The notes under the pieces: model-generated
Databases searched by the model: none
The model's input: only the letters and a program-made list of their open reading frames with translations
What the model was told of the DNA's origin: nothing
Part shown: one piece after another, positions 1 to 34,224 of the stretch
Numbering within the stretch: the first letter of the stretch is position 1
Layout of the letters: every line of letters begins with the position of its first letter
Made by a program: the position numbers and the translations under genes
Source of the DNA: Colwellia sp.
GTDB lineage: Bacteria > Pseudomonadota > Gammaproteobacteria > Enterobacterales > Alteromonadaceae
Direction: 5' to 3'
Length of the DNA stretch: 34,224 bases
NCBI GenBank assembly: GCA_016765685.1
Contig: JAESPR010000088.1
Location: forward strand, 1 to 34,224

Positions 1-123
1 GCGACTTTTAGTGATGAAAATAATAACTTTGACGCTGAAGATGGCGATTTAATACGGAGTTATAAAACCCAAATTACCGCAACTGACGATGTTGAAATTG
101 TTGTGGTTAGCAAGCTGTCATAA
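1..123 (+). CDS. C-terminal end of an unknown protein (truncated by window edge)
   Basis: An open frame runs from the first base to a TAA at 121-123 and gives the last 40 residues of a protein. The tail is polar and acidic, with a DENNNFDAEDGD stretch, and ends in a hydrophobic strand-like segment (VEIVVVSKLS). I do not recognise the family. The stop lies only 35 bases before the next start on the same strand, so the two genes may be co-transcribed. That this is coding is inferred from the uninterrupted frame and its neighbour-like codon use; the identity is unknown. Confidence 0.5.
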   Translation, partial: ATFSDENNNFDAEDGDLIRSYKTQITATDDVEIVVVSKLS

Positions 124-158
124 ATTTACTTAATTAGAGAACTAATATGGAGAACAAC

Positions 159-785
159 ATGAATAAATTCGCTGAAACATTAACCGTTGATAATGCAGTA
201 CTGGCAATGATTGATCATCAAACAGGCTTATTAGTCAGTTGTAGAGACCAAGATCCTCACCTGATGACTGAAAATATTAAAGGTCTCTGTGCTCTGGCCA
301 AAGCTGTAGATATGCCTACAGTGATCACAGCAAGCATGCCTGATGGCCCTAATGGTCCCATCATGCCTGAAATTACAGAGATCTTAGGTGATAAAATAAT
401 TGAACGAGCGGGCGAAATTAATGCTTGGAAAAGTCCTGAATTTAAACAAGCAATTGAAGCTAGCGGTCGTAAAAAAATTATTATGGCTGGTCTAGTCACG
501 GATGTCTGTTTAATGTTTCCTGCAATTTCAGCAGTCGCAGAAGGGTATGACGTATACGCTGTTGTTGACGCTTCAGGTACTTGGAATAAAGCGGTTGCTG
601 ACGCTTCTTGTCTGCGTATGACACAAGCCGGTGTGAAAGTGGCTACATGGGCTTCTGTATTAGCTGAGGTAATGGATGATTGGCGTAGTGAAAAAGGTAT
701 GGAGCTTGGTGGTGTTTTGGGGCAGCACACAAGTTATCGCTGGGTTTACAACAGCTTTTTACATGCAAATCAGTCCCAAGATTAA
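159..785 (+). CDS. YcaC-type isochorismatase-family cysteine hydrolase
   Basis: A cytosolic hydrolase of the isochorismatase superfamily, about 208 residues, the usual size of E. coli YcaC. Visible family marks are the N-terminal IDHQTGLL segment with the catalytic-type Asp, a GPNGP loop, the INAW motif, and GLVTDVC with the nucleophile-type Cys near residue 117, followed by FPAISAVAEGYDVYAVVDASGT, which resembles YcaC closely. I chose the ATG at 159 because GGAG at 149-152 sits six bases before it; an in-frame ATG at 147 would add MENN. YcaC-like enzymes are structurally known but their natural substrate is unclear, so I give no reaction. It is followed after about 220 bp by a small membrane-protein gene. 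Confidence 0.88.
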   Translation: MNKFAETLTVDNAVLAMIDHQTGLLVSCRDQDPHLMTENIKGLCALAKAVDMPTVITASMPDGPNGPIMPEITEILGDKIIERAGEINAWKSPEFKQAIEASGRKKIIMAGLVTDVCLMFPAISAVAEGYDVYAVVDASGTWNKAVADASCLRMTQAGVKVATWASVLAEVMDDWRSEKGMELGGVLGQHTSYRWVYNSFLHANQSQD

Positions 786-1004
786 AAGAATAAACCATGC
801 TAAGCAGATTGCTTATACCAGTTTCATTAATTAGGTGATCTACTTTATACGTAGGGAAAATTGCCAAATATAAGGCATTTATTTCAATAACTAGTTGTTC
901 TAATTATTAAATAAATAACGCTGTAGTTGGTGATTTTAACAAGTATAAATGATCACATATTTAGTGAGATTGGTATTAGTATGGTATTTTTTAAGGAACC
1001 ATCA

Positions 1005-1202
1005 ATGACACCACCCAATAAACATTTAATCGCCCTAATTAACTATATTACGCTTGTACCTTTGGTATATTTTATTCCGCAATGGCTTAATCCCTATTTA
1101 CCGGCTAATGAATTCTTACAAGTATGTGTGGTTGTTGCGATTATAGTCCCCATCATTTCATATATTGTCATGCCGATAACGATGAAGGTTTTTGATAGGT
1201 AA
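1005..1202 (+). CDS. small two-helix membrane protein
   Basis: A 65-residue protein with two predicted membrane helices, roughly residues 8-27 and 41-58, joined by a short loop (WLNPYLPANEF) and ending in MPITMKVFDR. The ATG at 1005 is preferred because AAGGA at 993-997 lies seven bases upstream; a longer frame opens at 927 but has no good ribosome site. The pattern (helix, short loop, VVPIISYIVMPITMKVF) resembles the hydrophobic C-terminal module attached to some antibiotic-biosynthesis-monooxygenase proteins (COG3224 type), here standing alone. That resemblance is from memory and no function is assigned. Expected location is the inner membrane. Confidence 0.6.
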   Translation: MTPPNKHLIALINYITLVPLVYFIPQWLNPYLPANEFLQVCVVVAIIVPIISYIVMPITMKVFDR

Positions 1203-1284
1203 AGTGATTTGTTGAAGGTTAAAAATTGCGATAAATCATAAACTAAGCTACCTTTATTGGTATTCTAAACATAAAGGAAATGAG

Positions 1285-2823
1285 ATGAATAAACCAATAA
1301 TAGCTGACAATAAACCTAAAGGTGTAGAATTAGTAAAAGGTGAAGATTATTACTTTTGCACTTGTGGGAAATCAGCCAAGCAACCTTTTTGTGATGGCTC
1401 ACACGCAGGGACAGGTTTTAAACCGAAAGCATTTCAAGCCGAGCAAGACGGTACTTCCTATTTATGTGTATGTAAGCATAGTAATAATCTTCCTTTTTGT
1501 GATGGTACACACAAAAAATTTGATAAGACTATGGTCGGTAAAGAAGGGCCTGGCGTACAAATTCAACTGGGCAAAATGCCTGTTGGAGAACCCACCCCTG
1601 AAGAGCCTACTGTGGCCTATATTCATGAGCTAGCAAAAAATGGTTTGAGTAAAGTCGGTCATCATGGACCTATGACATCCATGGGGGTACCAAGGCATTT
1701 GCTACCGCATTGGGATGACATTCAAATAATGGTTGCCCAAATGGCGAGAAAGCCGCTCTTAGAAAACCAAAAAGTAACGACTAAATTAGTGATTGGGCCT
1801 AACGCCAAAAAACCACTAGAGTTGGCTATTCCGTTATTTGTTTCTGACATGAGCTTTGGTGCCTTGTCAGAAGAAGCTAAAATATCACTCGCTAAAGGCG
1901 CTGAACTCGCGGGTACAGGCATATGTTCAGGTGAAGGGGGCATGTTACCAGAAGAGCAGCAAAGCAATTCGCGCTATTTCTACGAATTAGCCAGTGCTAA
2001 GTTTGGTTATAAAGAAGAGTTATTACTTGGCGTACAAGCGTTTCACTTTAAAGGCGGGCAGGGCGCAAAAACCGGTACTGGCGGGCACTTACCGGGTAAT
2101 AAAAATATTGGTAAAATTTCACAGGTACGTGGCATTGAACCGGGACAGCCAGCGGTATCGCCACCTACTTTCACGGATTTACACTCGGCTGAAGATTTTA
2201 AACGCTTTGCTGATCATGTCAGAGAAATCACTGGCGGCATTCCCATTGGTTTTAAATTAAGCGCAAATCATATTGAAGCAGATATTCAATTTGCTTTAGA
2301 TGCCAGTGCTGATTATATCATTTTAGATGGTCGAGGTGGCGGCACAGGCGCTGCACCGGAGATCTTTAGAGATCATATCAGTGTGCCCACTATTCCTGCA
2401 CTTGCCAGAGCGAGACGTTATTTAGATCAACAAGGCGTTTCAGGTAAAGTCACGCTTATTATTACCGGCGGGTTACGCACACCAATGGACTTTGTTAAAG
2501 CCATGGCGTTAGGCGCTGATGGGGTGGCGATATCAAATAGTGCTATGCAGGCGATTGGTTGTGTTGCAGCGCGGATGTGTAATACCAATAATTGCCCTGC
2601 GGGCATAGCGACACAAAAACCTGAATTACGTAGTCGCTTGAATGTTGATTTAGCTGCCACTAAGTTACACAACTTTTTCATGGCTTCAACCGAGCTAATG
2701 CAAGTGATGGCAAGAGCCTGCGGTCATCATAGTTTGAATGATTTTAATAAGGAAGATTTAGCCACGTGGCAAAGTGAAATGGCAAAGTTATCAGGTATTA
2801 GCTATGCAGGGTATGGGCTATAA
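1285..2823 (+). CDS. glutamate synthase-like FMN protein with two N-terminal CDGSH iron-sulfur motifs
   Basis: A 512-residue fusion. Residues 25-40 and 61-76 each carry a CDGSH-type motif (CxC, then C and H: C25, C27, C36, H40; C61, C63, C72, H76), expected to hold two 2Fe-2S clusters. From about residue 110 on it is the FMN-binding barrel of glutamate synthase, with glycine-rich phosphate-binding segments (DGRGGGTGAAPE, ITGGLRTP, GADGVAISNSAM) and the 3Fe-4S signature C426-x5-C432-x4-C437. The amidotransferase domain and Cys1 nucleophile of GltB are absent, so it cannot hydrolyse glutamine by itself. The reaction is unknown; a redox or ammonia-dependent role is inference. AAGGA at 1273-1277 precedes the ATG by seven bases. 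Confidence 0.88.
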   Translation: MNKPIIADNKPKGVELVKGEDYYFCTCGKSAKQPFCDGSHAGTGFKPKAFQAEQDGTSYLCVCKHSNNLPFCDGTHKKFDKTMVGKEGPGVQIQLGKMPVGEPTPEEPTVAYIHELAKNGLSKVGHHGPMTSMGVPRHLLPHWDDIQIMVAQMARKPLLENQKVTTKLVIGPNAKKPLELAIPLFVSDMSFGALSEEAKISLAKGAELAGTGICSGEGGMLPEEQQSNSRYFYELASAKFGYKEELLLGVQAFHFKGGQGAKTGTGGHLPGNKNIGKISQVRGIEPGQPAVSPPTFTDLHSAEDFKRFADHVREITGGIPIGFKLSANHIEADIQFALDASADYIILDGRGGGTGAAPEIFRDHISVPTIPALARARRYLDQQGVSGKVTLIITGGLRTPMDFVKAMALGADGVAISNSAMQAIGCVAARMCNTNNCPAGIATQKPELRSRLNVDLAATKLHNFFMASTELMQVMARACGHHSLNDFNKEDLATWQSEMAKLSGISYAGYGL

Positions 2824-2908
2824 TCTAGCCTCACCGTTGTAGAAATATATTTGAGCAGAAATGCAAAATAGTCAGTGCGACTATGCCAGCTAATTTTTAG
2901 CGCGCTTG

Positions 2909-2975
2909 TTGGTATTATACAAAGATTAACCGCAACGGTTGCTGCTATTAAATAGGGGTTAGTCAAACTGGTATT
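2909..2975. repeat. possible dispersed ATACCAGTT / TTGTATAAT intergenic element
   Basis: Read on the minus strand this piece starts ATACCAGTTT (2965-2974) and ends TTGTATAATACC. The same two end words, ATACCAGTT and TTGTATAATGCC, recur about 40 bp apart before fabB (9975-10012), and ATACCAGTTT recurs at 815-824. Inside it AACCG-caa-CGGTT (2928-2940) can form a small hairpin. The relation is seen only in the shared end words, so the element call is tentative. Apart from this and the AraC remnant, I see nothing else in 2824-3129. Confidence 0.3.
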
Positions 2976-3013
2976 GAAGTGATTTTCCTTAATAAAAATA
3001 ATAGGCACCCATA

Positions 3014-3118
3014 CTAGCCGTTAATACCACTAGCTTTTTTGAAGTGTCTATGAAAATGATTTTGATCGTAAAAACCAATCTGTGTGGCAACTTGTATTAC
3101 TGATATTGACTGTTTATT
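3014..3118 (-). pseudogene. remnant of an AraC-family DNA-binding domain
   Basis: Minus-strand translation gives 34 codons between a TAG at 3121-3119 and a TAG at 3016-3014, containing ISVIQVATQIGFYDQNHFHR followed by HFKKASGI. This is the second helix-turn-helix of AraC/XylS regulators (typical pattern VA..GF.DQ.HF.R.FKK..G.TP..YR). There is no start codon, no upstream domain in frame, and the piece stops where the family normally continues with TPxxYR. It lies directly behind the bicupin gene and in another frame. I read it as the last trace of a regulator gene lost or replaced by deletion. Confidence 0.7.
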
Positions 3119-3129
3119 CTATTTGGATG

Positions 3130-3861
3130 CTATTTTATTTGAACGTAATAAACACTGACTTTATCGGTAACTTGCCATGAACATAGAGTGTTCTTAGGCA
3201 TAAATACCGCATCACCCACGGTAAAGATATGTTCAACGTTGTCTTCGTTAGTGCAAGTTAAACTGCCTTCATTGATGATCATAAATTCGTGATAAGGAAA
3301 TGACATTGGCTTAGTCTTAAATACATTGCTTGTCCAAATTCCTGAAAAAAATCGCCCTTGTGAATCTTGATACAAAGCTTGTTTTTGATGACCATCACTA
3401 GTCTGTGAAATGAGAGTAGTTGTTTTAACTTGCTCGTTAAAATATATAATATGCTCATAGGTCGATTTAGCCGGAATAATTTCGTCAGGATGCTGTGAAA
3501 TAATAAAAAACTTACGTAAATAACCCGTTTGCTGCCATTGGCAGTCATATCCTTTGGGAATGACAAAACCTTCACCAGCGATAACCGTTTCTAATACGCC
3601 GGTTTGATTATTTTTAATGACCGCTTCACCGTCGAGTATAAACATGAACTCGTCACAAGGATAATTGCCAGCTGTCTCGGTCATATCGGTGGTATCCCAC
3701 ACACCGACAAAAAGCCCTTCATCCTCATCCTCATCTTCATAAAAAAGATGAGTATGCTGAGTCGGTATAGCTGATACAAACAACTCCGCTTCAAGCTCAT
3801 CGGCGTTATCACCAAAACCTTCAGGGTTAGGGTTAAGTTTAATAATTTTACTTTTTGCCAT
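3130..3861 (-). CDS. two-domain cupin protein (bicupin)
   Basis: A 243-residue cytosolic protein built from two cupin halves, roughly residues 40-120 and 160-240. Each half has the enzyme-type cupin pattern: residues 66-85 give NYPCDEFMFILDGEAVIKNN, then AGEGFVIPKG; the second half gives FPYHEFMIINEGSLTCTN, then VGDAVFMPKN. This is the DUF861/Cupin_3 style seen in ureidoglycine aminohydrolase-like proteins, but the metal-binding histidines are sparse, so catalysis is uncertain. An acidic run, EDEDEDEG, lies near residue 42. It is the last gene of the leftward aminotransferase-mmsA unit, 88 bp behind mmsA, which suggests an accessory role in that catabolism. The exact function is unknown. Confidence 0.75.
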   Translation of the reverse strand: MAKSKIIKLNPNPEGFGDNADELEAELFVSAIPTQHTHLFYEDEDEDEGLFVGVWDTTDMTETAGNYPCDEFMFILDGEAVIKNNQTGVLETVIAGEGFVIPKGYDCQWQQTGYLRKFFIISQHPDEIIPAKSTYEHIIYFNEQVKTTTLISQTSDGHQKQALYQDSQGRFFSGIWTSNVFKTKPMSFPYHEFMIINEGSLTCTNEDNVEHIFTVGDAVFMPKNTLCSWQVTDKVSVYYVQIK

Positions 3862-3893
3862 GAATCACCTAAAAAGTAGTCACAAGTTATAAG

Positions 3894-3935
3894 CTACAAG
3901 TTAAAAGTTGCAAACACAGCGCTTACAACTTGTAG
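3894..3935. other. inverted repeat between bicupin and mmsA
   Basis: CTACAAGTT (3894-3902) is complementary to AACTTGTAG (3927-3935), with a 24-base spacer. It has no clear T run, so it is a weak candidate for an mRNA processing, attenuation or stabilising hairpin between the two genes rather than a standard terminator. Confidence 0.35.
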
Positions 3936-3949
3936 TTTGGAACTGCTTA

Positions 3950-5464
3950 CTAGCTTGGGAAGGCGAAAGATACGCCTTCTCTTATGCCGCTCGAAGGCCA
4001 ACGTTGGGTAATAGTTTTACGTTTAGTGTAAAAACGCACCCCGTCTGGGCCGTAAGCATGTAAATCGCCAAACAATGAACGTTTCCAACCACCAAAGCTA
4101 TGATAAGCCACCGGCACAGGTAAGGGTACATTAATACCTACCATACCAACTTCAATGTGATCAGAAAAATAGCGCGCTGCTTCACCGTCACGGGTAAAGA
4201 TACATGTACCGTTTCCGTATTCGTGATCGTTGATTAATTGCATTGCTTCTTGCATGGTTTTAACACGAATAACTTGTAATACGGGGCCAAAAATTTCGGC
4301 TTGATAACTGTGCATGTCGGGCGTTACATGATCAATCAAGGTAGCGCCAACGAAGAAACCATTTTCAAAACCAGCAACGGTAGGATTACGACCATCAACC
4401 ACTAGTGTTGCGCCTTGTTCTTTGGCACTTTCGATAAAACCATTAACTTTTTCTTGGTGGGCCTTGGTAATTACCGGGCCAAAATCGTTATTAGCATTGG
4501 TGTGTTCTCCCACACTAAGGCCTTTCATACCTTCGGTCATTTTTTCAATTAACGCATTACCGGCCTCATCGCCCACAGTAACGGCAACAGAAAGTGCCAT
4601 ACAGCGCTCACCCGATGAGCCAAATGCCGCCCCTAAGAGTTGGTTTACTGTGTTATCCATATCGGCATCAGGCATAATAATAGCGTGATTTTTTGCGCCA
4701 CCTAACGCTTGACAACGTTTGCCGTTGGCACTGGCTGTGGCATAGATATATTCGGCAATAGGTGTTGAGCCAACAAAACTTACCGCTTTAATGCGTTGGT
4801 CGCTCAGTAAGGTATCAACAGCTTCTTTATCACCATTTACCACGTTCATTACACCGTCAGGTAAACCGGCTTCTTTTAATAATTGTGCAATGAAAAGTGT
4901 CGAGCTTGGATCGCGCTCTGAAGGTTTTAAAATAAAGGTATTACCGCAAACAATGGCAAGTGGGTACATCCACATGGGCACCATAGCAGGGAAGTTAAAC
5001 GGAGTAATACCAGCAACCACACCTAAGGGTTGAAATTCACTCCAAGAATCGATATTTGGGCCTACATTGCGGCTGTGTTCACCTTTTAATAATTGTGGGG
5101 CACCACAAGCATACTCAACATTCTCGATACCGCGTTGCAATTCACCGGCTGCATCATGGGAAATCTTACCGTGTTCTTCACCAATTAAATGGCAAATTTT
5201 ATCGCTGTTTTGTTCTAGCAATTCCTTAAAACGGAACATAACACGGGCACGTTTAAGTGGTGGGGTATTTCTCCATGCAGGGAAAGCTGCTTGTGCGGCA
5301 CTAATGGCTTGTTCAACGGTTTTCTTGCTAGCTAGGGCTACTTGCTTGGTGGCTTCGCCTGTTGCTGGGTTGAATACATTTTGAGTACGAGTTTTATCAC
5401 TTGGGTTGGTGTGAACCATTTCACCATTGATTAAATGGCCAATGATTTGTGTCGTTTGTGTCAT
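3950..5464 (-). CDS. mmsA: CoA-acylating methylmalonate-semialdehyde dehydrogenase
   Basis: A 504-residue aldehyde dehydrogenase of the MmsA class, which oxidises (methyl)malonate semialdehyde with NAD and CoA to propionyl-CoA or acetyl-CoA, releasing CO2. Visible marks: FNPATGE near 31, TPFNFPAMVPMWM near 154-166, the NAD segment SFVGSTP near 229-235, GGAKNH (residues 255-260) where most ALDHs have the general-base Glu, the catalytic Cys288 in SSGERCMALS, and the C-terminal GWKRSLFGDLHAYG. The start at 5464 has AGGAA just upstream and gives the family length; an upstream ATG would add 14 residues. It lies 57 bp behind the aminotransferase gene, fitting beta-alanine or branched-chain amino-acid breakdown. 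Confidence 0.93.
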   Translation of the reverse strand: MTQTTQIIGHLINGEMVHTNPSDKTRTQNVFNPATGEATKQVALASKKTVEQAISAAQAAFPAWRNTPPLKRARVMFRFKELLEQNSDKICHLIGEEHGKISHDAAGELQRGIENVEYACGAPQLLKGEHSRNVGPNIDSWSEFQPLGVVAGITPFNFPAMVPMWMYPLAIVCGNTFILKPSERDPSSTLFIAQLLKEAGLPDGVMNVVNGDKEAVDTLLSDQRIKAVSFVGSTPIAEYIYATASANGKRCQALGGAKNHAIIMPDADMDNTVNQLLGAAFGSSGERCMALSVAVTVGDEAGNALIEKMTEGMKGLSVGEHTNANNDFGPVITKAHQEKVNGFIESAKEQGATLVVDGRNPTVAGFENGFFVGATLIDHVTPDMHSYQAEIFGPVLQVIRVKTMQEAMQLINDHEYGNGTCIFTRDGEAARYFSDHIEVGMVGINVPLPVPVAYHSFGGWKRSLFGDLHAYGPDGVRFYTKRKTITQRWPSSGIREGVSFAFPS

Positions 5465-5521
5465 GAATTGTTCCTGTAAGTTTAATAATTTGTTTATTTT
5501 TAGCATTCTAGGTAATAATAT

Positions 5522-6868
5522 CTAGTTAACTTCGGCGATGGTTTCGCCTAAAGCGTTCATCAAACTGTCAATTTCTGGCAAGGTACTGGTAAAAGGTAAA
5601 CCTAGTTGAATAGTGTCACCGCCGTAACGAACATAAAAGCCTTTTTGCCACATTTTCATTGCTATTTGATAAGGACGTTTAGCGGGCTCGCCTACGGCAT
5701 GATCTATGCTTAAAGCACCCGCCAAACCATAGTTACGAATATCGTTAATATGGACGACACCTTTTAAGTCATGTAACGCTGCTTGGAAGTAAGGAGCGAT
5801 AGTTTTAACACGTTCAGGCAAGCTTTCTTTTGCTAAAATATCAAGTGATGCCAAAGCTGCAGCACAAGCGACAGGGTGCGCTGAATAAGTGTAACCATGA
5901 GGTAATTCCAGCATGTATTCAGGGCCGGCAGTATCCATGTAGGTATCATAAATTTCTTGCTTGGCAATTACTGCGCCCATAGGAATTACACCATTGGTAA
6001 GCTGCTTGGCGACGGTCATTAAATCAGGTGTTACGCCAAATTCAGCGGCACCTGTATTTGAGCCCATACGGCCGAAAGCGGTAATAACTTCATCAAAGAT
6101 AAGCAGAATATTGTGCTTGGTACAAATTTCACGTAAACGCTTTAAATAACCTACCGGTGGTGGAATTACCCCAGCAGAGCCTGCTAAGGGCTCAACAATC
6201 ACAGCGGCTATCGTTGATGCATCATGCAAGGTTACTAGTTGCTCTAGTTCTTCAGCTAAATAAGCACCTTCACTCGGCATACCTTGAATAAAATTATTGC
6301 CACTAATCATGGTGTGGGGCAAATGACAGGCTTCAATACCTTGGCCGAAAATGGCACGATTAGGGCTTAAACCACCCACACTGATACCGCCATAGTTAAC
6401 ACCGTGATAGCCTTTTGAGCGACCAATGAAGCGAGTTTTACTGGCTTGTCCTTGTTTTCGCCAATAACCGCGGGCAATTTTTAATGCTGTTTCAACTGCT
6501 TCTGAGCCAGAGCCAGTGAAAAATACTCTATTCAAGTCCTCTGGCATTATTTGGGTGATACGGTGAGCAAGCTCGAATGATTTAGGATGACCAAATTGAA
6601 ATGCTGGTGAGTAGTCTAACGTTGCTGCTTGCTTGGCAATGGCTTCAGTAATCTCGGTGCGACCATGACCGGCACCACAAGTCCACAGACCTGATAGACC
6701 ATCGAATATTTTTCTGCCCCGAGCATCGGTATAATAATTACCCTGAGCGGAAACGATAATGCGAGGGTCTTTTTTAAATTCACGGTTACCAGTAAACGGC
6801 ATCCAGTGGGCATCTAGTTGCGCTTGGCTTATACCATGGTTGTTAGAGCTATTTGAGCTGATAGTCAT
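5522..6868 (-). CDS. class III omega-amino acid:pyruvate aminotransferase (beta-alanine type)
   Basis: A 448-residue PLP-dependent class III (acetylornithine/omega-amino acid family) transaminase. The N-terminal HWMPFTGNREFKKDPRI, the DGLSGLWTCGAGHGR segment, FTGSGSEAVETALKIAR (PLP phosphate site), FDEVITAFGR (Asp259 region) and K288 in TVAKQLTNG (Schiff-base lysine) are all present. The sequence style is that of beta-alanine:pyruvate transaminases, which make malonate semialdehyde and alanine. The next gene, mmsA, would take that product on to acetyl-CoA. A GAGG ribosome site precedes the ATG. It is transcribed divergently from a LysR regulator, which is the likely controller. Exact amine donor (beta-alanine, GABA, taurine-like) cannot be fixed from sequence alone. 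Confidence 0.92.
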   Translation of the reverse strand: MTISSNSSNNHGISQAQLDAHWMPFTGNREFKKDPRIIVSAQGNYYTDARGRKIFDGLSGLWTCGAGHGRTEITEAIAKQAATLDYSPAFQFGHPKSFELAHRITQIMPEDLNRVFFTGSGSEAVETALKIARGYWRKQGQASKTRFIGRSKGYHGVNYGGISVGGLSPNRAIFGQGIEACHLPHTMISGNNFIQGMPSEGAYLAEELEQLVTLHDASTIAAVIVEPLAGSAGVIPPPVGYLKRLREICTKHNILLIFDEVITAFGRMGSNTGAAEFGVTPDLMTVAKQLTNGVIPMGAVIAKQEIYDTYMDTAGPEYMLELPHGYTYSAHPVACAAALASLDILAKESLPERVKTIAPYFQAALHDLKGVVHINDIRNYGLAGALSIDHAVGEPAKRPYQIAMKMWQKGFYVRYGGDTIQLGLPFTSTLPEIDSLMNALGETIAEVN

Positions 6869-6925
6869 ATTATTGCCTCAACAGTGTTATTTGGTTTTTT
6901 CGTTTGCTTGAGGTCATTATCAATG

Positions 6926-6944
6926 ATTTAATTGATTATTAAAT
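6926..6944. promoter_or_regulatory. candidate LysR operator (perfect T-N11-A palindrome)
   Basis: ATTTAAT-tgatt-ATTAAAT is a perfect 7-bp inverted repeat with a 5-bp spacer and contains the LysR-type T-N11-A box (T6929, A6941). It sits in the 129-bp region between the divergent aminotransferase and LysR starts, where such regulators usually bind. The AT-rich setting raises the chance of coincidence. Confidence 0.55.
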
Positions 6945-6997
6945 TATTACTTATTTAAGTTAAGGTAAGTAAACTGTTACCTAATGGTTGTTCATTT

Positions 6998-7924
6998 ATG
7001 AAAAAAGAGAAAACTTTATTACCTCGGCAATTAGGTGATGCGCATATACGGCTATTACGTATTTATAAAGTAGTGATTGAATCAGGTGGTTTTGCTGCGG
7101 CTGAAGTCGATCTTAACATTAGTCGTCCGGCGATTAGTTTAGCAATATCAGAGCTAGAGTCATTATTAAATATGAAGCTGTGTCATCGTGGCCGGTCGGG
7201 ATTTTCTATCACAGAGCAAGGCGAAGAGGTTTATCAATCGGCTCTGCAACTTTTAGGCAGTATTGAGAATTTTCGCGCGCAAATGAATGCTATTAATACC
7301 GATTTAGTGGGTGAATTAAATATTGGCATTACCGATAACTTAGTAACGATTGATCAAATGCGTATTACTCGTTCATTAAGCGCCTTAAAACATAGAGCGC
7401 CCGAGGTGGTCATTAATATTCGCATGATCCCACCCAATGATATTGAAGCCGCAGTGCTTAGTGGCAAGTTGCATATCGGTGTGGTGCCAGAGCTGCGTAC
7501 CTTACCAGGCTTAAATTATCACCCCTTATATAAAGAGCAATCGTTACTTTATTGCAGTGATCAACACCCCTTGTTTAAGCAAGAGTTAGATACTATTAGT
7601 GATGAGGCTTTGGCTCAATATGACGCGGTGGTACCAAGTTATCCGCAATCAAGTGAGATCAAACAGCAGCAAAAAATGCTTAACGCCACGGCAACCTCTA
7701 CTGATAGAGAAGGCATTGCTTTTTTAATTTTAACGGGGCGGTTTATCGGATTTTTACCTGATCACTTTGCTAAGCGCTGGCATGGAAAAGATAAAATGCG
7801 CACCATTGAAGCGCATAGGCGCTATTTTCACACTAATTTTTCTGCAATAACCAGTAAAGGTGCCCGTAGTCATTTGATTTTAGATGCGTACATGGAAGAG
7901 CTTAAAAAAACGGTCGGATATTAA
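6998..7924 (+). CDS. LysR-family transcriptional regulator
   Basis: A 308-residue regulator. Residues about 15-75 form the winged helix-turn-helix (LRIYKVVIESGGFAAAEVDL, then NISRPAISLAISELESLLNMKL and CHRGRSGFSITEQGEEVY), typical of LysR. Residues about 100-300 form the effector-binding domain (GELNIGITDNLV, IGVVPEL, LLYCSDQHPLF, GFLPDHFA). It faces away from the aminotransferase-mmsA-bicupin unit and shares its promoter region, so it most likely controls that unit and itself in response to an amino-acid-derived ligand. The ligand is not deducible. The gene ends 110 bp before yfcL. Confidence 0.92.
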   Translation: MKKEKTLLPRQLGDAHIRLLRIYKVVIESGGFAAAEVDLNISRPAISLAISELESLLNMKLCHRGRSGFSITEQGEEVYQSALQLLGSIENFRAQMNAINTDLVGELNIGITDNLVTIDQMRITRSLSALKHRAPEVVINIRMIPPNDIEAAVLSGKLHIGVVPELRTLPGLNYHPLYKEQSLLYCSDQHPLFKQELDTISDEALAQYDAVVPSYPQSSEIKQQQKMLNATATSTDREGIAFLILTGRFIGFLPDHFAKRWHGKDKMRTIEAHRRYFHTNFSAITSKGARSHLILDAYMEELKKTVGY

Positions 7925-8034
7925 TTTTTGTCTGTTTGAATTAGTGATATTTTATCGATTACGGTTGAGATCTTTTACTAATTTTAAGACAATGCCCACC
8001 ATTCATTTAATGAGCGCTGGATTAAAAAATTTTC

Positions 8035-8313
8035 ATGTTAAAAAAGTTATGTACAGTCAGTGAAATTTATCAATATTTAGATAGTTTATTTGATCAAGAT
8101 ATTGATCAAGACACCTTATTTGCCAGCGGCTATTTACGTGGTTTTATATCCGTAGCTGCAACCGATTTTGGCGATGAACAACAGAATGTCACCGAGAATT
8201 TGGTAGCGTTAATAACAGACAAACTAGCACAGGCAAAAACAGAACTAAATCCTCAAGATAATGCTATAGTGCAAAATTTCTGGCTGGCGTTGCAACGAGT
8301 TATGGTAAGTTAA
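8035..8313 (+). CDS. yfcL: YfcL family protein
   Basis: A 92-residue soluble, probably all-helical protein. The segment DTLFASGYLRGFISVAATD matches E. coli YfcL (DDELFASGYLRGHLTLA) and the length is the same. In E. coli yfcL also neighbours mnmC (yfcK) and fabB, so the local order supports the call. Its function is unknown. It is convergent with mnmC, with only 30 bp between the stops. Confidence 0.85.
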   Translation: MLKKLCTVSEIYQYLDSLFDQDIDQDTLFASGYLRGFISVAATDFGDEQQNVTENLVALITDKLAQAKTELNPQDNAIVQNFWLALQRVMVS

Positions 8314-8343
8314 TGCCTCATGTTTGCTAAGGGTAGCTTAAGG

Positions 8344-9723
8344 TTAAATTTTATCTCGGACGATAGCTCGAATAACAAAACGATTAGGACTTAAATTAAA
8401 CAGCATATTGTTGTCAACAGGGTAGGGCGTGCCGCATAAATCAGCGGTAAGAATATCGGCAGCCAAAGGCGCTGAGCACAATCCCCGTGCGCCAAATCCC
8501 ATCATCAGGTACAAATTATCAACCACAGGAGCAGCTTGGGTATACCGCCAATTTTTGTCTTTAGCTAAATGAGGGTAAGCTTCAAGATGTTTTTTAATGT
8601 CGGGCATAGCACCAACCATGGGTAGGTGATCCGGTGTCATACAGCGCAATCTTGATTTACTGTTAACAATATCTTTTATTGACCAATTAATCGCAGCACT
8701 TAACTCGGGCAGACAGGTTTTCAACATCTCAATATTAAAACTATCTTCTTCTGCGGTTGCCGTGGTGCGCGTACTATTTTTATTAAAGGTTGCGCCAATG
8801 CAGTGTTGGTGATTTTGGCTTGGGGTTAAATAGCCTTTATGACAGATAACCGTGGCAAGTTTACTGATATTGTCATTAGTTTTCATGCTAGTCACTTGCC
8901 CTTGTACCACGCTAAAAGGCAGTTGCTTGATATAATCTAAATTAATGATCTCTGCACCACCACATACAATTAACACACTGGTTTCTATTTCACCTTGGCT
9001 GGTTGATAATAACCAGCGCGTTTTTTCATCTTTGCTTTGAATGGCTGTTATGTTACTAACCTTGGTATTGTTTTCTACCTTGAGTCTTCCGGTGGTTTTC
9101 GCACAAGCTATTAGCTGTTTTACCGCTTGTTGAGGTGCTAACCAACCGGCATTGGGTATAAATAAACCGCCGTATTGCATTGGAATATTAGCGATTTTTT
9201 CGGCCTGTGTAGCGTCGATGCTATGAATAAGTTGTGCTGGCCAAGCGTTCAGTTCGGCAAATTTATGTTGACGTTTTATTAATGATTCTTTGTACGACAC
9301 GTCTAACAAACCACACCATTGGTGGGGAAAATTAAACCCTTGTTCAATGACGTGATTATATAAGGATCTCGCGCGCGAAAACGCTTGTTGATAAAACAAG
9401 CTAATGGCATCTTGTTGTTGATGTAATAATGGAAATAAAGCGCCAATAGCGTTACTTGAAGCACCTTGAGCCAAACTATTATCTTTGCAATAGAGTGTTA
9501 CTTTTATGCCCTTTTGGGTTAAAGCATAAGCGGCACAAGCTGATGCTATGCCACCACCAATAATGCTGACATGCTGCGGTTTAGTTATGGTAGGGCGAAG
9601 TTTATACCCTAATTTACTATCAAAATTGGTATTGCCAAGTTGCTCAGTATAGGGTGTACCATCGTCCTGAAAGCTTATGCTCGGTATTTGTGCAGGTGTT
9701 GCTGTAACAATGTTAGTCAACAT
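8344..9723 (-). CDS. mnmC: MnmC FAD-dependent oxidase domain protein lacking the methyltransferase domain
   Basis: A 459-residue protein, whereas bifunctional MnmC is about 660-690. The C-terminal FAD domain is complete: dinucleotide motif IIGGGIAS (54-61), [27 protein letters not shown], the [16 protein letters not shown] segment, [35 protein letters not shown] and LSPNRFVIR all match E. coli MnmC. Ahead of it only a stub of the N-terminal domain remains: residues 15-34, [20 protein letters not shown], resemble the extreme N-terminus of MnmC. The SAM-binding core, about 220 residues, is missing. The oxidase part would convert cmnm5(s2)U34 to nm5(s2)U34 in tRNA; methylation to mnm5 would need another enzyme. 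Confidence 0.88.
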
Positions 9724-9833
9724 AAATAGAATTTAATATTTTGTAGTAACTGTTATTTTACGTGAAATTTCAGTTGAGAACAGTGTTTTAGTTCAATATT
9801 ACTTAAAGGGCGTAGCTATTATGTTAGTAACAT

Positions 9834-9859
9834 TATACTATAGCGTACAAGTGTACGCT
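9834..9859 (+). promoter_or_regulatory. candidate FabR-type operator with adjoining -10 box, upstream of fabB
   Basis: AGCGTACA-ag-TGTACGCT (9842-9859) is a perfect 8-bp inverted repeat with a 2-bp centre, which agrees in form with what I recall of the FabR (YijC) operator before fabA and fabB in gammaproteobacteria. A -10-like TATACT lies at 9834-9839, so a start site would fall inside the palindrome. The -35 region is poor. The distance to the fabB start is about 225 bp, unusually long. A second -10-like TATAAT occurs at 10003-10008, closer to fabB. Confidence 0.6.
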
Positions 9860-9894
9860 GGATTATATGTGCAGGTTAATCATTGCTAAGCAAA

Positions 9895-9970
9895 CAAGAT
9901 TAAGCAGGCAAGGTTAAACAAGATTAAGCAAGCAAGGTTAAGCAGACAAGGCTAAGTAAGCAAGACTAAA
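9895..9970 (+). repeat. 14-bp tandem repeats in the fabB leader
   Basis: Four units of the form CAAG[AG][TC]TAAG[CT]A[AG][AG] (9895, 9919, 9933, 9947) alternate with two shortened 10-bp units (9909, 9961). They fill the space between the FabR-like palindrome and fabB. No open frame is supported here. Confidence 0.8.
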
Positions 9971-10082
9971 CAAGTAATACCAGTTAAGGGGAAATTTCCT
10001 TGTATAATGCCCCCGTTTTAAAATTTTTATGTTTTTTAATAAAGCTTTTAATAAAGTTTTCAACAAAATAATGGTTATTAAA

Positions 10083-11297
10083 ATGAAACGAGTAGTGATC
10101 ACAGGTATCGGTATTGTATCGAGCATTGGTAACAATGCGACAGAAGTATTAGCTTCATTAGAAATAGGTAAATCAGGTATTTCTCATTCGGCAAGTTTTG
10201 CTGAGCAAGGTTTAAAAAGTAATGTTTGGGGTAAACCAAATATTGAAATTAAAGATCATATTGATCGTAAAGCCTTACGTTTTATGGGTGATGCCGCAGG
10301 TTATGCTTATATTGCCATGAAAGAGGCTATTGAAGATTCAAAACTAACCGACGAACAAGTCTCCGATGTTCGCACCGGCATTGTAGCAGGCAGTGGTGGT
10401 GCTTCATCAGCGAATATCGTTACTTCAACAGATACCCTGCGTAGTCGTGGTATTCGACGAGTTGGCCCTTATGCTGTGCCAAAAACGATGGGCAGTACCG
10501 TATCTGCTTGTTTAGCTACGCCATTTAAAATTAAAGGTGTTAACTACTCAATCAGCTCAGCTTGTGCAACCAGTGCTCACTGTATAGGTAATGCCATGGA
10601 GCTTATCCAGCTAGGCAAACAAGATATTGTTTTTGCTGGTGGCGGTGAAGAAGTGCATTGGTCATTAGCGATGATGTTTGATGGCATGGGAGCATTATCT
10701 GCAGGTCGAAATGATACCCCAGAACTCGCTTCTCGTACTTATGATGCTGATCGTGATGGTTTTGTTATTTCAGGCGGTGGCGGCATGGTGGTGGTTGAAG
10801 AACTAGAACATGCGCTTGCTCGTGGTGCGCACATTTACGCAGAAATTGTTGGTTATGGCGCAACGTCTGACGGTTACGACATGGTTGCGCCAAGTGGCGA
10901 AGGTGCAGTGCGTTGTATGCAACAAGCTATGCAAGGTGTAAGCGGAGAAATTGATTATTTGAATACTCATGGTACTTCAACGCCCGTTGGTGATGTGAAA
11001 GAACTCGGTGCTATTCAAGAGCTATTCGGTGCAAAGTCTCCAGCCATTAGTGCAACTAAAGCGATGACAGGTCATGCTTTAGGTGCTGCTGGTGTTCATG
11101 AAGCTATTTATTCATTGTTAATGATGGAAAATAACTTTGTTGCACCTTCTATAAACGTTGATAATTTAGACGAGCAAGCGCAAGGTTTAGATATAGTGAC
11201 TCAAAAGCGTGATGTTGAGCTTAATTTAGTAATGTCTAACAGTTTTGGTTTTGGCGGTACTAATGCCACTTTAGTGATGCAAAAATATAAAAAATAG
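10083..11297 (+). CDS. fabB: beta-ketoacyl-ACP synthase I
   Basis: A 404-residue condensing enzyme of type II fatty-acid synthesis, cytosolic; it elongates acyl-ACP with malonyl-ACP and is needed for unsaturated fatty acids. It begins [18 protein letters not shown], nearly as in E. coli FabB. The catalytic triad is visible: Cys in [12 protein letters not shown], His in [10 protein letters not shown] and His in TGHALGAAG, followed by the glycine-rich [10 protein letters not shown] near the end. I start at 10083 by family match, because neither it nor the in-frame ATG at 10029 has a clear Shine-Dalgarno site; the longer start would add 18 residues. A strong hairpin terminator follows at 11316. 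The likely regulator is FabR, given the upstream palindrome. Confidence 0.95.
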
Positions 11298-11315
11298 CGT
11301 TAACACTGTTAAGAT

Positions 11316-11350
11316 AAAAAGCTGTAAAGTATAGTGCTTTACAGCTTTTT
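11316..11350 (+). terminator. Rho-independent terminator after fabB
   Basis: AAAAAGCTGTAAAG (11316-11329) pairs perfectly over 14 bp with CTTTACAGCTTTTT (11337-11350) around a 7-base loop, and the 3' arm ends in five T. It lies 18 bp past the fabB stop and separates fabB from pdxB. The flanking A and T runs could let it act in both directions. Confidence 0.9.
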
Positions 11351-11386
11351 GTGCATTTAGCACTGCTTAATTTCTTTATCAAACTT

Positions 11387-12538
11387 ATGAAAATACTCTT
11401 CGATGAAAACATGCCCTACGCTAAAGAATTTTTTAGCGAGTTTTGTCAGGCTGATACCGATGAATTGGTGGCCTTTTCTGGTCGTGATTTAAGCGCGCAA
11501 CAAGTGGCTGATGCAGATGTTTTATTAGTACGCTCAATCACTCAAGTAAACAAAGCTTTATTAAAAAACAATAAAAAGCTAAGTTTTGTAGGCAGTGCAA
11601 CCATAGGTACAGACCATATTGACCAAAAGTATTTAGCCCAACGAAATATTACTTTTCAAGCGGCTCCGGGGTGTAATGCTATTTCGGTGGCAGAATATGT
11701 GCTTAGTGTTTTAGTGGTTCTGGCTGAGCGCTATTTATTGAATTTATCTCAATTGAGCGTTGGTATTGTTGGCGGTGGTAATACGGGCACTCGCTTGAGT
11801 GAAAAGTTGAGTGCTTTAGGCATAAAACATAAAATATGCGATCCATTACTTGAACAATCAACAACAGATTCTCGAACCTTTGTTTCTCTTGATGAAGCAT
11901 TAACATGTGATGTTATTTCTTTACACGTACCTAAAGTTTTGTCGGGAAACCATCCTACTTATCATTTACTTAATGAAGAGCGGTTAAATAAGTTAACAGC
12001 GCAACAAATATTAATTAATGTTTGTCGCGGTGAAGTCATCGACAACCAAGCTTTATTAACGTTAAAACAACAAGGCCATGGTTTAAAAGTGGTGCTTGAT
12101 GTGTGGGAAGGTGAGCCTGAGGTATTAACGCCGTTAATCGCATTTACCGAAATTGCTACGGCACACATTGCTGGTTATAGCTTAGAAGGAAAAGCGCGTG
12201 GCAGTGAAATGCTTTATCAGGCATTATATCGGCATGTAAACAAACGCCAAGATGTTAACATTGCACCCAATTGTCAGTTAGTTAACCTACTACCTACAGC
12301 CAATATCTCGTCAATAAAATTAAATCAAGAATTTAATGAAATAGTTCTAAGCCAGTTAGTTAAAATGGTTTACGATGTCAGGCGTGATGATGCAATATTT
12401 CGTCAACAATTATCAAGTCAAGGTTTTGATAGCCTCAGAAAGAATTACCCAACCCGACGGGAGTTTTCTGCAGTGCAGGTAATCTTGACATCTAATGACC
12501 TAAATGATGTGCCTCATCGTTTGGGTTTTTCTAAATAA
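11387..12538 (+). CDS. pdxB: erythronate-4-phosphate dehydrogenase
   Basis: A 383-residue NAD-dependent D-2-hydroxyacid dehydrogenase for the second step of DXP-dependent pyridoxal-phosphate synthesis. It begins MKILFDENMPYAKEFF as E. coli PdxB does. Visible are the substrate segment GSATIGTDHID, AAPGCNAISVAEYV, the Rossmann motif VGIVGGGNTGTRL, CRGEVIDNQALL, VLDVWEGEP with the catalytic Glu, the catalytic His in TAHIAGYSLEGKARG, and the PdxB-specific C-terminal YDVRRDDA plus LRKNYPTRREFSA. The start at 11387 fits the family; an upstream frame adds 12 residues overlapping the fabB terminator. It is followed after 36 bp by asd. Confidence 0.95.
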   Translation: MKILFDENMPYAKEFFSEFCQADTDELVAFSGRDLSAQQVADADVLLVRSITQVNKALLKNNKKLSFVGSATIGTDHIDQKYLAQRNITFQAAPGCNAISVAEYVLSVLVVLAERYLLNLSQLSVGIVGGGNTGTRLSEKLSALGIKHKICDPLLEQSTTDSRTFVSLDEALTCDVISLHVPKVLSGNHPTYHLLNEERLNKLTAQQILINVCRGEVIDNQALLTLKQQGHGLKVVLDVWEGEPEVLTPLIAFTEIATAHIAGYSLEGKARGSEMLYQALYRHVNKRQDVNIAPNCQLVNLLPTANISSIKLNQEFNEIVLSQLVKMVYDVRRDDAIFRQQLSSQGFDSLRKNYPTRREFSAVQVILTSNDLNDVPHRLGFSK

Positions 12539-12574
12539 TAGAGTTACCTTTACCGAAAATAGAGAGAGAGGATC

Positions 12575-13594
12575 ATGGCACAAAAATTTGATGTATGCAT
12601 ACTTGGCGCAACCGGGCTAGTTGGCAAAGCCATTATGGAGATTTTAGAACAAAGAGATTTCCCAATTAATAAATTATACCCCTTAGCAAGTGCTCGCTCT
12701 GCTGGTGAATTTGTTGAATTTAATGGAGAAAGCATTGAAGTGCTTGATGCAGATAATTTTGATTGGAGCCTAGCGCAAATTGGTTTTTTCTCAGCGGGTG
12801 GTTCAATCTCAGCTAAGTATGCCCCTATTGCCGGTGAGGCAGGTTGTATTGTTATAGATAATACCTCTGAATTTCGTTACGACGATGATATTCCATTAGT
12901 CGTGCCAGAAGTAAACCCACAAGCCTTAGCTGACTACCGTAATCGCAACATTATTGCCAACCCTAACTGTTCAACTATTCAAATGATGGTGGCGTTAAAA
13001 CCAATTTATGATGCGGTTGGCATTAGCCGTGTTAACGTTTGTACTTACCAATCAGTTTCTGGTGGTGGTAAGGCTGCTATGGATGAATTAGCTAAGCAAA
13101 CTGCAGACTTATTGAGTGGTAAACCGGTAGAGACAAAAAACTTCCCTCGCCAAATAGCGTTTAATGTTATTCCTCAAATTGATGTTTTTCTTGATAATGG
13201 TTATACCAAAGAAGAAATGAAAATGGTTTGGGAAACGAAGAAGATTTTAGGTGATGACAATATTTTAGTAAACCCAACAGCCGTTCGAGTACCGGTATTT
13301 TTTGGTCACGGTGAAGCTTTACACATAGAAACTAATTCACCTATTTCAGCTGAAGAGGTTAAAGCGTTATTAGCTCAAGCCCCAGGGATAGTGGTTTGTC
13401 ATAAAGATGAAGATTTTCCTACTCAAATTAGTGATGCCAGTGGCAAAGATGATACTTTTGTTGGCCGTATTCGTGAAGATATTAGCCATAATTGCGGTAT
13501 TAATATGTGGGTCGTTGCCGATAATGTTCGTAAAGGCGCCGCAACCAACAGTATTCAAATAGCTGAGTTATTAGTTAAAGAATATTTAAGTTAG
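12575..13594 (+). CDS. asd: aspartate-semialdehyde dehydrogenase
   Basis: A 339-residue enzyme that reduces aspartyl-4-phosphate to aspartate semialdehyde for lysine, threonine, methionine and diaminopimelate synthesis. It has the NADP motif GATGLVGKAIME, the catalytic C132 in NPNCSTIQ, the segment QSVSGGGKAAMDEL, and R238 with H245 in VRVPVFFGHGEALHIE. In E. coli this place is held by usg, a paralogue that has lost the active Cys; here all catalytic residues remain, so it should be active. GAGAGAGGAT precedes the ATG. It probably shares a transcript with pdxB and ends at a strong terminator. Confidence 0.95.
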   Translation: MAQKFDVCILGATGLVGKAIMEILEQRDFPINKLYPLASARSAGEFVEFNGESIEVLDADNFDWSLAQIGFFSAGGSISAKYAPIAGEAGCIVIDNTSEFRYDDDIPLVVPEVNPQALADYRNRNIIANPNCSTIQMMVALKPIYDAVGISRVNVCTYQSVSGGGKAAMDELAKQTADLLSGKPVETKNFPRQIAFNVIPQIDVFLDNGYTKEEMKMVWETKKILGDDNILVNPTAVRVPVFFGHGEALHIETNSPISAEEVKALLAQAPGIVVCHKDEDFPTQISDASGKDDTFVGRIREDISHNCGINMWVVADNVRKGAATNSIQIAELLVKEYLS

Positions 13595-13641
13595 GTGAAA
13601 ATTTACTGGGCTAATTAACTTACAGCGCTTAAGAAAAGAGT

Positions 13642-13689
13642 AAACTCGCCGTTAACACTAAAGAAGATGTGTTAACGGCGAGTTTTTTT
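13642..13689 (+). terminator. Rho-independent terminator after asd
   Basis: AAACTCGCCGTTAACAC (13642-13658) pairs perfectly over 17 bp with GTGTTAACGGCGAGTTT (13669-13685), loop of 10, and the T run continues to 13689. It separates the pdxB-asd unit from fimV. The spacer 13690-13887 holds no recognisable gene. Confidence 0.93.
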
Positions 13690-13887
13690 GTTTTTATCTC
13701 GAAAATATTGAGATATCTGTTTTGAATTTGATATGATTCTTACCAAGAGAAACTAGCACACTTGTTAAGTGGAATGAATTTTGCTTGGTTTCTTGTATAG
13801 AGTTAAGAGCTTATCTATCATCTTAACTTTGTCAAATAACTGACAAATAGCTAATTTTGTAAAAAAATAATAACTAGGAAAACTTCG

Positions 13888-16800
13888 ATGCAAAAATTAT
13901 TACACCTGTGCCTTCGGCAGGTTTTTCTTAGCATATCAATAGTTAGCATACTAATAACTAGCATTATTACCACAGGTATAATGACGATTAGTGTACCCGC
14001 TTATGCACAAGAATTCTTTGCACAAGAGCGTGGCATTCGTATGCGCGGCCCTAAAAGCAGTGATGTTTTCCCTTATGATCGTTATGGGCCTTTAACCTCG
14101 CGCGATACCTTGTGGAGAATTGCATTAACGGTTCGTCCGGATAGCCGTTTAACTGTTTATCAAGTAATGCAAGCCTTGTATCAAGCTAATCCTAATGCTT
14201 TTGTTGATAGTAATTTTAATCATTTGGTTGAAGGTCAGTATTTAAAAATTCCCTCATTTGATCGCATGATGTCGGTCAATAGACAAGTTGCTCAACAAAA
14301 ATCGGATGAAGACGAAAAAATTTGGCAAAAGAAGCAACCTAAAAAGGCTAATATAAAATTAGTAGCAGCGGCAGAAAATGTTAATAAAAAAGATTTAGAT
14401 ATTGTAAAAACAGCAATAAATGAACAATTAAAAAAGATAGATATAAAGCAGCAAGCGCGTTTAGAAAACATTCAAAATGATGTTTTAGATTCAATAGACG
14501 GTTTACAAACCATCTTAAAAGAAAACGAAGGTTTACGTCAGCGTTTATCATCCTTTAATAGTCAATTAGGCTCTATGCAAAAAGAGGTTGCTAAAAACGA
14601 AGAAATTAAGCTACAAATGGATGACATGATCAAATTGCAGCAAGCTCTACTGTCGAAAGCACAAGCAAGAGAACAAGAACTGCTTTTAGAAAAAGAGCAA
14701 GCAGCATTAGAAAAAAACGATATTTTTTCGAGTTCATGGTTTACGGTGCTAATGTCTACTTTGCCAGCAATATTACTACTAGTAGTTTTTGCACTTATAT
14801 TCAAACGAAGAAAGGTTGACACCGGTTCAGCAGAAACCTCGATGGCAGAAAAACCAGCAAAAAAATCTCCCTCTGAGAAGGTAGTTGAAGAAGAGCCCCA
14901 AGCTCCAATAAGTGTAGAAGATGAATTATCACTCGATGATGAACTATCCCTAGATGACGAGCTGTCTCTTGATGATGATTTATCAATTGATCTTCTTGAA
15001 GATGATGATGAAGATGATGTTATTCACCTTGATGACGATGATGATGACGCTCTAGATGATCTTGATGACTTAGACGATATCTTGCTAGATGATTCAGAAG
15101 AACTTGACGGTGGTGAATTAGACCAAGGTGACTTAGATTCTTTACTGATGGAAGTTGATGATGCGGATGATGAGTCTTCAACTGATGAAAGTGAAGCGTT
15201 AACAGATAATCAATTAGATCAAAGTGATTTAGATGATCTACTAGGAGATCTTAGTGATGATGATCTGGACATTGAAGAAGATTCTTCAACACCAAGCGCA
15301 GAGCCAGTAGAAGAAGACGCTCAAGCTGAAATAACCGATCCTGATGATATTGATGCCTTGCTTGAGTCCATGGATGTTGATGAAGCAACACCTACTCCGG
15401 CGGCAGAGGCGGAACCTGAACCAATAGCAGAAGAAGACGCTCAAGCTGAAATAACCGATCCTGATGATATTGATGCCTTGCTTGAGTCTATGGACGTTGA
15501 TGAAGCAACACCTACTCCGGCGGCAGAGGCAGAACCTGAACCAATAGCAGAAGAAGACGCTCAAACTGAAATAACCGATCCTGATGATATTGATGCTTTG
15601 CTTGAGTCCATGGATGTTGATGAAGCAACACTTACTCCGACGGTAGAAGCGGAACCCGAACCAATAGCAGAGGAAGACGCTCAAACTGAAATAACCGATC
15701 CTGATGATATTGATGCTTTGCTTGAGTCCATGGATGTTGATGAAGCAACACCTACTCCGGCAGCAAAAGCAGAACCTGAACCAATAGCAGAGGAAGACGC
15801 TCAAACTGAAATAACCGATCCTGATGATATTGATGCCTTGCTTGAGTCAATGAATATAGAGGAAGCTGAACCTGCAGCAAAAGCAGAACCAATAGCAGAG
15901 GAAGATGCTCAGACTGAAATAACCGATCCTGATGATATTGATGCTTTGCTCGAATCAATGAATATAGAGAAAGCTGAACCTGCAGCAGAAGCCGACCCAT
16001 TAGAAGAGGAAGACGCTCAAACTGAAATAACCGATCCTAATGACATTGATGCCTTGCTCGAATCAATGAACATAGAGGAAGCCGAACCTGCAGTTAAAGC
16101 CGATCCGTTCGAAGACGAATACGCTCAAACCGAACTAACCGATCCCGATGATATTGATGCTTTATTAGAATCAATGAACATTGATGTACCTGATCAGAGT
16201 TCGGCTACGGTTAAAGAAGATACACCGGAATACATTGCTCAAAAAAATCTTGAAATATCTGATAATTCCGCTGATGTTAATCAAACGAATGTTAGTGAAA
16301 ACAAAGAAAAAATTGAAAGTTTAACCGAAGAATATGTCGCCCCTTTATTATCAGCCGATTTTAGTGATATTTTAGCTAAAACAGCAGCAGATGAGCTAAT
16401 TGGGCCTGAATCGACTCAAGAAAGTACAGATTTGGTGGCAGAAGAAGACTTTGATATTGATGCACTCATTGCTGATGCTGGACAATCAACTGAGTATGTA
16501 ATTGAAAAAGAACCAAGCGTATTAGAGGAAGAGTCATATGATATAGGTGATGACTTAATTTCGGAGACTTTTGATGAAAATACTCTAGCAGAATTATTGA
16601 ATGATGAATCTGAACTTGCAGTTGAGTTATCGCCTGATTTTTCAGATCAAAATGTGCTTGCTGATCTCCTCAATGATAATGAAGCAGGTACCGATAACCA
16701 AGTTTCAGAAGCGAATGAAATAAATGATATTCAAGAATTAGATAATTTAGATTTTGATGAACTGTTAGCAAATATTGAAGAAGAGTCTAGTATTGCTAAT

Positions 16801-17223
16801 CAACCTGCCGATTTTAACCAAAACCTGAATGTAGGTGATGAAATAACGCTTGAAGATTTTGATAACTTCAAATCTAATGCTAACGCTGCTGATAGTGGAC
16901 ACAGTGTTAATGATGAGGAAGATGAAAGCTTTGTTTCTGTCGACTCTTTACTGTTGGCGAGTCAAGATGAAATAAATACCGATGAGCCTTATGAAAAAGT
17001 GAACATTGATGTTGGTTTAAATGAATTTCCAGAATTTACCGGAGATGTTAATCAAATAGACGTTGATGTTGATGAAAATGGTGTTGCCGCTAAGCTTGAT
17101 TTAGCCAAAGTTTATCTTGAGATTGGCGATCAAGACAATGCCGTCGTCATTTTAAAAGAAGTAATCAAGCTAGGGGATCCTCAGCAGCAAGCTGAAGCCC
17201 AAGATTTGTTGAATAATTTTTAA
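13888..17223 (+). CDS. fimV: FimV/HubP-type polar organiser protein
   Basis: An 1111-residue single-pass membrane protein. Residues 1-41 form a long signal peptide ending AYA. Residues about 65-130 are the LysM-like periplasmic domain (YGPLTSRDTLWRIALTVRPD, then VYQVMQALYQANPNAF and YLKIPS). Residues 150-280 look coiled-coil, residues 283-307 form one membrane helix, and the cytoplasmic part is very acidic (DELSLD repeats from 346, then Asp runs). An eight-copy repeat with core ITDPDDIDALLESM spans about 472-766. The last 50 residues (AAKLDLAKVYLEIGDQDNAV) are the conserved TPR-like FimV C-terminus. FimV/HubP proteins recruit ParA-like, flagellar, chemotaxis and type IV pilus factors to the pole. 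AGGA nine bases upstream supports the start. Gene order asd-fimV-truA supports the call. Confidence 0.95.
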   Translation: MQKLLHLCLRQVFLSISIVSILITSIITTGIMTISVPAYAQEFFAQERGIRMRGPKSSDVFPYDRYGPLTSRDTLWRIALTVRPDSRLTVYQVMQALYQANPNAFVDSNFNHLVEGQYLKIPSFDRMMSVNRQVAQQKSDEDEKIWQKKQPKKANIKLVAAAENVNKKDLDIVKTAINEQLKKIDIKQQARLENIQNDVLDSIDGLQTILKENEGLRQRLSSFNSQLGSMQKEVAKNEEIKLQMDDMIKLQQALLSKAQAREQELLLEKEQAALEKNDIFSSSWFTVLMSTLPAILLLVVFALIFKRRKVDTGSAETSMAEKPAKKSPSEKVVEEEPQAPISVEDELSLDDELSLDDELSLDDDLSIDLLEDDDEDDVIHLDDDDDDALDDLDDLDDILLDDSEELDGGELDQGDLDSLLMEVDDADDESSTDESEALTDNQLDQSDLDDLLGDLSDDDLDIEEDSSTPSAEPVEEDAQAEITDPDDIDALLESMDVDEATPTPAAEAEPEPIAEEDAQAEITDPDDIDALLESMDVDEATPTPAAEAEPEPIAEEDAQTEITDPDDIDALLESMDVDEATLTPTVEAEPEPIAEEDAQTEITDPDDIDALLESMDVDEATPTPAAKAEPEPIAEEDAQTEITDPDDIDALLESMNIEEAEPAAKAEPIAEEDAQTEITDPDDIDALLESMNIEKAEPAAEADPLEEEDAQTEITDPNDIDALLESMNIEEAEPAVKADPFEDEYAQTELTDPDDIDALLESMNIDVPDQSSATVKEDTPEYIAQKNLEISDNSADVNQTNVSENKEKIESLTEEYVAPLLSADFSDILAKTAADELIGPESTQESTDLVAEEDFDIDALIADAGQSTEYVIEKEPSVLEEESYDIGDDLISETFDENTLAELLNDESELAVELSPDFSDQNVLADLLNDNEAGTDNQVSEANEINDIQELDNLDFDELLANIEEESSIANQPADFNQNLNVGDEITLEDFDNFKSNANAADSGHSVNDEEDESFVSVDSLLLASQDEINTDEPYEKVNIDVGLNEFPEFTGDVNQIDVDVDENGVAAKLDLAKVYLEIGDQDNAVVILKEVIKLGDPQQQAEAQDLLNNF
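15301..16185 (+). repeat. eight-copy 120/108-bp in-frame tandem repeat inside fimV
   Basis: Five units start every 120 bp (15301, 15421, 15541, 15661, 15781), each encoding 40 residues around EEDAQxEITDPDDIDALLES. Three further units follow at exact 108-bp spacing (cores near 15901, 16009, 16117), encoding 36 residues. The 120-bp units are nearly identical in DNA, while the last unit is the most diverged (EYAQTELTDP). All unit lengths are multiples of three, so the reading frame is kept. Confidence 0.95.
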
Positions 17224-17240
17224 TAACCTGTATAGCCTAC

Positions 17241-17296
17241 ATATACTCGTGATACTTCAAAATGCTGAAACCTACATTTCGAGGTAACACGAGTAT
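17241..17296. repeat. dispersed intergenic repeat with terminal inverted repeat, before truA
   Basis: ATACTCGTG (17243-17251) is repeated inverted as CACGAGTAT (17288-17296). The first 24 bases (17241-17264) match 21586-21609 before cvpA at 20 of 24 positions, so this is a repeated element and not just a local hairpin. It has no T run and lies 17 bp after fimV. Confidence 0.6.
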
Positions 17297-17383
17297 AAAC
17301 AGGGTTAGCATAATGCTGTAAAATAATAGATAATGCGCCACTTTGTTTTTCTAAACCAGAAATTGGCGTTTTAAGAGGTTTGC

Positions 17384-18166
17384 ATGCGTTATGCGTTGGG
17401 CATCGAATACGATGGTAAAAATTACTGTGGTTGGCAACGACAAAAAAACGTTGTAAGTGTTCAACAAAAACTTGAACAAGCTTTGTCAAAAATTGCTGAT
17501 GAGTCTATCGAAGTGGTTTGTGCTGGCCGTACTGATACTGGTGTAAATGCCACCAATCAAGTTATTCATTTTGAGACGAGTAAAACACGTAAAGAAGTCG
17601 CTTGGACCTTGGGTGTTAATACCCATTTACCGAGTGATATTGCCGTTACTTGGGTTAAAGCGGTTGATGATGATTTTCACGCCCGTTTCAGTGCCACCGC
17701 TCGGCGCTATCGTTATATCATTTATAATAATAAATTGCGCCCTGCTATTTTAAGTTATGGTATTAGCCATTGCCATTACCCCTTAGATGAAAAATTAATG
17801 CACCAAGGTGCTCAACACCTTGTGGGTAAACATAACTTCACCTCGTTTCGCACGGTACATTGTCAATCACATTCGCCAGTTCGCACCATTCACCATTGTG
17901 AAATTACCCGCCAAGGTGAATATATTATTGTCGATATAAAAGCCAATGCTTTTTTGCATCATATGGTGCGAAATATTGTTGGTAGTTTAATGCGTGTTGG
18001 ACAAGCCCAGGCAAGTACTTTGTGGATTAAAGAGGTACTTGAACTTAAAAACCGCTGTTTAGCTGGCGTAACAGCACCCCCAGAAGGTTTATACTTTGTT
18101 GAAGTTGATTACCCAGAGCAGTTTGAACTACCAAAAAGGCCATTTGGACCACTTTTTTTGAATTAA
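17384..18166 (+). CDS. truA: tRNA pseudouridine synthase A (positions 38-40)
   Basis: A 260-residue TruA: it converts U38-U40 of the anticodon stem to pseudouridine, in the cytosol. It opens [20 protein letters not shown], has the catalytic D51 in [31 protein letters not shown] and the [17 protein letters not shown] segment. Length agrees with the family (about 260-270). The start ATG follows AGAGG at a normal distance. In E. coli truA also sits between usg and accD, so the order is conserved apart from inserted fimV. Confidence 0.96.
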
Positions 18167-18262
18167 TGAAGAGGTATCAACAAAACAGACCAGTTTTTTA
18201 TATAAAACATAGGTTAAAGTGTGTTCTAATTCACGGTTGTATTAGCATTCTTTTTGAAATCT

Positions 18263-18292
18263 AACTTTTGTCAGTTTTTTTGACAAAAAGTT
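18263..18292. other. inverted repeat in the truA-accD spacer
   Basis: AACTTTTGTCA (18263-18273) faces TGACAAAAAGTT (18281-18292); they pair with one extra A. The loop is a T run, so it is not a canonical terminator. It lies 35 bp before accD and may belong to its leader or promoter. TTGACA at 18280-18285 has no well-spaced -10. Confidence 0.3.
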
Positions 18293-18327
18293 GATTTATA
18301 TTCGTTGCAATAGGCAAAAATAAAATT

Positions 18328-19182
18328 ATGAGCTGGATTGAAAAAATTCTCCCGAAAGCAAAATCTACACAAAAACGCAATATTCCCGAAGGTGTATGGA
18401 GTAAGTGCTCTTCATGTAATGCCGTACTGTATAAAGTAGAGTTAGACAGACAAATTTCTGTTTGTCCTAAATGTGATCACCACATGCGTATTAGTGCGCG
18501 TAAACGTATTGATAGTTTCCTTGATCAAGATAATCGCCAAGAACTAGGTGAAGAGTTTGAAGCACAAGATATTTTAAAATTTAAAGATAGTAAGCGTTAT
18601 AAAGACCGACTAAGTGCCGCCCGCAAAAATACCGGTGAAAAAGATGCTTTAATCGTTATGAAAGGTGAACTGCACGGTATGCCTATTGTTGTTGCTGCAT
18701 TTGAGTTTGCCTTCTTAGGTGGTTCAATGGCATCGGTTGTTGGTGCTCGTTTTGTTAAAGGTGTGGAATACTGTTTAGAGCACAACTTACCTTTTGTTTG
18801 TTTTTCTGCCAGTGGTGGTGCCCGTATGCAAGAAGCCTTATTTTCATTGATGCAAATGGCAAAAACCAGTGCAGCATTAGCGAAAATGAGTGAAAAAGGT
18901 CTACCTTATGTGTCTGTGCTAACCGACCCAACCATGGGCGGTGTTTCCGCAAGTTTAGCAATGTTAGGCGACATTAATGTTGCTGAGCCAAAGGCATTAA
19001 TTGGTTTTGCCGGACCTCGTGTTATTGAACAAACAGTCCGTGAAAAATTACCGGAAGGTTTTCAGCGCAGTGAGTTCTTATTAGAAAAAGGCGCTATAGA
19101 TATGATTGTTGATCGCCGTAACATGCGAGAAACCTTAGCGCGTATGTTAGCTAAATTTATGAGGCAAGATAGCCCGTTATAA
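18328..19182 (+). CDS. accD: acetyl-CoA carboxylase carboxyltransferase subunit beta
   Basis: A 284-residue subunit of the AccA2D2 carboxyltransferase, which moves the carboxyl group from biotin to acetyl-CoA to give malonyl-CoA. The N-terminal zinc ribbon is complete (C27, C30, C46, C49). The crotonase-fold carboxyltransferase domain follows: [64 protein letters not shown]. Size and start ([10 protein letters not shown]) are typical. It ends 18 bp before folC and the two are likely co-transcribed, as in E. coli. Confidence 0.97.
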
Positions 19183-19200
19183 CTTAATATTAAGCTTATT

Positions 19201-20649
19201 ATGTCAAAGCAGCACAAAAGCCACTCTACAGATTTTAATAGTCTGAACGAGTGGCTTTGTTATTTAGAAACCATTCACAGTAGTGAAATAGACCTAGGCT
19301 TATCTCGCATCAGCCAAGTGGCTAAACGTTTGCACATTGATTTAAGTTTTGCTTGTGTTATTACAGTTGCGGGCACTAATGGCAAAGGTAGCACTTGTGC
19401 TTTTTTAGAAAACGCTTTGCTTGGTGAAACAGTTAGCGGGCAAACATCTTCTGCTCAGATGCAAAAGGTTGCGGTCTATTCATCGCCGCATATTGAACAT
19501 TTTAATGAGCGTTTACGCATTAATAAAAGTGACATTGACTCACCAGCACTGATTAGTGCTTTTAAAAAAATCGAGCTAGCAAGGAAGGAAATCTCGCTGA
19601 GTTATTATGAGTATACTACCCTAGCGGCTTTTTTGGTGCTAATGGCTATTAAGCCAGAGGTAATTATTTTAGAAGTGGGTTTAGGTGGTCGTTTGGATGC
19701 CACCAATATTATTGATGCAGACGTTGCCGTGGTCACCGCAGTAGACCTTGATCATCAAGCCTTTCTTGGTAATGACAGAGAAACTATAGGATTTGAAAAG
19801 GCGGGCATTATGCGCGCTAATCAACACATTATTATTGGTGACCCTAATGCGCCACAATCGGTGTTAAGTTATGCTAAGAAAGTAAATGAAGTTATTGTCG
19901 GCTCGACTCAAAATCAAGCAAACTTAGAACAAGTCGCATTCGAGCAAAGAACACTTAAAATAAAAGTACGGAATAAAGACTTTACCACTCGAACGAAAAA
20001 TGTAGCTGATAATCAAGGTAAAACAACTTGGCAGTGGCAATGTACAAAGGTGAGTGACGATGGTGGTCAAACTGAATTTTTTTTGAATGATTTACAAAGC
20101 ACACATATTCCTCAAGATAATGTTGCTACAGCATTAATGGTACTAAATCAACTTGGTGTAATACTGACGAGTGAAAAAGTTAATACCCTTATTGAACAAA
20201 CCAGAGTTGCGGGTAGAACTGAGTTGTTTAAACGTCATGAGCTACAAAAGGATAGTATCGAGCTTCATTGTGATGTCATGCTTGATGTTGGTCATAACCC
20301 TCATGCAGGGCGGTATTTAGCTCAAAAATTAGTTCAGCTTAAAAGTCAGCATAAATATCGCCGCATCATTGCGGTAGTCGCTATGCTAGCGGATAAAGAT
20401 ATTAGCAATACTTTATCAGCCCTTAGTGAAACCGTTGATGATTGGTATGTTGGCACGTTAGCTGTACCAAGAGCCGCAACATTAGAGCAAATGAGCGCTA
20501 TAGTTACTTCTTTTACAAATGCTATCAATTGCTTTGACAATATTACTCAGGCCTTTAAAATAGCTAATCAAAAAGCAGAGTTGACTGATTTGATTCTTGT
20601 TTTTGGTTCTTTTTATACCGTTGCCGAAATTAGGAAATTATTAATTTAG
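19201..20649 (+). CDS. folC: bifunctional dihydrofolate synthase / folylpolyglutamate synthase
   Basis: A 482-residue Mur-ligase-type ATP enzyme that adds glutamate to dihydropteroate and to folates. The P-loop is VAGTNGKGSTCAFLE (GTNGKGS at 58-64), followed by YSSPHIEHFNERLRIN, the LEVGLGGRLDATN motif, DLDHQAFLGNDRETIGFEKAGIMR, and the C-terminal MLDVGHNPHAGRYLAQKL and FGSFYTVAE. It is longer than E. coli FolC (422), with extra sequence around residues 75-85 and 255-285. It has no strong ribosome site and lies 18 bp behind accD, so translational coupling is likely. Confidence 0.95.
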   Translation: MSKQHKSHSTDFNSLNEWLCYLETIHSSEIDLGLSRISQVAKRLHIDLSFACVITVAGTNGKGSTCAFLENALLGETVSGQTSSAQMQKVAVYSSPHIEHFNERLRINKSDIDSPALISAFKKIELARKEISLSYYEYTTLAAFLVLMAIKPEVIILEVGLGGRLDATNIIDADVAVVTAVDLDHQAFLGNDRETIGFEKAGIMRANQHIIIGDPNAPQSVLSYAKKVNEVIVGSTQNQANLEQVAFEQRTLKIKVRNKDFTTRTKNVADNQGKTTWQWQCTKVSDDGGQTEFFLNDLQSTHIPQDNVATALMVLNQLGVILTSEKVNTLIEQTRVAGRTELFKRHELQKDSIELHCDVMLDVGHNPHAGRYLAQKLVQLKSQHKYRRIIAVVAMLADKDISNTLSALSETVDDWYVGTLAVPRAATLEQMSAIVTSFTNAINCFDNITQAFKIANQKAELTDLILVFGSFYTVAEIRKLLI

Positions 20650-20680
20650 TTTAATAAAGCTGCTACGCATCTTTATAAGT

Positions 20681-20699
20681 GTCACTACGTGACGTTTTT
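20681..20699 (+). terminator. possible weak terminator after folC
   Basis: GTCAC-tac-GTGAC (20681-20693) is a 5-bp hairpin followed by GTTTTT. It lies 31 bp past the folC stop. The short stem makes termination uncertain. Confidence 0.4.
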
Positions 20700-20708
20700 C
20701 GGGTTTAA

Positions 20709-20822
20709 TTCCCCGCCGCTTGCAGCGTTATATTGGTACTTTATAAGCGAAGCTATACGTAATAAAATACCCCGCTTCACGCAGTGAAGGCGAGCCTAGG
20801 CGAGAAGGCTTGCCTCGGGGAA
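20709..20822. repeat. REP-like, GC-rich palindromic element before dedD
   Basis: TTCCCCG (20709-20715) and CGGGGAA (20816-20822) are inverted ends. Inside are CTTCAC-gca-GTGAAG (20775-20789), the palindrome GCCTAGGC (20794-20801), and AGGCGAGCCT facing AGGCTTGCCT (20788-20797, 20806-20815; one mismatch). The right half is much richer in GC than its surroundings. It has the look of an extragenic palindromic repeat, but copy number cannot be judged from one window. Confidence 0.55.
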
Positions 20823-20856
20823 GTTTATTTGCACCTTAAGTTACTTGGAGTATTAC

Positions 20857-21537
20857 TTGTCTACACCGTTTCAAAACCGCCTTGTGGGTACTATTATTGT
20901 TGCCGCAGCCGTCATCATTTTTTTACCTGATGTACTTGATGGCAAGAAAAAGTCTAATCAAACTGAATTTGATGCTATCCCTAATGCGCCAATATTTACC
21001 GGAAAAATGACTAAAAAGCCCTTTCCAGAAAAAAAATTGGTATTAAAAGAGAAAACTACTGCTGTTAACGAACATCCCCAAGATGAGCAGTTATTCGCTA
21101 GCAATCACGCTAGCGCAGAAAAACTTATGGACAAAGCTACCAATAAAACCGGTAATATTAATGGTCAAAAGACAAAAGTTACCCCTGCAACTAAAGCAAA
21201 AAAAATACCGTCAAAGAGTGGTTCAAACGCTAAACAAAGCTCAGCTATCAAAAAACCAGTATTGGGCCATCAACCAGTTAAAGCCATGAATAAAGAGGCT
21301 TGGGTTATTCAGTTAGGTAGCTTTAAACATAAAAGTAATGTGGCTGAATTAGTCGCAAAATTAAAAAACAAGGGTTATACCGTATTCACTAAACCAATTA
21401 AAACCAAACAAGGCACGTTAACAAAAGTTTTTATAGGCCCTGAATTAATCAAAACGTCCTTGATCAAAAAACTACCAGCGTTGAAAAAATTAACGAATGT
21501 ACAGGGTAAAATTGCCCGTTTTTACCCGACAAAATAA
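20857..21537 (+). CDS. dedD: SPOR-domain cell-division protein DedD
   Basis: A 226-residue inner-membrane protein that binds denuded septal peptidoglycan and assists cell division. I start at the TTG at 20857: GGAG at 20847-20850 lies six bases upstream, and the resulting STPFQNRLVGTIIVAAAVII matches E. coli DedD (ASKFQNRLVGTIVLVALGVI). A membrane helix covers residues about 8-25, then LPDVLDGKKK. A lysine-rich linker runs to about 145. The SPOR domain (AWVIQLGSFKHKSNVAELVAKLKNKGYTV, then TKVFIGPEL) fills the C-terminus. The position between folC and cvpA is as in E. coli. Confidence 0.93.
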   Translation: MSTPFQNRLVGTIIVAAAVIIFLPDVLDGKKKSNQTEFDAIPNAPIFTGKMTKKPFPEKKLVLKEKTTAVNEHPQDEQLFASNHASAEKLMDKATNKTGNINGQKTKVTPATKAKKIPSKSGSNAKQSSAIKKPVLGHQPVKAMNKEAWVIQLGSFKHKSNVAELVAKLKNKGYTVFTKPIKTKQGTLTKVFIGPELIKTSLIKKLPALKKLTNVQGKIARFYPTK

Positions 21538-21585
21538 ATGAAAAATTTAGGCATTTGCATTTTTATTCTGGTAGAATGCGCGCCA

Positions 21586-21609
21586 TTATACTCATGATAT
21601 TTCAACATG
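21586..21609. repeat. second copy of the truA-upstream repeat, before cvpA
   Basis: TTATACTCATGATATTTCAACATG matches 17241-17264 at 20 of 24 positions. Here the inverted right end is not recognisable, so this copy looks partial or decayed. It lies 50 bp before cvpA. Confidence 0.5.
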
Positions 21610-21658
21610 TCTGTTTCAGGACTATTGAGCAATTCATGTTCAAAGAGAAACTTAAATT

Positions 21659-22141
21659 ATGGTTTGGATAGATTATGCCATTTTGGCAGTAATAGGGTTA
21701 TCGACACTAATTAGTTTGGTACGAGGTTTCGTTAAAGAAGCAGTATCATTAATTATTTGGATCAGTGCTTTTGTTATTGCCAGTACTTTTTACGCCAATC
21801 TAGCTAATCTTCTAACCAATATCTCCGATCAATTCTTACGCAATGCCGCCGCAAGCGCGATTTTATTTATAGCCACCTTAGTACTAGGCGCTTTAGTTAA
21901 CTACCTTATTGGGCAGTTAGTAAGTAAAACAGGGCTATCGGGTACAGATCGTGTTTTAGGCTTAGTATTTGGTGCTTTACGTGGCGTATTAATAATCAGT
22001 GCGGTGCTATTCTTTATGGATGCTTTTACTGGTGCAGCGCTAAGCGATTGGTGGAAAAGCTCACAATTAATACCTGAGTTCAGATTAGTAGTTGAATGGT
22101 TTTTTGAATATCTCAAGCAATCATCAAGTTTTTTAACTTAG
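21659..22141 (+). CDS. cvpA: CvpA family membrane protein
   Basis: A 160-residue inner-membrane protein with four hydrophobic helices (about 5-20, 27-46, 63-85 and 100-122). Diagnostic segments are [34 protein letters not shown], and [20 protein letters not shown]. CvpA was named for colicin V export and is linked to envelope stress resistance; its biochemical role is not settled. It precedes purF by 47 bp, the same pairing as in E. coli, suggesting one transcript. I see no convincing PurR box upstream. Confidence 0.93.
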
Positions 22142-22188
22142 TGTTCATTATCAAATTTTTTACTTAAGTTCCAAACGGAGAAAAATTC

Positions 22189-23706
22189 ATGTGTGGTATT
22201 GTTGGTATTGTTGGTAAAACGCCGGTTAATCAATTTTTGTATGACGGATTAACCGTGTTACAGCATCGCGGACAAGATGCAGCGGGTATTGTTACTATTC
22301 ATGACAATATGTTTCGCTTAAGAAAGGGCAATGGTTTAGTTAAAGATGTCTTTCATACTCGTCATATGATGCGTTTACAAGGCAATATAGGTATTGGCCA
22401 TGTGCGTTATCCTACTGCGGGTACTTCTAGTTCGTCTGAAGCACAACCTTTTTATGCTAACTCACCCTACGGAATATCTTTAGCCCATAATGGTAATTTG
22501 ACCAATGCCGAAGAGTTGAAAGTTTGGCTAAATACTGAAGCGCGTCGTCATGTTAATACCACCTCTGATTCTGAGCTACTTTTAAATATTTTAGGTCATG
22601 AATTACAGCAAAATACTAATGTATCGTTAACACCCGATGATGTTTTTACCGCTATTGCTAATGTGCACAAACGTGTGCGTGGAGCTTACGCTACTGTCGC
22701 TTTAATCGTTGGCTACGGCATGGTTGCTTTTCGTGACCCCAATGGTATTCGACCGTTAGTTTTTGGTAAGCGTGAAACACAAAATGGTATCGAATATATG
22801 GTTGCTTCTGAGTCGGTAGCGCTTGATGCCTGTTCATTTAATTTTGTCCGTGATATCGCTCCAGGTGAGGCGATATTTTTCTCTGGAAATGGCCAAATAC
22901 ATAGTCAACAATGCTCAGAAAACCCTATTTATAGCCCTTGTATATTTGAATTTGTCTATTTTGCTAGACCAGATTCAACCATAGATAAAATGTCTGTTTA
23001 TGCCTCTCGTGTTGAGATGGGCACTAAACTTGGCGAGAAAATTGCCAAAGAATGGGACGATATTGACATTGATGTTGTTATACCAATTCCCGAGACTTCA
23101 TGTGAGATAGCGTTGCAAATTGCACAGCAATTAGATTTACCTTACCGTCAAGGTTTTGTCAAAAATCGTTATATTGGCCGTACCTTTATTATGCCGGGTC
23201 AAGAACAGCGTAAAAAATCTGTTCGTCAAAAGCTCAATGCTATCAGTGCAGAATTTAAAGGTAAAAATGTTTTATTGGTCGATGATTCCATAGTGCGCGG
23301 TACTACCTCAGAGCAAATTATTGAAATGGCGCGTGCTTCGGGTGCTAAAAAAGTTTACTTTGCTTCTGCCGCACCTGAAGTGCGTTTTCCTAATGTTTAT
23401 GGTATTGATATGCCAAGTGCTAATGAATTGATAGCTCATGGTCGTGATGTTGATGATATTTGTGATTTAATTGGTGCTGACAAACTAATCTTTCAATCGA
23501 TAGACGATTTAGTTGCCGCAGTTAAAATGGGCAATCCTGATATTAAATATTTTGATACCTCGGTATTTGATGGAAAATACGTTACCAATGATATAGATAG
23601 CGCTTATTTAGAAAGGTTAGATGCATTAAGAAATAATGGTAGTAAGGAAGCGTCTGACAAAAATGCCGATTCAATAATTGATATGCACAATGAAGGCGCG
23701 GAATAG
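22189..23706 (+). CDS. purF: amidophosphoribosyltransferase
   Basis: A 505-residue enzyme for the first committed step of purine synthesis: PRPP plus glutamine to phosphoribosylamine. After Met removal, the N-terminal Cys of MCGIVGIVG is the glutaminase nucleophile. [21 protein letters not shown] and HNGNLTN mark the amidotransferase half. The PRTase half has [13 protein letters not shown], the [14 protein letters not shown] segment and the PRPP loop [13 protein letters not shown] (about 362-374). The start has GGAG nearby. A strong bidirectional terminator lies 34 bp after the stop. Confidence 0.97.
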
Positions 23707-23740
23707 CAGCCTAAGTAAAAGGCTTTAAGTTGAAGATAAA

Positions 23741-23777
23741 AAAATGACGCTATTTCTTTTGAAATAGCGTCATTTTT
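23741..23777. terminator. bidirectional terminator between purF and the convergent Yip1 gene
   Basis: AAAATGACGCTATTTC (23741-23756) pairs perfectly over 16 bp with GAAATAGCGTCATTTT (23761-23776) around a TTTT loop. T runs flank it on both strands, so it can end purF and the leftward 23806-24405 gene. Confidence 0.93.
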
Positions 23778-23805
23778 ACTTATAGCTTATATCTTACCGC
23801 TTTAT

Positions 23806-24405
23806 TTAGGATACATACTCAGGTCCAAAACCCGAAGTCCACATAATCGCACTGATTGCCATAATACTTACGAGCAACACTAAACCACAAGTGACAACTG
23901 AACTTGAATAAATAAAGCCTTTTTCTTCTGGAATATTCATCATTATAGGCACGCCAGAATACAATAAGTACACGGAATAACAAACCGCCGCAAGTCCTGC
24001 TAAGGTAACAAACCAAAGTACTGGATACAATGCCACCACACCCACCATTAACATAGGTGTTGCGGTATAAGCCGCAAGTTCTAGTGACTGAATAAAGCTT
24101 GGTTTAGAGTCAAAGGTTTTTGCCATCCACTGAATTAAATATGCCAATGCGAAAACCCCACTAACTAAAGCAAAATACATAGCAATAGCCATGAATTGTG
24201 CACTACTTTGGCTTATTTTTATCGGCTCTCCAACACCTATTGTCCAACCTATGTGCGCTGCGGCATAATAGCCACAAATAGCTGGAATTAATGCTACGAC
24301 TAAAACATGCATCAAACTATATATCAAACTTTCGTGTCGTTTTTCAATAGTTTGCCATTCGTCTTTTGGGTGAGCGTATAATCCCCAAATATGATTTAAT
24401 ATCAT
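23806..24405 (-). CDS. Yip1/YohC-like multi-pass membrane protein
   Basis: A 199-residue inner-membrane protein of the Yip1 (DUF1282) type. It opens MILNHIWGLYAHPKDEWQTI, a characteristic start of this family in gammaproteobacteria (NPKxxWxxI), followed by five hydrophobic helices (about 28-47, 72-92, 107-127, 128-148 and 168-190). The segment SLELAAYTATPMLMVGVVALYP fits the family. AGAGGAAG precedes the ATG. The role in bacteria is unknown. It stands alone, convergent with purF. I see no gene in 24406-24692. Confidence 0.8.
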   Translation of the reverse strand: MILNHIWGLYAHPKDEWQTIEKRHESLIYSLMHVLVVALIPAICGYYAAAHIGWTIGVGEPIKISQSSAQFMAIAMYFALVSGVFALAYLIQWMAKTFDSKPSFIQSLELAAYTATPMLMVGVVALYPVLWFVTLAGLAAVCYSVYLLYSGVPIMMNIPEEKGFIYSSSVVTCGLVLLVSIMAISAIMWTSGFGPEYVS

Positions 24406-24692
24406 AAAAACTTCCTCTTACAGTCCCCAAACAAACATTTAGCAGATTTTTAAATATGATTGTTTTTTTGCTAAATAAACGTTCGACATTAATAACCTTA
24501 TGTCGATACCCTATTTATGAGAGATGGCCGAGCATTCGTCAAGACATGATTGATAAACAGGTGGGAAAACATGAAAATAAATTGTTTTTATATTCAAAAT
24601 AAATAAAAATGATTCTTCTTATCCTTTTTTGCTATAAAAAGACAAATTATTATTGTTAAACATGGCGAGGCGATTTTTAGTGATTTAACAAA

Positions 24693-24983
24693 CTAAGCAA
24701 CTTTCACTCTCACTACTCTCATTATTTCAATGTCAAAACCGGCAATGGTTTCATTGTCGGTATAATAAGTAATATTAATTCGCGCACCTTGCAAATTTTT
24801 ATATAATTTCTTTCGTTTATATTTAAAAGGTACATCAACATTATCAAGCATAAGGGTGTTTAAAAACCAATCATTTGACTCTCGTTGTATATGAGAAACA
24901 ACTTTAATATTTTCAGTGTGAATCAATTTTTGGTGCTGCTCAATCAATTGTTTACTAGGATTTTTTTTTGGTGAAGTTGCCAT
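24693..24983 (-). CDS. uncharacterised 96-residue protein paired with miaE
   Basis: A small, basic, soluble protein. The N-terminal 25 residues are polar and probably disordered (ATSPKKNPSKQLIEQHQKLI); the rest alternates hydrophobic and polar residues like a beta-rich fold (NDWFLNTLMLDNVDVPFKYKR, INITYYTDNETIAGFDIEIMRVVRVKVA). The LMLDNVDVPFKYKRKKLYK and C-terminal FDIEIMRVVRV segments look conserved in style. I do not recognise a named domain. It starts 23 bp after the miaE stop on the same strand, so it is likely co-transcribed with it. No membrane segment or catalytic motif is evident. Confidence 0.65.
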   Translation of the reverse strand: MATSPKKNPSKQLIEQHQKLIHTENIKVVSHIQRESNDWFLNTLMLDNVDVPFKYKRKKLYKNLQGARINITYYTDNETIAGFDIEIMRVVRVKVA

Positions 24984-25006
24984 AGTTTAACCGATTTCAG
25001 TAAAAG

Positions 25007-25804
25007 TTAAGTGATCGTTAAATTATTAGTTGGATTACCACTATGAAATTTAAAATCATCATCGGGTGTGCTGATTAGTTCAGCTTCAATTTTGCCAAAA
25101 TATTCAAGACGTTCTTTTATATCTCTATCATCGCCTGCTACTTGTGCAGCCAACGCTAAATAATCTTGATAATGGCGAGCCTCTGAACGAAGTAATGAGA
25201 CATAAAACTTGTTTAAATCATTATCTAATAATGGAGCTAGTTTAGCAAAACGTTCACATGAGCGAGCTTCTATATACGCCCCAATGATTAATTTATCAAT
25301 TAACGCCTCAGGTTCATACGTACGAACGTGCGTTAGCAGCCCTTTAGCATAACGACCTGCGGTTATATTTTGATACTCAATTCCTCGTTGGGTCATAATT
25401 TCTAGCACTTGATAAAAATGGTGCAACTCCTCCTTAATTAACAAGATCATTTTATCAACTAAGTCTTGAGTAAATGATAATGGTATTTTATTAGGTGTGG
25501 CTTTGAGCAAGATAGATTTTGATAACTTAGGTGTTTGACCAAGGCTAGCAAGATCACCCTGTTTTTTATAAATAAAGTCTTCGTATGGCTTGAACCAAGC
25601 TAGTAACTCTTTACTACTACTTTTATCTATTGCATATTTTCGAATTAAAAATAGTGCACTTTGCCCTGCTTTTAACTCACAAATGAGATGATCAATTAAG
25701 ATAATAGGCAAGTTCTCAGGCTTCTTAGCCTCTTCAATCCACGCTTGAGGTGTTTCACACTTTAAAAAAGATAAGATTGGCGCTAATAATTGCGTAGTCG
25801 ACAT
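25007..25804 (-). CDS. miaE: tRNA-(ms2io6A37)-hydroxylase
   Basis: A 265-residue non-haem di-iron monooxygenase that hydroxylates the isopentenyl group of ms2i6A37 in tRNA. The four-helix di-iron ligands are visible: E43 in ICELKAGQSA, E126 and H129 in the first ExxH (EELHHF), E179 in YIEARSCERF, and E208 with H211 in the second ExxH (SEARHYQDY). Length fits the family. The ATG at 25804 has only a weak GAAG upstream. The small 96-residue gene follows directly. It faces away from the chemoreceptor gene. Confidence 0.93.
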   Translation of the reverse strand: MSTTQLLAPILSFLKCETPQAWIEEAKKPENLPIILIDHLICELKAGQSALFLIRKYAIDKSSSKELLAWFKPYEDFIYKKQGDLASLGQTPKLSKSILLKATPNKIPLSFTQDLVDKMILLIKEELHHFYQVLEIMTQRGIEYQNITAGRYAKGLLTHVRTYEPEALIDKLIIGAYIEARSCERFAKLAPLLDNDLNKFYVSLLRSEARHYQDYLALAAQVAGDDRDIKERLEYFGKIEAELISTPDDDFKFHSGNPTNNLTIT

Positions 25805-25928
25805 TTGGAGATGTTCTTCGCGATAAATAATAAGTAATGATTGATTTTATCATACCCTTATTAAGAATTACCCCGCTATTTTCAGAGAGAGTTAAATACT
25901 AATTAATATGCTCAAATAAATAACAATG

Positions 25929-25950
25929 AAAAAAGGCGGATAAATCCGCC
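25929..25950 (-). terminator. orphan hairpin terminator oriented leftward
   Basis: GGCGGA (25935-25940) and TCCGCC (25945-25950) form a GC-rich hairpin with a 4-base loop; on the minus strand it is followed at once by six T (25929-25934). It lies between two divergent genes (miaE and the chemoreceptor), where no gene is left to terminate. The rest of the 336-bp spacer 25805-26140 shows no recognisable gene. Confidence 0.6.
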
Positions 25951-26103
25951 CTTATTTTATGAAGAACACGCAATATTTAGGCTTGCTTGGTATTCGTCAT
26001 TAGGTACTAGCTATTCTTATGATAACTAGGGAGTCTGAATTAACTTGGCTAGATCAATTTGTTAAAAGTGATAAGTCGTTAAATAGTTAATTAGTGTCTA
26101 TAG

Positions 26104-26141
26104 TTAGAGGAGTTTTTCGAAAAATCATAGGAATCCTCTGA
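26104..26141 (+). promoter_or_regulatory. leader hairpin that could mask the chemoreceptor start
   Basis: AGAGGA (26106-26111) is complementary to TCCTCT (26134-26139), and the pairing can extend by a G-T wobble to the A of the ATG. The loop holds the palindrome TTTTTCGAAAAA and the likely ribosome site AGGA (26129-26132). Pairing would put the start codon at the edge of a stem. Confidence 0.35.
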
Positions 26142-28087
26142 TGAATCAATGGTTAAAAAACGTCAAAATACGTCATGCATTAATCGCTATCATTACGGTG
26201 TCACTATTAACGTTGTCACTTGCAGGAATACTGCTGTCAAATAATGCTTTTACTAATGTTTCAGAAAATAGCATTGAATCAGAACTTTTACCTAATCAGC
26301 TTGCAAAAGTTGCCGCTAGAATTAATCTCCAACTGAGTACACCTTTAGTGCTTTCTAAAGCGATAACTCAAAATAAATTTTTAATTGACTGGGCATTAGC
26401 GGGAGAGCCAGATAACAAGCAGCAAGAAGTGATTGATTTTTTAGCCTTAATGAAAACAAAAAATAATGCTCTTACTGTTTTTTGGGTATCAAATGTTTCA
26501 CAAAATTATTTAAATCAAGATGGCGTTCTGAAAAAAATCAACCCTGATAAAGATAAATGGTTTGACGGTTTCTTAAATAGTGATAAACCTTTTGAAATAG
26601 CCTTTGACTTTGAAGAAGGTACTTCTCAATTAACAGCGTTTGTGAATTATAGGGTTGCTGCCCAAGGAAAAAATCTTGCTATAGCCGGTTTAGGCTATAG
26701 CGTAAGTGAAATTAGTGCAGATATATTATCAAATAAAATCGGTGAAACAGGATATGTCTTTGTCACAGACAATGATGGCAATGTTATTATTCACCCTTAT
26801 TTAAGTTCAGTGAAAAAGCATAAGCTAAGAAGTTTTGATGGTTTTGCTAAAGTATCCAGTAAATTATTACAAAAAAGCGCAGATTATGTTTTTGATAAGG
26901 TGAATTATAAAAGTGTAGATTATTACGTTGCCAGTGTTGGTGTACCTGAGCTGAATTGGAAAATTATCGCTATGTTACCTGTAGATGAGCCGATGTCTGC
27001 TGTTCGAGCCGCTTTAAGTCAAACCGCTTTATTAAACATTATATTAGCGATAGGCTTTGTGCTGCTAATGGTGTCAGTTGCGAATAGAATCACTAAGCCC
27101 ATTGTTGATATTGGCGACAGACTACTTGAAATGGCTAAAAGTGGTGGTGATTTAACCCAACAATTAGACGCAAATCGCGGTGATGAATTAGGTCGATTAG
27201 CGCAAGGTTTTAATGCGATTATTGAAAAAGTGCACAATATTATGCTTGATATTAAAACTACAGAGCAGGTGATGGAGTCATCATTCGCTAAACTAGCCGC
27301 TATTGCTGATGATGTTGATGGCTGTGCAAAATCTCAGCAGGCTGAGTCTGACTCGGTTGCTGCGGCAACGACGCAAATGAATCAAAGTATTCAAGAGGTG
27401 AGTAATTTAGCAGGCAGTACCGCCGATAAAGCGGAGTTAACTCAATCGCAAGTAGAAGATATAAACAAGCAAGTGGGCGATACTAATCAAGTGATGCAAC
27501 AGTTAGATATTAGTAATATTTCCACCCAAGAGAAAATACAAGCATTGGCTGATCAAACTCAAACGATAAGCTCTGTTATAGATACAATCAGTAGTATTTC
27601 GGAGCAAACTAACTTACTAGCATTAAATGCAGCTATTGAGGCAGCAAGGGCTGGTGAGCAAGGGCGTGGCTTTGCTGTTGTTGCCGATGAAGTAAGATCG
27701 TTAGCCGCAAGAACTAAAGATTCTACACGTGAAATTAATGACGTCATTGAAAAACTACAACAACAAGCTCAAGAAACGGTTTTAGCGATGGCTCAAAATA
27801 GTGAGCTGGCAAAAGAGGGTCTTGAAAAAACCAATACCGCTAGCGAGGCATTAAAAGGGGTGGTAACTGAAATTAATGAAATTACTAATATGAACACCTC
27901 AGTTGCTACCGCCACTAATCAGCAATCAAGTGTTATTGGTGAGTTAAATGTTAATATAACGCGTATTGCTGATATGTCTGCTCAAGTAGCTGATCTTTCA
28001 GAAAATACCAAAGAGGAATTACAAGATTTAGAGGTGCAAAAAGTACGTTTAGCCGCGCTAGTTGCCCAATTTAAAACTAAGGCATAA
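26141..28087 (+). CDS. methyl-accepting chemotaxis protein (dCACHE-HAMP-MA)
   Basis: A 648-residue transmembrane chemoreceptor. Helix 1 is about 11-31 (HALIAIITVSLLTLSLAGIL); residues 40-280 form a periplasmic double-CACHE ligand domain (WFDGFLNSDKPFEIAFDF, GETGYVFVTDNDGNVIIHP, PELNWKIIAMLP). Helix 2 is about 293-313, HAMP about 314-368 (NRITKPIVDIGDRLLEMA), and the cytoplasmic methyl-accepting coiled coil runs from 375. The CheA/CheW-binding hairpin tip is clear at 487-525 (SEQTNLLALNAAIEAARAGE, then QGRGFAVVADEVRSLAARTK). No C-terminal CheR pentapeptide is seen. The ligand is not deducible; dCACHE domains of this kind often bind amino acids or small organic acids. AGGA eight bases upstream supports the start. 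Confidence 0.95.
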   Translation: MNQWLKNVKIRHALIAIITVSLLTLSLAGILLSNNAFTNVSENSIESELLPNQLAKVAARINLQLSTPLVLSKAITQNKFLIDWALAGEPDNKQQEVIDFLALMKTKNNALTVFWVSNVSQNYLNQDGVLKKINPDKDKWFDGFLNSDKPFEIAFDFEEGTSQLTAFVNYRVAAQGKNLAIAGLGYSVSEISADILSNKIGETGYVFVTDNDGNVIIHPYLSSVKKHKLRSFDGFAKVSSKLLQKSADYVFDKVNYKSVDYYVASVGVPELNWKIIAMLPVDEPMSAVRAALSQTALLNIILAIGFVLLMVSVANRITKPIVDIGDRLLEMAKSGGDLTQQLDANRGDELGRLAQGFNAIIEKVHNIMLDIKTTEQVMESSFAKLAAIADDVDGCAKSQQAESDSVAAATTQMNQSIQEVSNLAGSTADKAELTQSQVEDINKQVGDTNQVMQQLDISNISTQEKIQALADQTQTISSVIDTISSISEQTNLLALNAAIEAARAGEQGRGFAVVADEVRSLAARTKDSTREINDVIEKLQQQAQETVLAMAQNSELAKEGLEKTNTASEALKGVVTEINEITNMNTSVATATNQQSSVIGELNVNITRIADMSAQVADLSENTKEELQDLEVQKVRLAALVAQFKTKA

Positions 28088-28092
28088 TACCT

Positions 28093-28120
28093 CGTTAACC
28101 GTTAACCGTTAACCGTTAAT
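28093..28120 (+). repeat. four-copy 7-bp tandem repeat (CGTTAAC)
   Basis: Units CGTTAAC at 28093, 28100 and 28107, then CGTTAAT at 28114. The last unit adjoins the lpxH tail fragment; intact lpxH has one and a half similar units (GTAACCGTTAAT) just past its own stop, so the repeat probably grew from that flank. Confidence 0.85.
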
Positions 28121-28182
28121 CAATTTAGCGGTTTATTTAATAATTCCATACCAGTCGAGGTGACTTTAAGCCATGCACCCTG
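28120..28182 (-). pseudogene. duplicated, diverged 3' end of lpxH
   Basis: Minus-strand translation reads [20 protein letters not shown] then TGA; intact lpxH ends [20 protein letters not shown] then TAA. Similarity continues past the stop through ATTTAGC..ACCGTTAA. About 58 of 71 bases agree between 28112-28182 and the lpxH end. Of nine differing sense codons, six are synonymous. No start or upstream part of the gene is present here. The fragment marks the left edge of the Rieske-permease block, with intact lpxH on its right. Confidence 0.85.
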
Positions 28183-28256
28183 TGGCATTTCTATTTCGTA
28201 TCAACAGCATACGGTTAGGCATTTGGAGTACTTTACTAAAATAATAAGCTAATGTA

Positions 28257-29345
28257 ATGATTTTAAATGAAATAGTAGAACAGTACAATGCAACTTTACC
28301 ACTAGAACGGGCTATTACACCACCTAGTGCTTGGTACACCAGCTCAGATATTGCCAAGTTAGAACAAGACTCTGTGTTTAGTGACAATTGGTTAGTGGCA
28401 ACACGAAAAGAGCTATTGCAAGAGTCAGGTCAATATGTGGCTACAACGGTTGCAGGTCAACCTATCGTTATTGTACGTGGCGACACCATTAAGGGCTTCT
28501 ATAATGTTTGTCAACATCATGCTGCGCAGGTTATGGAAACTGGGCAAGGGTGTACTCGCGCTTTAAATTGCCCTTATCATGGCTGGACGTACAAGCTTGA
28601 TGGTTCATTGGCTGCTACGCCACAATTTGAAGCTGCGGAGGGTTTTGATAAAACTAATCATGGCTTAAAGGAAGTTAGGGTTGAAGTTTGGCAACAATGG
28701 GTATTTGTTTGTTTGAATAATGATGCTCCGCCTTTAAGCGAGTATTTAGGGACGTTATATAGCCAACTTGATCCATTAAACTTAGATAAAATGCGTTTTC
28801 ATCAGCGTATTAGTTATGACTTAAATTGTAATTGGAAAGTGTACGTTGACAATTTTTTAGACGGTGGTTATCACGTTCCTATTTTACACAAAGGGTTGAA
28901 TAGTGCGTTAGACGGCAAATACTACAAAATAGAAGTTACTGACAAATATTGTTTACAGTCTTGTCCTACCAAGCAGCGCGACAACGATTTTTCACAGGTA
29001 AGAACGGGCACAGCACGATATTATTGGCAGTATCCTAATTTAATGATTAACTGTTACGACGCTATTATGGGGATCATTATTGTTGAGCCAGTTGCCGTTG
29101 ATAAATGCAAAATTATCTTTGAATATTACTTTGACGATAATCATCCGTTAATCGACGAAGACTTTAAAAATAATAGTGTTGCTGTTGCCGATAAAATTCA
29201 AGATGAGGATGTGGCAATTTGTCTTTCAGTACAGCAAGGTCTTGCATCAAAGGGATATGAAACAGGTCGGCTTGTACCAAGCAAAGAAGCCGGTGAACAT
29301 TTGTTCCATAAATTATTATATAAAGATCTGAAAAACCATTTATAA
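28257..29345 (+). CDS. choline monooxygenase-like Rieske oxygenase
   Basis: A 362-residue Rieske non-haem iron oxygenase. The Rieske 2Fe-2S ligands are C85-x-H87 and C105-x2-H108 (CQHHAAQV, CPYHGWTY). The mononuclear iron site is D202-x3-H206-x4-H211 in DNFLDGGYHVPILHKGL, and the third ligand region is QDEDVAICLSVQQGL. The N-terminus (PLERAITPPSAWYTS) and C-terminus (GYETGRLVPSKEAGEHLFH) closely follow plant choline monooxygenases and bacterial quaternary-amine oxygenases. A likely job is oxidation or demethylation of choline- or betaine-like compounds; the reductase partner is not in this window. It lies in the block bounded by the lpxH tail copy and overlaps the stop of the convergent permease gene. 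Confidence 0.88.
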   Translation: MILNEIVEQYNATLPLERAITPPSAWYTSSDIAKLEQDSVFSDNWLVATRKELLQESGQYVATTVAGQPIVIVRGDTIKGFYNVCQHHAAQVMETGQGCTRALNCPYHGWTYKLDGSLAATPQFEAAEGFDKTNHGLKEVRVEVWQQWVFVCLNNDAPPLSEYLGTLYSQLDPLNLDKMRFHQRISYDLNCNWKVYVDNFLDGGYHVPILHKGLNSALDGKYYKIEVTDKYCLQSCPTKQRDNDFSQVRTGTARYYWQYPNLMINCYDAIMGIIIVEPVAVDKCKIIFEYYFDDNHPLIDEDFKNNSVAVADKIQDEDVAICLSVQQGLASKGYETGRLVPSKEAGEHLFHKLLYKDLKNHL

Positions 29346-30665
29346 CTCGTTTCTATTTAATGCAGACTGGTTAGCTTGGTATTTTGTGAAGAAAAAAACC
29401 GGAATGCCGGCTATCAACAATATAAATCCCATGACTATTGTCTCAGTGCCTAGATTCGCAATTATCCAGATTGAAAATAGCGTTGCTATTGTGGTAATAA
29501 CGGCACTGAAAGGTGTTAACCCTAGTGGATTTCGATTTTTTAATGACATGGTAAAATGAGCCAAGGTACACAGTAAGTAGGGAATAACTGTTGCAAAGGT
29601 GGACAATAAAATGACTAACGTAAATTGATCGACTAAGCTTTCATTAAAATTCATTAGCACGAGCCCCGACACCAATAATGTTGAAATTATAATGCCTTTA
29701 GCCGGCACCTTTCGTTTAGATTTCTCACCAAATACTTTTGGAAATAGGCCATCCCTTGATGCAGCCATCGGCACTTGTCCAAGGCACAAAGTCCAACAAT
29801 TAAGCGCTCCTAAGCATGATACTACCGCGCACACGCCAATAAAATAATAGCCCCAATCACCCCATAAAATAGCTGCAGCATCGGCAAATGGAGCATTTGA
29901 TTTAGATAAAACTGCTGGCTCAATTAACCCCATAACTGAAATTGACCCTAGAATATAAACAAACGCGCAAATTCCGGTACCGAGCAAAGCGGCTTTAGGT
30001 ACATTTTTTTCTGGGTCGATTACATCACCAGCAACATTATTGGCAGTTTCTAACCCTAAAAATGACCACATTGTCAGTGCAGACGCAGCTGAAACTGCAG
30101 AGTAAGAGCTCATCTCAGTCAAATTAAACGGTACAAAATGGTCGGTGTTTAAGTAAAAACAACCAACCAACGCAACTAAAAATAAAGGGATAAATTTTAA
30201 TATGGTGGTAACAAGCTGGAGTTTCCCTACTTCTTTTAAGCCACGTAAGTTAACCCAAACTAAAGACCATAAAAATAATAAGGTTGTCAGCGCAGCTATG
30301 TCGCTTTGTTGCTTTAATATTGGAATAAATACCGATAGGTAACTGACCAATGCAATAGAAATAGCGGCATTGGCTGCTATCATGCAAATCCAGTAACCCC
30401 AGCAAACAGAAAACCCCATAAAATCACCAAATGCTGCTCGGGTATAAATATAAGAGCCGCCAGAGCCTCTTACGTATTTCGACAAACTGGCAAATACATA
30501 AGCTAAGGTAAGGGAGCCCACAGAGGTAAATATCCAGCCGACGATACTAATGCCACCAAAGGAAGCAAGTGCTGATGGCAGTAAAAAAATGCCACTACCA
30601 ATCATACCGCCAACCACCATAGACGTAGCTGTCCATAATCCAAAACCCGATTTTTTTACTGACAT
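29340..30665 (-). CDS. APC-superfamily amino-acid permease
   Basis: A 441-residue inner-membrane transporter with about 12 hydrophobic helices. The first helix carries the APC signature GGMIGSGIFLLPSALASFGG, where substrate binds in AdiC-like antiporters; helix 6 contains SALTMWSFLGLETANNVAGDV. The style is that of the AdiC/PotE/CadB branch (basic amino-acid or polyamine exchange), but substrate is not fixed. The gene ends inside the last codons of the convergent Rieske gene (6-bp overlap), so both arrived or evolved as a tight pair. A joint role in uptake and oxidation of an amine is inference. Confidence 0.9.
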   Translation of the reverse strand: MSVKKSGFGLWTATSMVVGGMIGSGIFLLPSALASFGGISIVGWIFTSVGSLTLAYVFASLSKYVRGSGGSYIYTRAAFGDFMGFSVCWGYWICMIAANAAISIALVSYLSVFIPILKQQSDIAALTTLLFLWSLVWVNLRGLKEVGKLQLVTTILKFIPLFLVALVGCFYLNTDHFVPFNLTEMSSYSAVSAASALTMWSFLGLETANNVAGDVIDPEKNVPKAALLGTGICAFVYILGSISVMGLIEPAVLSKSNAPFADAAAILWGDWGYYFIGVCAVVSCLGALNCWTLCLGQVPMAASRDGLFPKVFGEKSKRKVPAKGIIISTLLVSGLVLMNFNESLVDQFTLVILLSTFATVIPYLLCTLAHFTMSLKNRNPLGLTPFSAVITTIATLFSIWIIANLGTETIVMGFILLIAGIPVFFFTKYQANQSALNRNEL

Positions 30666-30823
30666 TTAACCTGTCCGTTTATAGTTTTTATACCCTTAAG
30701 ATAGTATTTTTGTTTCAAAAACACTAATAGTCTTGTTATAGATCTAATTTATGAGCAGTTACTAATTCGCAGTGCAAAATGATGGTTGGCTTTACGTATA
30801 GCTATTAAGCCCGTAACCGTTAA

Positions 30824-31612
30824 TTAATTTAGCGGTTTATTTAAGAGTTCTATGCTGGTTGGGGTTACTTTCAGCCATGCGCCTTGGTCATACCAATCAC
30901 CTAACACAATGCGTTTAGCTGTTTTGCCATTTGTCATTAATTCATGTATTGCTGGTCGGTGAGTATGACCGTGTATCATTAGTTGGCATTGATGTTTTTC
31001 AAGAGATTTCACCACTTCGTTTGGTGTTACGTCCATGATGTCTTGAGATTTAATTGCTGTAGCAGCAGCACTTCGTTGGCGATAATTGGCGGCAATTTTT
31101 TTACGAACAAAAAGCGGTAGGCTTTTGATTAACGCTTGCCACCACCATGAACGTGATTTTTGTCGAAATTTTTGATAAGCAATATCACGAGTACACAAGG
31201 TATCGCCATGCATAATGACCACATTTTGTCCGTATAAATCAATTAAATCTACTTCAGGCAATAAAGTCATTGTTGATTTTATTGCGAATTCCTTACCGAG
31301 TAAAAAGTCTCTATTGCCATGAATGAAATAGATTTTAGTTCCAAAGCTCGCTAGTGTTGTCAGTGCTTTGGCAATTGTCGCTAGATAGGAACTGTCATCG
31401 TCATCGCCAATCCAAGCCTCAAATAAATCACCGAGGATATAAAGCGTTTGTGCTTGTATTGCGTCAGTTTTTAAAAAACGCAAAAAACAGGCGGTAATGT
31501 CAGGCCTGTTTTGCGCTAAATGTAAATCAGCAATAAAATAAGTGACTTGCGGTTGCTGGTCACTTAAAAACTGAGGGCTTGCAGGCAGAGTGTCTGAAGG
31601 TAAACTACTCAA
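30824..31612 (-). CDS. lpxH: UDP-2,3-diacylglucosamine diphosphatase
   Basis: A 262-residue peripheral membrane enzyme of lipid A synthesis that cleaves UDP-2,3-diacylglucosamine to lipid X and UMP. The calcineurin-like metal sites are complete: D29 and H31 (FIADLHL), D62 ([13 protein letters not shown]), N100 ([13 protein letters not shown]), H135 (IMHGDTLCT), and H214/H216 ([12 protein letters not shown]). It is about 20 residues longer than E. coli LpxH at the N-terminus. The start overlaps the end of ppiB by 8 bp, implying translational coupling. Its last 21 codons are copied at 28120-28182. In E. coli ppiB-lpxH is followed by purEK; here it is followed by the Rieske-permease block. Confidence 0.96.
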
Positions 31613-32096
31613 CGATGGCGGACTCGATTAAAATATCGTCTTTAGGCACATCACCATGACCGTGCATATTACCGGTGTCAACTAAAGCCATTTTGTCGAT
31701 TACGTCCATGCCTTCAACTACTTCGCCAAATACACAATATCCCCAACCTTGAACAGATTCACTTTTGAAGTCTAAAAAATCATTGTCAGACAAGTTAATG
31801 AAAAATTGTGCTGAGGCAGAATGCGGCTCTTGAGTACGTGCCATTGCTAAAGTGCCACGTTTGTTACCTAAACCATTATTGGCTTCATTTTCAATGCTAG
31901 CACGGCTTTCTTTTTCTTCTAAACCTGGAACAAAACCGCCACCCTGAGCCATAAAGCCTTTGATCACACGATGAAAAATAGTACCGTCGTAATGGCCTTC
32001 TTCAACATATTGTTGAAAGTTTTTTGCGCTAATAGGAGCTTTATCAAAGTTAAGTTCAATTTTGATATCACCAAGGGTTGTTTTTAAAATAATCAT
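31605..32096 (-). CDS. ppiB: cytoplasmic peptidyl-prolyl cis-trans isomerase (cyclophilin)
   Basis: A 163-residue cyclophilin, the size of E. coli PpiB, which speeds proline isomerisation in protein folding. Active-site segments are all present: [51 protein letters not shown] and [20 protein letters not shown]. The start at 32096 ([15 protein letters not shown]) matches the family and has GAGAG upstream; a longer frame from 32201 would add 35 unlikely residues. There is no signal peptide, so it is cytosolic. It is divergent from cysS and coupled to lpxH. Confidence 0.96.
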
Positions 32097-32256
32097 AGCA
32101 AGTCTCTCTAAATATAGAGCCATTAAGCTCAAGCAAATAAATTTTGCTAAATTGTACATTAACTCATTAGAAAGTGCATTAGTCATGATGATTCTGTTCA
32201 TTTGTTCAGGTACAATTGCTGCTCATTTTATAGTTTGACTGGAGTCGTTAACCCTC

Positions 32257-33690
32257 ATGTTGCAGATATACAATACTTTAACCCGTAAAAAGGAAGTTTT
32301 TACCCCAATTCACCCCGGTAAAGTAGGATTGTATGTTTGTGGTTGCACGGTTTACGACTTATGCCATATTGGTCACGCACGTACCTATATTAGTTTTGAT
32401 AATATTGCCCGTTATCTGCGTTTTTCTGGCTTCGAAGTTAACTATGTCCGCAACATCACCGATGTTGAAGATAAAATCATCAATCGAGCAGCTAAAAATA
32501 ATGAAACTCCGGATGAGCTAACTGAGCGCACCATCGCTTATATGCATGAAGATTTTGATGCCTTAAATATGGCACAACCAGATCTTGAGCCGCGGGTGAC
32601 AACGCATATGAATGAAATTATCGCCATGATTGAAGTTTTAGTGGCGAAAAACCATGCCTATATTTCAGAAAAAAGTGTTGGTGGCGATGCGAATGTTACT
32701 GGCAAAGGGGACGTTTTATTTGATGTTTCCAGCTATCCTGATTATGGACAATTAAGTGGTCAGGATTTAGAGCAATTGCAAGCAGGCTCAAGAGTTGATA
32801 TTGACCAGTCTAAAAATAATCCGTTAGATTTTGTTTTATGGAAATCAGCCAAACCCGGTGAGCCAAGTTGGTCATCACCGTGGGGCGAAGGCCGCCCAGG
32901 TTGGCATATTGAGTGTTCTGCAATGAGCGCCAAAGAACTAGGCCATCACTTTGATATTCATGGTGGCGGCTCAGATTTACAATTTCCGCACCATGAAAAT
33001 GAAATAGCCCAAAGTTGTTGTGCCCTTGATAGCCCGTATGTTAATTACTGGATACATACGGGTATGGTGCAAGTAGATCAAGAGAAAATGTCTAAATCAT
33101 TAGATAACTTTTTTACTATTCGTGATGTACTCACGCAATATGATGCTGAAACAGTACGTTTTTTCTTGACTACAGGCCATTACCGTAGTCAATTAAACTA
33201 TTCAACCGATAACTTAACTCAAGCTAGAGCATCGCTAGAGCGTATTTATACCGCGTTAAGAAATATAAAAATTAGTGATGACTTTGTGCTAGATAAGTCC
33301 TCTGCTTTTGTTCAGCAATTTTGCCAAGCTATGGATGATGACTTTAATACGCCGCAGGCTATTGCGGTATTGTTTGAAATTGCCAAAGAGATCAATGTAG
33401 CAAAAGATCAAAATACCGGTAAACAAGTAAACGAACTAGTTGAAGATCTTGCCGCGACTTTAAAAACATTAGGCGGTGTGATTGGTTTATTGCAACTCGA
33501 ACCAGAAAGTTTTTTGCAAGGGCAAAATGATGATAATGAAGTTGCCGTAATTGAAGCCTTGATCGTACAACGTAATCAAGCACGGGTTGATAAAAACTGG
33601 GCTTTGGCTGATGAAGCTCGAGATAAGCTCAATGCGTTGAATATTGTGCTGGAAGACAGTGCAGGAAAAACAACTTGGCGAAAAGCTTAA
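32257..33690 (+). CDS. cysS: cysteinyl-tRNA synthetase
   Basis: A 477-residue class I aminoacyl-tRNA synthetase charging tRNA-Cys. The zinc site begins with C28 in VCGCTVYD, the HIGH motif is H37-H40, WHIECSAMS and [10 protein letters not shown] supply the other zinc ligands, and KMSKS is at 277-281. The anticodon-binding DALR-like helical domain fills the C-terminus. Compared with E. coli (461) there is an extra loop around residues 138-150 ([13 protein letters not shown]) just before [18 protein letters not shown] upstream supports the start. Divergence from ppiB-lpxH is conserved with E. coli. Confidence 0.97.
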
Positions 33691-33828
33691 TAAGCAGAAG
33701 TAGGTGGGATTTTAATTTGAGGGATCCCCACAAATATACATTGCGATATAGGCTTGACTTATTGAAAAGTATAGTTTTTTTATGGGTGGTATTATTTGCA
33801 ACAACAATGAATACATTAATTCTACCGT

Positions 33829-33918
33829 GTTTTGTGAGCATTTGTCGCGGTGGCGACAACACCCAAAAGGGGCTAAACGACGAGCCCCCTTTGGATTCCC
33901 CCGTCGCTGCCACAAAAC
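33829..33918. other. branched stem-loop structure 1 downstream of cysS
   Basis: GTTTTGTG (33829-33836) pairs with CACAAAAC (33911-33918). Inside are two hairpins: TTGTCGC-ggtg-GCGACAA (33842-33859) and CCAAAAGGGGCT facing AGCCCCCTTTGG (33863-33894, 11 of 12 pairs). The stretch is visibly richer in GC than the neighbouring genes. A short open frame crosses it (33782-34057) but its sequence is dictated by the hairpins and is not credible as a gene. Confidence 0.6.
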
Positions 33919-33936
33919 TCAATCTTGCATTCAATC

Positions 33937-34023
33937 AAGTGCTCTCGAGCTAACAGCGCTGAACGGGCATCCATGCCCTACATCGCTTTATTCATCATCC
34001 CTGATGAACATAGCTGAGCACTT
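33937..34023. other. branched stem-loop structure 2 downstream of cysS
   Basis: AAGTGCTC (33937-33944) pairs with GAGCACTT (34016-34023); after a 3-base bulge AGCTA (33948-33952) pairs with TAGCT (34011-34015), giving a 13-bp closing stem. Inside are GGGCAT-cc-ATGCCC (33965-33978) and TTCATCA-tccc-TGATGAA (33991-34008). Confidence 0.6.
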
Positions 34024-34110
34024 TCATTCATTCCAGCGTTTTGTCAGGCAGACCTAGTGCTTGTGGCGCGACTATTTTATTTAACTACTTTTTAGATTGT
34101 TGACGATAAA

Positions 34111-34158
34111 GAGCTCACAGCGAAGTGTTCACGCTTATCGTGCCAAGCACGCTAGCTC
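34111..34158. other. branched stem-loop structure 3 downstream of cysS
   Basis: GAGCT (34111-34115) pairs with AGCTC (34154-34158) and encloses AGCG/CGCT (34119-34122, 34132-34135) and CGTGC-caa-GCACG (34139-34151). It is shorter and weaker than the two before it but has the same closed-stem-with-two-arms plan. I see nothing else in 34024-34224. Confidence 0.4.
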
Positions 34159-34224
34159 CCATCTCAGCAACGAAAATTAAATTTAGAAAGCACAAAGTCT
34201 ATCGGAGCCATGACGTTACAGGGA

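Follow-up and report, generated by a model that had tools for sequence, protein, structure and literature searches.

In the stretch of DNA analysed here, from a marine Colwellia sp., the essential lipid A gene lpxH has its 3′ end twice in direct orientation with two metabolic genes between the copies, which raises the question of how the second end arose. The window, meaning the whole 34,224-nucleotide stretch (positions 1–34,224 of contig JAESPR010000088.1, forward strand, assembly GCA_016765685.1), belongs to a draft of 3.0 Mb in 128 contigs, 76.85% complete and with 0.18% contamination. The genus comparison set comprised 39 genus genomes, lpxH comparisons used 35 relatives carrying the gene, and a family-wide donor search covered 395 family genomes. 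The locus contains the following features.

25007–25804, minus strand: miaE, tRNA hydroxylase, inverted relative to congeners and xenologous (NF047790 above cut-off).
26141–28087, plus strand: methyl-accepting chemotaxis protein (MCP) with dCache, HAMP and MCPsignal domains (Pfam).
28093–28119, plus strand: CGTTAAC tandem, 3.9 copies, between the MCP stop and the fragment.
28110–28182, minus strand: diverged fragment copy of the lpxH 3′ end (pairwise repeat match); in lpxH sense, 42 diverged nt (28182–28141), then 31 near-identical nt (28140–28110).
28111–28133, plus strand: hairpin of 9 pairs with a 5-nt loop and a T-rich tail, terminator-like by scan.
28257–29345, plus strand: Rieske-type ring-hydroxylating oxygenase (Pfam PF00355, PF00848).
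28257–30727, no strand: extent of the Rieske-APC block in common with the congener G031, 84% DNA identity (comparison with G031).
29340–30665, minus strand: APC-family amino acid/polyamine permease (Pfam PF13520; TIGR00905, 336 of the 409 bits needed).
30814–30886, minus strand: intact-gene copy of the repeat, comprising the last 20 sense codons, the stop and 10 nt 3′ of lpxH (pairwise repeat match).
30824–31612, minus strand: lpxH, UDP-2,3-diacylglucosamine diphosphatase, intact frame listed from a putative TTG start (NCBIfam TIGR01854 and NF003743 above cut-off).

The repeat itself is not chance: 28110–28182 matches 30814–30886 over 73 nt at 82% identity and is recovered at E 2.2e-14 when the strain's own 3.0-Mb draft is searched, with no third copy at E ≤ 0.001 in that 76.85% complete assembly. 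A sequence-only reading had already described a direct lpxH-end repeat enclosing the oxygenase and APC genes, and both searches bear it out; the copy it placed at 30824–30889 should stop at 30886, where homology ends, and its count of 21 codons includes the stop beside 20 sense codons. Homology breaks off abruptly at 28182 and, on the other side, 10 nt past the stop. The copies differ at 13 of 73 positions; of the 20 sense codons in the 63 coding nt, 9 are changed, as is the stop, and our recount agrees with the earlier one in finding six of the nine changed sense codons synonymous and the encoded peptides different at three positions (P/S, S/G and I/M). In a set of 47 stretches totalling 588 kb, made up of the window, 36 genus stretches bearing lpxH or the block and 10 others from genus and family, direct repeats separated by over 1.5 kb at E ≤ 1e-6 are limited to the lpxH-end pair and another in G020. 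A gene-end copy is absent from the stretches of 34 congeners, with just 13–26 nt matches there, and the stretch of G031 stops 103 bp after lpxH and so cannot show one.

The differences between the copies are distributed unevenly, with 12 in the first 42 nt and one in the last 31. Among 176 genome pairs with 9–15 differences in the first 42 nt, drawn from the 23 of 35 relatives that were in register (12 were left out), none has two or fewer in the last 21 nt, where the mean is 8.2. Against nine near relatives, Fisher tests of the unevenness give p 0.002–0.023 in comparisons that are not independent of one another, and a change-point permutation on the fragment and local lpxH gives p 0.038. A tree of the first 42 nt groups local lpxH with G031 (96/90) and leaves the fragment outside; the fragment also carries the majority state of the relatives at coding positions 33 and 40, where local lpxH has a minority state found in two of nine near relatives, including G031. 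The first 42 nt of the fragment thus look like lpxH of another lineage, whereas the last 31 nt of both copies may either share a recent common origin or have been kept alike by selection. A breakpoint within intact lpxH was also considered and rejected, identity to 13 near relatives having, by eye, no sharp step towards the 3′ end.

A local origin is the alternative that survives best, and we regard it as possible though distinctly doubtful: the lpxH end would have been duplicated in place during or before insertion of the block, the fragment would then have decayed, and its 31-nt part would have been kept by its use as an MCP terminator hairpin and, in the gene, by coding for the LpxH C-terminus. 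Over 63 nt the fragment is indeed nearest to local lpxH (50 of 63 identical, against a best of 46 among the 35 relatives), and the AU test does not reject a sister relation of the two (p 0.12 for 42 nt and 0.42 for 63 nt). The fragment's private changes, P to S and S to G, also fall at sites where near relatives mostly agree, as decay would have it. The hairpin, which starts 23 nt past the MCP stop, fits as well: its stem is kept, the one site of the last 31 nt at which the copies differ lies in its loop, and of 200 shuffles 199 fold less well than the stretch in the fragment. Since the conserved part forms a hairpin that is terminator-like in the fragment, selection could account for its identity; the same stem in the intact copy (30815–30837) is not listed by the terminator scan. 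If the fragment now serves any role, it is probably as the predicted transcription terminator of the MCP gene. Local decay is at odds, however, with the states at positions 33 and 40, and with the pattern in local lpxH itself, where by eye 5 of the 12 sites that differ in the first 42 nt show the minority state but no site of its last 21 nt does, despite six differences from G031 there.

The surroundings of the repeat bear on its origin as well. In all 34 congeners having both genes on one contig, miaE and lpxH are convergent, and the gap between matched ends is 10–212 bp in 30 of the 35 congeners with lpxH (counted by hand); in the window the interval holds an inverted, xenologous miaE, the MCP gene, the fragment and the Rieske-APC block. 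Trees of LpxH, where the window gene sits in a 14-row group (99/96) including G030, G026 and G031, and of PurF place the window near these same three genomes, unlike that of miaE, where the window joins G008 (97/92; path 0.29 vs 0.72 to the next). Discordance of miaE affects the window and also a five-genome clade, and LpxH is not discordant for the window. As for the inversion, 25 pairs of inverted repeats of 14–32 nt include none that explains it convincingly. The nearest relative of the MCP (74%) lies in another genus of the family (G085), and its congener relatives, at 65% and 62%, lie in G005 and G021 on contigs other than those of their lpxH. Other cargo occupies the interval in G025, in G028 and G022 (the same insert) and in G005, and in G031 a GGDEF-type gene lies past miaE and runs to the contig end; with four other lineages carrying other cargo in or beside it, the interval looks like an insertion hotspot, combining conserved flanks with cargo that varies between genomes. 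The earlier proposal that purEK was displaced is set aside, as congeners have miaE in that place; that reading missed miaE as the displaced neighbour, its inversion and xenology, and the hairpin in the conserved part.

The block, too, appears to be accessory at the lpxH site, as the comparisons support. G031 is the sole one of the 39 genus genomes to have a close Rieske homologue, which lies on another contig than its lpxH, and the block in G031 contains no lpxH sequence. The best NCBIfam match of the oxygenase, glycine betaine monooxygenase oxygenase subunit NF058607, is far below cut-off (128 bits vs 670 needed). The permease is convergent to the oxygenase and overlaps its 3′ end, and outside the genus 9 of 11 loci have such a convergent, adjacent pair too. 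At fourfold sites the divergence from G031 is 0.44–0.45 in the block, slightly below that of five flanking genes (0.47–0.64), and its GC contents of 0.385 and 0.401 do not contrast with those of neighbouring genes. We rejected joint arrival of block and fragment from G031, since homology to that genome reaches no further than the oxygenase start codon on one side and ends some 60 nt short of the permease start on the other. In 46 loci, most with 1.5 kb flanks, no MCP or Rieske relative adjoins lpxH except at the locus of the window itself.

In light of these results, we think it somewhat probable that the block was imported when diverged lpxH copies recombined at the end of that gene, within an insertion hotspot of the genus, the miaE-lpxH interval, that is apparently filled without a recognisable integrase. 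Native miaE would have been replaced by foreign DNA, with the inverted xenologous miaE and MCP gene arriving separately from the Rieske-APC block or together with it. During import the incoming DNA, presumably from a congener, would recombine at the lpxH 3′ end, leaving intact lpxH in place and a second, chimeric 3′ end beyond the block, in which 42 nt descended from the lpxH of another lineage precede 31 nt of recent common origin with the local gene; the order of events is likewise presumed. Homologous pairing in lpxH may have secured one end and an illegitimate joint the other, as in homology-facilitated illegitimate recombination, reportedly described by de Vries and Wackernagel in 2002, in which one end is anchored by homology and the other joined without it. 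That process can give an insertion beside a partial copy, as seen at lpxH; no report of it in Colwellia was met in the part of the literature covered. It is important to note that one crossover between two species would not give both copies the same last 31 nt, so that an extra conversion or template switch is needed, and that the foreign signal is carried by 42 nt only, which limits the import reading. The donor search in the 395 family genomes likewise yielded no sequence closer to the fragment than the local gene. Competence was considered as support for transformation and dropped: all 39 genus genomes have a ComEC-type domain, but 10 of 14 controls have it too, and it therefore says nothing on transformation.

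Measured against this, the sequence-only reading was partly right. Its view that the fragment diverged in another lineage's lpxH holds for the first 42 nt, but its argument from excess synonymous change is weak alone: under a free-fragment model with 6 or 7 of the 12 sense-codon changes on the fragment, three or fewer amino-acid differences have P 0.21 or 0.10. The sister grouping with local lpxH that would have spoken against it does not appear in the 42-nt tree, is not rejected by the AU tests and is where the 63 nt lean. Import at the lpxH end agrees with an accessory block and an interval that differs between species rather than being identical in all relatives, but not with the overall nearness of the fragment to local lpxH.

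Site-specific integration, with a tyrosine recombinase acting in trans on the lpxH end as for e14 in icd, would make the 31-nt core an attachment site and the fragment a displaced or element-borne gene end; we consider this unlikely. A core with one difference in 31 between unlike downstream and diverged upstream flanks, inverted 9-nt arms around 5 nt, and a directly duplicated gene end flanking the insert beside an intact gene, with mostly silent differences as in e14/icdC (PMC11148124, as far as the available part goes), speak for it. Against it, the window's contig has no Phage_integrase (PF00589) match, the five in the draft all lying on other contigs; no recombinase is among six window genes scanned, so that an element-borne integrase of the tyrosine type was not found, nor was reuse of the site by related elements. 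The core occurs nowhere else in the 39 genus genomes within three mismatches, the G031 block is not flanked by it, and other cargo in the interval of the congener stretches, judged for integrases by eye only, comes without an lpxH-end copy. A variant in which the lpxH stop-codon hairpin acts as a cryptic attachment core, entered in trans by integrase-less cassettes that carry a borrowed lpxH end and restore the gene each time, is a long shot; if true, the end of essential lpxH would double as a landing site for metabolic cassettes. That unrelated contigs were joined at a repeat by faulty assembly or binning is very improbable, for all the fragmentation of the draft, given the low contamination, an 18% difference between copies that should be too much to mislead an assembler, and the agreement of PurF on one side with LpxH on the other in their placement among congeners.

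The process behind the locus is of a known kind. In the available part of PMC11148124, the e14/icdC arrangement of Escherichia coli K-12 comprises a 165-bp duplication with 12 changes, two of them conservative amino-acid changes, and resembles ours in its insert at a gene 3′ end, the gene kept in frame, the spare 3′ end beyond and the mostly silent differences; e14, however, is a prophage with its own putative integrase gene, intE, whereas here there are two metabolic genes and no recombinase, and the near identity of the last 31 nt is unlike e14/icdC. The integrase-free hotspots of PMC5635113, as its accessible portion presents them, likewise occupy short intervals between conserved genes, with cargo varying by genome, no integrase seen in them and a flanking gene replaced in more than one lineage (here miaE), but they are described within species and clades, whereas the Colwellia interval was compared between species of the genus, and that portion does not mention a partial gene-end copy such as the one present here. 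Transformation merodiploids of Streptococcus pneumoniae show, in the excerpted PMC3784515, that uptake of partly repeated DNA can leave duplications, there large tandem ones between repeats as against a 73-nt gene end here. A narrow look at partial records on lpxH as an integration site and on Colwellia genomic islands, horizontal gene transfer and pangenome found no published report of this locus.

Together, these data indicate that the repeat is most likely the scar of a gene import at a place where this bacterial group often swaps genes. The locus thereby adds a DNA-readable scar to a gene-exchange hotspot beside the essential lipid A gene lpxH and offers a concrete mosaic junction whose stepwise history more genomes of the same species could resolve; if its origin is ordinary, as seems likely, it would still be an example of a gene-end remnant revealing import after the integrase is gone.

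The last 20 sense codons of lpxH, its stop codon and 10 nt of 3′ sequence recur in direct orientation at 28110-28182 (73 nt, 82% identity), and a search of the whole draft genome (3.0 Mb in 128 contigs, 77% complete; the window is contig C58) returned no third copy at E ≤ 0.001. In the features listed here, the MiaE, LpxH, MCP, Rieske and APC labels, like that of Ppi, are backed by family search; PurF, CysS, YIP1 and SMALL96, named further on, are putative or descriptive labels for what we take those genes to be.

25007-25804, minus strand: miaE, inverted compared with all 35 lpxH-bearing congeners
26141-28087, plus strand: methyl-accepting chemotaxis protein (MCP) gene
28110-28182: diverged copy of the lpxH 3′ end (the fragment)
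within the last 31 nt of the repeat, plus strand: 9-pair stem from a hairpin scan, convergent to lpxH
between the repeat copies, plus strand: Rieske oxygenase gene (family search)
between the repeat copies, minus strand: APC permease gene (family search)
30814-30886: intact repeat copy
30824-31612, minus strand: lpxH (NCBIfam equivalogs above cut-off)

Among 39 genomes of the genus (G-numbers; L-numbers are stretches cut from them), lpxH is present in 36, the window's included, and is convergent with miaE in all 34 congeners holding both on one contig. The gap between the matched ends, measured by hand, is 10 to 212 bp in 30 of the 35 congeners with lpxH, and SMALL96 lies beyond miaE's far side in 28 of the 34 stretches; in G031 the two genes fall on separate contigs, with miaE oriented to PurF, YIP1 and SMALL96 as usual. 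In the window, the MCP gene, the fragment and the Rieske-APC block stand between an inverted miaE and lpxH, so the relevant displaced neighbor is miaE; purEK, named in the sequence-only reading, is set aside, since miaE holds that place in congeners. A terminator-like hairpin on both strands at 25932-25953, between the divergent miaE and MCP starts where no gene ends, may be left over from a former gene order. Elsewhere in the window, at 15306-16186, a 120-bp repeat that has a 108-bp variant occurs about six times.

The interval is also occupied in relatives: by a 2.5-kb insert with genes resembling mercury resistance in G025 (L058 7741-10266), by a common 4.5-kb insert carrying a cytochrome c peroxidase-like gene in G028 and G022 (L051 5600-10105, L055 1756-6279) and by a 0.9-kb insert in G005 (L081 1758-2660); in G031 the sequence past miaE holds a GGDEF-type gene up to the contig end (L138 8017-9851). 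These gene assignments are by eye. No integrase was seen by eye in these cargoes, and the lpxH and miaE ends of each stretch, searched against that stretch, returned only matches of 13-26 nt that are apparently spurious; the G031 contig stops 103 bp past lpxH, and the search says nothing on that genome. In the miaE tree (36 rows) the window copy groups with G008 (support 97/92; path 0.29 vs. 0.72 to the next), whereas in the LpxH (36 rows) and PurF (29 rows) trees its closest neighbors are G030, G031 and G026, and miaE is thus xenologous here, as judged from the trees an orthologue replacement with inversion. A second aberrant miaE clade unites G022, G028, G009, G027 and G004 (L055, L051, L070, L076, L079; branch 0.76, 100/100), and the discordant clades point to repeated replacement of this tRNA-modification gene in the genus. 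Exchange has recurred in the miaE-lpxH interval, which appears to be an insertion hotspot.

The differences between the two repeat copies are unevenly spread: the first 42 nt hold 12 of them and the last 31 nt a single one. Relatives in register (23, after 12 of 35 with a shifted end were dropped) give 253 pairs; 176 of them differ at 9-15 positions of the first 42 nt, and in no such pair does the last 21 nt show ≤2 differences (mean 8.2). Sites at which both copies depart from a given relative are concentrated in the last 21 nt, those separating the two copies in the first 42; Fisher tests with nine near relatives, themselves not independent, give p values from 0.002 to 0.023, and a permutation test for a change point in the repeat pair alone gives p 0.038. 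Over 63 nt the fragment's nearest relative is the local lpxH (50/63; best among 35 others, 46). Over the first 42 nt the local gene groups with G031 (96/90) with the fragment outside that pair, G025 is nearest the fragment by identity (9 differences; 12 to the local lpxH), and constraining fragment and local lpxH together costs 3.0 log units (AU p 0.12). The first 42 nt and the last 31 thus probably have different histories, the upstream part of the fragment being probably foreign. Recombination at the lpxH end, as first proposed, is the more likely reading, but the import would be more tangled than envisaged: both copies have the same last 31 nt, an outcome that a single crossover between two species would not produce. 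A 588-kb control holds one other long-distance direct repeat, a 274-bp pair in G020 (79%, 6.6 kb apart; L065 3180-3452 and 9744-10009), whose first copy starts where a shortened SMALL96 match ends (residues 16-87, 56%).

The sequence-only counts are accurate (13 differences; 9 changed sense codons, 6 of them silent; 3 amino-acid differences), but the silent excess taken from them as a sign of import is not decisive by itself. In simulations that began with the local lpxH end, in which 12 changes were distributed and runs with 11-13 differences retained, ≤3 replacements arose in 21% of runs with 6 changes on a free fragment, 10% with 7 and 4% with 8, and by eye the odd state relative to relatives lies in the local lpxH at 5 of 13 sites and in the fragment at 6, with 2 undecidable.

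The strongest rival, which we consider less likely, is that the fragment was kept as the MCP terminator, selection on the stem imitating part of the mosaic. Its stem lies 23 nt past the MCP stop with a T-rich tail, is terminator-like by the scan and sits in a stretch folding better than 199 of 200 shuffles, and the sole difference in the last 31 nt falls in the hairpin loop; the region holds 10 terminator-like sites, and shuffled versions average 5.3. This stem recurs in the intact copy, which is absent from the scan's list and whose stretch is matched in folding by 33 of 200 shuffles. The heptamer CGTTAAC (3.9 tandem copies, 28093-28119) overlaps one arm of the adjoining hairpin. Site-specific integration at the lpxH end is formally similar to that of e14 in icd, where the 165-bp icdC copy left behind carries 12 changes and 2 conservative replacements (PMC11148124), a duplicated gene end with mostly silent changes as at lpxH, but it would sit poorly with the lack of an integrase with the block (none of the tyrosine type on this contig; the draft's five PF00589 matches are on others) and of the 31-nt core sequence elsewhere in the 39 genus genomes.

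A close Rieske homologue occurs in G031 only among the 39 (88%), adjoining a permease on a contig other than its lpxH, with a transposase-like gene (by eye) beside it; the DNA shared with G031 extends from the oxygenase start as far as 30727 (84%) and includes no lpxH sequence. At E ≤ 1e-100 a close oxygenase homologue is found in 13 of 395 family genomes, these two counted, with the permease convergent and adjacent at 9 of 11 loci outside the genus. At fourfold sites the two block genes diverge from G031 by 0.446 and 0.443, and YIP1, LpxH, Ppi, CysS and PurF by 0.47-0.64 (pooled by hand, ~0.44 of 241 sites vs. 0.56 of 445), which fits a move close to the species split or later, not a recent one.

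Most likely, DNA from a congener would have paired with lpxH and carried cargo into the interval, one end resolving through lpxH homology and the other by a non-homologous joint, which would leave a chimeric gene end; the uneven repeat, the xenologous miaE, the varied cargo in relatives and the lack of a tyrosine integrase on the contig are the observed parts of this scheme, whereas the donor, the joint and the order of events are inferences. The locus is no new kind of system, the hotspot belonging to the type that Oliveira et al. reported (PMC5635113), and the repeat is real and most likely a scar of horizontal exchange within it.
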